This document shows positions 1 through 64,000 of a DNA stretch of 64,000 nucleotides, piece after piece (the first letter of the stretch is position 1; every line of letters starts with the position of its first letter). The position numbers and the translations under genes are program-made. The DNA comes from Toxorhynchites rutilus septentrionalis. Taxonomy: Eukaryota > Arthropoda > Insecta > Diptera > Culicidae. Under the pieces are notes generated by a model. The model saw nothing but the letters and a program-made list of their open reading frames with translations. It had not been told where the DNA came from and did no database searches. The DNA lies in assembly GCF_029784135.1 (NCBI RefSeq), contig NC_073746.1, positions 287,753,348-287,817,347 of the forward strand, read 5' to 3'.

Positions 1-664
1 GCGAACTTCCTCCTGCTCAAATTTTACGATTTTTCTCTCCATAACATTGATCTACGGGCAGAGACGAATACAACAAAAACTTCCCCCGGGTGCTTAAACA
101 GAAATATTTGCTTTCCATTGTGATTTACATGTCATTGATCCGCATTGATATAATATTGAAACGCCCAGAACAAATGCATGAGGGGTTGCAAAAAAAAAGC
201 CGTTGACTAAGCGCTGGCTAAACTATGTGCTAGAAATCACAAATCCTTCATTTTATACCAAATAAGCTATCTACGGGAGTACGCAGCATACCACGAGGAT
301 TACTTTCCCGATAAGTGTACTTGACGTCAGTTTCTTGTGACGTCATCAATCAACTGTCATACATCGAAGTGTGGCACCTTGCTATTATACTGTGTCAATA
401 AGTTCTAGAAATAAATTTTAATTTTTCGTTACAGTTTGAAGAACACACACGTGTTTTTATTTCTTCTCCGATCTATGGCCATTCCAACAGGAAGGAGTTG
501 CAATATTTCCTCTCTCCACAATGTCCATACAACGAACGCTGCATTTGATTCGCAGTGGTATATGAATATTGTAACTCATAGATGCACAAGTAGAACCTTA
601 TTGACAGCACAATAGTGCAGAACAAATGTATGAGAAAACGGGAATGCAATTTTCGTTTTTCGTT
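1..664. other. AT-rich stretch without a gene; paired CRE-like sites
   Basis: I see no coding sequence here. The only notable structure is a pair of perfect TGACGTCA palindromes at 322-329 and 338-345, the consensus cyclic-AMP response element bound by CREB/ATF bZIP proteins. Short in-frame stretches have no recognisable similarity. Confidence 0.4.
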
Positions 665-795
665 TATTTCCACCATTTACAAATTAGGTAATCGTAATGT
701 ATAGCATATTGACGAAATCACCGTTATCTTTATTTAATGACAAAGCGGCATGTCATTTGATTTCGCACCCTTAATGAATGACGTAGTCCTACGTC
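665..795 (-). repeat. Dispersed repeat copy with GACGTAG/CTACGTC end
   Basis: Read on the minus strand, this begins with the near-palindrome at 780-795 (arms GACGTAG and CTACGTC, centre TC). It continues through an 'attaagggtgc' motif and a 'gtaaatggt' motif. The same order of motifs occurs on the plus strand at 12953-13175, so these are two inverted copies of one dispersed repeat. No coding capacity is visible. Confidence 0.6.
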
Positions 796-1074
796 GAAGA
801 ATCACTTTATCGTGAAACATTAAAGGTGAAGGTGGAAGCTAGCTACAAATGGCTGCCACAATGGCGCTCATTTCTTTCATCTCCCTTCCTCGCAAATCTA
901 TTTCGCGAAACAGTGTGAAGAAAATGATCGTTTTCACACACTTCCCATCAAGTAATATCAACCAAACTCTAATCGATTACTCACAAGATATCAAATTTTC
1001 ATTGGCTGTGGGGAGAGTTCTATCTCTATTCTATCATATTTTCTGTATTAAACATTTATTCTATATAACGGAGA

Positions 1075-1250
1075 AACCTGTTATTTGCATGTGGTTGAAA
1101 AATCTTGAACGAGAATTGTGTCTGAATCAATCAATGAACAGTTCTGCAATTGGACTCCTGAACTTGCGCTTAGTAAGAAAACGTGAATGTTTGAAGGTAT
1201 TGATAACAAAAACAAATATTGGGCGGGACGAAGTTTGCCGGGTCAGCTAG
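1075..1250 (+). mobile_element. Helitron-type 3' terminal fragment (CTAG end)
   Basis: The fragment ends GGGTCAGCTAG followed by T (1251). Helitrons typically end in CTRR, usually with a short hairpin just upstream, and insert between A and T. Here GGC at 1231-1233 can pair with GCC at 1236-1239 region, and the longer copy at 58.87 kb pairs GGCA with TGCC. The body matches the tails at 54.36-54.45 kb and 58.67-58.90 kb, including the phrase 'cttagtaagaaaacgtg'. Family assignment is inferred from the end structure and from the Rep-like fragment linked to the same end motif at 21 kb. Confidence 0.55.
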
Positions 1251-1253
1251 TGT

Positions 1254-3510
1254 GTTATAAATTTGCTCATGTTACGCTCGCATATGATTAGAATTTTACT
1301 TCATATGCAAATGCACCTCCTATATATATTTATATTTGCAATTGTTCAGCGGAACATATCGCTCATACATTTTATCTTAGTATTGAATTGTTATTTTTTT
1401 TTCAAATGCATTCAAAGATTCGTTTCAATGAAGCCCCAAACTATTAAAGATCTCTGGCAGTAAATCATAACTACGCATTTTGTTACAATTATGAACCCGG
1501 CTAGAATAGTCGCCATTGAGCTTTCATCGCTGAACCTGAGCGGCGCTAGCATGTGGGCGCCTTACGATGCTGGAAAAGTGGTCAACATAGCGATGAGAAT
1601 CGTTATACTTTTGCTACCTCCATTTACACCACGATTCGGCATCGGATGGAAGTTCGGAGTAAGGGAACCCAAAATAATTCTTAGAGATTCTTGCTGATTA
1701 GATGAAGAACACAATTTCATAGTGTTGTCGGAAGGATCCTATTCATTTGTATTGAAGTTTATACCAGACAATAGTCGAATAATGTTATTAGCTGACAGAA
1801 CTAAAAAAATCGTTCACAATTTCGCCTACATCGGAACAGCTAGTACGCTATTTACCAAGAGAACATCCAATTTACACGCCTTTACTCATAGTGTTACATT
1901 GACCATCATTATCTCGGAACCACATCCTTTCACACAACAGCATCGACATTGCTTTGGATGCAGCAATGCTACCGGTTGCACCTACCGACACCGGTACATT
2001 GTTGCGAAATGAAATAAACATTCAAACCTCGTAATCTAGTGCCCAAATCATGTAGAACGAGCCCCCTCTCAAACATTGCCAACACATAAAACGCCGAAGA
2101 GCACTTCGGAGCTAACTTTCCCAGCAACTCGTCCGGCAGCAGCAGCAGCAACTGTCGATCCGACGATACAAAAGGCAGCATCCCACATGCATCTTACGCT
2201 AGAGATTCGATTGGATTCGACGCTATAATGTGTCGTGGCCGAAAGCCATGCCGGCCTCCGCGGCCGAGTTATGGCTAATCAATATAAACGAAACAAGACG
2301 GCGTCGGATTGCCGTAAAAGTCTCTCCGATTATGAATGAAACTGCTCAATCCCATGATCTCCGCCGACGGCCAGACGGCAACAGAGAGGAGGCGAAATTG
2401 AATGAATGAATTTTTAAAACCACTACAAATCAACCCCTGCGACTTCCCGAGCACCGTCCTCGTCACGGAGGCAGCTCGAGCGCGCCTGCCCATGTCTCCG
2501 TTGGACCATCGTAATGTTATTTTTTTTGCCGAGGTGGACAACGCAGCGCGCTTCATTCATTCGCGACGTACGACGGTCCAACCACTAATGGTAGTCCATT
2601 TGGCTGTTTATCGCTAGCTCTCCAAGCGGGGAGGGAGCTTAGCTAATAAACAATTGTGAATTGACGAGGTGGTATAGGGTAAGCTGACCACATATCAGCA
2701 TAGGAATTTCAAAACACTGATTCAATTTCGATGCATTCCATTCACTAGCAGAGATCGACCCACGCAGTCAAAATCTAGGAAAAACATAACCTTATGTTTG
2801 TATGTGCGTTCTTTTACCTTGTCTGCCCATGTAGATAAGTGTTCCATTAGGTGATTAACCCACGCAATACCGCTTATGCTTATGGTGGAAATCGAAGATT
2901 ACGTTTCCGCTGTTGAGATTCATTTTCGCTTTCGCTTTATTCATTTTGACGCAATTGATGCTAATTATCTGGTTTGTTAGCTATTGTAGTTGGACGTTTC
3001 GAAATGAGATTTTATCTAGATACATTATCCACCGCCACCTGATGAACGATGAAAAGTGTGCGACACCTTTCCAGATTAGGTCCAATGCTTCCCCCTACAC
3101 ATTATACATTTCACTGATAAATTTTCTGTTTTTCTTGTTTTAATGTAGGACTATGCCCAACGGAAATATATGGAGGGGTAAAATGAAAATAAAATGAGAG
3201 ATTTCGAATTGGATTTTTAAATTTTAGTTCATTATTCGAATAAATCGAGTATTGAAAATGCCCCAACGAATTGATAATTGGATAAATGAAAAATTTAGAC
3301 ATCTCTAGTCACAGGACATTGAAATTGGCATAGATTCTTTCTGTCAATATTATAATTAAAAACAAAAAAGACTTTGACCGTAATCATGTGCCGAGACGTA
3401 TGTGTGCAACATAATAAGGCGACGGTGACATTGGATACGCCTATGTGCAAAAGTGTGACCGTGTGTATCGTGTGCAATCGTGAGAAGTAAACAACTACAT
3501 ATAGTTCCAT
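1254..3510. other. Non-genic stretch with a GC-richer block
   Basis: No convincing gene is present. The block at about 2060-2640 is clearly richer in G and C than its flanks and contains a short CAG run (2133-2147). Open frames there exist on both strands but lack recognisable domains. It may be single-copy regulatory or untranslated sequence. The remaining DNA is AT-rich and shows no structure I can name. Confidence 0.3.
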
Positions 3511-3749
3511 TCAGGGGTATAACAAAAACGTCAAATCCCTCATATTGCCAGTGTACCCAATATTGCTGCGGTTCACTGACATTTTGGTTCTGTCAATTAC
3601 TGTTGTTTACAACTCGGTCCGGTTATGTAGTCGAATAGTGGCTAACTTTAAACTCCATGTTAAATGTGAACACCTCCATGAGAAACCGAAATATGAAAAT
3701 CGCTCATGCAGTTAGAAATAAAGCAGCGCATTTTTCTTTATATTTACTA

Positions 3750-5041
3750 AAGGGTGTGTCACATCAAATTGCATCACGGAAAAAACGCTGTAGAAATTTA
3801 ATTTTTAGGAATTATATCTTCAGCTTTCGCTTATAATCAGATAAGAGTGTATAGATCACGTTGGCCATGCTTCACTGTCAATTTTTCGTAAATTTGGAAA
3901 AAGGGCGTCGAACGAAAAAGAGCGTCGTGAATTAATCCTGCGCACTCACTTCGAGAATCCGGAGTTGTCACATCGGGACATCGGTAAAATGCTGGGAATC
4001 GTCCAATGCACGGTCAGCAGAGTACTAAAACGATACTTCGAGAACCTAACCATCGACCGGAAGGTGAAGAACGGCAAAAATGGATGCTCCGTCAGTGAAA
4101 ATGATCACAAGCGCGTAGTTAAGCAGTTTAGACGTGATCCGAGAAGTTCGGTCCGGGATGTCGCCAATAAGCTGAATTTGTCAAGTTCATTCGTCCAGCG
4201 GACCAAGCAGCGGGAGGGACTGCGTACATGCAAGGTTCAGAAGGCTCCTAACCGCGACGAAAGGCAAAACATGGTGGGGAAGACGCGAGCCCGGAAGCTG
4301 TACACCGAAATTCTGACGAAGCCGCATTGCCTGGTAATGGACGATGAAACCTACGTCAAAGCGGACTTTCGTCAGGGCCTGTTGTTCTTCTCCGCAGAGG
4401 ACAAATTCAGCGTTCCGGAGGAGATTCGCAAACAGAAACTATCCAAGTTTGCCAAAAAGTACATGGTGTGGCAAGCGATCTGCTCTTGCGGAAAGCGGAG
4501 CGCCCCCTTCTTGATGACCGGCACGGTGAACGGGCAGGTTTACCTTAAGGAGTGCCTACAGAAGCGCTTACTACCACTATTCAAGCAGCACGAGGGCCCG
4601 ACCATCTTCTGGCCGGATCTCGCTTCGTGCCACTATTCAAAGGACGTGTTGGAGTGGTACGAAGCCAACGGGGTCACCTTCGTGCCAAAGGAAATGAACC
4701 CGCCCAACGCGCCGGAGCTTCGCCCAATAGAGAAATATTGGGCGATTATGAAGCAGGCCCTCCGGAAGAACCCAAAAGTTGTCAAATCGGAGGCGGACTT
4801 CAAGAGAAAATGGCTTTCTGTTAAAAAAAAACTACAACCTGACGTTGTACAGAACCTTATGGACGGGGTAAAGAGGAAGGTGCGAGCATACGGGCTTGGG
4901 CTCGAAGTATGAATAAAAAGAAAATGCTAAAAGTTGTTTAATAGTTTTTATTTTACTGTCTAAAATTTTCAAAAGGATCGGTCTACTGAGCGAATTTCTA
5001 CAGCGTTTTTTCCGTGATGCAATTTGATATGACACCCCCTT
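3750..5041 (+). mobile_element. Tc1/mariner DD37E transposon, full length
   Basis: The element is about 1292 bp, flanked by TA at 3748-3749 and 5042-5043, the target duplication of the Tc1/mariner superfamily. Its inverted repeats are about 48 bp and nearly perfect; both contain the phrase CATCACGGAAAAAACGCTG. It encodes one transposase on the plus strand. DD37E transposons (ITmD37E) were described from mosquitoes, which is the main taxonomic hint in this window. Ends and length look complete, but the transposase start codon appears mutated. Confidence 0.92.
3902..4912 (+). pseudogene. DD37E transposase, start codon apparently lost
   Basis: The frame is open from about 3842 to the stop at 4910-4912, roughly 336 codons from the presumed first codon, the usual size for this family. 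The two other DD37E transposases here begin MASK; this one reads RASN at the same place, with AGG at 3902-3904, so ATG>AGG is the simplest explanation. An N-terminal helix-turn-helix region (SHRDIGKMLG) precedes the catalytic core. The triad is D in VMDDET, D in WPDLASCHY and E in LRPIEKYW, with 37 residues between the last two, hence DD37E. No internal stop or frameshift is visible. A shorter product from an internal ATG such as 3989 would lose the first DNA-binding helix. Confidence 0.85.
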
Positions 5042-5156
5042 TATCTCCGTGATTTCAACGATTTCATTCCTCGCAAATGATATGTTGGTAAACAAATTGA
5101 CGCCATATTGATTTTGATTTTGGGTAGCCTATATTCAATTGATGTCTAACCCCTGG

Positions 5157-6560
5157 TTTCATTGGTGTGGTTAAACTGCTTCTCCCCGCTTCGTTCAAAA
5201 TCATCTGCTTTGAGCGAACAATATAGTTTGTTTTTATGTCAGCTATCGTACAATCAAATTTTAGTATGTGCTCCGAACTAATGTCACCGTACCTTAAAAC
5301 AAAATTTCAAGTGACTAGAGACAGTACTCGATGCAAAGACGCCAAAACGTACTCGCTCCGAACGTTCGACGGAAAATATCACTACTGTCAATGAAATCAA
5401 TGAAAATTATCCAAACATCTTTATTCGACATTATTCTCAGAAACTTGCACACTGCACCGAATCTTGACAAAATATTATGGTTCTCCTACAAGATCAAACT
5501 AACACTACAATTGAGTGGTATGATAATCACTTCATTCGAAGGATAAAATGTCTACGAGTTATATGCTTGATACTTATCGATCTAAAACCTTGTTTTAATA
5601 GCTCACAAATTGCTTTTGAAACAAGCAATGGACAAAATCACGACAATCGGGATGTGGATGGAGCATATTCTCGCTGCCAGTCAAATCACTGCGCTAATTT
5701 GCGCTGGATATCTTCAAAGAGGAATCGATTCATGCCGGGATATTTTGCTGGACCGCTGATTTGTACACCAACATCACCGAACACTTCGAGTGGATCCGTG
5801 CGGAAGCTTTAGAAATATATTTTGAAATATTGTCTTCATGGCTTATCCCTTTAGTATCAACCAACTACTCATTTTTGTGAAACCAACACCGTATGGTGAT
5901 ATTTTATCAAGAGACTATTTTGAACATTAATATCTTCTTGTTGGTTGAGGGAAGTGGTATAACGAATGTTTTATTCGAAAGATAAATTAGTGATGTTTGT
6001 TAAATACATATCCGAAAAATTATTTCAACACTTCAAAAACTGTTTTGAATGCTATACTATTGAAATTAAAAAATATCTTATTTATCAAGATTATTCGATG
6101 GGCAATCCCGTTTCTATTTTGCAACCGTGTTGAACGGAAATGCAAAAATTTTCGCCTCATAATGCATTCACAGAAATATTCACGAAAGAAGTTCTATGCT
6201 TGTACTTGCTTGGACTTTTCAGGAATCTTTCGAAATATTCATTCATTTAGAATTGATTCAGATGCATCTTCAAACAAATGATAACTATGCCAACGATCCT
6301 TGTGGTTGTATCACAGATATAACCCCCACCCCTAGTGATGAATAATATGCGTTTGGTCTTTGTGAAAATGATGACATTTTATGTGGTTGGAGTTCGAGTG
6401 TACGGACGATCTTCATTTCCAACAAACACCATATCTTAGAAACGGTAAGTGCCACGAAATGCATGTCCATGGCTCTACTCTATAACACAATAAAAATTAG
6501 AAAAAAAAAACTTATAAAAAAATTAAATAAAACATTTTCCTCATCGCTTGTTGATACACC
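5157..6560. other. Non-genic stretch with one dispersed repeat
   Basis: No gene is recognised. The part around 5536-5640 ('aaaatgtctacgagtta...', 'ttgttttaatagct...aaattgctttt') matches, in inverted orientation, 24590-24700, so it is a two-copy dispersed repeat of unknown class. The rest is AT-rich without visible structure. Confidence 0.4.
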
Positions 6561-6565
6561 CTATA

Positions 6566-7372
6566 GGGTAACACGGGGTGATTTTGACCACCCCTTTATC
6601 TCAAAAATAACGGCTCAACTTGGATTTTTATAATGTCATTTCCTTCTATTGTTGAACCGTATGTACCTAAAGTAAAAAAACTTTGGTATAACTTCACAAG
6701 TAGAGGGAAACGGTAGCTTCAACACAGCAAGCACCTTGATCGTCAAAAAATGTGAGTTTTCCGATAGTGGTTTTAAGGTTTTTCCCGCTAATTAAACTAA
6801 CTTTTCGGGTGTTGTGAAGTAAAGTTCTGTTCGCCTACAGAAGAGGAACAATTTGATGTAGCGAAACTGTAAGTTTGATAACAATAAATTAAATTAATTG
6901 CATTTTAATTTTTGCGTGATGTGTGGGGTGACATGGGCACGTTTCTGTGGGGTGAATTGGTCCTACAGGTTTGAGACTTTTCTTTGGTCTAATTGATTCC
7001 AGATGCCGCTGAATTACAAAAAGAGGATGGACAGACAACGTTAGAGGGAGCAGTAGCTTGAAAGAGCAACGCAGGCCATCGAGAACGGATTTTCTTTGAC
7101 CAAGCATCAAAAGTGTTTGAAAATGCTCGACCAACAGTGAAAAGACTCATGCAGAATTCAAGATGGTGTCAATCCAACTTTTCTGGTCTGGAATCTGGCC
7201 AAGACACCTGGTATCGATCCCAAAACATTGTTACTGATTGTAACATTATCCCAAAATACTTTACATAAACATAAGTATGTTTTTTTTCGATGAAACACAC
7301 ACTGGACCAAATCACCCCACAGACGGTCCAAATCGACCCGCATCAAATTTTAATGTCCAAAAATCATCTCTT
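6566..7372 (+). mobile_element. Pogo-like element, degraded copy
   Basis: It starts GGGTAACACGGGGTGA after TA (6564-6565) and is colinear with the complete copy at 21677-22751, including 'tcaacttggattttt' and 'ttgattccagatg'. An ATG at 7002 begins MPLNYKKRMDRQR, a pogo-type DNA-binding start, but a stop follows after residue 13. The right end has diverged, so the 3' boundary is approximate. It is a non-autonomous relic. Confidence 0.7.
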
Positions 7373-7374
7373 TT

Positions 7375-8113
7375 ATTTTTGTCACATATTTTTTAATCAA
7401 CTCATTGAACATCGTCATTCGTGATGACAGTGGTAACGTGTCGACGTCTAGTGGCGACTTTAAAATAGGGGTCAAATTTTGGGTCGCAAACTCGAGAGTG
7501 TAATCTCTATTAGATTAGAAGACACGATAGCGGTTTTAAATTGTTAAAATTTGAATGCAAATTTCCACATCATGTTATTGATTTATTTGAAACGCGTATT
7601 CCTGACTCTTATTTAACCATTTGTATACACATTTCCAACATTTTTAGTGAAACTTTTCATTATAATATGAAGTTGTCTTTTAAAACAATTTTTTTGTGAG
7701 ATTTTTTCACTAGCTACAAAAAAAGTATTTCCCATTTAAATACATTTAAATGCTAATACCAATTTTATACAGAAAAGTTAATTTTAGTTATTTTTTTAAA
7801 AATTAATTTTTAGCATAATTTAAGTTTTAAAAACGTGTTCATTCCGCCTGAAAATCTATGATTATCTTTGGCGCCCCCTAAACTAGTAATCGACACTCAA
7901 TGCCGTCAATGCGAATATCGACCTGGATTTTCCGATGAAATTATTTTTGGTTACAGCAATGGAAACCACGGCATCCAAACGAGACAGTATAGTTTTGATA
8001 GTAAGCAACTGGTTTAAATGTAAACATATGATGTAATAACTATCTACGCTCCATTTATTTGAACATAGCCGATGAAAACCACTCAATTTTCAGGAATAAT
8101 ATAATTGTATGAA
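7375..8113. other. AT-rich stretch, nothing recognised
   Basis: Long A/T runs and short spurious frames; I see no repeat relationship or gene. Confidence 0.3.
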
Positions 8114-8160
8114 TACAGTGGAACCCCGAATAATCCACGGTGCGAATTATTCGCGACAGC

Positions 8161-8360
8161 GAGGTCCACAGTAAATCAATAGGCCTTCCCGGAATTTGAA
8201 CTTGAGTGGAAGGTTCATGCTCTTTTGTTTTGGTCATAGTTTTCACATTATCTGACCACTGAGGTCCACAGTAAATCTATAGGCCTTCCCGGAATTTGTC
8301 CTTGAGTGGAAGGTTCATGCTCTTTTGTTTTGGTCATAGTTTTCACATTATCTGACCACT
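8161..8360 (+). repeat. Tandem duplication, two 100-bp units
   Basis: Units 8161-8260 and 8261-8360 differ at only about three positions (8178, 8199-8200 and their counterparts). Each starts GAGGTCCACAGTAAAT and ends TCTGACCACT. The duplication lies just inside the left Tigger-like terminus, so it is probably a recent local duplication within that element. Confidence 0.9.
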
Positions 8361-9099
8361 GATGTACACGCTGTCCATATACCACTGATGTGGGGGGCTG
8401 TCCATATACCACGTGGACAGAAAAAGCACGATTTTAGACCCCCCTTCTCCTCCGTGGACGAGCGTGGACATTATCTATACCCCTCCCCCTGTTGCCCACG
8501 TGGACATTTCTCCATTTTTTGACAACAAATTTGGAAAATAATTGAATTGCTATTAAATTCCATTTTAAATATGTTTCTATTTTCTATTCTATGGCTTGAC
8601 ATTGATAGAAATGTTAGCTTTTTAAATAGTAGCGGTTTGTTCTCAATTTGTTCCCCAACATTTCCCGTGAAATTATTGTATGGCTGTTTAGTTTCTCCCA
8701 AATTCCATTAACGTTATTATTAAATTATATTACGTTTTTTATTCTTAATTTTTTTTTAGACTTTCAGCTGTCTTCTCCCCTTTTGAAACTCCTAAGCTGG
8801 TTCGTCCCAGCAAGAACGACCTAATGAGTGCCGCGAGGTGTGTTTACTTATTTCCAACATTATTGATTTTGCATGCAGATACGGATAAACAATTTAAAAT
8901 GTTTATATCACGATAATTTCTACACATTTACATATTGAGTTCTTTACATTGGAAGTGTGGCAAAGATGTCCGATTACCAAGACCCCAGGCCAATGGCGAT
9001 GAATCATGGAGGGGAAAAAACAAGGATCTTTGGATCACAATTTCTTATTCAAATTTTCAAATACAAGTTGTTAAATAAGTTTATAAAGGTTTATCTTCG

Positions 9100-9540
9100 A
9101 GGATGACCACAAATGCTCCTGCTGATCCCGTCAAACTTCCGGAGGTTCTCGTATTTTAGGCAAACAAAAACAATTTGTTCGACCGAATTGCGGATCTCGC
9201 ACAGATCGCAAATGGGACGACAGAATCTCATGTTGATGGTATGTGATATTTTGCAGTGGCGGGTTCTTAGTCTGAATCTTAGTGGAGTGCTTAGTCTGAA
9301 TCTTAGTGGATTCGCTGGATGAATGAATCTTAGTGGATTCGCTGCTCCCTCGTCGCTTTCACGTCTTCGATTCTGGTTATGGAGCCTTTGATTTTTCGGA
9401 CCGCTTCAAGCCGCTTCAACGAACAATTTTCGTGAAATGAATTAACAAAAGTTCGTTTTAGGCCCACTGAGCCCGTCCCAGCTCTGAAGTTGTTTCTGAT
9501 GGTCACCTGGTCCACTCGGACCACCAACATCATGTCACCT
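9100..9540 (-). pseudogene. Possible LINE ORF2 C-terminal relic
   Basis: On the minus strand the segment near 9120-9230 translates to a C-x2-C...C arrangement (CDLCEIRNSVEQIVFVC), resembling the cysteine-rich tail of non-LTR retrotransposon ORF2 proteins (CxxC...H...C), with Q where His is expected. The adjoining frame 9330-9533 has no recognised domain. A short in-place repeat of 'aatcttagtgga' occurs at 9280-9345. The remainder up to about 10200 is GC-richer but broken by stops. The assignment is weak. Confidence 0.3.
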
Positions 9541-10247
9541 GTTGTAAGATTTTTTGTTAAGATAGTCAGATGCGTCTCCTCGCCTCCGCTGGTTTAGACA
9601 AGGAAGCTTGCAGTTCTGGAGATTTTCGCCGCGTCCACGAAGATGCCAAACGGTGGTTCCCCTACTTCAGCGCATACCAGACCTGTTGGTATGGAATGTA
9701 GCAAGCCAAAGATAATCCGCAGTGAAGTTTACCTCTGGCCAGGCACGTCAGTTAGAGACCATCTCTGGCCACCCGTAATCGGGTCATCAGGTATTACTCC
9801 GGTGAGGTTTGGTAATCGTTAAAAAAACCGAGAGACGCAGTTCATCCTCAGGTTTTCGTCGTATAGCTTGATGCGAACACTGGAATCTTGGAATCTGGAT
9901 GGAATCTTGAGTTTCTTCGTGGAGGCGCCTAAAACTCGTTTACCCAACATTTACCTCGAAGGTTCGATTTGACGCCAGGTTTTTCACAAAGTGCAGCAGA
10001 TTGCCGTCAATCCCCCAGTCTGTCATTGTATTCAGAATTAGTGGAATCCAGGTTCGGTTGTATGTATTCTCAAGATTTAAGACTACAATCTCCACGTTTT
10101 GTCGATCGTTTCTAAATTCCTAAAACAGAATTTTCAATTCCACCAGACTCAATGAACGACTTCCTCCAAGTGAAGATCGGCTTCAGGGATAACTAATAGA
10201 GATGCATTTCGCTTGCCCTAAAGATTTTTTCCGATCAACATTGTTAT

Positions 10248-10749
10248 TTTTTTTTATATCCCATTTATTTATTTATCAGGCTCATTAGCATTTTATCTGT
10301 AACAGAGCCGGGTTTTTATCGTGTACATGTACATATGTTTATGTTTCTATAAATTGTAAATTACACAGTAGAAGTAGTAGCCATTTAGGCGTTAGGTTTT
10401 CTGTTCCATTACATTATGGTAAATTACACTCTAGTAGCCATTTCGGCGTAAGGGTTTTCTATCTGTTCTTCCATTGTTCAGCAGACCGGACAGCGGAGAC
10501 AGTTGATATTGATTATTGTTGGGTTATTTATAGAACAGCAGCCCGATGTTTCTTGCAGAGCAGAGCAGTTGTATGGATGAATTAATCTTTGTTCCACCGT
10601 GGATCGATCTCCATAGCTGATATGATGGTTGCGTGGACGTAATTATTCTATAACAACACAAAGATGGTCAATTGAGGGCCCTGAGTTTGAACTCACGATC
10701 GATCGCTTAGTAAGCGAACGCGTAACCAAGTGGCTACGAAGACCCCCTT
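10248..10749 (-). mobile_element. tRNA-derived SINE with 10-bp target duplication
   Basis: On the minus strand the element opens with a tRNA-like head: an A box around TAGCCACTTGGTTACGCG and a B box in GAGTTCAAACTCAGG. It ends in an A-rich tail (T-run at 10248-10256 on the plus strand). It is flanked by direct repeats ACATTGTTAT at 10238-10247 and 10750-10759. Together these show retroposition of an RNA polymerase III transcript. Length is about 500 bp. It is similar in design to mosquito tRNA-SINEs such as Feilai, but I cannot assign the family. Confidence 0.85.
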
Positions 10750-11412
10750 ACATTGTTATAAATAATAAAACTTTTCATCGTCCGTCGCGATTTGTTTGAA
10801 ATCTGCGAGTTTTCATTGCGTTTATAAGGCGAGTCGCTGATAGAAACACGATCCATTCATCTAACTTCCGATCAAATAGTGTAGAACCATATATCGCAGC
10901 GTTTTACGTAAGCAGAGTTCACCAAGTTCCAGGCTCATTCACGAATATGAATATTTGTAATGAATCTGCTATTTCATGTGTCGTGTACTGAGGATGACTC
11001 TTGATCTGCATCTCGATTTGATTATCATCAGTGGTGATACAAACTTCCCAGGCAAGCCAATAGGAGTGTTTTTGTGAACGTTTTTCTGCCAGCCAATCCG
11101 AATGAAGCGCGGGATCTCTCGCGAAAGAGTGAAAAAAGATAGAACTTCCCAAACTTTTGCTTTGCTTTGACAGTTCCTTCTGCCCACATCAGAAAGTTGG
11201 AACTAGACAATCAAGATGGGTGCAGCAAGACATGGAAAATTTCGCTCAGTTTCTCATCGATTGAACGATGTAAGCAATATTCAAGCTTACTACAGGATAA
11301 ATAATAATATTTCAAATTTATATTTATATTCCACTGAATTTTCTAATATTGAATTGTATCGAGTCCGAGAAAAACTTTAAATCACATTTGTGATTGATAT
11401 GAATTTCTTCCA

Positions 11413-11775
11413 TCAGACACGTACAACTTGTTTCCGTTGTAAAGACGAATTCCGATTTGACCGATTCGTATGATTTCGTAATTCAATGTTGATGACTTTA
11501 GCGAAAACATTTCGCAAGAACCGATTTCTCATCTGAAAAATTCGCTCATTCTTAAACAAACGATACTGGAGACACTTATCCAGAAATATGGTCTGTGCAT
11601 CCATGAAAGAAATTGTTTTTCGTGCTCCATTTTCGCAAAACTTGGGAGTTCTAAAAAATGGAAACGATATTTTTACTTTGGTGGCGTCTTCATCTTTCAT
11701 TTTCTTCAATGGCTTTAAAACAAATGGAAGTAAATCGATCGCTTTCAGTTCATGTACGTCATTTTCGGAATACAC
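11413..11775 (-). CDS. Unrecognised open frame, 120 codons
   Basis: This minus-strand frame lies between the SINE and the right CCACGTGGAC terminus. The predicted product is basic and rich in Phe, Lys and Arg, with no motif I recognise. An in-frame stop lies directly before the ATG. Opposite-strand frames overlap it, so chance is a real possibility. If the 8394-12051 pile is one element, this would be its only candidate coding remnant. Confidence 0.15.
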   Translation of the reverse strand: MYSENDVHELKAIDLLPFVLKPLKKMKDEDATKVKISFPFFRTPKFCENGARKTISFMDAQTIFLDKCLQYRLFKNERIFQMRNRFLRNVFAKVINIELRNHTNRSNRNSSLQRKQVVRV

Positions 11776-12169
11776 ATTTAGGAAAAAAGTTCAACGATAT
11801 CAGAAACGACCACCAGACTATCAGAAAGCTCAACCTTTTATTGATCAATATGGCTTTTCTTGGAAATGCAGAACAGGTTTCACGTATTGTTGAATACAGA
11901 AGTGATTGTTTTTTTCAAATTCATTTCACGTGTTCACGTGGACATTATCCAAACCCCCTCTCTCCTCACCGTGGACAAGCGTAGACATTTTCATAATCAC
12001 TAGACCCCCCACCCTCCCATAATGTTGTCCACGTGGTATGTGGACAGCCCCTAGATGGATAGTTTAATGATTTCTTTATTGAAAAAACATAGGTTTCATG
12101 CTGGAATATATTTTGTTCGCGACCTGGTCAGACTATTCCGCGGATTATCGGTGTTCTATCGTGTAATGA

Positions 12170-12950
12170 ACGTTGATTCAAATCGTTTACTACGCATCTA
12201 CACTGATTTCGCTAACATTTGTTGACCTAAGACAAGATGAGACAACTGGCTTCTTACTCTTTTTCGTCGTACAAAAACAAAGCCATGACATAGAGATGCC
12301 AGCGTTGCCAAATATTATAAAATTTCGGATTTTTTGTTAATTTCTGTGTTTATGAATCGTAACATTTGGTTGGTGCGAATTTAATGATTTTGCATATTTT
12401 CAGTAAGGCAATCTCCAAAAGGATAAAGGATAAAATAGGTCTTTTAAATACCCATATCTATAATATAATAATGATATCCATAACAACTCGTCCAAGATTG
12501 TCTGGAGAATCTTTTCTCGTTGATTCGTGCAAAACAACGGCACTCAACTCCATTGTAATTCATCTTAAAAATCGTGACTCTTTTGCAATTCATGACCGTA
12601 GTACCGAATGCTTCGCATACGGCCGATACACAAGAACATCTTGTTGGATTGATGGAATTGCTATCAAAGCGGTGAGAAGAATGTTCAACCCAGAAATTGA
12701 TGGGCAGTGAAGCAGCATCGAAATCATATCGAATTTCAGCTTCATCTAATTTTAGTGATAATGTGGATGACATAAATATTTAATTCGACTATGAGTACAC
12801 AGTCGATGAAGCGAAAACTTTCCTCGACAGAACAGAACAAAATTCGTAGCTCTTTACATCATCAAAATAAGTCAGCGGGAAAGAACATGTCAGCAGTGTT
12901 ACAATTGGTAGTCAGTAAAACACAACCTGGATGGTATCAACCATCTCTTT
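12170..12950. other. Non-genic stretch, overlapping antiparallel frames only
   Basis: Open frames exist on both strands at 12366-12710 and 12444-12773, but neither resembles a known protein. Nothing else is recognised. Confidence 0.3.
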
Positions 12951-12952
12951 TT

Positions 12953-13175
12953 GACGTAGAACTACGTCTTTCATTAAGGGTGCCAAATCAGAAAACAGGT
13001 CACGTTTTTATGAAATAAAGTTAACGTTTATAACTATTTTTGTCGTGAACGGATTTTGGCGATTTACATACTAAACGAATCGGAAATTCCGTAAAATTTG
13101 TTTAATATATTATACATTAGAATCCCCTCATTTGTAAATGGTTAAAATACATGAATACTTTAGCGTTTCCATTTT
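12953..13175 (+). repeat. Dispersed repeat copy with GACGTAGAACTACGTC end
   Basis: It begins with the near-palindrome GACGTAGAACTACGTC (12953-12968), followed by 'tttcattaagggtgcc', 'aaataaagttaacg' and 'tttgtaaatggt'. It is colinear with the inverted copy at 665-795. The palindromic end resembles an element terminus, but the far end is not defined. Confidence 0.6.
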
Positions 13176-13209
13176 CCCATACATTTGTTCTGTCTATTTG
13201 TGTGCTTTC

Positions 13210-13532
13210 CAGGGGTTAGACATCAATTGAATATAGGCTACCCAAAATCAAAATCAATATGGCGTCATTTGTTTACTAACATATCATTTACGAGGATTGA
13301 AATCATTGAAATCACGTATGCTTTATTTTTAACTGCATGAGCGATTTTCATATTTCGGTTTCACATGGAGGTGTTCTAATTTAACATGGAATTTAAAGTT
13401 AGCCACTATTCGACTATATAACCGGACCGAGTTGTAAACAATAGTAATTGATAGAACCAAAATGTCAGTAAACCGCAGCAATATTGGGTACACTGGCAAT
13501 ACGAGGGATCTGACGTTTTAGTCATACCCCTG
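13210..13532 (+). mobile_element. Intact MITE, about 323 bp
   Basis: It starts CAGGGGTTAGAC and ends GTCATACCCCTG, giving inverted repeats of about a dozen bases. It is the uninterrupted counterpart of the element at 3512-5155 (inverted there). Position 13318-13330 ('tatgctttatttt') corresponds to the place where the DD37E transposon landed in the other copy. It is non-coding. A target duplication is not obvious. Confidence 0.8.
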
Positions 13533-13659
13533 GTGTTTCCCGAACAGATCTGTCAATAACGAGCAACTTATCGACGACCAACGGAGGGGAAATCGTAGGA
13601 TTCAATGTCTCCGTGAACAAAGGAAAAGTAGAAGAATGAAGGGGAATACTTGCCTAGAG

Positions 13660-13723
13660 TATAAACAGTGGATCTCGCTGAGGCAAACTTCATTCGGCAT
13701 CGGACTGTTGAGCAATCCAGTTC
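13660..13723 (+). promoter_or_regulatory. Core promoter: TATA, initiator and DPE at canonical spacing
   Basis: TATAAA at 13660-13665 is followed by the arthropod initiator TCATTC at 13690-13695 (consensus TCAKTY), placing +1 at A13692, 32 bp after the start of the TATA box. At exactly +28 to +32 (13719-13723) lies AGTTC, matching the DPE consensus RGWYV. Three elements at correct spacing are unlikely by chance, although no transcript can be seen. Sequence downstream is GC-richer than average, as expected for a first exon. Confidence 0.6.
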
Positions 13724-13993
13724 ACTTTGCTTTCGCTACGTTTCGATCTAAGATTGGACCCCACCAGTGGTAATCCAACTAGGATATCGTCGTTTGGTTT
13801 TTCTGTTCGTTTTTCGCGCGTTATTCGTATCGTGTGTTTTTCTTTCCGCGTCATAAATTGGACGCTTCACGTAGTGTGTGATGAGCAAGATGAAGAGGAA
13901 GGCAGGTCGAGCCCTGCGAAAAACGAACGCATTGCCAGGGGCAATAAAATTTCGAGGCAAGCGTCATTTAATAATGCACGCGATGCTGGTGCA
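13692..13993 (+). other. Candidate first exon of an unidentified gene
   Basis: This is the transcript segment predicted from the core promoter to the splice donor GTGAGT at 13994-13999. It is richer in C and G than the flanks. One ATG at 13881 opens a basic 37-residue frame (MSKMKRKAGRALRK...) running to the donor, and to a stop at 13995-13997 if unspliced. It could be a short 5' coding start or an upstream frame in a leader. Gene identity is unknown; the remaining exons would lie downstream. Confidence 0.35.
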
Positions 13994-15171
13994 GTGAGTG
14001 CCTTCGCGAGTGTGACACCGCATCGAACAACAGCGAAGTAGGCGATTTCGGCGCGTCGGTCGAAAATGTAAACGCCGTTACCCAGGCAGCAACCAAAATC
14101 AAGCTCCCCCCGCTCTTGACAATCACATCAGCGAATTCGCATCGATGGGTGTTACAGCAGAGTACAAGCTGTGTGGCAGAATTCAGGCTTTTTCCAAGCA
14201 GTTAACATTGTTTGTTTTCCGTCACCATAAGGGCTTCGTTGGTGCCTTTGGTGCACCAAAAAAATATTTGGGGAATACCAAGCATCTTGAATGTCTTACT
14301 GGAATGTTATAAGTTATTTGGGTTCGCGTGCCAGTCGCAAAACTGCTTTCAACTAGGATTGCATTTGCGCTAATATTGATCATAATGAAGCATTGCTACT
14401 GTTTTCGAGGTTGTTATTAACAAAAAGAATTTATTTCGCTTGTTTAGTCACCAAGAAAGTAAATGTCGTTCTGGAATTTTGTATGTGATTAGGTTTCGCT
14501 TGCCAGTAACAAAACTTCCTCCACTTAGGGTGACAGCTGCGCTTCTCTCGAGCATGAGAAAGTAATGCCACTTTTTTTCGAGGCCACTAATATAAACAGG
14601 AGCGTTTCTTTTGAGAATAGCGCAAAATGATGAGAAGTGTTTATATTCCTAGTAGTTTCAAGCCACCAATGTATGGCTATGAATGCATGCTATGGCGAAT
14701 GCTTGTTTGGCGCTTGGTTTACGTTGTACGAACGATGCCTAGAGGTGCGATTCCTTTGAAGCAATGCTAAATAACATGTAGCATGATATTTGATACTTGC
14801 AAGTATTGTCATTATTGTTGTTTCCATGTGGTGCCAAAGATATATTGATGTAGTTATGTGATGTGGAATAATGGTGCTGGTGCAACATGTATATAATCGA
14901 CTGTAGCCGAGTCTATGTCAATTGCGAAAAAGGCCACCGGAATAGCGTTCGAGGTAAATTTTCAATGCATTGACATGAAATAAATTGCGACATACGATCA
15001 GCTAGTGTATTGTTTTGCGAGGACAAGAATGAATCATCAATCAATTATCCTCAACTGATTCTACAACGAAAAAACCACTTCAGAGATTATTCTACTAAGC
15101 AGTTGTTTCTAAAATTTCACAGCATTATAAAATAATATCCCAAGGTACGAGCGACTTTTATAAAAAAACAG

Positions 15172-15235
15172 CGTAGTTCTACGTCAACAATGCGGTCGTA
15201 TCTTGGACACAACCTCCTATAATTTTTTCATATTT
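15172..15235 (+). repeat. Partial copy of the histone-cassette 3' end repeat
   Basis: It reads 'gttctacgtcaacaatgcgg' then 'tcgtatcttggacacaacct', colinear with 20343-20395 and with the inverse of 34640-34700. Only this short terminal part is present, with no histone sequence. It shows that the end motif is dispersed independently of the histone cargo. Confidence 0.6.
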
Positions 15236-15779
15236 ACGAGCTAGAGCTAACAACTCTGCCATCTGCATAGTGAATGATGAGAATTTCCATTTCTTCTTAG
15301 CAATGGACATTATATGCCGAAATATGAAATTGCATTAGGGACCTAACGAAGCTAAATTGACAAATGAGTATTTTGCCGCTCACTTTACTCCATTCTGAAA
15401 AAAACACATACATAAACTTGCATATAATTCCTTCACATTTCCTTTAAACTAAATATCGTAATATTCATTAAATTCACCATTTCTAAATTCAATACAAATC
15501 CAACGCTATTTATTTTTATTGGCAACACTGAAAAAATCGCCTTTGTTTACAAAATTCATCGAAATCAGCCAATCAAAAATCAGAATGACTGACAGAAATT
15601 TGTTGACCATTTGTTGAATTTTTGTTAGTTGTTGACCACGTAGTTTGCCATGTGTGACGTTTGCCAAGATGGATACAAATGGCTTCATATTCAGGAATGT
15701 ATCATCTTATATTTGTGTACACCGTGAGTTTCTGAGGACAATTCAGTTGGTTCACCGCTGAATACCATGACAATATTAT

Positions 15780-15930
15780 ATATTCATTAGCTTGAAATTT
15801 ACAAAAATATACGAATACAAGTGACCACAGTGCAAGACAGAAAAAATTTCTTTGACGGAAAATCTGATATGAACGGGGATCGTATGACGATAACCACTCG
15901 GCCACGGGAGCCACGTACATGTCACGCGAG
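15780..15930 (-). mobile_element. tRNA-derived SINE fragment
   Basis: On the minus strand the head reads GTGGCCGAGTGGTTATCG, a good RNA polymerase III A box, but the B-box region is truncated. The body shares 'cgtcaaagaaatttt' and 'gtcttgcactgtg' with the plus-strand copy at 46236-46345. It is an old member of the same SINE family. Confidence 0.55.
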
Positions 15931-17440
15931 TACCTGTCATAGATAAGAAACCTCCGGTTTGCCGGTAAAAGCTGTTCTAGCACTCTTCCGATGCCCAGAG
16001 AGTAAATATAGGGAACGACTCTCTGCAAGTGCATTGTACAGTCTCTTCCAGTCCCAGCAAACGAATAAGAACTCGAGAGATAAACATGTTCTCGCACTTT
16101 CGATTCGACCAGTAGTTTCCAGCGTCGCCGCGCCGGCGGATGAAAACTTTTCCCTCGTCTCAAGTCTCTTTTCTAGCGGTTGGTCGGCAAAGTGCGTGAC
16201 AGTTTTCAAATTCAAGCGTGGGTTCTGAATGTTGTTTTGTTGTTTATAATATGGCTTTTTTTCGGTTGCTTCTGTTTATGTTATTAATTCTCGCGCTAGA
16301 GTTCCACTAATGTGTTTCTTTTTCGTGGGATTCATTCGTTGTTCGCGTTTGTTTGCCACTACCTAATTAGTCACAAGTGTTTTGAAATATCGCCTGAGAA
16401 GTGTTGTTTTACATTTGGCGAATCACGCGTGGACGGTTTTGATGACACACGGAAATTGTGTAAACAAAACAACTTCGGCCGCACGAGTGCTATATCGGGC
16501 GCGAATGATCGTGTCAAGTGGCTTCGGCGCGAGGGCTGCCAGAACTACTGACTTGTGTCCACGTGCGTTGAATTCGTAGAGAGTGATAATGTAAGTGCGT
16601 ACTCAGAAGCCTTCCACCTCCTCCGTAACCATGGGTATTTAATTCAAGAAATCATAATTATTTAGTAATAACCGGGACATCCATCAAATATCGCTGGTAA
16701 CCCTGCTATGCCATATATTTCGATTCTATCCACGTAAAGTGTGTGTGGGCTCAAACCGGTCGCCAAGAGCGTGAAATTGATTGTGTTGTCGCTGTTTGAA
16801 CAGTAAGTTCAGTAAGTTCAAGTGTTCCCGCAGGGTTTTCGCTGGTGCCAGTTTGGCTATCGTGGAAAAATACCGTGGTGAAGTAGACGCGTTAATGGAT
16901 CCGCAATACGCTACAGTGGGATAGCAGGTTTTAGAAATGATGAATCAGTTGTGACTCGTTGCCGAACGATCCATCATCTGAAATTGCCGTCGCAAACTTT
17001 CAGGCAATCAAACGATAGTGAGTTATTACTCGCTTAAGTGGAACAACAAGATGACTCGAAAGGGGACTCTAATGATTATTATCCGATGATGCAGCGGTGT
17101 GGACTACACTGTACACTGTACACTGTTACGTGTAATAATAACAATTGAAAGTTGGAACGAGACAGATTACTATTCGGTACAATGGCTTTTACTCTACTAT
17201 TATGATGCCAAAGAACTTACCTGAACAATATATATATATATAAAATTCTCGTGTCACGATGTTCGTGGTCGAACTCCTCCGAAACGGTTCGACCGATTTT
17301 CATGAAGTGATTTCGATGCACTGAAAACTTGGTAGGCATGAGAATAGGACATAAACTATATATGATACCGCTACCGATTATCATATGTTTTATACCGATT
17401 AGGGTGGTCCTATGCAAAAAAAATCTAAATAATTTTAATT

Positions 17441-17715
17441 TTGACGTAGGATTTGACGTCTTTCGGGAACATATTGGGGTACAAATTGAAAAACGAATAT
17501 CGATCGCATCGTGAAAAATGTCCAATTTCAAACGCTTATTGCTCAGTCATTTCATGACGGATTGATGAGATTTTTACATCAAAACATTGCGGCACTCTAT
17601 AACAATTTTTCACCTTGAATAAAATAATATATATCATGTAATTAACTATCGAACAATTGAAAAATCTCAACCCCTATCCAAACGATACTGATTGGTCGAA
17701 ATTGACGTCATTTCT
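17441..17715 (+). repeat. Histone-cassette upstream block, copy 1
   Basis: It starts GACGTAGGATTTGACGTC and contains 'ggggtacaaattgaaaa', 'cgcttattgctcagtcattt' and an inverted CCAAT motif in 'ctgattggtcgaaattga'. It is closely related to 19141-19390 and to the inverted copy ending near 35860. In this copy it leads directly into a histone-type promoter. Confidence 0.8.
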
Positions 17716-17751
17716 CTTTCGCCTGCTTCGCTTCTTTCGTTCCCCGATAAG

Positions 17752-17842
17752 TCAAATATTTGCATGGTGAGCGAGTGAGGGCGCCTATTTCTCACATACC
17801 AACTGATATAAAAGGACGGTAGCATTTTTGGATTTCTCATTC
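17752..17842 (+). promoter_or_regulatory. Histone-type core promoter with octamer, TATA and initiator
   Basis: ATTTGCAT (17758-17765), the octamer motif known from histone H2B promoters of other animals, lies about 45 bp before TATAAAA (17807-17813). An arthropod initiator TCATTC sits at 17837-17842 with +1 at A17839, exactly 32 bp after the TATA start. The CCAAT-type motif of the upstream block is a further 115 bp away. The whole layout fits an RNA polymerase II histone promoter. It still looks functional in sequence although the following gene is degraded. Confidence 0.6.
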
Positions 17843-17904
17843 TCGTTCAACGCTCAGATCGGCAAACATCTGGGCTTCTAGTGTGCAGTGCTCTACAAAT
17901 CAAC

Positions 17905-18280
17905 CAACACCATACGGTGCGGCAAAGGAGAGGAAGCCATCGGCAACCAACGATGGATGCGGTGTAGCAAAGGGAGCAAAGAAGAGGAAGCAGCGGAGAG
18001 CATCGAATTAAATCTAGTGTGCATTGCTGGTGCGCTCCTCTTCACATAAACAATTGGTTGCGACAAAGGAGGCAGAGGAGCGAAGTGCATTGCATCGCAT
18101 CGTATCACACCCGCCTATCCGTCGTTTAGCTCGTCGTGGTAGTGCCAATCAAACCCTCGCAAATCGACGCACAGAAGCCGATGGCGCCAAAGTCAAGGAA
18201 AGAATCGGCGAATCCGTAAAAGCTACCGCTCCCAAAACTAAACTGCTATATCCGACTGAAACGCAGCAGATTCCGTACAA
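17905..18280 (+). pseudogene. Scrambled histone H4/H3 pseudogene
   Basis: Segment 18101-18146 reads PPIRRLARRGSA, matching the histone H4 stretch PAIRRLARRGGV at both protein and DNA level. Just upstream, 18033-18090 reads HKQLVATKEAEERSAL, matching histone H3 RKQLATKAARKSAP. Earlier sequence (17917-17990) has Lys-rich pieces like the GRGKGG start of H4. Histones are never arranged H4-H3-H4 in one frame, so this is a rearranged relic rather than a working gene. A frame stays open from 18024 to 18377 but its C-terminal half is unrecognised. It lies directly downstream of a histone-type promoter. Confidence 0.7.
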
Positions 18281-18379
18281 CCCATTAAACCATTCCAGTC
18301 CTTCTCAGGACTATCAATTTGTTTTGAAACAAAAGAGTTTATTTTACTGTTTTCCACTTACCACAAAAACTATATAAAA

Positions 18380-19135
18380 CCGATCAAAAATACTGTTTAT
18401 TTTTACATTTTCTACTAACAACTAACATGGAACGTATCACGTCAAAAACATACGTTTTATCAACCACCTTTTACTGGATCTGGCAAAAGAAGCGAAGGAC
18501 ATATGCATGCATGTATATAACGGAACGCTCCAGTCATACAGAGCCCGTTAGGGACGAATGACCTTTAGGTTAAAGTCCCTTCAAAATCAAGAACGAACGA
18601 TACACAGCCCGTATCAGACAAATGCATGAAGGAATTCTATAAAATAATATTTTCGCGGTGCCTTTGCGCCAACTACACGGGCGAGTAGCACCATACTAGC
18701 AAAAAATGTCGAAGTTCGTGACATCTGGTAGCAATATTTTTCTTCTTTTGAATTATAGAGACTTTAAACTTTACGTTCATTCGTCTCTAGCCCTGAGAAG
18801 CGCTCTTGCGAAGAAAACTAGTTCATACTCTTTTTCGACCTATCTTTAGAAAGACATTTTCATTGTCGCTCAGCACTCCTCAGCAAACGAGTCTGCTTTC
18901 GGCGGCACCAAGCGACGCCATGAGCAATATTTATTTAGGGAGGCAGATTAATCTTCCATCGAACTAGCAGGCCCGAAGGCAGTTTTAAATTGACAAAATT
19001 TAAATGTATTTATTTTTTTTATTTTAATTTTTGATTGTTCAAAACAATTACATAAATTTTTATATATATTGTCTGATGTTTCTACCAAAACACATCATTC
19101 AAACACATTTTTTTTCATGCGCAATTTTCATATAA
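18380..19135. other. Spacer between histone cassettes
   Basis: AT-rich spacer. It includes a small inverted motif (CTTTAGGTTAAAG, 18571-18583) and no recognised coding sequence. Confidence 0.35.
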
Positions 19136-19140
19136 GATTT

Positions 19141-19390
19141 GTTGACGTTGGATTACGTCTTTCGGGAACATATTGGGGTACAAATTGAAAATCGAAAATC
19201 GATTACATCTTGAAAATTGTACAATTTCAAACGCTTATTGCTCAGTCATTTCATGGTGGATTGATGACATTTTTGCGTCAATCGATTTCGGTACTCCATA
19301 ACCATTTTTTTATATTGAAGAAAATAATCTCATCCCCTATCCTAACGGAAATACCCACTTCTGATTGGTCGAAATTGATGACACATGCGG
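19141..19390 (+). repeat. Histone-cassette upstream block, copy 2
   Basis: This is a second copy of the block at 17441, sharing 'tttcgggaacatattggggt', 'cgcttattgctcagtcattt' and the inverted CCAAT motif 'ctgattggtcgaaattgatg'. It precedes the H2B-derived cassette. Presence before two different histone remnants suggests an ancestral histone upstream region. Confidence 0.8.
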
Positions 19391-19393
19391 CGA

Positions 19394-19560
19394 GTCCCTA
19401 ACAGAGACATCAAAACCAAGCTGCCTGGGGAAAATCGGTATTGCAAATCCATAAAGTAGGGTGAGCTTTTGTTTCTATCGAAATGTGTTCCCTAACAGAG
19501 ACATCAAAACCAAGGTGCTCGGGGAAATCGGTATTGCAAATATATGCAAGTCAGAGGTTG
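19394..19560 (+). repeat. Internal direct repeat of the H2B cassette
   Basis: Two related units begin TCCCTAACAGAGACATCAAA (19396 and 19489) and continue to 'tcggtattgcaaat'. The inverted copy near 35520-35660 has related units. The function is unknown. Confidence 0.7.
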
Positions 19561-20084
19561 CTCCATGAAATTTCATATCAATGACCGATCGTTTATTGTG
19601 AAAAATTTAGCACAAGTGTAAGTGTAAAATTGTATATGGTAGCAGTTGTGCTAAGAATGACTTGATATATGAAACGATTTATTTTATTTTCCTAAAATTA
19701 AAAACCAAGGTGTGTTCCCACTCGAGAACGGGTCGTTTAGTTTAAGCTGTCTGTTTTTTTGTGTTCATTTTCACCCGAGGGAAGTTTATACGGCGAGAAA
19801 AATTGGAAAAGTAAAGAAATATTCGAAAAAGTGATTTCCCATATCCTCTATATATATAGTATTAGTTGTTGTTAATCCAATTAAAATTGAATTGGGTTGA
19901 ATAAACACTCAGAAAGTAAAAATTATAAAAAAAAGAATACCTTTTCCATTTCAAATATGTTTTCTCTATATTAAAGTAACATGTTTTTACTGATGAGGAA
20001 AAATTATAATTGTGTTCGGTATTGGTAATTGTCTTATGTTACATTGGTGAGTTTTTTTCTTTATTTCATGCATACATATCACAG

Positions 20085-20224
20085 GAGGCATCTCGTCTAG
20101 GATCACAGAGGGCGGTTTTCATCATATATCGTTCCACATCGGTATCTTTTATCTGATACGCACCATTCAACGACTGTTTACCATCCTTCTGCCATCATCA
20201 CTCGATAAACACTGGTGGAGTTAA
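20085..20224 (+). pseudogene. Histone H2B C-terminal pseudogene fragment
   Basis: The codons at 20085-20099 read EASRL, exactly as in H2B (…AAEASRLAHYNK). Further on, 20165-20221 reads IQRLFTILLPSSLDKHWWS, which aligns with H2B IQTAVRLLLPGELAKHAVS, keeping IQ, LLP, L, KH and S. A stop follows at 20222-20224. An insertion of about 26 nt breaks the frame between the two blocks. A perfect histone stem-loop lies 28 nt after the stop, the normal position. A second copy lies inverted at 34.8-34.95 kb. It is clearly not functional. Confidence 0.65.
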
Positions 20225-20252
20225 CATACAATACGCAACAACCAAACAAAAC

Positions 20253-20268
20253 GGCCCTTTTCAGGGCC
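20253..20268 (+). terminator. Histone mRNA 3' stem-loop
   Basis: GGCCCTTTTCAGGGCC forms a perfect 6-bp stem with a four-base TTTC loop. It matches the metazoan replication-dependent histone 3' processing signal bound by SLBP. ACCA follows directly, as is usual at the cleavage site. Its preservation contrasts with the decayed H2B sequence upstream. Confidence 0.85.
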
Positions 20269-20341
20269 ACCATATCATTATCAAAGAGTTTAACGATGTA
20301 ATTCTTTAAACATATCCAAAATCAACAGATAGTCTAACGGA

Positions 20342-20400
20342 ATCCTACGTCAACTATGCGGTCGTGTCTCGGACACAACCCTCCTGTGACTTTTTTTTAT
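20342..20400 (+). repeat. Terminal repeat of histone cassette
   Basis: The motif 'aatcctacgtcaactatgcg' then 'gtgtctcggacacaaccctc' marks the 3' limit of homology between this cassette and the inverted copy at 34.6 kb. A partial third copy lies at 15172. It contains a short palindrome TGTCTCGGACA. Confidence 0.75.
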
Positions 20401-20964
20401 AAATTTGGCATAAAAGTACATATAACCTCAAAGGTTTACCTCCATTTCCTATTTTTAATCACGATTTTAGTATTTTGGTATAAATAATATCCAAATAATC
20501 GACCCGTAGATTATTTTTCAAAGAGAACGAATGTCATCCGACCTTGAAACGCAATGCGTATAGACGTCATTGAGCTTCGTGTTCCATTTCTGTGAAGCGT
20601 AAATTGTTATGAATTTTCGAGTGAAATAAACACGCTTTTAAAACAAAAATTTTAAATGAACTATGGTTCTATTGTGTGTTCTGTGTAACAGAATAACACA
20701 TTCTTTACAGGTAGGGAAAATATCGGATGAAAATAGTCTCTGATTTTATATTCTGGATAATATTTTGGCTGAAATGCAATGAGATTTCTAGAAAAATAGT
20801 GGAGTTAGGGTCAAGTCTATGTCTACTAAGTATTCAAACAACATCGAAAACACATTTTCATTTAAATTTCAACAATTTGAATTGCTTTCGGGTCTGCTAA
20901 CGACGAAATATGGGTGATTGTTCGATATTGTTACCACAAATATAGCCTTTTTTTATAGCCTTAC

Positions 20965-21216
20965 ATGGCAGATGGAAACTGTACAATGCATTTTCTTAAA
21001 GATTTCATCAACGACACGGCCGCAAGCCTAGGTGGATGTCCAATATATCAACGAATAAAAACTGATAATGATGGACAATCATTCATAAAATTTAACAACG
21101 CAGACATTGACATGGAAAACCGTTCAGTAGTGCCATATTCGCCTCAGCTGAGCAAAACATTCGATGAAGAGCAACAAATTAGCAACAACGAATTTTTTTT
21201 TTCAATTTACATTTAA
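20965..21216 (+). pseudogene. Helitron Rep/helicase-like protein fragment
   Basis: The 83-codon frame contains C..GNCTMHFLKDF, then CPIYQRI, then NRSVVPYSPQLSKTF. This order resembles the conserved Helitron region C..gkC.k.FPK.F, GYPvYRR, NrwVVPYnP.L in the segment before the helicase domain. The sequence then breaks down at an A/T tract and a stop. Upstream and downstream parts of the roughly 1400-residue protein are absent. Linkage to a CTAG terminus 280 bp downstream supports the assignment. Confidence 0.65.
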
Positions 21217-21384
21217 CGTTCAAGAGAACAAATATGTCAGATTCGTGAATGAAATACATCGGGAATGGAATACAAGGAATGTTTTGTGTGTTTTTTAAAT
21301 TTTTGTCATCGACTTGGCGCTCTATACCTCGGTATGTCAAACAAAAGTATGAAAGAAAGAGTAACGAACGTGTCAAGTATGTGT

Positions 21385-21498
21385 GATCTTTAAAACATTT
21401 AAACACACTTACAATACATTAATTATTTTTTATTTTACAATCAACATATTCACTAGAAATAATTTTTATGGCAGGACAACGTTTTCCCGGTCAGCTAG
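21385..21498 (+). mobile_element. Helitron-type 3' terminus, group I
   Basis: It shares 'acatttaaacacacttacaa', 'atattcactagaaataattt' and the GGTCAGCTAG end with the tail at 44780-45562. A GGCAGGAC...GTTTTCCC hairpin-like segment precedes the end. The next base is T, as expected for Helitron insertion between A and T. The empty site for the MITE at 44801 is preserved here (AATA at 21414-21417 region). Confidence 0.6.
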
Positions 21499-22053
21499 TA
21501 TACAATATATTATATTACGGATCATTAAGCTGAGCTCAGAAAGCATTACCTCCTTTTATTTGTTCTTGTAATTCGTGGCACTAATTGTGACATACAAACA
21601 TTCAAGTATACATAATAAGGTGGCAATGGATGATGGAAAGCAATTTCATCATCGAATTTAAAGAACCGACCATGTAGGGTAACACGGGGTGAGTTGGATA
21701 TTTGGACCACCCCTTTATCTCAGTGTGACTCAACTTGGATTTTTCATAATGTCATTTTCTTTTATTATTGAACCGTATGTAACTAACGTAAAAAAAACTT
21801 CGGTAAAATTCGACAGGTGGAAGGAAACGGTAGCATGAACACAACAAGCACTTTGATTGTCAAAAAATGTGAGTTTTCCGATCGTGGTTTAAAGTTTTTC
21901 CCGCTGATTAAACAAACATTTCGTGTATTGTGCAGTAAAGTTCTGAATTGTGCAGTAAAGTATTTTTGCATGTTGTGTGGGGTGACATGGACACGTTTCT
22001 GTGGGTGAATTGGTCCTACAGGTTTGAGGCTTTTTTTATATAGTTGATTCCAG

Positions 22054-22170
22054 ATGACACGGAAGTACAAAAAGAGGATGGGCAGACAACGTTGGAAGAA
22101 GGAGGAGCTTGTAAGAGCCACGCAGGCCATCAATTACGGATTTTCTTTGACCAAAAACGAATGTGTTTGA
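22054..22170 (+). pseudogene. Pogo/CENP-B-type DNA-binding domain fragment
   Basis: A 38-codon frame starts MTRKYKKRMGRQRWKKEEL and continues VRATQAINYGFSLTKN. This matches the N-terminal helix-turn-helix of pogo and CENP-B proteins (typically M.R.YKR.t.r..W..e.l..Ai.ai..G.s...A). It stops after NECV, so only the first helices remain. 'ttgattccag' directly precedes the ATG in both copies and could be a splice acceptor. No catalytic domain follows. Confidence 0.7.
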
Positions 22171-22441
22171 AAATACTCGAACAACAGGGAAAAGATTCAT
22201 GCAGAATTCGCGATGGTGTCAATCCAATTTTTCTGGTCTGGAATCTGGCCAAGACACCTGGTATCGACCCCAAAACACTGTTACTGATTGTAACATTATC
22301 CCAAAATACTTACAAAATACAAAATACATAATAAATAAATACAAAATACATAAACATAAGTATGTTTTTTTCGATGAAACACACACTGGACCAAATTACC
22401 CCACAGACGGTCCAAATCACCCCGCATCAAATTTTAATGTC

Positions 22442-22689
22442 CAAAAACCATTTCTTTTATTTTATAATATACTTGGTGGTTTGAAGCTTGATATAATGAT
22501 TGAACATTATTGATTGAGAGAAAACAAGTGTAGCTCCGTATACAATATGTCATTTTTGATTTAGACAAAAACCATTTCTTTTATTTTATAATATACTTGG
22601 TGGTTTGAAGCTTGATATAATGATTGAACATTATTGATTGAGAGAAAACAAGTGTAGCTCCGTATACAATATGTCATTTTTGATTTAGA
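22442..22689 (+). repeat. Perfect tandem duplication, two 124-bp units
   Basis: Units 22442-22565 and 22566-22689 appear identical over their full length. Both start CAAAAACCATTTC and end GATTTAGA. Identity implies a very recent duplication, or an assembly artefact. Confidence 0.9.
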
Positions 22690-22863
22690 CCGTATTGGTT
22701 TGGAAATATTAGGCGATTTGCTTAGGTGGTCCAAATTCCTCCCTTTTCCCCTACATTTTGTTTATTGGAAAATGACCTGTGCAAAGTTTCAGCTCAATTG
22801 GACATTCTTTAAGGGTGTTTTGATTTTTTGATCGTCCAAAATCTTTTAAAGGGCAGTTTGACA

Positions 22864-23190
22864 TGAAACTTGGTAAATCGAAAAAAAATTCCGATGCCAA
22901 AAAACTTAAAAATGCATAAAACGTCGAGATCTGGTGTCATCTCGAATGTAAAATCTTGTCCAAAAAGCGACCTTCTGAGACATAGCCTGAGTGGCAATGA
23001 AGGTATGGAAAAAAATCATGGATTTTAATGATTTAGGAGTGCCTCAAAGCACTCAAAGTTTTGCTTTTTCGGATAAGGTTGATTTTCGGCCAAAAAAATT
23101 TTTTTAGAGTTGACACCAAATTTCGACGTTTTATGCATTTTGAAGTCATTTGGCATCGGAAACCTTTTTTTTTCGATTTTCCAACTTTGA
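22864..23190. repeat. Foldback element with ~80-bp arms
   Basis: The arm at 22864-22945 (phrases 'aaatcgaaaaaaaa', 'ccgatgcca', 'atgcataaaacgtcga', 'tggtgtca') is repeated inverted at about 23108-23190. The loop is about 160 bp and non-coding. No target duplication was seen. Confidence 0.75.
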
Positions 23191-23258
23191 TATTTATCTG
23201 TTTAAAAAACGACTTTCGATTAGCATAGTATGTTGAAGGAGGCTTACATGCTCTAGGC

Positions 23259-23579
23259 CGGGGATTCTCAAACTATTTTGGCCAGAGACCCCTTTTCCAG
23301 ATTAAAGTGATACCATTGACCCCTATAGCCACTCGACATAATCTTCTCATCAAGAAATAGACATAAAATTCAGTATATATCAGGTGTAACTAATAATTAA
23401 TTATACAAATTACAAAAACATGCTTCCTACTATTATATTAGTCATTCTTATAACAAGTTGGTTCACGTAACGCAAATATGAACTAGTGTTAATTAATAGG
23501 GATCGATCTTAAGATCTCATCGACCCCTGGAAAACCGATGTTGACCCCAAGGGGATATCGACCACTTTGAGAACCCCTG
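23259..23579. mobile_element. hAT-type MITE with perfect 8-bp target duplication
   Basis: Direct repeats CTCTAGGC flank the element at 23251-23258 and 23580-23587; 8-bp duplications are diagnostic for hAT transposons. The ends are CGGGGATTCTCAAAC on the left and, in reverse, CAGGGGTTCTCAAAG on the right, the common hAT terminal pattern. The 321 bp between has no coding capacity, so it was mobilised by a transposase encoded elsewhere. Confidence 0.93.
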
Positions 23580-23589
23580 CTCTAGGCAA

Positions 23590-23984
23590 ATCGAAATACA
23601 ACAAGTGGTTGGAAAAGTTTAAAAGTTGTAATTTTGATGCAAATGTATTTGAAGGCATCGAACTGCAAACACTATTGGACGAAGACAATTGAATGTTGAC
23701 CCATCAATCATTTCACGTGGCTCGAAGGCCATAGGAAACATCCTGAAGGATGTGTTCCATATTATTTGACCGACAGACAATGAGAAACCCAGAAAAGTAT
23801 TTGCGATATTTTGCTCGCCAGTTGCAAAAGAAAATCATTTTTGCATCGGGGATGAAAAGTGAATATATTTTAAGAATCCCAAGCGAAATAGATCATTTGT
23901 TAACCCCGGCCAGTTACATCGATTATAAGGCTAAATCGTTTCGAAAAGAAGACAATGTTGTGTGTTTTCTGTGATGAGCGAAGG
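23590..23984. other. Unassigned stretch
   Basis: Contains a 74-codon frame at 23750-23974 (MCSILFDRQTMRNPEKY...) without recognisable domains. It may be part of the mariner relic downstream or unrelated. Confidence 0.25.
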
Positions 23985-24408
23985 GTAATTTGATACGACT
24001 TTTTGAAAACTAGGGAAACTGTTAATAGTGAACGTTACAGTAAACAATTGATCGAATTGAACCGTGCTCTGATAAAAAAGACCGGAATATCAGAAAAAAA
24101 CAATACAAAGTGATTTTTCTTGATTACAATGCCCCGTCAGACCGAGCCAGACCGGCCAGGGGAGCGACTGAGCTACTCAATTAGGATCAACTACCACGTG
24201 CAGCTTATGAACCAAACTTGGCTTCTCCCGACTACCATTTATTTACACGCACTCGCTCAGCAGCACTTCAATTCTCACAAAAAAAAAGGTTTGAAAATTG
24301 CTCGATGACTGGTTTGGATCAAGAACAAAGAGCCAAATCTTTAGAGAGGCATTCATTCACCAGAAAGACGGGGAAAATTTGCAACTTCAAATGGCCATTA
24401 CTTGAATA
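23985..24408 (+). pseudogene. Mariner (DD34D) transposase C-terminal relic
   Basis: Translation across small breaks gives YDFLKTRETVNSERYSKQLI, then DYNAPSDRARPA, then EPNLASPDYHLF and a tail ending KICNFKWPLLE. This order matches mariner transposases (LLK.GETIN..RY..QL, HDNAPSHRARPV, SPDLAPSDYHLF, DG.YFE). The second catalytic Asp of the HDN motif is replaced (DYN), while the third Asp in PDYHLF is kept. An in-frame TAG at about 24181 and frameshifts show it is dead. The N-terminal half is missing. Confidence 0.75.
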
Positions 24409-24589
24409 AAGTATTATAAACCATTCAAGAACAATAAACGTGTATTTATTGTTAACGTTGGACTACAAAATTATTCTTCTTCTTCTTGAATTATAGATAC
24501 ATTAAACGTCTGCAGTTCTTTCTTCTATAACTCTTAGAATGGCCTTTGGGGACAACCCAATCCAAACTTTTTCTCCATCTGCCTTGAAA

Positions 24590-24710
24590 AAGCATTTTTT
24601 AAGCTATTGTAACAAGTTTTCGGGTAAATAATGAATAAGCATAAGACTCTTAGGCATTTTATCTTTTGAGTTAAATGATTACAGTTCACTTCGTTTACCT
24701 GGAAAATAAT
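24590..24710 (-). repeat. Dispersed repeat, second copy of 5.54 kb sequence
   Basis: On the minus strand it reads 'gataaaatgcctaagagtct' and then 'ttgttacaatagctta', colinear with plus-strand 5536-5640. Class unknown. Confidence 0.5.
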
Positions 24711-24712
24711 TG

Positions 24713-25103
24713 TTAACACTCAAAGGGGGAATCGATTTTTCCTTGAAAATACCCAGCAAAAACAATGCCCCCCTCCCCGCCAATTAGAATCATCGTTCGA
24801 TTATGGCATTCGTCAACAAATGATATCAAAACTCCTGCTTTCATCAAACAATATGGTTTATTTGATATGGTGGAATATTCTCTACGTCGTATCACACATT
24901 TAATTTTCTCCGCTATCAAAGTCATAGCCAATTTCGCTATTTGTCCTCTAGTTGGTATTGATTTTTTGGCGATATTACAATCTGACAGCTCTGGGTTCGC
25001 TCTAATCATTCTCAACACCTTGCAGGTTCCGATCCTTAGTTCCACTACAACGCTTGCTATGATCGTGCTGATCGATAATATATCCGAAGGATCCGCCTGC
25101 TAG
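24713..25103. other. Two overlapping antiparallel open frames, unidentified
   Basis: A 110-codon minus-strand frame (24713-25045) and a 112-codon plus-strand frame (24765-25103) occupy the same DNA. The minus frame has a piece (VLRMIRANPELSDCNIAKK) that could be a transposase-type helix-turn-helix, but the rest is unrecognised. The plus frame is hydrophobic. At most one can be real, and neither is convincing. Confidence 0.2.
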
Positions 25104-25135
25104 AAGACTATCGTTTTTTTCGTAACTGGAATCAA

Positions 25136-25400
25136 ACAAGACGCAAGGCAGAACCTAGTGCCCAGAACAAGCGCCCGGAAGTTGCACACCCAGGTTCTGA
25201 CGAAGTACCAAGGATGGACGACGAAACAAGTTTTTCATCAATAACAGGACAATGAACTCTAAGGTGTCTGAATGCCTGGAATACCTGAAAATACGCATTC
25301 CGTTTATTGAAGCACGCAACGGTCCTGGAAGTTTTGGTCAAAGTTGGCAAGCTGTCTTCCGAGTCTGGAGCATTTTCATTAGTACCATGACAACGGATGA
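25136..25400 (+). pseudogene. DD37E transposase remnant
   Basis: The DNA at 25165-25225 matches the intact DD37E transposase over the RARKLYTEILTK...MDDET segment, including 'cggaagttgcacaccc' and 'gttctgacgaag'. Downstream pieces resemble the VYLKECLQ...LL region. Multiple frameshifts and stops are present, and the Harbinger MITE begins just after it. Confidence 0.6.
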
Positions 25401-25433
25401 TGAATTTCATCAGAAAGAATATTAATTCAGTAA

Positions 25434-25588
25434 GGCGTCGTGCTCAAATTACGTAACGCGATAAGGGGGAAGAGGGGGGTCGAGGTTGCGTTACTTTCTG
25501 TGTATTAGAGATAGGAAACTGCGTTACGTAGGGGAGGAGGGGATCCAAAATCCGGATTTTTAGCGTTACGTAATTTGTGCACGACGCC
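25434..25588. mobile_element. Harbinger-type MITE, 155 bp
   Basis: TAA flanks both sides (25431-25433, 25589-25591), the trinucleotide duplication typical of PIF/Harbinger transposons. The inverted repeats are about 25 bp with one mismatch, starting GGCGTCGTGC and ending in ATTACGTAACGC. The centre is non-coding and G-rich. Confidence 0.85.
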
Positions 25589-25599
25589 TAAGTTGAAGA

Positions 25600-26440
25600 A
25601 AAAGGAAAAGTTACTATAGATGCTGCACAGATTATCATACAACTGGCCGAAGCGTGTGTAACAAATGCTGACGGATGATTTCCCAGAAAGTCCGCTGTTT
25701 TATTCGAAGTCTGTCGCAATAAATGTCCAATGCTTTAAGAAAAAATGTTGGAAACCATCTTCATTCTGGCTATTTAATATTTTTCTAACGTATAATCAAT
25801 CTTGAGATAGATAGGTGTTCAAGTTATGTGAAACATTTAGAAAAAAAACGCGAAAGCGACATTCTTCAAAAATCTATGTTTGAGAAAATCAAACCTCCCG
25901 TCGAGAGCGCTAAAGTTTCTTCATAATTTCATTAAAATAATTTATCTGACATCTATGCTTGGGACGGGATCCTGATATTATTCTATTTTAAAACTTTTGG
26001 AATAGTTACATACTACCATCAGCCGCATGCGGTACTCGATCCCAATTGAGTTGCTCAACCGTTTCCGGTCTCGCTCGATTTGACAAGGCATTGTCAAGTT
26101 TTGAGTTTCTTGCAGAGCCCATCTTGCGATTAAATTATTTGATGAAGATCAAACTTAGTTTGTAGATAACTTTTACATGATCTAGCAATGTTTGTTTTCA
26201 ATTGAAGACGAATTTATGACAATAACACATGCCAAAGCCATATTATAGGGGTTTTGCAAAAAAAAAACTGCAGTACAAACCATCCGTACTATAAATTAAT
26301 AAAAAGTATAGTATAAACAGTATAATATTAAGGTTATGATTTTATTATTTTTCTTCATATCCTATAGTTCCTTCTAAAAATCCTACTCAATTTGAGCGAG
26401 GAAAGTTTCACCCATATCTGGGTGACGGGGTGTCGAAAGT
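25600..26440. other. Non-genic stretch, nothing recognised
   Basis: No gene or repeat was identified; sequence is AT-rich with short spurious frames. Confidence 0.3.
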
Positions 26441-26441
26441 G

Positions 26442-27085
26442 ATAACCTATTACTGCCCAGGTGTACAAGCACTTGATCCAAATGGCATGAAACTTTCAAG
26501 TCCATCTAGGTTTGTCCCGAAACGCAATATTTTGGTTTGGAGTTCTTTGGAAGTTGACGTATGAAATTTCATACGCTGAGCCGATACAGTATCAAAAATG
26601 GAAATCATTTGAATATCGAACAAAACGGTTTTATTTCATAAAATTCAACTTCAACAATCATTTTCATGGTTTATTACATAGCGTATTACAGTTGGAGTTG
26701 CATAGCGTATGAAATTTCATACGCTCAAATGTAAACATAAATTGTTTTGCGGTTTCATAATTTTCTTCAGGTTTTTTGCTAGATATCATTTTTTACCATA
26801 GTCTTGTAGTGTTGTGTCACAGATTTGAGCAATTTGGAATCCTTTAAGAGGTAAAACTTTGATAAATTTATGCTTACTTTTGCGACTCCATTTAACTCGA
26901 GCCTTGCAAGCTTCAATACACAACAAAACAACAAAAATGACAGATAAAATGACACTGACACAAAAAACACTCTTAAATTGGTATCATTTAAAATGCGCTT
27001 AACACCTTAGTTTAATCAAAAACAGTTTTTCAAAAACGGGCATTTTTGCGTATTAAATTTCATACGCTGGGCACTAATGAGTTAA
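26442..27085. mobile_element. MITE with internal CGTATGAAATTTCATACG palindromes
   Basis: The left end (ATAA, then CCTATTACTGCCCAG) and the right end in reverse (TTAA, then CTCATTAGTGCCCAG) form a short imperfect inverted repeat, possibly with TTAA target sites as in piggyBac. Inside, the palindrome occurs perfectly at 26558-26575 and 26704-26725 and with one mismatch at 27049-27068. No coding sequence was seen. Confidence 0.55.
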
Positions 27086-27349
27086 GCACGAATTGATTGG
27101 ACAACAAATAGTGAGCTAACGCCCGTATGTAGACAACAAGATCGCTCGTTGCGTTGTGGGGAAAACGAGTGTCTAGTAAAAAAGCAAAATCTACCCATTT
27201 TAATCATCAAATTGTTCGATAAATTTCCTGTCTAATGGTATACAACAGAACATATATCACGATAAGGAATTTGTGTAGTATGCGTTTGAAAACTCTTAAT
27301 GAATCGTTACATGCTTCATTCTCAATTTCGTAGAGTGACCCCCCTATAA

Positions 27350-27465
27350 AGAAATGAAAGACTTAGTTCTACGTCAAAAATACGGGTCTAATATTTTGCG
27401 ATGAGGAACAAAACTGCAACTTCTCACGAAAGTCTGAGAACCACTACATCGGTTTGGCATGACTG
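27350..27465 (-). repeat. Fragment of the CATGCCAAACCGATATAG foldback family
   Basis: On the minus strand it starts CATGCCAAACCGATGTAGTG and continues through 'ttgttcctcatcgcaaaata' to 'ttagacccgtattttt', matching the arms of the foldback at 59316-60370. The other end abuts a GACGTAGAACTAAGTC motif. Confidence 0.6.
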
Positions 27466-27557
27466 TATTATTGTATGTATTCCGGTTTCATACTTATACA
27501 CTTGGTATGTGCTTTAATTTTCAAATAATTGGATGATACACTTATTTCGGATCATCC

Positions 27558-28085
27558 TCACCCATCGATTATCATGTTAACGAATTTGCGGAAGCCACAA
27601 AAACAGCCACAGAAACACGCTTTCGGGGTAGCCAATTCGAATCCCCCCCACCTGTGTGTACAAGGTTGACACCTGTGCAGCATACCAAACCTAGCCGGAT
27701 AAAAATAGCCGAATCCGTTCCAAAATAACAACTTATCCGATTCATTGTTATGCTGCGTGCGCCGGGTGTTGCTTTCGATAATAATAATCATCTCCGGTTT
27801 ACGTCTCGTCATATGTATAATTGGGTGGCGCCGGGTGTTGTTTGTGTTTTTACATTTTTGTGGATTGGCACAATTCTCACCGATCGGTCGTCGGTGGCGC
27901 CAGCAGTTGTAAATTATGAAAAACGAACAGAACACGTTAAGAATATGCGCGCCGCGATGGTCATTGGACGTCGTGTTTCTGTGTGTATTTAAGATACACC
28001 AATGGCTGACTTTGGGCTGAAAGATCGTGAATTGGTACCGTGTGACCCCAATTGAGCCTCCGCCCGCTCCGCCTGTCTCACCCAC
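27558..28085 (-). CDS. Long unidentified open frame, 175 codons
   Basis: This is the longest minus-strand frame outside known transposons and lies in a GC-richer block. Its predicted product is rich in Asn, Arg, His and Cys, with no domain, signal peptide or catalytic motif I recognise. An 80-codon plus-strand frame overlaps it. GC-rich DNA gives longer chance frames, so I rate it as probably not a gene. A single-exon host gene fragment cannot be excluded. Confidence 0.15.
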   Translation of the reverse strand: MGETGGAGGGSIGVTRYQFTIFQPKVSHWCILNTHRNTTSNDHRGAHILNVFCSFFIIYNCWRHRRPIGENCANPQKCKNTNNTRRHPIIHMTRRKPEMIIIIESNTRRTQHNNESDKLLFWNGFGYFYPARFGMLHRCQPCTHRWGGFELATPKACFCGCFCGFRKFVNMIIDG

Positions 28086-28089
28086 CCGA

Positions 28090-29950
28090 ACGAAACGAGA
28101 AATTAATTAAGTTCGAAAACTCGTTGTCGCATTTAATTTCTGTGTACGCTCGGACAGCAGTTCCATGCTTGGGAACAAATGGAATGCCGACCCGAAGCGT
28201 AGGGGCTCGTCGCCTTCATTAGTACCGAGATTCTGTTGGACAAGCTAAGCCGGCTAATGATCGGTAAATAATTAATAATTTCAAATCATTTTGTTTTTGG
28301 ATTGACCCCTTTCCAAACCAACTGTATGATGCTTGTACTCAGCTGGCTACTGCTATATTTGCGGCCAATTTCATCGATTGCCTCTCGAGTACTTTTTCAA
28401 GCACTAGATACCACTGCTGCTTAGCCGACAGTGCTTAGCCTTTACTACCCACTCACAAAAGACATGCACCTTTGGTAGTCATCAACAGAACAGCAAACCG
28501 AAATCGTTCCGTCGATTAAACCTTTTGATGTTTCGTATTGTATGTGGCAACTGGGCCATAACTTCTACAAATTATTTACCATGTCATCTCCATGATAGAC
28601 TGGAAGTCAATTAAGGCTGAAAAGATGCGTGGGAAACTAACGTATTCTTCAATTCATCTAAAGATCTCCTAGCTCATTTTTCAATACTTACTGTAATGGC
28701 GATGCGGAAATGAACCACAAACTGCTATAAACTACATTGAATTGGTACTGAATAGGTGGTTACGATCTTCCTTAAAAAACATCTCATCTCACCAAAGTAC
28801 AGCAGTTCCATTTTCGCACATTTCCCTGAATATCGAAACAGCTCTCGGGGCCAGCAAACTTGCTCGTACAATGAAAGATCAAACATGTTCTCGAGAACCT
28901 GATGCCTACGGCAAAACACGTGTGGCGACCTTAGTACTTCTTGTTTCCATCGGTTTCTGTCCTGAAATTCACATCGAAGTGGTACATGCGAATACTTAAT
29001 TTCTTTTTGCTCAGGAAATGCGACTAATTAGTATTGATTTATGGGGTGGAACTCGATGGCAGTAGATCAGTATGTGCACGAAAAAAATGAGCCCAACTGA
29101 ATCTTGTTTAATGTGTGGAATCGTGAACCATAAACGAAGACAGTAAACTACAAATTCCTGAAGTTAAGGCGTGAGTGTTATTAAGAAAATCATACACCTA
29201 AAAAATGTTTAATGTCAAATGTCTTAAAATGGAAACAACAGTGAATATCGACGTTTCATGCTATTTTAAGACAATTAGCGTTTTTTTTTTGAGAACCATG
29301 TTAATAACCCTTGGGTTTTTATCGGTTTTCAAAAAAACCCAAACTTTGACGGCTGTGTGACGCCAGTAAGTAAAGTTTGATTGAGCTAATATTTTACATA
29401 AGGTAGTTTTTCGGGCAAACATTTTAAGTCCCGAAGGTCACTTTTTTCCATACATCAATTGACGCTATACTATACACTGTATCGTGAAATTAGGTAAACA
29501 AAAGATTTGCACTAAACGGTTTGAAAGCTCGAGTACAAAAACAGGTATAGAATATAATTTGGGGAAATTATTTTTCTGTAATTATTTTTTTTTATCATGC
29601 GAAAATAATGTCATTTTTTAAAACATCTCAAGTTACATTCGAATACTCCACATGTACAGTCAAAATTAAATATGACATCAATTATTTACACATTGCTGCT
29701 TTTTATTTGGGCTTCAGCCCAGCATATTCAGTTATCGAACGACTACTGTTATACATTACCATTTTTGCTTCACACCAACGAAACACAAATTTCAAATGGA
29801 CTAACAACGCATTCAACGATGCCAATGTAGAACGTATGAGAATCAAATTCTTCCGATTTTTTTCTATATTCCTTCAGCATATTTTCTGAATGTTCTAATT
29901 TTTCTCGCCGTATAATGCCGTATTTCTCACTTTTGTTCCTTATCTTTTCC
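28090..29950. other. Non-genic stretch between 28.1 and 29.95 kb
   Basis: I see no recognisable gene, element end or tandem repeat; short frames only. Confidence 0.3.
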
Positions 29951-29954
29951 AAAG

Positions 29955-30942
29955 ACATGGAAAAATTATGTTGTTTTCCCGGTCTTCAAAAAAGGCTGCA
30001 ATAGAAATGTCAATAACTATAGAGGGATCGCTAGCCTTTGCTCGGTTTCCAAACTTTTTGAACTGATTGTTCTGGACTACATCTCCCATGCCTGCAGCAA
30101 TTACATCGCTGATGAACAACATGGTTTCGTTCCCAAACGATCTACATCCACAAATGTAATATTGTATACCTCATTCATCGTTCGCTCTCTACAGTCACGC
30201 CAACAAATTGATGCTGTGTATACAGATTTCTCAGCTGCATTTGACAAGATAAACCATGAAATTGCCGTCGCCAAACTACAACGTCTTGGATTTCATGTCA
30301 ACTTTTTGAACGGGCTACGTTCGTACCTGACCGATCGTGTGATGTCAGTGAAAATCGGTGACACTGTATCTTCTCCATTTCGAGTTACATCGGGCGTACC
30401 TCAAGGAAGTCACCTTGGCCCTTGGCCCCAGCCGTATAAATTACGAAATGCCATTGTGGACCGTGCTATGGCCATCAAAGATCTTGGCATCATTCTCGAT
30501 TCTAAATTAACGTTCAAAGAACACGTAGCTTATATCACCAGTAAAGCATCCAGAGTCCTAGGATTCATCTTTCGTGTTACGTAAGATTTCAGGGACATAC
30601 ATTGTTTAAAGTCTCTATATTGTGCTTTGGTCCGCTCAATCCTCGAGTATGCTTGTGTGGCATGGTCGCTTTATTATCAAAATTGCGTTCAGCGAATCGA
30701 GGAGATTCAACGCAAATTCGTTCATTTCGCTCTGCGAAATTTGCCTTGAAACGATTCTTCAAATCTTCCAAATTATGAAGATCGTTCTAATTTAATTGGA
30801 CTAGATTCACTAAATCTACGTTGAGACGTCGCTAAAGCGATTTTCGTATCAGACCTGATCCTCTCAAACAATTAATTAATTTTAATATAAGGATACGAAC
30901 TTTGCGCTCTAATACATTCATTTGTGTCCCCTCTTCACGCAC
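29955..30942 (+). pseudogene. Jockey-clade LINE reverse transcriptase, 5' part of split copy
   Basis: Frames at 29966-30590 read FPVFKKGCNRNVNNYRGIAS, then QHGFVPKRSTSTNV, YTDFSAAFDKINHEI and TSGVPQGSHLGP. These are the classic Jockey-type reverse transcriptase blocks in order. Right after HLGP the sequence jumps to a thumb/C-terminal part (IKDLGIILDSKLTFKEHV), so the FADD catalytic box has been deleted. An upstream frameshift and later stops confirm a pseudogene. The copy continues at 32225 after the inserted DD37E transposon. Confidence 0.88.
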
Positions 30943-31249
30943 TAAAGGGTGTTCGGATCAAAAAGTGGTCAAACTAAATTGCGTGTAAATCGATTATTTG
31001 TTTATTAAAAAAATCAAAGTATCTTTCATTTTGAAGTTCAATATGTATAAAAGACGGAAAAAATACTCAGTCAAGATTGCGGTCGACCTAGTCCAAATTA
31101 GCGAGCCTTTCGTTTGACGCCTGCCATCAGATGTTGTACAGTCACCTTATCCACTTTCTTCGCCGCAGAACGCCAGTTTGCTTTGAACTGCTTCTCGCTG
31201 CTAACAGTTTTTTTGGTTCTTCTTATGGTTCTGCTTAACTATCGCCCAT

Positions 31250-32043
31250 TATTTTCGATTGGGCGAAGTTCTGGTGTGTTGGGAGGGTTCTTATCCTTGG
31301 GCACAACCTGCATCTTGTTAGCGGCCATGGGCTTTTTCCATAATCCGGCCAAAACAGCACAAACAAGTCATGTTTCTTCAGGAAAGGCAGCAAACGCTTT
31401 TGAAGACACTCTTTCACGTAAATTTCTTAGTTGACGGTCCCGGTTGCAACGAAAATGTCGCTTTTCAAGCCACAGGTACAGATAGCTTGCCAAACGAGAT
31501 ATTTCTTGGCAAACTTTGATAGTTTAATATGCTTGAAAATGTCTGCCACGTTTCCCCTTCCGGTTGCTGTATGATACTCTTGTCCAGGAAGCTGTCTGAA
31601 GTCTGCCTTGACGTAGGTTTCGTCGTCCATTACCACGCAATCAAACTTTGTCAACAATGTCGTAGACAGCTTCCGAGATCTTGTTGATCGTTGCGATTTG
31701 GAGTCACTACCTTCTTATAAGTCGAGAGTTCGGATCGTTTTTTATCTTCATGCACGGTTGTAGACGATATTCCCAACTTATTTGCGACATCTCGAACGGA
31801 GAAGTTGGGGTTGCGCTTGAAAGCGCTAGCCACTCTTCTGTTCGTCACAGCGGCTCCCGGCTTTCGATTTCCCCCAGATACAGGCTTTCTAGTTATCGAC
31901 AAACGTTCCCCGAACACTTTTATTACTTTGGTGACGGTTGATTTGGCCACATTCAACGATTTTGCTATTTCTGCGTGCGTGTAGTTTGGATTTTCACGAC
32001 GCATGTACAAAATGATTCGTCGCTCCTCTTGCTTTGACGCCAT
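31250..32043 (-). pseudogene. DD37E transposase, frameshifted
   Basis: It starts MASKQEERRIILYM at 32043 with a helix-turn-helix (AEIAKSLNVAKSTVTKVI) and a second DNA-binding part (FSVRDVANKLGI). The catalytic D of VMDDETYVKADF is in a second frame, and WPD plus the region of the third acidic residue (TPELRPIEN) are in shifted frames. At least two or three frameshifts separate these blocks. The W of the usual PIE.YW motif is also changed. It is related to the 3.9 kb transposase and less so to the 43.4 kb one. Confidence 0.85.
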
Positions 32044-32089
32044 TTTGATAACTAAAGATCTATTGTCAAAATCCAAATAGAGGCATCAT

Positions 32090-32092
<3 letters not shown>

Positions 32093-32130
<38 letters not shown>
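32093..32130. repeat. (AC)19 microsatellite
   Basis: Nineteen uninterrupted AC units lie within the 5' untranslated part of the DD37E element. Confidence 0.97.
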
Positions 32131-32133
<3 letters not shown>

Positions 32134-32224
32134 CAAAATGAGGGGTGATCAGGTTTTTTATATGAATGATTAGAAAAAATACGACGAATTTAAGTTAACC
32201 ACTTTTTGATCCGAACACCCTTTA

Positions 32225-32435
32225 ATTACGGGAATAATGAACCCGTTTCGAGTATGTGCCGAGTTTTCAACCGCTCGTACACTTCGTACGATTTTAAGTT
32301 AACCCGTTCACATCTGAAAAAGATTTTTTCCAATTCCCTTAGATATTAAATAGAATTTAAGTTAGATTTAAGTATATCATTAGGGCACTCTTGTTCAGGC
32401 CTGTTGATAACAAAAAAAAAAAATAAACAAATAAA
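32225..32435 (+). mobile_element. Jockey LINE 3' end with A-rich tail
   Basis: It continues the LINE interrupted at 30942: coding-like sequence (SSMCRVFNRSYTSYDFKLT...) to about 32350, a short 3' untranslated part and a tail of A-runs (32410-32420) and 'aaacaaataaacaaat'. An A-rich tail marks target-primed reverse transcription. Confidence 0.75.
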
Positions 32436-32439
32436 CAAA

Positions 32440-33780
32440 TCTTATCGCAAAAAATTAGACTCGTATTTTTTTTTAAAAAAATTCATTAGGATGCCCATTT
32501 CCATTTTAGGATGATCAAAAATCAATTTTTTCTCCTTTTTTTCCAAACTTGACTGTTCTGAAAATTCATAACTTTTGAACTTCTGGACCGATTCAGATGA
32601 TCAACATATAAAATTTAAAAAAAATATAAACAATTAAAAATATAAACAAAAATATAAACAATTATAGCCCCCTCTAGTCCAAAGCCATGTAATAAAGTAA
32701 GAACAAATCATTCAATAATCACGAAAACAAAATATTTTTTTTTTCAGAAGTGTTATACTTTTCATAAAAAGTTAGTTAACTAGTTAATTGGTTTTAATTT
32801 GATATATTGTTCATCTGACTCGGTTCAGTAGTTCATACATTTTTGAATAAAGGGAAAACTTTGATTTTTTGAACTACCTTAAAATGGAAATGGGCACCTT
32901 AACGGAAAAATAAAAAAAAAACTCCACCACCACCAGAAAATCCATTACCATTTTCGAACAAAGATCAATTACGTTACCGAAAATATGGAATGACCTAACA
33001 ACGCTTATCACGATGTAATTGTAGAAAATATAGGAAGTTAATTTTCGGAATTTTACCATTTTCCTTCAAAGTTATTAATTTTTTTTCTCGTCGTAAAATT
33101 GATCCATGGGCAGAGACGAACACAACGAAGTAAAGACAATACCAGATCGAACGATCCGTTTTCGAGATTTGCGCTTAGCAATATATTTGTCGATCCATTT
33201 ATATGTATGAATAATCGCATCGCAAATCGAAACGAAGTTTGACAACTTCGTTAAATTTTGGCACTTTTTTCAAGTCAATGCAACAAACTTTTTTTTTCTC
33301 GTCAAAGCAGCAAATTAATCTTGTTCAAAAATTATTGAAGTTTTCAAAATTTCCTTTCGATTTGCGATGCGATCATTATTAATTGAATTATTTATCATCC
33401 AAAACGAAGACGTAATTTTCCATTCAAACAAAAATATCTCTGCATTGAAAGGGCCTACAAACACGATATAGGAATTAACTGAATGCTGGTGGTTAAAGTT
33501 GATTGGATTTGCATTCGACTTAGTTGTGTAAGCCCACAAAAACTTCGAAAAAACAGAAAGAAACCGGTTTTAGTTTTACACACGATAACATAACACCAGC
33601 GCAAAGTTAAAAAAAAGTCTAATCAAATATTATCCCTTAACAATCGTATAGCAGTACAAGTAGCACTCGATTATCCTGAGTGTTGATTTTTTTTCACTCC
33701 GGATAATTGAATCATAAAAAACGAATTTTCTCTCGGTAAACGTAAAATAATTATAATTTGCATTTATTTATTAAACGGTT
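32440..33780. other. Degenerate dispersed-repeat sequence, no gene
   Basis: 32448-32900 resembles the foldback family at 59-60 kb ('ttagactcgtattttt', 'cccatttccattttagg', 'cataacttttgaac'). 33060-33180 shares 'gggcagagacgaa' with the first 110 bases of the window. The rest is AT-rich and unassigned. Confidence 0.4.
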
Positions 33781-33989
33781 TTATCTAGCTTGACCCGTTT
33801 GTATGTTTGTGACTTTGTAACTTTGTCTTTAGCGCTGTACCACGTTAATAGAAATTTAACCCACTTCCTGTTGACCAAATGATCGGAAATTTGGAGCACA
33901 TCTTTATCTCTGGTGTCATTATAAAACTGCGTATTCCATGATCTTTAAAGTCCAAGATGACGGCCACTACAAAATGGTGGATTATGTAC

Positions 33990-34640
33990 ATATTTTCTCA
34001 AAACCCCATCAGTATGGGTATCGAATGAAAAGGCTTGACCAGTAGAACAGTTATTTATGAAAAATGTAAATCAAAGATGGCGACTACTTCAAAATGGCGG
34101 TCTACACATTTTCTCAGAACCGCTCCAATGTGGGTATCAAATGAAAGTGCTCGACTAGTAGAACAATGCAGATCATGAAAAATCCTAATCCAAGATGGCC
34201 GCAGTCTCCAAATAACGAGTTGCTTTTTAAATGGTTTCATTAAGCTTGACCTGTTTGTATGTATGTTTGAATGTTTGTAGGGTTGTCCCACATTAATAGC
34301 CACAATAATATTGACCCCGTTCCTGTGATAATTACTAACTGCTACTTGCCTAATTATTTTCTAGCTTTAAGTACATTAAAACGTTTAACTTGAAAAGATT
34401 TTTTAATTATTTTATTAACTAGTTTTTAATAAATTATCTGTATCATGGCGGCCATTTTGGATTTGAATTTTTCAGAAATAACTGTGTTTACTAGTCAATC
34501 CCTTTCATTTGATATCCATATTGATGAGGTCCTAAGGAAATGTGTAATCCGCCATTTTGTAGTGACCGCCATCTTGGATTTACGTTTTTCATAAATAAAT
34601 GTGTGCTGCTAGAGAAGTCCTTGCATTTGATATCCATATT
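33990..34640. repeat. Inverted clusters of ~115-bp units
   Basis: Units at 33993 and 34108 share 'gggtatc(a/g)aatgaaa', 'agtagaaca' and 'aagatggc'. Two further units run in the opposite direction at about 34440-34640 ('catttgatatccatattgat', 'ccgccatcttggattt'). At 33785 a CTAGCTTGACCCG motif resembles an inverted Helitron-type end, which may link this block to the histone-cassette copy next to it. Confidence 0.55.
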
Positions 34641-34649
34641 GATAAAAGT

Positions 34650-35862
34650 CACAGGAGGGTTGTGTCCGAGACACGACCGCTTAGTTGACGTAGGATTCCG
34701 TTAGGCTATCTGTTGATTTTGGATATGTTTGAAGAATTACATCGTTAAACTCTTTGATAACGATTTGGTGGCCCTGTAAAGAACTGTTTTGTTTGGGTTT
34801 TCGGTATTGTTTGTTCACTCCACCAATGTTTACCGAGTGATGATGGTAGAGGGATGGTAAACAGTCGTTGGATGGTGCGTATCAGATAAAAGATGCCGAA
34901 GTGGAACGAGATATGATGAAAACCGGCCTCTGTGATCCTAGATGAGATGCCTCCTGTGTAATGTATGAATACAGAAAAAAAACCCACCAATGTAATACAA
35001 GATAATTACCAATAGTGTTTGGTATTATCAATTTTTCTCATCATGTTACATGTTACTTTAATAAAAGGAAAACATATTTGAAATGGAAAAGCTAATTTTC
35101 TTTTATAATTTTTACTTTCTGAGTGTTTATTCAACCCAATGCGAATTTCAGTTGGACTAACAACACCTAATACTATATATAGAGCATATAGGGAATCACT
35201 TTTTCTAATACTTCTTCACTTTTCCAATTTTTCTCGCTGTATAAACTTTCCTAGGGTGTTCCCGAGCGGGAACACACCTTGGTTTTTATTTGTGAAAATT
35301 GAAATAAATCGTTTTTATATATCAAGTCATTTTTAACACAACTGTTACCATTTAATTTTACAATTACACTTGTGCTAAATCTTTTACAATACACGATCGG
35401 TCATTGATATGAAATTTCAAGAAGCAACCAACATTAAAGTTCCAAATCTAAATTTTATTTGCTAGAATTAATCACGTATCACTCACTTTACTTGCAATAG
35501 AAAAATGCCCCCGACTTGCATATATTTGCAATGTCGATATTTTCCCCAGGCAGCTTGGACATCAAGTCTCTGTTAGGGAACATATTTCGGTGGGAGCAAA
35601 AGGTCCCCCTTCTTTCATGTATTTGCAATGCCGATTTCACCTAGGCAGCTCTGTTAGGGAGCCGCCGCATGTGTCGTCAACTTCGACCAATCAGAAGAGG
35701 GTATTTCCGTTAGGATAGGGGTTGGATCATCAATCCATCATGAAATGACTGAGCAATAAGCGTTTGAAATTGGACAATTTTCACGATGTGCTCGATTTTC
35801 GATTTTCAATTTGTACCCCCATATGTTCCTGAAAGACGTAATCCTACGTCAAAAATAAAAAA
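34650..35862 (-). mobile_element. Inverted copy of the histone H2B cassette
   Basis: Read on the minus strand this matches 19141-20400 along its length: upstream block with CCAAT motif (35862-35690), TCCCTAACAGAG direct repeats, 'tgaataaacactcagaaagt', H2B-derived frame and end motif. The H2B-like part keeps SSR, IQRLF, LPSSL and KHWWS. The stem-loop at 34770-34785 has lost pairing in one arm (GTTCTTTACAGGGCC). A palindrome GTGTTCCCGAGCGGGAACAC lies at 35257-35276. Two copies 14 kb apart in opposite orientation point to a mobile unit or an inverted segmental duplication. Confidence 0.75.
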
Positions 35863-35969
35863 AATCAAAAATAAAATACTCCGTATAATCGAATCTAAAA
35901 TTCCGGATAATCGAGTTCGATCTGTGTTCACATTCACTATCAACGGCAACGTCGACAAAGATAAATCGA

Positions 35970-36297
35970 ATAGGAGAATAGGAAAATAGGAGAATAGGAG
36001 AATAGGAGGATAGGAGGATAGGAGAATAGGAGAATAGGAGAATAGGAGAATAGGAGAATAGGAGAATAGGAGAATAGGAGAATATGAGAATAGGAGAATA
36101 GGAGAATAGGAGAATAGGAGAATAGGAGAATATGAGAATAGGAGAATAGGAGAATAGGAGAATAGGAGAATAGGAGAATAGGAGAATAGGAGAATAGGAG
36201 AATAGGAGAATAGGAGAATAGGAGAATAGGAGAAAAGGAGAATAGGAGAATAGGAGAATAGGAGAGTAGGAGAATAAGAGAATAGGAGAATAGGCAA
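35970..36297 (+). repeat. 8-bp minisatellite (AGGAGAAT)n
   Basis: About forty near-perfect units of AGGAGAAT with a few single-base variants (AGGAGGAT, ATGAGAAT). Because three units make 24 bp, one minus-strand frame reads as an open repeat of SYSPILLF; this is a repeat artefact and not a protein. Confidence 0.97.
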
Positions 36298-36525
36298 TGG
36301 AAAACAGAGATAGGAGAATAAGGATAGGCGAATAACGAGGAGAATAGCGATAAGAGATTAGGAATAGAAGAATAGGGCTAAGAGAATAGAGATAGGAAAA
36401 TAGAGATAGGAGAATAGGGATAGGAGAATAGGGATAGGAGAAAAGGGTTAGGAGAACAGGGAAAGTAGAATAGGAATAAGAGAATAGGAAAATGAGAATG
36501 AGAATCGGAGAATAGGAATAAATTA
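36298..36525 (+). repeat. Degenerate flank of the minisatellite
   Basis: The same G/A-rich unit decays into 'gagaataggataggagaata'-type variants. Decay on only one side suggests the array has expanded or been homogenised toward its left end. Confidence 0.85.
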
Positions 36526-36529
36526 TAGC

Positions 36530-39375
36530 ATCCGGAAATAAAACATTGAACAGACATAGACCTCGTGTGAAATTACGAACAATTTTACACTGTAACTCTA
36601 TACATTGATATAGTATGTGCTCAATTTTCAATAAATTCATTGCCCAGTCGCGTTCTCAGTTTTTCCGTCCGTACCATTCGTAATCTCAAACCTGCGACAG
36701 CCTTCCGAAGCCCTGTGATTAAGTACGAAAACATAGGTTCTCAGCAACCAACCCATTGTAAACCAATCAGCATCGCCAATGTCTACCATTACTGACGATT
36801 CTGATAGCTGCAGGCGAATGTGAGACTTGTGGCGACAATTTGATTCGGTTCGGTTCCGATCGGCTCGAGTACAACACATATTTTCTTATCTCCGTAACCC
36901 GATTTAATTTCTCTATTCACACCCCACCGGTGTGCGCGAATACGTAGACGCATTCGATTTTTTTCCTTTTTGCACCAGGGCCAACAGACCAAACGTGTTC
37001 GATGGCGCCTAGGAGGACATTTAAATAAATGTTTATGATGATAAGTGGTTGATAAAATAAGCTACTCGTCCGCTGGTTGCGATCGCTATAATGCGGTAAT
37101 TAGTTCAACATCATCTGAGTATAAGCAGTTTTCAATGTACCTGATAAGATTCTGATGAAACTGCAACTAGTATTGAGTGATATTATTTGGTCGGTGTTAG
37201 ATCAGACCGGACCATGTGACATTTTTATGATTTCGAGAAAAACGAACATTAATTTAATGCTCTGCAATTTTCAAAGCATTTAATTTTTTTGTCCAATATT
37301 CTTCTCAGAAATGTTAGTTACTCTCTGGCAATACTTTGACGTATGATAGTTGTAAAAAAACCTCAAGTATCATGCCAAAAGAGGCAGTTATTTGGCTGCC
37401 TATAGGTACATGGTCCACTCTGACTGAACCAAATGAAGCATTTTTTAAGAGTTGGTTCACTATGACTGAACAATTTCGAAATATTTCTCAATCAATTAAC
37501 AGATGTGAGTCAGAGTGTGCCATTCTGCTATGAAAATTAGAGCGAGAAGGATTGTGAGTTTGGAACTGCATAACATTTGTTTGCGTTCAGCATAATAGTC
37601 TCTACCATCTGAATATGAATGCACGGTAAACAAGTTAACCATAAACTTCCCATTTTCAATCATCAATGACAGTATTCGTCAATAGAATCATCAAATCGGC
37701 AAGGTACCTATTAGCTTCAAGAAACGTTTTTGTTGTTTGAATTCAGCGCAAGGATATTATTTAAATTTAATATACAATTGATTGTCACATGATGCACTCT
37801 GTCTGCACATGATATAGAGACATTTCGCCATGGTAAATGGTACATAGTCCGCTCTGACTGCATACTATGAGGGATTTTCGTTGAACAATCGTAACGATTT
37901 CAATCCGTTATTCCATAATACTTAACCAAATGTAATCAATAACTCGAAATTTTCAATTTTGCGACTGGTCCCCTCTGACTTAACATCGACCATATGGAAT
38001 CTGTTGCGTGCAACTATCAGAGCATGCGAGTTCTACTACACTGTCGAGTACCAAGGAACTAATGGTGATAGTCGACCTCTATCAAATTTGTAAAAAAAAT
38101 CTCTTGAAGTTATCAATGAATATTTCCAATAAATTAACGTCGGTCGCTTCCGGCCACTACCGTATCTCAATATGCAAACAATAATAGTGATTACTCCTCC
38201 TATACTCAAGCAGCACCAGAAGCAGAAAGCTAGTAACTCGCACTACCGGATTTGGATGCTGAAGGGAGTAGAGATCAAATTTGCATCGGAAAACGTACAA
38301 ATCATTCCGCAGCGGCGTTTGAACAATCGAATAAATTGTTAGCCGCGCGACTGTGGGATATCAGTGTGATGTCTTTAATTGTTATTTATTAAAAGTCCCT
38401 CCACCTCGCTAAATGACAAATCAATCATAAATCTGATCGCTTCATCGGAGTTTGTCACAATGGTGATGAAAAATGGGAGGAAAACAAAACCGACACAGCA
38501 CATGTGACAAATGAAGACTTTCGTAGGTGACAGGCCAGGTGCAACTGGACAATACTGCAGTTTTTCACGATTTGCATATTAATGATTCGGAACTGTGGTA
38601 GTAGGTCACAACATTTATTATTCCAACGTACATTGTAAAATTGAAGAATTTGATAAATTATACTGCTTCTGGCAAATGTAACATAATTCATAGTTGGCAA
38701 GGTTAATTGTTTTAGATTTTAGAGTAAATGAATGGGCGTTTCCAAGTGGGAGAAAGAAGTGCTGGAAAAAAGCAACAGGTGACCTTAATCTACAATAAAT
38801 ACAAACATTTGTTCTTATAACGTTTTATTCTAAATCAGACAGATTCCGAGATATATCTAATTGAAAGCGTACCGATTCTAAATTGGCAGTGCTCTATTAT
38901 AGTTTTGGTAGTATTTTCCAGATTCTTCCGTACACATACTTCACAAGTACCATCAATTGCGCAAAGTAGACCATTCGGGCTAGGCTACAAATAAAGGAAA
39001 TAGCTAGACGTTTGCCAGAACTTGTACTTCACCGTCTTCCGACATATTTACGATTCGTATTTTTCCAGAATAGGTGCTAGTAATTGTTTGCTTTATTTTT
39101 TGTTAGTTTTGCGTTACTCTAGTTTCTGGGTTTGAATTTTGAAAAACAGTTTGTTTAACTTTTAGAAACGACCGAAATCTTTGAACTGTTTTTTTTTGCA
39201 TTCCACAAAAATCTGCTATAATAGTCATTCGTTCAATAATGCTTCGAAAACCAAAATGAAATCGTAGAAGTCGAAATCACCTGACTGTAGAAATCGCTGG
39301 CCACCTTCGCGCATTGGGGAGGTAAAACCCATTATTGATGTTGTGATCTAATACATCTAATCCCACAGAAAAAGA
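36530..39375. other. Large non-genic stretch with a recurring CTCTGACT motif
   Basis: No gene is recognised. A phrase like GGTCCACTCTGACTGAA recurs at 37410, 37452, 37848 and 37968, with an inverse at about 37505, suggesting a decayed inverted-repeat element. The region at 36640-36990 is somewhat GC-richer. The remainder is AT-rich. Confidence 0.35.
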
Positions 39376-39379
39376 AGCA

Positions 39380-39634
39380 ATGAAATTCAAGAGAAAGAGA
39401 ACCATGATTCGAAACGTACTGCCGAATGATTCATGTTCAATGCGTCAATTTTCGACCTCGAGAAGCACACCACCGGTGTCGGTGACCTGTGGTCTGCGTG
39501 ACTCGGACGTGAAACACGAGCTTTCGAAGTGTTGGATTTTAGGTACAAAACATATACCCGAAAACACAATTCAACAACAAGCCAACCGAGAAACGAGGAA
39601 AAAAAGAACCGCACAAAAAATCTGTTCCTATTGA
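39380..39634 (+). CDS. Unidentified open frame, possible exon
   Basis: An 84-codon frame (MKFKRKRTMIRNV...) follows a splice-acceptor-like sequence (ctaatcccacag, ending at about 39369) and contains an internal AG|GTACAA donor-like site near 39541. The product is basic and polar without a known domain. A minus-strand frame overlaps (39387-39716). Evidence is thin. Confidence 0.15.
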   Translation: MKFKRKRTMIRNVLPNDSCSMRQFSTSRSTPPVSVTCGLRDSDVKHELSKCWILGTKHIPENTIQQQANRETRKKRTAQKICSY

Positions 39635-39639
39635 TGAGG

Positions 39640-41760
39640 GCGCAGAGAACGAACCCAAGGTCCGAAAGATAGGAGCAACAAGAAGACGAAGGTGTAAGCA
39701 CGCAAAATAAATACATGTTGGAAATAACTTTGGCGTTGCGTTACAGAGCCACTTATGTTACGGAGCCATAAATAACCTAATCGATCCAGCAGATCTGGTT
39801 CCGCCGCAAGTGATCGTTTATCGTGGATCATCTCCTTGCGTTGCCGATTTCCGCTGGATATGGCCCTCTCTGGTATCAAGAAGTGACCACACGAAACCGA
39901 AAAACCGGGAGTGGCAATAACAGCCGAAACTGCCAATTGTACGATTTGGTTCGCCCATCCATCATCGCTCAGAGCGCTGTGGTGCTCCACTGGGCTCCCT
40001 TTTTGTAGGTCCAAATTTTATTGCAGTATCGTTGTCTTGAGCATCGTTTCGGTCGAACATTTAGCACGGTTTTTACGATTCCGAAAAGGATCACCTCGAA
40101 CTGCAAAATAAAATTTAAAAAAAACTATGACGATTTTTTTGAATCGGTTCAGATTTATTTGGCTCAATGTTTCTCATTTGTTTTAATTTAAATTTGAAGT
40201 CGTTTAAGTTTTTTCTAATAGAGTGTTTAACTTCTGGGAGTTTGAAATCAGAATTGAATATGTACTGGGTTCAAAGTCAACTAGCCGAAGATACAAAAGT
40301 GAATTCCCCGACGGACCAATTTGTATGATTATTGGATGGAGATTCATTATTGGTATTAGTTTGGGAAAACAGAAATCCATTATTAGTATGTGCTCGAGCT
40401 ACGCTACGACTCAGTTTAGGTTGAACGCATGTTAAATGTGGACACCTATAGAGATAAAATATGTCATATTTCACAGATTTACTTCGATATAGCCATTAAC
40501 GCAAGGAGGTCCTAGAAATGAATAGAGTTTATTACATTGCGATAAATTTGATAGCAAAAATGTACCACCAGTCAGGAAATTGTCAAAAGTGTCGATTAAA
40601 TAATGGAAATCGTCAAATGCCACCGCCATGTTAGCACTGTTTGATTGCCCAGCAGCTTGATATGTGGGTGCTACAAGAAATAACGCAACTTAATCGTCCT
40701 ATTTCTACTGTAGACGTTGACTAGTGATATGAAGTGGGTCAAGCCATAACGCTCGAGGTGTCGAGGTCGAGGTGCTGTGTGTTTTGTAAGATTGTTCATG
40801 TAACAAAATATGGACTTATTTTTCCCCAACCTAATATTTTCCCAAGCGATGGGTTCGTGATGAAAGGAGTTTTAAATTACAAGCAAAATATCCAGCTGTG
40901 ATTCCCGATGTGGAATCGAACGTATTGTGGTTAAAGTTGTAAACACCTTGTTGGCGCCTCACATTGCACAAATTGAGTCCAGCTGAGATGATGAGTTGTG
41001 TTGCCTTTGTGCACAGTTGTGATGGATATACACGGTGAATTGCAGCGGCTCGCAGAAGGGCTTGACGTTGTTTTGCCGTGAACAAAACCTACCCTCGAGA
41101 TGGAGTGAGCGACCTGCTTTCTGTGCACTCATATGGATTGTCTCGTAGCATATCCGACAGCAGTGAAAGATTGAGCTTTTTTGTGTGCCGAAAATGGTAC
41201 CGAAGGCTCATCAATCTTGCTGTGCCCATTGTGTGCTGGATCAGCTAATTTACAAAAACTCCTGACACCAGTTATTCAGATATTCGACTCTTCAAAATTC
41301 TCCTAACGTAGTTTACCGAATTTTCCCCGAATTTCGCTGTGGTTGTAATTCGTAATAGTTGTTTTTTAAATTTTGTCGTTAACTTTTTTTTATTATTTCT
41401 TGATTTAGTGAAATAACGGGCAATTGTATAAGATAAGATCATTGCGATGAAAATCTCACTTGTAGATGAAACTTTCCCGGGAAGCTACAAAAAATATATC
41501 TTCATCTTCGTTATCCATCAGTAAAATGATGAAAAGAATTATTACTCTCCTGGACATAGATCAGCATTAAAATAACCTTAAACCTCATTACGTCAACAGA
41601 AAGGTTGTTCGGTTAAATAAATTTGAAAGACTGATGGTTTGGTGAGTTAATAAATGAAGATTTAAATTGAAAACACAAATGTTAAGAATTTGTTGGTCTG
41701 GTTGTTTTTATTTTGACATATTCCCAGTTCGGTTCTTTGTTTTTGTCAAGCTCCAGGTTT
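39640..41760. other. Non-genic stretch, nothing assigned
   Basis: A 128-codon minus-strand frame (39628-40014) lacks recognisable features. 40840-41190 is GC-richer with several frames but no domain. No element ends were found. Confidence 0.3.
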
Positions 41761-41766
41761 ATACTA

Positions 41767-42549
41767 CATGGGCTGAAAAGTCCCGCGTTTTTGAATGAAA
41801 ACAATCATTTTTTGGGCAAATTTATTCCTCGACATAGTTTTCTTCGAGAGCAATACACTTGGTATAGCGAGTTTCAAACATTTCGAATTGTAGTACTCTG
41901 TAGTACGAAACGCCTAAGTCTTCGAAATATGCCTCAGTGCCACTCTGCAGACTGTCTATTGGACTCAGGAATGTGATGATGGATCCATTGTCACAAAACT
42001 TCGAAAGAAGTACACTCGATTACGGTTCAACAACGCCAAACCGGCTGTTAAATCACCAACACGCCGCTGTTTTCGGTCGACAGTCAGCAAACGCGGTACC
42101 CATCGCGTAGCTTTTTCATGTCCAAAATGACATGAAAAATGTATTCCACTCGTTCTTCTGAAATGCCTACGACCTCAGCTAACTCGCGTAACTTCACTTT
42201 ATGATCGTTCAAAACGAGACGATCCACTCGTTTTACGATTTCTGGATTCGTAATCTTTTTTGGCCTTCAAGAGCGGGGTGCATCTGCGGTGGAATAACAT
42301 TTCGTCAACCACTGCATTGATTGTTCAGGAGTTTTTTGCCATCAAAAAATAATGTTTGATCAAATTACGACACTCCTCTTTTTCCGTTTACTATACAAAT
42401 GCTCAGGTAGTAACACTTAAACAACTATAGTTTGTGAACAAAGAAACGAAATGTCATGAAACTTCACACATATGCTAGTGACAGATGAACCTCTGTTCAT
42501 TTTTTGGTGGCGCCATCTGTTGAAAAATCCCGGGATTTTTTAGCCCATG
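41767..42549 (-). mobile_element. Mariner-like element with internal deletion
   Basis: Terminal repeats CATGGGCTGAAAAGTCCCG (left) and, in reverse, CATGGGCTAAAAAATCCCG (right) match mariner ends. On the minus strand, fragments read EKEECRNLIKHYFLMAKNS, then SGSSRFER, then ATRWVPRLLTVDRKQRR, the order seen in DD34D mariner N-terminal regions. The catalytic half is missing and several frameshifts and stops occur. Left TA is at 41765-41766; the right duplication is not clean. Confidence 0.75.
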
Positions 42550-42559
42550 TGATACTAAC

Positions 42560-43178
42560 AAGTTCCGAAGGAAAAGCATGCCCCAATTTGAATCGGTATG
42601 CTTTGAAACGTTTTGAAAATGTTCGGTCCCTATGGAAGTGGGATGTGATGTTTTGAGTGTTGATACCTCTTTGCCAGTCAAACGAAGTGCTATGATAATC
42701 TTTCCATTCGGAAAATAAAAGGTGATGCTTGTTACCCATAAATACAAAAACTTATTACAACAGTTCAAAAACTGCGTCGAAAGCAAACTATTGAAATCAC
42801 ACAAATCTATGAATATAGGAATCCGCTTAATATTTCATCTTAGTGATGATTGGTCAGCATGTGATGCATGTAGTCTGGCTGGCAGCAAAAACAATATTTG
42901 TCGTTTGCTTTATGCACAACGTCTTCGCACAACAAGTGAGCAGCAATGGCAAAAGGCTCAGCAAAAAAAGAACGTTAGAGCAAGCTTTTACTCGCTGCTC
43001 TTTCATGTTTGCTCTACACCTAATTGCTTGTCAATAACTCTCAAACTTCTTCACCCCTCTCAAAGCATTACCTAAACGCGCTAAATTCCACGTTCGGATT
43101 GGTCCATTGCTTGCACCCCAAATTGTACGAACTAAAACAAGCAACTAATGGAATTGTGCCAAAGAAAAGTTCATACAA
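42560..43178. other. Unassigned stretch before SINE
   Basis: Frames on both strands (42475-42804 minus, 42722-43075 plus) have no recognisable domain; no element was identified. Confidence 0.25.
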
Positions 43179-43262
43179 TGACAACGGGGATCGAACCGAG
43201 GTCAGATGGAATACAAGGCTGTTTAACACGACCACGCTATCCACATAGCGACTGGTGCTGTT
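43130..43262 (-). mobile_element. tRNA-derived SINE-like copy
   Basis: On the minus strand: 'cagtcgctatgtggatagcg' then 'gaccTCGGTTCGATCCCCG', that is, a tRNA-like head with a perfect B box (GGTTCGATCC). It shares head and following ~40 bp ('tttctttggcacaattcc') with the copy at 45750-45870. It lies directly beside the DD37E element, whose left TA (43277) is in its flank. Confidence 0.6.
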
Positions 43263-43278
43263 GAATAAATTCGTGATA

Positions 43279-44569
43279 ATAACGGGTGTTAAATAAAAAA
43301 TGAGAATTTTTTAAATACCTTTCAGTAACTCAAATAAAGAGCGTAAAATTTTCTTTCTCCAAGAAAATTGCTCTTTGGGCTCCCTAGAAACAGTAGGCGT
43401 GTTTGGTTTTGCTAGTTTGAATTTAGTCAAAGCAAAGATGGCGTCGAAACAGCACGTGCTCCGCGAACGCATTGTACGGTTCTACGAAACGCATTTCCAG
43501 CAAGGAAAAAAGTTCACGGTGGCACATTTTAAGGAAGAAAATGTACCTGTCAGTACGGTATATCGTATCCTGGGTTCCCTGAACGTAGAGCGGAAGGTCG
43601 GAAGTGGTCGTCCGGTGACGATAATGACGAAGCAGAGGAAGACATCGTTAGAGAAGCTGTTTGACAACAAGGACGCAACCAGCCTGCGTGACGCCGGTCG
43701 GAAATATGGCTGCTCCCACGTATTGATCCATCGGACCCTCAAGATGGAAGGAATCGTCTGCAGGAAGAAGACGAGGTCGCCGGAGTACACGGAGGAGCAG
43801 ATTGAGACGGTTAAATCACAGTGTCGGTGGATGACAAAAAAATACCGCGGGACGTCTTTCGTTCTGGACGACGAAAGCTATTTTCCGCTGTCCAAAACGC
43901 ATATTCCAGGAAATGATAATTACTACTCCAACGACCAGTCATCCACACCGCCTGAAGTGAAATACAAGTTCAAGCACAAGTTTGAAAAAAAGGTTATGTT
44001 GTACATCGCCATTTCCGACCGGGGCATTTCAAAGCCTTGGTTTAAGCCGAGCGGTCTGGCAATCGACCAACAAATCTATCGAGAAGAGTGCCTCGATAAA
44101 ATTATGCTGCCGTTCCTGAACAAGCATCACGTGGATGGGAAGTATGTCTTCTGGCCGGACAAGGCGTCTTCCCATTACGCCAAGAAGACACTGGTGTATC
44201 TTGAGGAGAAAAAGATACCGTTCGTGCCGAAAGATCGTAACTCAACAAACTTGCCCCAGTGCCGCCCAATAGAGGATTTCTTTGGCTCACTCAGTGCCCT
44301 AGTGTATAAAAACAATTGGAGGGCCAAGGACACGACTGACTACAAAAATCCGGAATTGTATCCGGAAAATGGTGCCGTACAACGTTCTTGTGAGAGCATC
44401 GCGACAAAGTTGCGTCGAACAGCAGACCACGGCCCTTACTCAAACATTCACTGACATTTTTTTGAAGAAAATATTATGTTATTAATAAAAAATACTGAAA
44501 TCAATGAAAAAAAAAATTTTTTTTATATGTGATTGAAAAAATTCTCATTTTTTATTTAATACCCGTTAT
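43279..44569 (+). mobile_element. Tc1/mariner DD37E transposon, apparently intact
   Basis: TA at 43277-43278 and 44570-44571 flanks inverted repeats of about 38 bp that begin ATAACGGGTGTTAAAT or ATAACGGGTATTAAAT and include AAAAAATGAGAATTTTTT. Length is about 1291 bp. A single uninterrupted transposase with a complete catalytic triad and a proper ATG lies inside. It belongs to a different subfamily from the two other DD37E elements here. It is the best candidate in the window for a recently active element. Confidence 0.95.
43438..44454 (+). CDS. DD37E transposase, full length
   Basis: The 338-codon frame starts ATG GCG TCG (MASKQHVLRER), chosen over an upstream non-ATG extension because related transposases start MASK. 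The N-terminal third has paired helix-turn-helix regions (FTVAHFKEENVPVSTVYRIL and RKYGCSHVLIHRTL), with a GRPV-type linker between (GSGRPVTI). The catalytic core has VLDDESYF, WPDKASSHYA and CRPIEDFFG, with 37 residues between the second and third acidic residues. The enzyme would cut and paste DNA at TA sites in the nucleus. No stop, frameshift or missing key residue is visible, and length equals the family norm. Inverted repeats enclose it closely. Confidence 0.93.
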   Translation: MASKQHVLRERIVRFYETHFQQGKKFTVAHFKEENVPVSTVYRILGSLNVERKVGSGRPVTIMTKQRKTSLEKLFDNKDATSLRDAGRKYGCSHVLIHRTLKMEGIVCRKKTRSPEYTEEQIETVKSQCRWMTKKYRGTSFVLDDESYFPLSKTHIPGNDNYYSNDQSSTPPEVKYKFKHKFEKKVMLYIAISDRGISKPWFKPSGLAIDQQIYREECLDKIMLPFLNKHHVDGKYVFWPDKASSHYAKKTLVYLEEKKIPFVPKDRNSTNLPQCRPIEDFFGSLSALVYKNNWRAKDTTDYKNPELYPENGAVQRSCESIATKLRRTADHGPYSNIH

Positions 44570-44574
44570 TACCC

Positions 44575-44779
44575 CCAGTGGCGTCGAGTGAAGCTTTTGC
44601 ACCCGGGGCGGAAGAGTTGATCCACATCACATCCACATCCACATCACACTCGGGTTCGGGAAGTCCATTTCCCCACGGTCCAAGGTAATACACAGTCAAA
44701 CTTTCACGTATCTGCCCGATATCCACGTGGAATCTATCCTTCATTGATCCCAATCGATTAATTTTATAGGTCGTTAGAA
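44575..44779. other. Short unassigned stretch
   Basis: Contains a small direct repeat (CACATCCACATC..., 44625-44646); otherwise nothing recognised. Confidence 0.3.
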
Positions 44780-45562
44780 CATTTAAACACACTTACAATA
44801 CTCGCGTAATTTTTGAAAAGGTCCTATGTAACATTCACATCAACTCGAGAAAAACGAAGTTGAAGATCGGAACATTGTTCCGCGAATTGTTTCAAAAGGA
44901 ATCGATCTTTATCACTACTTTTACCACTAGCAGTCAATAATAACTCCGCGAAACCAATCGTATCTGTTGTTATGTGATTTTAGTTTGATATTGAAACCTC
45001 CGAGCGAAAAATGTTACATTGGACGTTTTGACTGACCGCTTCGTACATTGGACAAATTACGTTGTACGATGACTATTTGCAAATAACTACTGAACAACGC
45101 TTCAAATACTTGCTTTTCGTGCTAAAAGCAGATCATTATTGTTATAACTCGTTGAATTGCACTAAAAACGATATCAACACCCGAAAATAACAAAAACTCA
45201 AAATGTCCGAAGTGCGACTTCGTGTTGTTTTGATTGCTTTGTTACTTCGGACGTATCGAGCGTCAGAGGAAAGAGGCGTCCGAAATAATAGTCGAGTGCT
45301 TAAAATTCGAATCTGTACATTGGACATTTTTTGTATCGGTAATAAAAAGGTGAAAAGGATAGATACTTGAACGGTTGTTTTCGCATTGCATTCAATGATT
45401 GAGCACTAATAGTATGCATCCATTAACTCGATTTGTTTACATTTGTTACTTGGGACCTTTTCAAAAGTTACGCGAGAATACATGAATTATTTTTTATTGA
45501 ACAGCCAAAATATTCACTAGAAATAATTTATATGGCAGGAAAAGGTTTACCGGGTCAGCTAG
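44780..45562 (+). mobile_element. Helitron-type 3' terminus (group I) split by a MITE
   Basis: 44780-44800 ('acatttaaacacacttacaa') and 45477-45562 (to GGGTCAGCTAG, then T) match the uninterrupted tail at 21385-21498. The DNA between is a MITE inserted later. A GGCAGGAAAAGGTTTACC hairpin-like segment lies just before the end. Confidence 0.6.
44801..45476. mobile_element. MITE with 4-bp AATA duplication and verified empty site
   Basis: Direct AATA repeats at 44797-44800 and 45477-45480 flank inverted repeats starting CTCGCGTAA and continuing TTTTGAAAAGGTCC for about 32 bp with three mismatches. The related Helitron tail at 21.4 kb has a single 'cttacaatacatt' at this position, which confirms the insertion and duplication. 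The 676 bp are non-coding. Superfamily is uncertain. Confidence 0.9.
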
Positions 45563-45749
45563 TATATTATACAATTGATATACAAGTATTGGGGAGTAGC
45601 GCAATTTCTGTTATTTTTAGGCTCATCGAAATGTGCTAAAAATTAGTTTTCGGTGTAGCGTTGCCAGAAAACATTTCATTCTCGACATAAAACATGCTTT
45701 TTCATGTCCTGAAGCGTCGGAATGAGCAAATAAAATCATCTGTCTCAAA

Positions 45750-45875
45750 AGCTTTAAATCTCTTTTGGGATTGCGCCAAAAAAAAGTCCAAACTATGTCA
45801 ACGGGGATCGAACCAAAGCCGGCTGGAATGCAAGGCTTTTTCACACGACTACACTATCCACATAGCTACTAGTGC
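45750..45875 (-). mobile_element. tRNA-derived SINE-like copy
   Basis: Minus strand: 'gtagctatgtggatagtgta', then a B box in TTTGGTTCGATCCCCG, then an A/T-rich body. It is related to 43130-43262 over the head and the following ~40 bp. The tail is not well defined. Confidence 0.55.
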
Positions 45876-45879
45876 TGTT

Positions 45880-46230
45880 GGAAAAATGCGTGATAATATT
45901 ACACCTTATTATAAAATAAACTTGAAAAGTGTTTTCCAAGAATAAAAAGGAGAGCAGAAAAAAGATCTATATCCATCTCGGTCTGGGCCGTGTATGGGGC
46001 AAAGTATGTAGCATTGCGTGCTTATAGGCAATATGTCTCTTGTTTCGCTCGCTCATATTGATCTTATATTGCTATACCATATATATTATACAAATGCTTA
46101 CCAGTAAAAAGCTGAAAATGGGGTCATTGCGTAATTAACCATTTGCATTTATAAACATGTGCACGATCATACCTCGGAGCTCTCTTGTAACCGAAATGCT
46201 AATGAGGGAAACAGAATAAACAAACGCGCA
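45880..46230. other. Unassigned stretch
   Basis: No gene or repeat recognised. Confidence 0.3.
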
Positions 46231-46235
46231 CACAT

Positions 46236-46345
46236 TATCATGCCGGGGGTTCGGGTCTCGATTCCCGTTCTGGTCAGAAGATTTTTCGTCAAAGAATTTT
46301 CTTTCGTCTTGCACTGTGATCACGCGTATTTCTAGAGCTTGCAAC
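46236..46345 (+). mobile_element. 5'-truncated tRNA-derived SINE
   Basis: It carries a B-box-like GGTCTCGATTCCCG, then 'cgtcaaagaattttctttcg' and 'gtcttgcactgtgatcac', the body also found in reverse at 15780-15930. The A box is missing. No duplication was found. Confidence 0.5.
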
Positions 46346-46415
46346 TTAGAATAGATTCAAGACATGTTATTTCACATATGAAATCTCAACTAAGTATTAA
46401 TAATGACACAATTAA

Positions 46416-46639
46416 CACGTTGAGTGCCACGGTTTTATAGTGACTCTATGAAAATTTTCAAACGTATGAGGGCCATCTTTTCTTGTCGTAGTGGAAAGTA
46501 TTTTTGTTCGAAAGGGATTTATTATAAGCTTATGTGCTTATATTAGTTACATTTATTATCATATGTTATACCGGTAACTGACGCAGCCTGAGCGAAAACT
46601 CGGTGTCAGTCACCGGTGACTGACGTGGCAGTCAACGTG
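46416..46639. mobile_element. piggyBac-type MITE, 224 bp
   Basis: TTAA flanks both ends (46412-46415, 46640-46643), the target site of piggyBac transposons. The inverted repeats read CACGTTGAGTGCCACG on the left and, in reverse, CACGTTGACTGCCACG on the right. The subterminal part also has CACCGGTGACTGAC-type motifs. It is non-coding. Confidence 0.85.
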
Positions 46640-46850
46640 TTAATACCTACGTTGAGGGCGAAAGTTACACTGGGAACGTTAGTGCCATTTAAGAAGAAGA
46701 TAAAACAACAGCGGCTCACGGGCATTCGAATTTTGAAAAATTTAAAAACTGAATGCGTACTTAAATTAACTAACATAACACAACTAACGATTATACTTAC
46801 TATACTTGATCGGAAAATCGATTCAATGCCTTTCTTCCATTATATAACTA

Positions 46851-47319
46851 CCGTTTTGACTCAAATTCCGAACACTTCATTTTAAAAGCTAAATTTACTG
46901 AACGTAAATGTTGTTTTGATACGAATGTTGTTATACGGAAGAGTAGACCCTAAAAAATATTGGGGTTTTCGTTACTCAATTATTTGAAGGGGTCAGAAGG
47001 AAAAGTGTGTAAGTGACTTGATCGATTTCTCTTCATCAACTTTTTCTTTAGTTAATAACTCAACTGCAAAAACGTTCCAATTTGAGTTTGCTATAGAATC
47101 CGATAGATGAGGTTTTGACCTATCTTCCACATCGTCAAATACAGCTGAGAATGGGTTTGTAACTAAGTTATGACCAAAAGTGAAAGTCGATGTAGGGAAA
47201 TCGATGATGTCGCTTACACTCAATTCATTCCCTCATTTATAACATTGATGTTTAGTAAATTTAGTTTTCAAAATTAAATGTTCGGAATTTGAGTCTGTTC
47301 GAAATATGATTCAAAACGG
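46851..47319. mobile_element. Tc1/mariner-type MITE (CCGTTTTG ends)
   Basis: TA at 46849-46850 and 47320-47321 encloses inverted repeats starting CCGTTTTGACTCAAATTCC (left) and, in reverse, CCGTTTTGAATCATATTTC followed by ACTCAAATTCCGAACA (right). It is related to the element at 54500-55299. No transposase is present. Confidence 0.8.
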
Positions 47320-47329
47320 TACACAGTTG

Positions 47330-48048
47330 TCGTTTTTGCCTAGTCCCGATAAGAGACATCTTTACCATTTGCATAGTTAATGAAAATGCGAAGAAACTAT
47401 ACACTAGGGGCAAATACACTAAGGGCTCGTGTATGTGTTATCGTGATAACCATTACCGAAATGTTTGTAAAAATTAAAAAAAAGCCGTTACGGGATATTT
47501 TCTCTGATTGAACTATTATTAAACATGATCTTAGATGAAACCTGAGTTGTCACACAATTTTTCATATTTTTTGTTGAGACTCATAAAAAAAAAGTTCAAT
47601 CTGAATAATATTATTACATATAGCATAAACGGGTGAGAAACATATTTTACATACAATTAGGACTTTTTAAGAAGAAAGTTTTTTTCTTTCACCAGTGATT
47701 AAAAAAGTCCTATCTAACATAACGATATCAGCTGCTGTGAAGCTGATTTTGTATGTTGGATTATAGCTAACATTGATTATTGTTCTTGATACCGGTATTG
47801 ATTCCGGCTGAACAGAATAGCGAAAGAACGGTTCAAAATAACTGGTTCAGTTATGTGAACTTTGATGAACGGCTCATTTTTAATCCATGAATTACTTTGC
47901 TCATTTGTAATCCATGGTTTAGTTTTCTTTTTCAGTTCTTACATTTTTTTCGTGACGGACAAGGTGAGTCGATGCGTATCAAGCATTATTCTACATTCTC
48001 CGATAGCAAACATTGATCAAAATCAAATAAGAGGAAATGACTTGGAAG
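47330..48048. other. Unassigned stretch
   Basis: AT-rich, with a short ATCAGCTGCTGTGAAGCTGAT inverted motif near 47727-47747; no gene recognised. Confidence 0.3.
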
Positions 48049-48061
48049 ATGGTGATACTCT

Positions 48062-48217
48062 TTTTTTTTTAATCTGTATTTTAGTGACTTTCAACACATT
48101 TGGTTGGTTCGTCACTTTGCTTCCATTTTTGGAAGAATGTCGGGAGTGAGAATTGAACTCGTGACCTTTAGCGTGAGAGGTATGGATGTTACCACTACGC
48201 CAGATCGCCTCCGCTTT
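48062..48217 (-). mobile_element. Short tRNA-derived SINE with target duplication
   Basis: Minus strand: head with A box TGGCGTAGTGG and B box GAGTTCAATTCTC, short body, then an A10 tail (T-run at 48061-48070). Flanking repeats ATGGTGATACTCT (48049-48061) and ATGGCGATACTCT (48218-48230) differ at one base. Size is about 156 bp. Confidence 0.85.
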
Positions 48218-48446
48218 ATGGCGATACTCTATTATCCCAAAAGATTCGACGAGAGCCTGTTAAATGTTGATAAAGTTTTTATTAGAAAGGTTGTTGTCTA
48301 TTGAAATAGAAATTAAGTATGCACCGCAAGATGATAGGTTCTTATCGTATTCAGCCAAATTAAATAAAAAAGAAAAGAGGTGACCGAACGGTAAATATTT
48401 CTTTACGGACGGTTTAATAATTAAGGATTTGTATGTACATTTATAC

Positions 48447-48689
48447 AAGCAAACCTTTTTTTGTGCGGGGGATAGGGACCGCACAAAAAAAGTCGTGCAA
48501 AACTTCACCAGCAGCTTTAAAAAATCGTGTTCGGTACAAAAAAACTAAATGGACGATAATTTCGTCAAATATGCTTCTTTTCATACACCGCACAAAAAAA
48601 AATCGCACAAAAAATCCGCACAAAAAATCCGCACAAAAAATCGCACAAAAAAATCGCGCAAAAAAACCGCACAAAAACAGGTTTTACTG
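48447..48689. mobile_element. Tigger-like MITE, deletion derivative
   Basis: It is flanked by TA (48445-48446, 48690-48691). The left reads CAAGCAAACCTTTTTTTGTG, and the right in reverse CAGTAAAACCTGTTTTTGTG. It matches the ends of the longer element at 52339-52790 but lacks about 230 bp of its middle. The right third is a degenerate array of CGCACAAAAAAT-type units. Confidence 0.8.
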
Positions 48690-48779
48690 TATACATCGAT
48701 ACAAGAAAACATGGCAATGTCGAGTGTTTCGTGTAAATGTTTGAACATCTATATGATTTTTTATAGAAAGTATTAATTA

Positions 48780-51700
48780 TTAATGGTTCCTGATTCATTC
48801 TACCACTACAACTCTTACAACCCGGGTCACCGTTTTGAGTATTAAATGTATTAATTTTACGGCTTTCTGAACAGTAAAAATATCTCAATTCAGGAGCAAT
48901 TGTTGTCAAGTTTCCGTCCGCACCTCTAGGCACAGACCCTTCTATTTTTTTAAGCACTTTTCCCAAAGATGTATGACGAACCTGCTCTATGTTCTACGCT
49001 TTATCGAAAAAGCAGTGTAAGGAAAAATGTCTCTTATGATTACTCCTTATTTCAATCGATGCTGACCGCTCTCCCTAGAACACTTCAAGTTTAAGTTAAG
49101 AGTCTCAAATATTGGTTTGATTCATCCCGGGCCTCAAAAGACAAACAGTTCATTCGTCACAAAATTGCCAGAAATAAGGAAAAATAGTAAGGAACAGTGG
49201 ACAAATATAGACATGTTTTTCAATCATTTACTCTAAATGTAGCAATTTTTCGTCTGAGATTGCTTCCACTTAACACGCATATTGTAATCATATTCCGGTT
49301 ATGCCCTAGTTTTGAATGACACATTTTCTATCACGAAAAAATGGCCGAGAACAGTGAAAGCTCGTTTTGTCACCCGATTAACGAAACCTCGCCTCTGGGG
49401 TACGAGGGCGAACATAAAGGTCTCCCCCCTTAATCCACTTGGGGAAGGGGGATTATTATCGCTATTTGCAGAAATGCGTTCACCAGGCTACTAGACGCAA
49501 TATATAAACGCCCGCGCAAATGATTTCAACCAATCCCCGACGAAGAGACCCCCGGCCAGGACGGATTACGTAGCGCATTGTGTATCACATTTTGTTCGAT
49601 GACCTCTTTCTGGACTTACGTATCTACCAGCTTGGGAGAGTAGTAAACCTAAGCGCTAATATTTTATAGTGCTCGACGCACAAATGTTGAGGAAATGGGA
49701 TGAAATTTGTCGATCGGTCGATGTTTCGTCTGATCAAGTGCTCAGACTTAGTGCAGATTCACAGTGGGAATCCGGAGCCGTGACGCGAAATTCGTGGAAA
49801 CTGATTGCACCCAAAGAAAATAAAATATTTTACGACTAAGCCGTCGAACGAAGCGTAGAATGGACGCGAAAATAGTCCACTAATATTTTTTTTTCATTTT
49901 TTGACCTACTTGATAAATACAAACGCAAATGTGCGTTCAAAGCTCGAGTTTAAGTAACGATCGACAATCTGTCGGTAGTATTTTAGATCATTAATAGTGC
50001 TCTAGAATCAGTGGATGAGTCCGGTGAGAGCAAGACAGAAGAAAAATATGGGAAAACCAACAAAAAACTGGAATCTGCCAGATGCTGAAAAGCGCCGCGA
50101 GTAAAGCAATTTTGGTCGAATGGCGGAATAGATTTATGGTTTAAACGTGAAGCTAACGTCATACTTAAGCACGAGCCCATTTGATCAACGATTTCGGACG
50201 AAAAGTTCTGATTTGATTGAACGTTGCTAATTTAAACATGTGGCAGAGTACGTCTTTTGTTCCGCTTGTTTTCGTTGTTTCTAAGTGATCTAGAAAAAAA
50301 TGAAATATATTCTACTATTTCCGAATGTAAAGACCTGTTTCACCAAAATGTTTAGAAAATATTCCTTTTAAAATATTATTCCCATGGTGCTTCTTTCGGT
50401 GTTGCACCTTCGACAAAAAAAAACCCATTGGCAATAAATTCTGCCCAAACCAGTAGTTATGTTAGTTCCATGTTCCATGTTCCTTCGAATAATATCTACT
50501 TGCAAATTTATGGATCATTGTTGCTTTCGGTAGACATTCGGAAATGTTGTCCTCGATCTGTTCCTTGCCGGAATCCATGCTCCGCCAACAGCAACAGCTC
50601 CTCGCAGACTCCCCGCCCTCATTCTGCCCATGCTTATCATGCTTCGGATACAAGCGAATTCTAATTGATTATTTATCGATTATTCGCGCATAAATCTTGC
50701 GATCGGGCCGAAAAATTATAGTGCGATTAATTTACACTGATTGGTGATTTGGGTTCTTTGAGCGAACGTGTTGATTTTTTTTTGTGTTTCCAAACAACGC
50801 TGCAATAACTTTCAAATTTATCTGCACCGTCGCTCCGTTCCAGGAGAAATCTTATCTCGGTTGAGGCGCCAAAGCTTTTTTTGCTTAAATCAGCGGTGTT
50901 TTCTCAGCACCATAAATTTTTTGATTTGATAAGAAGTGATTTTTTTTTCAGATAGAAGTTGAATTCTAATTCCATTACCCGCCATTTTCGATGCACGGTT
51001 GTATCCCAAACGTGACCCTTCACCAACGATTCTTCCACAGATATTTGACACTGCAGGCACAGTTTTTTGACCGCAGTGATGCGTACAACTCACCTTAGAT
51101 ATATATTTTTGGTCTGGTGCTGTTTTCTTGTGCAAACTTGACACGAGGAAAAAAACCTGCTTCGAAGACGGACTAAACGCCACCGAATGCCTAAACATCG
51201 TGTTGCTTTAATTAATGGATTCCTAAAATGTAAATCAAGCGACATTATCATTTTGCATAAATACATAATCTGTGGGTGCGGCGCTTCTTCAAAGAAGACC
51301 ATAGCCTGAGATTTGTTCTTCACCCCGGACAAAACATCTTTGCCTGGCGTTTTGTTTGGTTTGGTCCTGTCGATCTTCAGTCAGCTCTCTTTATGGCAGT
51401 GTGAATGAACAAACAAACGTAAAGATGCTGCGAAGTGAAACATGCTTAAAAATAAGTCGAATGACATTCGAAACGAAGATAAAACAGAACATTTGTCACC
51501 GATAGGAGAAGGAGGGGAGGAACAAAAAAATAAAAACGAATATGAAATAGCGGCAATGTTTGATCGATGAAATTTGAATTTCCGCCTGTATATACTTCCC
51601 TAGATGGACTTACTGTTGTTATGAATAAGACATTGATGGATTCAAGTCATCATAGGCTTCAACGAATCAATAAAATCTATTTGAAAATTATTGGTAGACC

Positions 51701-51850
51701 AGTCCTAGCGTAATTTGCTGCCATTATATTCTAAAATATAGTTTTTTTGGCTCAAACTTCTGAGGTCACAAGATAAAAACTATAATAAATACCTTACCTA
51801 AATAGCCTTAGTAGCTCAAACATTCCTAATGTAGTTTCGTCGCGTACTAG
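48780..51850. other. Large non-genic stretch
   Basis: No gene is recognised. A fragment near 49536-49570 reads ETPGQDGLRS, which could be a LINE reverse-transcriptase relic (consensus k.PGpDGl), too short to assign. 49370-49500 and 50540-50660 are GC-richer. No element ends were found. Confidence 0.3.
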
Positions 51851-51854
51851 TACG

Positions 51855-51990
51855 TCGTTTGAAAAGTCCATTAAAAAAATACTTAATTGTTTATGGGAAA
51901 TCTTTTTTATTCTTCAACACAGTCTCCTTTCAATCTTATAAACTTCGTCCAACGGTGCTCTAGTTTGCTGACACGGCTCCCGCAACGACA
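51855..51990 (-). pseudogene. Mariner transposase 3' end fragment
   Basis: Minus strand reads RWTKFIRLKGDCVEE and a stop, the usual C-terminus of mariner transposases (RW.KCI.L.GDYVEK). It is followed by a terminal sequence ending GACTTTTCAAACGACGTAC. Only this end is present. Confidence 0.65.
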
Positions 51991-52338
51991 TGTATGATTC
52001 ATAGATATTCAAACTACATTCGGAATGACACTATACAGTCAATGAAAGTTCTTCAATGGCGATAGTAATAACACTTTTTCCAGACGGAAGGAGCTGAGAA
52101 CCAATAATCTAGCTAGCGGTCTACCTCTATGTGCCTTAAAAATATATATCCACTGAATTCTGTACCAAGCATCTGTCGCTGATCATCCGTAAGTCGCCGG
52201 AATATATAATCCAAAATTTCAAATCAGTAATCAGCATCAGGTGTACCGTTTTGAATCCACACACACAAAATTCATTCTCAAAATTCGATTTTTCTCGATT
52301 TTTACCAAATTTTCAGGAAGTGAAAAGAAACAATTATA

Positions 52339-52790
52339 CAGGCAAACCTTTTTTTGTGCGGGGGATAGGGACCGCACGAAAAAAATCGTGCAAAACTTCA
52401 CCAGCAGCTTTAAAAAATCGTGTTCGGTACACATTTTGAGAAAAACCTTTTTTTGTGCGGTAGATAGGACACGGGACAGTTTGCCTTTTCGGTTGCGCGT
52501 GGCTGTTTTATGCTTTTAGTTGCATGTCGAAACGTGTTGCTGTTAGAAATCATGTCATACAAAAACTTAGAAAAACTTAGAGCATTTAATGGGAGGAGGG
52601 GAATGATTTCAGAAGTGGATAATTGAGTCGCAAATATGCTTTTTTCGCACTGAAATGCATATAAACCATCGAAAAAAACTAAAAAGGGCGATAACTTCGT
52701 CAAATATGCTTCTTTTCATATACCGCACCAAAAAAATCGCACAAAAAACCGCACAATAAAAATCACACCGCACAAAAACAGGTTTTACTG
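52339..52790. mobile_element. Tigger-like MITE, longer form (452 bp)
   Basis: TA at 52337-52338 and 52791-52792 flanks CAGGCAAACCTTTTTTTGTG and, in reverse, CAGTAAAACCTGTTTTTGTG. It is the parent-like form of 48447-48689. A second terminus-like motif (AAACCTTTTTTTGTGCGG) lies internally at 52444-52461. No coding sequence is visible. Confidence 0.85.
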
Positions 52791-52799
52791 TAGTTAGTT

Positions 52800-53125
52800 T
52801 TGGCCTTCAGGAGAGGGAGAAGCCGCTTTTGAAAACGGTTCCGCAAGTACAAATCGCTTGCCTAATTAAAAACTTCTTAGCGAACTTAAACATCTTGTGT
52901 GTCCGGAGGTTCTCGAGAACATCCAACGTAGTTTAAGTTTAACCCCTTGCCGTTTTATTTAAAACGTCACACATCAAGTGTTTCACTACTCTGCTGAGCG
53001 TTCTAGCGCCCTATGTTATGCAAGTACCCCACGAGTGAGACTCGGTGTTGTACGAGAAAGGGTTAAGATCTGTGCGACTAAGTCGAAGATTAATAATAAT
53101 TATTAGCATACAGGTTTCCTGGAAT
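52800..53125. other. Unassigned stretch
   Basis: Contains 'taaccccttgccg' and 'agaaagggttaag' in opposite orientation at about 52941 and 53055, possibly decayed MITE ends. No gene. Confidence 0.3.
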
Positions 53126-53127
53126 CT

Positions 53128-53514
53128 AGTTGAAGTCCGCCTTCACACATGTCTCGCCATCCATTACACAGCAGTGCGAATTCGTTAACTTCTGGTCGTA
53201 CAACTTCCGAGCACGGCTTTTTGCGATCGTATTCTGTGTCTCGTCACGGTTTGGGGAACTTCGGAACCTCAAACGTACGCAGTCCAGCTCGAGATTCGGT
53301 AGCCACATCTCGTTCACCACATCATTGAGGCGTTCGGGTTTCGTTCAAAAGCCCCAACCATCAACATTCGGACCTTGTTAGAACTGTTTTAAGATATCAG
53401 AAACCGTGGAATTCGCGATTCCCAACTTTTCCCGAGGCCACGGTCCGACAGATCCTTATTCTCGAAGTATTCGTGCAAAACTTTTCCGGGCACGCACTGT
53501 ACTTTCGTCGCCAT
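53128..53514 (-). pseudogene. DD37E transposase N-terminal relic
   Basis: Minus strand starts MATKVQCVPGKVLHEYFENK at 53514, then passes through SDRGLGKSWESRIP and ERNPNASMMW, to MDGETCVKADFN near 53130, equivalent to MDDETYVKADF. The first catalytic Asp pair is altered (DD to DG). Several frameshifts and stops occur; the rest of the gene and the element ends are absent. Confidence 0.7.
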
Positions 53515-53544
53515 TTTGAAAGCTTTTGCGCACCTGATGAAACA

Positions 53545-54310
53545 CGCTGTTCAAACGAAACACAAATTGCTGCATAACTAGAGGACTAATCGAGTAAATG
53601 GAGCCAAATTTGTCTTGTGGAGGATTTAGGGAGTAAGGAATGTTTTATGGTGATTCGACACTCCTCCCCCTTCTTTAAGGGGGGCTGCCATATAAGAGAA
53701 ACACAAATTTCCGCATAACTCAAGAACTAAGCAACGAACGGAGCCGAATTTGGCATATGCAGGTTTTAGGGGACAAGAAATACTTTTATTGTGGTACGAC
53801 ACTCCTAGCCCCTCTCAAAGAAGGGGGGGGGGCGACATGCAAATGAAGCACAAATCTCTGCATAACTAAGTATGACTAAGCAAGCAAAAGGAACCAGATT
53901 TGAGATATGGAGGTTTTAGGGGGCAGTAAATGTTTCTATGGCGATTTGACACTCCTCCCCCTCTCTAAAGGGAGGAGGGGCTAATAATTCTAGAACTAAT
54001 CAAGCAAATGGAATCAAACTTGGAATATAGAGGTTTTAGGGATCGATAAACGTTTCTATGGTGGCTCGACACTCCTCATCCTTCTCTAAGGGGAGGGGGG
54101 GGGGGTTTGATTTTAGAAGGCACGGAATGTTGTTATGGTGGCTCGACACTCCTCCCTCCTCTCTGAAGGAGAGAAGGGAGGTTGCATAACTCGAGAACTA
54201 ATTAGGCAAATGGAACAAAATTGTGGATGTGAGGGTTTTTGGGTACGAAAAATGTTTCTATGTTTTTCCCTCCCTCCTCTGGAATGGAAAGGGGGTCCCA
54301 TAAAAATATT
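53545..54310 (+). repeat. Tandem array of ~140-bp units in a Helitron-type element
   Basis: About five units each contain 'cacaaatttc(c/t)gcataactc', 'aagcaa..gga', a 'ggaggttttaggg' motif, 'ggtggctcgacactcct' and a C-rich/G-rich inverted pair. It is related to the array at 57861-58660. A Helitron-type tail follows (54361-54450). Confidence 0.8.
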
Positions 54311-54360
54311 ATACATATATCAATCGAACCTGACAATTGAAAATTTGAAAAATTTGGACC

Positions 54361-54450
54361 CATGAACGTTCGCTTAGCAAGAAAACGTGAATGTTTGAAA
54401 GTATAACAAAAAATTAATTTTGGGCGGGACGAAGTTTGCGGGGTCAGCTT
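54361..54450 (+). mobile_element. Helitron-type 3' terminus with mutated CTAG
   Basis: It matches 1150-1250 and 58805-58895: 'catgaacgttcgcttagcaa', 'aacgtgaatgtttgaaagta' and 'gggcgggacgaagtttg'. The end reads GGGTCAGCTTC instead of GGGTCAGCTAGT, so this copy probably cannot be processed normally. Confidence 0.55.
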
Positions 54451-54499
54451 CTCACTCGCACCGATATTTCTCCCAACTAACGCACACTGGCTCTTTATT

Positions 54500-55299
54500 C
54501 CGTTTTGTCTCATATTCCGAACACTTCATTTTAAAATGTAAATTTACTAAACATTTATGTTATAAATGATTGAATAATGAAACCACAGACATTCTTTGAG
54601 GTATAAGCTTCATTTTGACATCAGCTACAGGTGTCGATACAGCCTATAATTTATAATATTAGACATTTGCAAAAAAGTGACCTTCAAAACCAATGATAAA
54701 AAGTTTGCGTTAGCAAATTCCGTTAAAAATAAGCATCGTTCATTTTTCATTTTTTGTAGTTGTTTCAATTATTTTGTTTGTTGTTCTCATGTTAAGTGCT
54801 AGAGAATATATGAACCTACAATAAATGGATGAAAAAAAGATATTTTATGCAGAAATCTTCATTAAAATTAGTGTTCGGAATATGAATTAAGTTTCTACGC
54901 ATGATTCAAATTCCGAGCACTTCATTTTTAAATGTGAATGTATTGAAATTCAATGTTATAAATAATTTTATATTCAAAACCCTGACATGACTTCATTTTA
55001 TCATCATTTACAGGTATCGATACCGATATAGCGCCCTTGGTCCAGAAACCATGTAAACTATAAGAAACAAATACAATCAATAATTACAAAAGCAAAATCC
55101 AATTTTTTTGCGAGCATAACATTTTTCCAAAAAAGACTAGCCAATTGACTTTCATTTAATATATGGATCATATGAATCGGACCAGTAACTTAAAAGTTAT
55201 GATTTAAAAAAAAGCATTTTTGATGCTCGGAATTTAAGACAAAAGTGTTCGGAATATGAGCCATCAAAGCTAAAGTGTTCGGAATATGAGACAAAACGG
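54500..55299. mobile_element. Tc1/mariner-type MITE with 27-bp perfect inverted repeats
   Basis: 54500-54526 and 55273-55299 are exact reverse complements over 27 bp, starting CCGTTTTGTCTCATATTCCG. Additional subterminal copies of TTCCGA(A/G)CACTTCATTTT occur at 54514 and 54910. The interior contains a fragment of the 'gcgcccttggtcc' repeat family (55030-55200). TA follows at 55300-55301; the left flank has TA two bases further out. It is related to 46851-47319. Confidence 0.8.
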
Positions 55300-55309
55300 T
55301 ATATTCGCC

Positions 55310-55650
55310 GGTGTAAGGGAAAAGCACTTGATTTCTCTTTGGTGAATGATGAATGTATCCTCAGTTTAGGCATGAAACTCGCGCGCGGGTGTATCATTTC
55401 AGTGAAAATGCCATCACCCCTACCCAACCAATAATTCCTCATCACCGTGACGTTTTTATGGTAGTTTTGTTCAGCTTAATAATGCCTGAATTATTTGTCA
55501 TGAAAACCACTGTTCACGCTAGTGAGGAGTAATTGCTAAATTATAGCCAATACTGTTTGTTAATTCAGTTTAATGAAGAAAACGTTTATATCGCTATCGG
55601 AGAAGATTATCTTTTTCTGACTGCATTATTTCCTTTTACCAAATTCCTAT
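55310..55650. other. Unassigned stretch
   Basis: No gene or repeat recognised. Confidence 0.3.
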
Positions 55651-55654
55651 AAAT

Positions 55655-55815
55655 AGAATTTTTTTTTGCACCTTGACAAACGCTTGAATTTTTTACAAGT
55701 ACTAGACAAAACTTTTTCAACTTTTGACAAGCTTTAAAAAAAATCAATAAAATGGGCGAGATTCAAACTCATGAGCCTTTGCATCGATTATCCTCTATCA
55801 AACCATATGCTCTGT
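55655..55815 (-). mobile_element. Possible tRNA-derived SINE
   Basis: Minus strand has an A-box-like ATGGTTTGATAGAGG, a B-box-like GAGTTTGAATCTCG and an A9 tail (T-run at 55661-55669). Flanking duplications were not found, so this is tentative. Confidence 0.4.
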
Positions 55816-55819
55816 AATA

Positions 55820-57590
55820 ACACTTAAAAATATGAAGCAAGATTACTCTACTATTACAGCAGGATTACAGTAAAGGAAGCATTGGCAAATGCAGCAGTCA
55901 AGCATGAGCTTGAAAAACATAAATTTTAGCACGAAGTTCCTTTGGGAACGTTAGTGCCTTCAAAGAAGGGGTATCAAGCTTCTCGCAGCCGTTTCGAGTT
56001 ACATTATGTCTAGAGACGCGTTTCCACTGCCGAAGTCTGCCTGTGTTTTATTGTTATTTCTTTTAAAATAGTCACAGCTCGCCCGCTGCGTCCATTTTCC
56101 GATCAGGTTCCGCGGTTAGTTTAAGCCGTTTCTGCCACCCACCCGCTGGGCATGCGCATCAGTATTCGCCTTATCACCTGTTAATTAAAGTGTCAACCGC
56201 AATGTCCTCATAATTTTGGCCGTAAATTATCGTCTTATTCCCCGCCAGAAATTAAGCGTCGACAACTGGCAGACGGAAGACGCAGAGACACTGATCCGAA
56301 CCAGAAGCCCCTCGCGGGTTTCGCTAAACAGAAGTTTGAGGCTCTTCTTTCAGCGCAGCGTTTATCAATGATGGCGTGCGCTAATGGATATTATGATCCA
56401 GGGTTCTTCTTCGATGCGTTGCCCATTTGATCTATCTGGGGCTTAAGACATTTGTACGATTGCGAAATCATATTTGATACCCATAACTGGGAACAACGAA
56501 AACGTAAAAACCTTTGAGATTAGTTCGAAAAATGAGCTCCAATTATACGGTTTCAACTTTCCTCCGTCAGAAGCAGTTCAACAACATTTACGAGCAAAAT
56601 TTGCCTCTCATAAAAAAGTGATAGCCTCACGCTTGCTGATTGCCCAATTTAATGGTTTTACGGCCGAGCTACACCATAAAAATCCCCCATCTATTCTATG
56701 CCGGAGCTGATATCATGCGAACATTAATTCCCCTCGATTACCGATTAGGTCACTCTCCGCGGAACCGGTGGGCCCATTAGAGCTGTCTCGAAAAAAATGC
56801 TTGATCGATGAATCAGTTCTTAAAGTCATGCCGTGCACTATAGAGCTGTGCTTTGCGTCGATTTAGGGTTCCGAATGTTTGATCTATGTCGAACATTATC
56901 ATAATGACATGTTACATCATTTCGCTACCTGCTATTTATTCAAGCGGTAGCTTTCATGACGATGACAAAATAGTGGAGCCAAAATTGAAAGTGAGTCAGA
57001 GTATCATTTCTATTCGTATACCAAGGAATCTAGCAAAATAATTTTCCGCGATCTCAGAATAAGCGTTTGCGTTGCTGTGAAGCAACGTAAACTTCGGGTT
57101 GACATTTATGGTGTCATAAGGTAAATAAATAGACTCAAGAGTTGTTCCCGGATTTTACTAATTACTAATCATAATCAACTTGTGTTTATTTTTTGCTCAA
57201 GCAATGTGGTAATGTTTGAAACCCGACTGCAAATTTAAATTTTTGTTTCCCATTTATAGCCAGTTGTGATTCATACGTGAAAAGTTTTGTGATTTCAAAA
57301 AACCTAAGTCGATGTTACTCTTGGCATTTTTTTTTGCAGAAGATTTTTTACGATGTCCTAAAACTGAAGAGATTCATGCAATCAAGCAATGGCGAATTCA
57401 TATTATCAGCTTTCCGCAAATCAACATAATTCATCGGTATTGGACGAATTTCGCGCCAACTTTTCTCGGGGTTGTCAGCACTCTCTTAGAATTCTCAGAA
57501 TATTAGTAAATTAATTCAGCTTATTGACCCCTTGAACGTAAATGACAAGCCAAGCTTTCAAGAGAGAAAAAAATGGTGCCCTAGCTACCG
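55820..57590. other. Mostly unique stretch
   Basis: The part at 55990-56460 is GC-richer and may be single-copy DNA. No coding region is recognised. Short frames at 56474-56710 and 57312-57506 have no domain. Confidence 0.3.
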
Positions 57591-57599
57591 AAACCATGT

Positions 57600-58895
57600 A
57601 AACTATGAAAAACAATTAGAGGAAATCAGGGTAAAACCGACACCCTAAGGATTTCCACATATTCCCAAGATCTACCATGTGTCTTCGACTTGTAATCATT
57701 ACAGAACCTCTCTTCAACTGATTATGAACCATTTTTTTTATCTGTTGATTATTTTTTAAAAAAGAGCTCGAATTTTGATAGAAAACAAAATCGATGTTTC
57801 CAGGTAAAATAAATGGGAGTGCGGGTGAGATCGATACCCTGTCGGGTAAAACCGACACTGCCATACAAATGAAACACAAATTTCAAAATTTCTCAAGAAT
57901 TAATCAAGCAAAAGAAACGAAATTTTGCGTGTATAGGTTTTAGGGTGCAATAAATAATTCTGTGGTGGTTAGAAACCCCTCCCGCCTCCCTTAGGGGAGG
58001 CTGCCATACAAATGAAACACAAATTTCAAAATTTCTCAAGAATTAATCAAGCAAAAGAAACAAAATTTTGCGTGTATAGGTTTTAGGGTGCAATAAATAA
58101 TTCTGTGGTGGTTAGATACCCCTCCCGCCTCCCTTAGGGGAGGCTGCCATACAAATGAAACTCAAATTTTTGCATTACTTGCGAATTAATCAAGCAAATG
58201 AAACCAAATTAAGCATATGGAGGTTTAAGAATGCAGTAAATGATTCTATGGTGGTTGGACACTCCACCCCCTCCCCCACTAAGAAGGGGCTGCATACAAA
58301 TGAAACACAAATTTCTGCATTACTCGAGAACTAATCAAGCAAATAAAACCAAATTTGGCATGTGGATGTTTTAGGGTGGTTTACGTTTTTACGGGGCCGC
58401 TCTAAGAGGGGGCTGCGATACAAATGAAACACAAATTTTTGCATTACTCGAGAATTAATCGAATAAATGAAATGAAATTGGGCATGTGAGGTTTTAGGGT
58501 GCAATAAATGAATCTATGGTGGTTAGATTCTACACCCCCCTCTCTTAAGGTGAAGGTGGGGGGGCTGGTTCTACCATACCAATGAAACACAAATTTCTGC
58601 ATTACTCGTGAATTAATCAAGCAAATAATCCCAAATTTGGCATGTAACGTAACTGAGGACCATGTTATTTGCAAGTGGTTGAAAAATCTTGAACGAGAAT
58701 TGTGTCTGAAAATAATATAATATTATAATGACGAGTTTTGGTAGAAGTACTAGGAATTTTATGGTAAAAAGGTAATTAAAGATCAATCAATGAGCAGTTC
58801 AGCGATTGGACCCATGAACGTGCGCTTAGTAAGAAAACGTGGATGCGATAACGAAAAATTAATTTTGGGCAGGACAAAGTTTGCCGGGTCAGCTA
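57600..58895 (+). mobile_element. Helitron-type element with tandem array and CTAG end
   Basis: It ends TTTGCCGGGTCAGCTAG followed by T (58896). GGCA...TGCC just before the end can form a hairpin. The tail 58665-58895 is shared with 1075-1250. Upstream is the tandem array 57861-58660. The left limit is uncertain; 57600-57860 contains three 'gtaaaaccgacac' type phrases that may belong to it. No Rep or helicase coding sequence is visible, so it would be non-autonomous. Confidence 0.5.
57861..58660 (+). repeat. Tandem array of ~143-bp units
   Basis: Units start near 57861, 58004, 58147, 58293, 58416 and 58572 with 'ccatacaaatgaaacacaaa'. The first two are 143 bp and almost identical; later ones vary between 120 and 160 bp. 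Each includes 'tcaagcaaa', 'ggttttagggtgcaataaat' and a C-rich/G-rich inverted pair such as CCTCCCTTAGGGGAGG. Confidence 0.92.
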
Positions 58896-58909
58896 GTATA
58901 TATATAAAA

Positions 58910-59310
58910 ATATAGCGCCTTTGGTCCCGAGACCATGTAAACTATAAAAAACAAATACAATCAATAATTATAAAATTAAAATCTATTTTTTTTGGCAAGT
59001 TCAATATTTTTTTAAAAGAATACTGGTTTATTGCCTTTAATTTGATATGTTGATCATCGGAATCGGTCCAGGTCCAAAGGTAATCAATTATTGGGAAAAA
59101 AAACAATTTTGGAACAAAGGGGAAACAGTTGATTTTTCGAACCACCTAATGGAAAATAGAAAAATACGGGACTAGTTTTTTTGCGAAAAAGAACTAAATT
59201 GCCATTTTTGTTCTTTATCGGAAAACATTCATAACTTTTGAACCACTGAACTGATTTGAATGAAATTTGATTGAATCTGAGGACCACTATATCGGTCGAC
59301 TGTATACAGC
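58910..59310. repeat. Degenerate repeat, partner of 59640-59790
   Basis: 58912-59060 ('agcgcctttggtcccgagac', 'atgtaaactataaaa', 'caatcaataatta') is repeated inverted at 59640-59785. Related copies lie near 32655, 55020 and 60010. A truncated inverted copy of the CCGATATAGTGG family end occurs at 59280-59297. Confidence 0.6.
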
Positions 59311-59315
59311 CATTC

Positions 59316-60370
59316 CATGCCAAACCGATATAGTGGTTCTCAGATTTTCGTGAAAAGTGTTAGTTTTGTTCTCTATCGCAAAACATTAGACCCGTATTTT
59401 TTATCATTAGGGTGATCATTTCCATTTTAGAGTTGCCCAAAAAATCATTTTTTTCCCATTTTTTCCAAAAAATTTTTTTTTTGAGTTCATAACTTTTGAA
59501 CTACTGTACCGATTCGGATGATCGACATTTCAAATTAAATAGGTGAACATTTCCATTTCAGGCTGGTCTAAAAGATAATTTTTTCTCATTTTTTCCAAAA
59601 ATTTCTTTTTTTACAAAATCTTAACTTTTGAACTACTGCACCGATTCAGATGATCGACATATCAAGTTAAAACCAATTAGCTAGTCTCTTTACTTGCAGA
59701 AATTTTGGATTTTTCTCTTGTAATTATTGATTTTATTTTTTTATAGTTTACATTGTCTCGGGACCAAAGACGCTATTTTTTTTATATTTTTTCTTGAAGG
59801 CGAAGATTTTTTTCGATAACATATCCAAAAATCAGAGATGCATTATTTTGTGTTATTGAGTTATGATTTGTCAAAATTAACCGATGGCTCAAAAAATAAT
59901 TTTTCCCTTTTTCAATAAAAATGCCTTTTTTTAAAACACTCGAAAACGAAAAAACACCTCTCTGATATTCGGATATATCATGTAAAAAAAACTCAGCTTT
60001 CAAGACAAAATATTAAAAATATGGCGACCTTAGTTCCGAAACCATTTAAGCTATGAAAAACAATCACAATCAATACTTTCGAAATTAAAATCTGGCTTTT
60101 TTTATGTGTAATATTTTTCAAACAAAACTAGCTCATTAGCTTTCATTTGATATATCGATCATCTAAATCGGTCCAGTAGTTCAGAAGTTTTGAATTATTG
60201 AAAAAGGTCATTGGAAAAAAGGGGGAAAAGTTGATTTTTCGGACCACCATAAAATGGAAATAGCCACCCTGATGAAAAAAAATAAAAAATACGGGTCTAA
60301 TATTCTACGATGAAGATTAAAACTACCTATTTTCATGAAAATCTGACAATCACTATATCGGTTTGGCATG
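59316..60370. mobile_element. Foldback element with ~155-bp inverted termini
   Basis: The left arm 59316-59470 begins CATGCCAAACCGATATAGTG and runs through 'ttagacccgtattttttat' and 'atttccattttag'. The right arm 60215-60370 repeats this order inverted. The interior includes pieces of other repeats and no coding sequence. A fragment of the same family lies at 27350-27465. No clear target duplication. Confidence 0.7.
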
Positions 60371-60374
60371 CAAT

Positions 60375-60992
60375 TCAATTTTGTGCTTGACCCATTCTCA
60401 CCCCCACTCAGTGTAAATAAGAGATTATTTCGAAAATATTGAAATTCGAATGAAAAAAGAATTTTGATGTTCAAAATCAATCATCCGGCAAGACTTTGAA
60501 AAATAATTCAATCCAATATTTACAATTATAGTAGTTCTGTATAATGCTGGGCATGAGATTTCTTCTGAGGTGTTATTTGATGGCTAGTTACGCATCAAAC
60601 ATTGATGAATTAATCAATAATAACTATTTGTACTACAGTTAAGTATTATACATTTGAAGTTGTGGAAATATGTTTCCTATTAAACGGCTCACAGCTTTCA
60701 AAAATATTCGCAATATATGTCAAGATATTACTAATAGTAACATTCTCCATTTTTGACCCAATTTCATTCCTATCAACGGTATATGTTTTTTATGATTTCA
60801 AGAAATATTCCATTGGAATGGATTTCAACGTAAAAAAACAATAAACAGAGTTAGCACCCAAAGCTCCCATTTTAACTAAAAAAACTCGTTGTATGGCTAT
60901 GGAATAAATTCCAAATTTCTTCCACATCAAGCGAACGACAACTAAAAATCGTACCATATTTTATCAATATTTTATCTAATAACCGATTTCTT
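60375..60992. other. AT-rich stretch, nothing recognised
   Basis: Short frames only; no repeat relationship seen. Confidence 0.3.
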
Positions 60993-61005
60993 TGTTCGAT
61001 TAGAT

Positions 61006-61258
61006 TTTTTTTTTTTTTTATCTTCGCTTATTTTTCGTCGGCCTATTTCCGCCACTTTTAGTGCCAATCACCGACATCAGGGAGGCGACTCCACCTGTTC
61101 CTACCTATCAGACTCAACAACTCATGAGCCGGGCCAACTTCTTTTACTTCCGCTCCGAAGGAAGACGTAACCAGAGATTTTTCGCCTCAGAAAATCCCAA
61201 CGACGCCAGCTGGGATTGAACCCAGGCCGATCGGATTGTGAGGCTGTTACGCTAACCA
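61006..61258 (-). mobile_element. Young tRNA-derived SINE with perfect 13-bp duplication
   Basis: Exact direct repeats TGTTCGATTAGAT lie at 60993-61005 and 61259-61271. On the minus strand the element starts TGGTTAGCGTAACAG (A box), has a perfect B box in GGGTTCAATCCCAG, and ends in an A-tract (T-run 61006-61019). At 253 bp it is full length for a short SINE. Perfect duplications indicate a recent insertion. Confidence 0.93.
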
Positions 61259-61274
61259 TGTTCGATTAGATGTT

Positions 61275-62860
61275 TTCGGAACTAGATGAAAACCCCGAGA
61301 ACCAGCCTCCGAGACAAAATTATTTTGTGTTTCCCAAACTCCATTGAAAGAAATGTCATAAAACATCATTGAACTGAATCGTGCGAGCATGCAATAGCTC
61401 AAATGACCTGCAGCATATGTTTGAGACATGATGAACAAACAGAAATTTATCTCTTGTCGACACGACAGGAATGTCGTGTAGTAGCGCAGTCTAGTGCAAC
61501 AGACAGTTCCCGTGTAAATAAATCATTACTCACAGTAACATGTCGGCTCATATATTGTTTACTATTGCATTATTCCCCTGCATAACAATATCAAAACTGC
61601 TCGTTTCCCGGATGCTGGGAAACGTTATCGAACGAAATCGGACTCCCCGCTGCAAAGACAGTTCTTAAGAACCGCAAAACCCGCTCAACCACTCTGCCAG
61701 AATCTAATTACCATTTAAGCGCCTTTTCGCGGCATAACAATATCTAATCACCATCTCATATTCCTCCATTCATCTCGTTGTTTACAGACGCTTCATTCAG
61801 CTCTGTCGGAGTCACCACCGAAGACTTCCCGCTTCCTCTTCGCGCCGGCGTCCAGTGACAAATGGGGGTGAGCTAGGCCATATGGACAAGTTTGAAGTTG
61901 ATCAGAGCGCCTTGTTGGCAGCCACCAATCTCACCATTTTACGACCTTATTAGACGGTTTTCATATTGGCTTCTCGCGCGCAACTTGATACCCGATGAGT
62001 GCAGATAAGACGGCGGTCCTCGTGTAGCGCACCTCGAGTCACTCACGGGAAGGTGGCGCTGAGATTACCCCCGAGCATGGCAGATCGCTCATTCGGCTCC
62101 CATTGGACATAATAACATTTTGTTCTCACTGTGACAGAAATCTTTGATCTGGATTTCATATCCACCCGAATGGCGACGGAGTGGCAGTGTTGCTCGACAA
62201 GAAGTATAATATAGCCAAGATGCTTTTTTTCTCCCCGATTCCCCTCAAAAACATCAGAAATCAATGCAAACCGTCGTATCGAAGGAATTGTCCTACGCTA
62301 GCAACACTGCAGTCACTCGAAACCGACGGCGCACAGGTCGCGATCAATGCGCTTCGCGATCGCGAGTCAGTTTGCCGGAGCGAGCGGATCGAGTCGAACG
62401 CGGTTCTGAACAGCAGTAACACAACCTGTAGAATCGACTACCTCCATTTCTTAGAACAGCTATCTAATGTATCAAGTGCTCTAACCATAGCATTGTTTCT
62501 TGATTTCTCCGCCAGTAGTACCGGCCGCAGATTGATAGATCGCGAAACTTTACATTTTAGCACTTTCGATGGTGTGTAGTTGATTCCGGAAACCAAACAC
62601 TAAGAAACAACGCCAACAATGAAAATGGTGGGATCTATCGATAATGGTTGAAGTCCTGCACGTTAAGGACCCACATAAACTGTGCGCACGGCGGCAAGGA
62701 GAAGAATTGTTTCAACAGTGGTGATCGCCGTGATTGATATTACACTCCTCCGGGTTAATATAAAGCTTTAATCCTGTTTCAAGCGTTTTTTTTTCTTTAT
62801 TGAATGGTGTAAGAGGAAGTGGAGCTAGGCAAGAGAATTATATCACGCCAAAATAGAGCA
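61275..62860. other. Higher-GC, probably single-copy region
   Basis: No transposable element was recognised. A 132-codon plus-strand frame (62181-62579) has no known domain. A TCAGTT initiator-like motif lies at 62367-62372 in a GC-rich block, without a TATA box or correctly spaced DPE. The region could be the promoter and leader of the gene whose first coding exon may be at 63230. Confidence 0.35.
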
Positions 62861-63160
62861 GCGAAGAACAAACGATACAGTTTTGTGAGTCAGCAGTTTG
62901 GAAATGCGTGTTTGCCGAGATCGAAGAGGCAAACAAGTGATGTTGTGTGGCATTAAGAAAGCCAAATAGATGTGGAAACCATTTCACACAAATAAATGAA
63001 TGGATGATTGGATGAACGGTGGTAAGCGAAATAGGAAGATCATTTTTTTGTCCATCAAGAGTGCTAATTTAGTGGCTAAAGATTATATATACACATATAT
63101 TGTATACTTTCGCTTTGGAGAAAAATTAGCAAAATTTGTGCTGTTTGTGAAGCTGTGCAC

Positions 63161-63178
63161 TGTGTGTGTGTGTGTGTG
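63161..63178. repeat. (TG)9 microsatellite
   Basis: Nine TG units in the presumed leader, about 50 bp before the candidate start codon. Confidence 0.95.
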
Positions 63179-63229
63179 CTGTGGAAGTTGTTCATTTTTG
63201 GAAATCAACTCGATTGGAAGCAGTAAACC

Positions 63230-63326
63230 ATGAGCGGTGGCGAGATGCTGTTATGGTTGAGCCTAATCACCTGGACTGTCATCTATGGCCAAACCGCTGC
63301 AGCGCGGGCGGAAACAAAATATCAAG
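63230..63326 (+). CDS. Candidate first coding exon encoding a signal peptide
   Basis: ATG at 63230 in good context (AACCATGAG) begins MSGGEMLLWLSLITWTVIYG, followed by QTAAARAETKYQ. This is a textbook secretory signal: short polar start, hydrophobic core and an A-R-A cleavage motif. The reading frame reaches a stop at 63412 unless spliced. A donor-like AAG|GTTTGT at 63324-63332 would end the exon in phase 1. The product would be secreted or a membrane receptor, with the rest encoded beyond the window. The gene cannot be named from 32 residues. The position in higher-GC, repeat-poor DNA supports a host gene. Confidence 0.45.
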
Positions 63327-63329
63327 GTT

Positions 63330-64000
63330 TGTTAATGGAAAACATTAGGACACAATCAGCTCACATTGAGATAAACATTTTATCAGCCAACTTGTACCGC
63401 AAACCGTTTTGATTTTCGCCCAATAAGGAGCACAACTAAGCGTGGGATAAAATATGACATATTTATGCTCGGAACCATATATAATGAAATTGACATTTGA
63501 GGATAGGATGAGTGGTTGGAAAAGATCCTGTGATGAAATAATGAGGTACAGATTAATGTGCTCATATAGACCGAAACGAGTGTATTTCTATCCAATTTAC
63601 AATTCCGCATTTGTAGGATGTGTAAATATATTTCGGGAGCTTGCAGTCGAACCGAAAAGCACACGCTAACAATATTCCTGAACTCCACATCCGCAAATAT
63701 CATCGAGGATTCTGACGGGCAGAAATACCTCTACCTCTCTCGAGATTTGTGACTGTGTTGAGAACTGCTGATCAATATTCTATCAAGATTTCCACTATCC
63801 TTAAATATTGCTATTAAATTCTATTATGATTTTCAGACGATTTCGTGCGATATATTGATACTATTAAAATCAGTCGAGGTATATGGTTCGGCTGTTGTTA
63901 TTTAGTATATTTTTTACGACGAAGCAATTTAAAAATTGTCCAGAAAACGATTGTGTAACATTTAGTCGAATTTTATTCACCCGAACCACATTTACCCGAG
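63330..64000. other. Probable intron or non-coding sequence to window end
   Basis: AT-rich DNA after the candidate exon. Short frames on both strands have no recognisable domain, and no repeats were identified. Confidence 0.35.

Follow-up and report, generated by a model that had tools for sequence, protein, structure and literature searches.

Helentrons and their non-autonomous relatives, the HINEs, are characterized by palindromic subterminal inverted repeats of 12–15 bp near the 5' end and approximately 38–60 bp from the 3' end, a short palindrome close to the 3' end, and insertion at TT, bordered by T-runs (PMC4067079). Capture of histone fragments by a Helentron has been published for Culex. 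The element concerned, Helentron-Cq-32A of Culex quinquefasciatus, has eight copies and is described as a Rep-encoding Helentron with H4-superfamily (smart00428) and H15 fragments, stop codons and frame shifts (PMC4067079). A literature search, with most subscription papers outside its reach, turned up no report of a Helitron or Helentron capturing histone sequence other than that in Culex. We take smart00428 to be the H3 model. Helraiser has been shown to bypass its 3' hairpin and to transduce flanking sequence (PMC4778049).

Here we analyzed a window of 64,000 nucleotides, meaning the whole stretch of DNA under study, from the 902 Mb genome of Toxorhynchites rutilus septentrionalis. It contains a histone-bearing composite HINE for which boundaries, ends, dispersed copies, empty sites and the identity of the main cargo were established. 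Compared with Helentron-Cq-32A, the Toxorhynchites element is non-autonomous, carries an H4 promoter and 5'UTR, the 5' part of H4, the 3' end of H1 and two stem-loops, and has at least 40 copies. It resembles DINE-1/HINE elements (PMC4067079) in its lack of coding capacity, its subterminal inverted repeats (subTIRs), the palindrome near its 3' end, TT/T-run insertion and central repeats, but differs in being composite, with a second 5' end inside it, and in carrying histone cargo. With canonical Helitrons such as Helraiser it shares rolling-circle logic and, as proposed here, read-through capture past a 3' hairpin (PMC4778049; PDB 7lcc). Caenorhabditis Helitrons with heat-shock elements are likewise rolling-circle elements that spread regulatory sequence (PMC6927752), whereas the regulatory sequence in the Toxorhynchites element is a histone promoter with 3' processing signals.

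Structure and ends of the element

The features of the locus are as follows.

17225..17438, + strand: 5' portion of the older canonical Helitron that served as insertion target; continuous with 20397 onward in L060, L061 and L062
17439..20396, + strand: composite HINE with histone cargo, a non-autonomous element of Helentron type, 2,958 bp; full-length copies, common ends, empty sites; ends precise to within the bordering T-runs
17443..17460, + strand: 5' palindromic subterminal repeat GACGTAGGATTTGACGTC, read from the sequence
17762..17909, + strand: captured H4 promoter and 5'UTR (TATAAAA at 17807-17813), matching sequence upstream of array-2 H4 as far as the A of its ATG
17910..18155, + strand: scrambled 5' part of the H4 coding sequence, most recognizable over codons 30-46 (18102-18152)
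18144..18413, + strand: 3' end of H1 coding sequence and 3'UTR, best match array-2 H1c (72%, E 7e-42)
18292..18338, + strand: first histone stem-loop, H1 type, core 18297-18313 (RF00032 18.9 bits, E 0.15, below the Rfam gathering score of 34)
19138..19328, + strand: internal second HINE 5' end (subTIR 19144-19159), 86% identical to 17441-17628
19395..19558, + strand: HINE central repeats, found likewise in the HINE upstream of H1c (L013) and in L011 and L022
20216..20327, + strand: captured replication-dependent histone 3'UTR, possibly of H4 (68% to the array-2 H4 3' end, E 1.7e-9)
20248..20293, + strand: second histone stem-loop, perfect, core 20253-20268 (RF00032 35.5 bits, E 1.3e-6)
20336..20396, + strand: HINE 3' end with subTIR 20336-20351, hairpin 20360-20380 and T-run, from sequence and copies
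20397..21498, + strand: 3' part of the same Helitron, with CTAG end and Rep-like ORF 20965-21216 (24 scored copies, 90-94%, starting at about 20390)
34644..35860, - strand: older HINE with a damaged stem-loop; it has the ends of 19138-20396 and is 79-93% identical to that stretch, depending on the piece

Assignment to the HINEs relies on the palindromic subterminal repeats, the 3' hairpin and the T-run insertion. The 5' repeat is 16–18 bp long, takes the form GACGTAGGATTACGTC in most fetched copies, and recurs in inverse form at 20336-20351, roughly 45 bp short of 20396. The outer 5' end was present in 13 of 14 fetched copies with up to three errors allowed, and the internal second 5' end was detected in 12. 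The 3' palindrome, GTGTC-TCG-GACAC within 20360-20380, was recovered with at most three mismatches in 11 of the 14, and CTCCTGTGACTTTT continues after the hairpin in 10 of these; L051 leaves the common 3' end right after the hairpin. T-runs border the copies, and three empty sites have a T-rich target tract. Canonical Helitrons, the kind to which the flanking older element belongs, have a 3' CTRR end and insert between A and T; the histone unit has neither feature and ends CTGTGACTTTT within T-runs in Helentron fashion. We consider it very probable that the carrier of the histone segments is a composite HINE, presumably mobilized in trans and with a cargo likely taken from histone array 2.

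Histone-derived segments

Several parts of the initial annotation stand. The histone-type promoter that it proposed is represented by 17824-17909, which matches positions -85 to +1 of the array-2 H4 gene (69% identity, E 1.9e-7), and the extended alignment covers 17762-18155, TATA box included, with a score of 113, against a best of 54.5 in 100 shuffles. The H4-matching segment gave z values of 9.4-12.6 against four H4 genes, and IRRLARRG is encoded at 18102-18152 (tblastn). The perfect 3' stem-loop is likewise real and is the second of two. It is present in 11 of the 14 fetched copies, nine times exactly, and was not found in L048, L050 and L055. The surrounding 3'UTR possibly derives from H4, judging by its match; the array-1 H3 3' end matches 20216-20327 at the same E value over a shorter stretch.

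The multi-histone cargo proposed initially is supported as to H4 but not as to H3 and H2B, and the proposal had missed the H1 end and its stem-loop. Within the window, four stretches tested for H3 reached a best score of 34, equal to the shuffle maximum, and blastn of 17000-21700 against the histone loci compared matched no H3 coding part. The supposed H2B C-terminal segment gave a tblastn E of 1.2 and a score of 30, under its shuffle maximum of 37. In contrast, 18144-18413 scored 257 against array-2 H1c, versus 91.5 for array-1 H1a and a shuffle maximum of 63.5. The 17-base core of the first stem-loop is identical in two array-1 H1 genes (L009, L010), and this stem-loop is altered in 5 of the 14 fetched copies.

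As coding sequence, the H4 and H1 pieces are dead passengers. In most fetched copies the H4 promoter and the stem-loops are intact, and they could yield a short histone-like non-coding RNA.

Dispersed copies and age

Other genomic copies with the histone interior were found in number. At least 39 long copies lie outside the window, and 30 of these begin with the 17439-type 5' end. This places the element at 40 or more sites; copy numbers are given as lower bounds. In query coordinates, 30 of the 39 scored places outside the window start at 203-217 (window 17427-17441), eight at 604-605 and one at 809, and a separate 5' piece lies nearby for six of the eight and for the one at 809. Copies with the same 5' end occur on C1, C2 and C3 at 92-99% identity, and four (L046, L047, L049, L053) are full-length in a single alignment (97.4-98.5%). 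Ends are the same and flanks, compared by eye, are different. The neighbour of the copy in L046 and in L059 is another HINE, and the HINEs of L059 stand head-to-tail with a common T-run.

With alignments below 90% identity excluded (for L054, those below 91% and shorter than 400 letters), 11 of the 14 fetched copies deviate from their majority by 0.37-1.19%, the window by 0.64%; L055 (2.23%), L059 (2.48%) and L054 (5.49%) are older. The HINE with histone cargo has amplified recently.

Insertion into an older Helitron and alternative explanations

The initial annotation had treated 17225-21498 as one Helitron-type element with a captured, rearranged histone locus. A rolling-circle-type carrier with promoter and processing signal is indeed present; it is a HINE and not a canonical Helitron, and the repeated unit is 17439-20396. 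That the entire interval is a single canonical Helitron would fit the presence on one strand of 5' sequence resembling a Helitron at 17225 and a CTAG end at 21498, with a weak Rep-like ORF between, yet only the window crosses 20396 among 40 scored matches, the others being 15 HINE copies ending at about 20396 and 24 Helitron copies starting at about 20390. No scored match outside the window extends 5' of query 195 (window 17419), and three Helitron copies (L060, L061, L062) lack the histone unit altogether, which refutes this reading and leaves it a negligible probability. Both families do occur together at C1:192731394-192733229, although in a different arrangement, an older HINE (82%) being split by a piece of Helitron near window position 20027; at C3:318640530-318642022 pieces of the two lie near each other in opposite orientation. 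The CTAG|T terminus at 21495-21498, correctly recognized, and the Rep-like fragment are parts of the older Helitron that received the HINE; for the CTAG end, this is an outcome that the initial annotation had itself named as refuting its reading. Of the 24 scored Helitron copies, most end at query 2100-2123, near 21498. At the 5' end of this Helitron, the copy in the window starts in an AT repeat without TC, where L061 and L062 have TC and then TATA. The Rep/helicase resemblance of the 83-aa ORF at 20965-21216 is weak, the sole PDB match up to E 10 being the Helitron transposase Helraiser (7lcc, E 0.71); it had no Pfam family and no homologue in one protein search. Among five window ORFs, Pfam matched only 3965-4912 (DDE_3 and helix-turn-helix families). 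Further CTAG|T-type ends lie at 1233-1250, 45545-45562 and 58879-58896. The presence of several decayed histone pieces on a single strand, in a genome with at least three kinds of histone gene group, could also indicate the remains of a histone cluster, or else a histone pseudogene of the ordinary processed or duplicated sort, with the repeats as later insertions. This is refuted by the dispersed copies on C1, C2 and C3, and a processed pseudogene would not include promoter and 3' flank; we regard it as extremely improbable.

A further proposal accepts the composite HINE and holds that its histone control elements are kept because they are useful, H4 promoter and stem-loop giving S-phase, non-polyadenylated RNA that favours mobilization at replication. 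TATAAAA is unchanged in all 13 of the 14 fetched copies where the motif was located, the second stem-loop is exact in 9 of 11, and separate HINEs have histone stem-loops with H3 (21 of 23). Excluding L054, promoter and 5'UTR show 11 deviations in 1,993 letters versus 136 in 10,012 for 18414-19140, a contrast that is no fair test of selection on control signals because the copies share ancestry. However, the HINE 5' stretch is just as low (17 in 3,510), the first stem-loop is altered in five copies, and captured H3 decays neutrally. Such retention seems unlikely.

Source of the histone segments and proposed origin

Array 2 is most likely the source of the histone pieces. Among the array genes compared, its genes are the best match for both the H4 and H1 parts, and a related HINE 5' end with repeats lies upstream of H1c in L013, the one array-2 stretch containing H1c that was examined. 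In the stretches of array 1 examined, H4 and H1 point towards each other, and in array 2 the two genes were not seen within a single stretch, so the H4-sense, H1-sense order needs rearrangement. A related HINE family bears H3 at 23 of 26 stray loci fetched, accompanied by histone stem-loops in 21, and array-2 H3 outscores array-1 H3 in all 23. This H3 was taken up intact as a protein-identical gene and has since decayed neutrally, changing about equally at the three codon positions.

We propose that a first HINE, with a 5' end but lacking its own 3' terminator, bears the rearranged host H4 and H1 pieces and continues into a second, head-to-tail HINE whose subTIR, hairpin and T-run terminate the whole unit. 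Capture would have taken place in array 2 by read-through past the missing terminator, together with rearrangement. Mobilization was presumably in trans, by Helentron Rep/helicase/endonuclease through rolling-circle transposition, and the cargo may be transcribed. Recent spread has reached at least 40 sites, in the window a T-rich tract of the older canonical Helitron.

Implications

New beyond the Culex case are the capture of a promoter and of 3' processing signals, the recent amplification of the element, and the presence of a HINE inside the probable donor array. A broader suggestion, which we hold only tentatively and think improbable as a whole, is that mosquito Helentron-type elements repeatedly colonize histone arrays and leave with control parts, the present family spreading a replication-dependent cassette of H4 promoter and non-polyadenylated stem-loop 3' end, the S-phase RNA of which might help a replication-dependent rolling-circle element or draw on host stem-loop-binding machinery. 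Histone capture by a Helentron in Culex is not an isolated case: in Toxorhynchites at least two HINE lineages have acquired histone sequence, and one of these has multiplied recently, its promoter and 3' processing signals remaining largely intact. Because young copies have clear ends and a HINE lies in the likely donor array, read-through capture can be traced step by step. The H3 copies in HINEs serve as a neutral clock. Histone stem-loops and promoters scattered through the genome distort counts of histone genes and could give rise to transcripts with stem-loop ends.

Boundaries of the two elements

The histone sequence in the window lies in a composite HINE, a non-autonomous Helentron-type element (17439-20396), which has inserted into an older canonical Helitron. 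When the genome was searched with 19400-21550, the 40 scored of 10,573 candidates comprised the window itself, 15 HINE copies ending near 20396 (94-99%) and 24 copies starting near 20390 (90-94%), most of which end near 21498. The join between HINE and Helitron is crossed solely by the window among these 40 matches. Both families occur in another arrangement at C1:192731394-192733229, where a Helitron piece splits an older HINE (82%), the nesting being the reverse of that in the window, and pieces of both lie near each other in opposite orientation at C3:318640530-318642022.

Three Helitron copies were read upstream, and in all three the match to 17225-17438 is directly continuous, across a T-rich tract, with the match from 20397 onward. 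This indicates that the canonical Helitron, with its CTAG end and Rep-like ORF, predates the HINE and is only its landing place. The initial annotation of a single Helitron with histone cargo at 17225-21498 is therefore not upheld, these three copies lacking the histone unit; the CTAG end, which it had allowed might come from an unrelated element, belongs to the canonical Helitron and not to the histone-bearing HINE. Additional canonical Helitron 3' ends (GTCAGCTAG) are located in the window at 1233-1250, 45545-45562 and 58879-58896.

Structure of the HINE

A minus-strand repeat in the window, from 35860 to 34644, matches 19142-20394, and both ends are common to the two. One side carries a GACGTAGGATTACGTC-type palindromic repeat; the opposite side carries the inverse of this repeat, then GGTCGTGTCTCGGACACAACC and then a T-run. 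Helentrons and HINEs are described as inserting at TT and as bearing palindromic subTIRs together with a palindrome near the 3' end (PMC4067079), and the ends of these two repeats share this anatomy of subTIRs, 3' palindrome and T-run. The histone-bearing HINE has two 5' ends (17439 and 19138), with a single 3' end found.

A further HINE-like pair of ends is present at 12953-15215 (palindromic subTIR 12953-12968, 3' hairpin end 15193-15215), a stretch giving no histone protein match at E 0.1. The window also contains an ORF with a DDE_3 transposase domain (3965-4912) and a perfect 124-base tandem duplication (22442-22689).

Histone cargo

The histone-type promoter noted initially is an H4 promoter: 17824-17909 aligns with the H4 gene of array 2, one of the host histone gene groups, from -85 to the A of the ATG, and a longer alignment with that gene covers 17762-18155. 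The H4 segment is likewise present as a scrambled 5' part following the promoter, clearest at 18102-18152. Around 18144 H4 sequence gives way to H1 sequence: the 3' end of the gene, then its 3'UTR as far as 18413, at 72-73% identity. Segments assigned to H3 and H2B did not score above shuffles in the stretches tested. The perfect histone 3' stem-loop was found at 20248-20293, and a first stem-loop had been overlooked.

Histone 3' features of the HINE
18292-18338, plus strand, first histone stem-loop
20216-20327, plus strand, histone 3'UTR, array-2 H4 being the longest match

The first stem-loop scores 18.9 bits (E 0.15), under the Rfam gathering score, and shares an identical 17-base core with two array-1 H1 genes, in L009 and L010. 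For 20216-20327, array-1 H3 gives an E-value equal to that of array-2 H4, over a shorter stretch.

Dispersed copies and age

The window occupies G000:C3:287753348-287817347 of the 902,557,243-base assembly. An H1 protein from the arrays has 100% identity to a histone H1-like protein of the mosquito Toxorhynchites rutilus septentrionalis. Searching this genome with 17225-19400 (40 scored of 8,489 first-look candidates; 65 matches) revealed many other copies, the initial annotation having proposed such a search. Thirty of the 39 non-window scored places share the 5' end, beginning at query 203-217 (window 17427-17441); eight begin at 604-605 and one at 809, and a separate 5' piece is close by in six of those eight and in the one at 809.

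Among 14 fetched copies, the outer 5' end is present in 13 and the internal second 5' end in 12. The first stem-loop is exact in 9/14; the second was found in 11/14 and is exact in nine. The 3' hairpin end was found in 11/14, ten of which have common sequence up to the T-run. By eye, flanks are unlike one another except in L046 and L059, each neighbouring another HINE. Divergence from the majority is 0.37-1.19% in 11 copies, and 2.23%, 2.48% and 5.49% in L055, L059 and L054, respectively. The family has been recently active, and its control signals may be intact merely through the youth of the copies.

Probable origin and likely donor array

In L059 two HINEs lie head to tail with one T-run in common. 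On the simplest reading, the first HINE would have lost its terminator and transposition would have carried on until it reached the next HINE's 3' end. Helraiser experiments showed comparable read-through, the 3' hairpin being bypassed and flanking DNA transduced (PMC4778049).

The H4 part has an alignment score of 113 with array 2, versus 78-80.5 for the other arrays tried. The H1 part scores 257 with array 2, versus 91.5 and 50.5 with array 1, the latter from a 100-base piece only; this comparison covers arrays 1 and 2, the array-3 stretch having been fetched without H1. These scores make array 2 the likely donor of the histone pieces. Array 2 (L013, about 9754-8900) carries a related HINE 5' end and central repeats upstream of its H1 gene, H1c, in the stretch read, and a short HINE separates H1 from H4 in array 1 (L010, about 4130-4355). 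H4 and H1 are convergent in the array-1 stretches and never together in one stretch among those read from array 2; capture would thus have to have been accompanied by rearrangement of the H4 and H1 pieces.

A second HINE family carrying H3

From 150 scored matches (7,890 first-look candidates), 26 loci judged to lie outside the arrays, a subset of the stray matches, were fetched (L019-L044). In 23 of them (L019-L039, L043 and L044) the H3 piece is accompanied by common repeat sequence beyond the histone part, the exceptions being L040, L041 and L042. These 23 form an H3-carrying HINE family separate from that of the window. A stem-loop variant, GGCCCTTTTCAGGGACA, occurs in 21/23 with at most three mismatches. 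The 3' terminal motif is within the fetched stretch in 13/23, downstream of H3 in 12 and on its other side in L035.

Array-2 H3 outscores array-1 H3 at all 23 loci. The majority H3 encodes the host protein at every readable codon (10 are unreadable) and differs from array-2 H3 at 21 sites, 20 of them third codon positions, and private changes are even over codon positions (180/2,672, 151/2,671 and 171/2,695). Together, the host-protein coding and the even changes indicate that H3 was a working gene at capture and has since decayed neutrally. A stray intact H3-like ORF of 136 aa, with several changes relative to array H3, is located at 4423-4833 of another fetched stretch, L017.

Relation to known capture

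Capture of histone fragments by a Helentron has been published for Culex (PMC4067079). The Toxorhynchites HINE is a further instance of such capture, from a different mosquito genus. Relative to the Culex case, the Toxorhynchites unit additionally has a promoter and two 3' processing signals, a higher copy number and a young age, and a HINE is present in the likely donor array.
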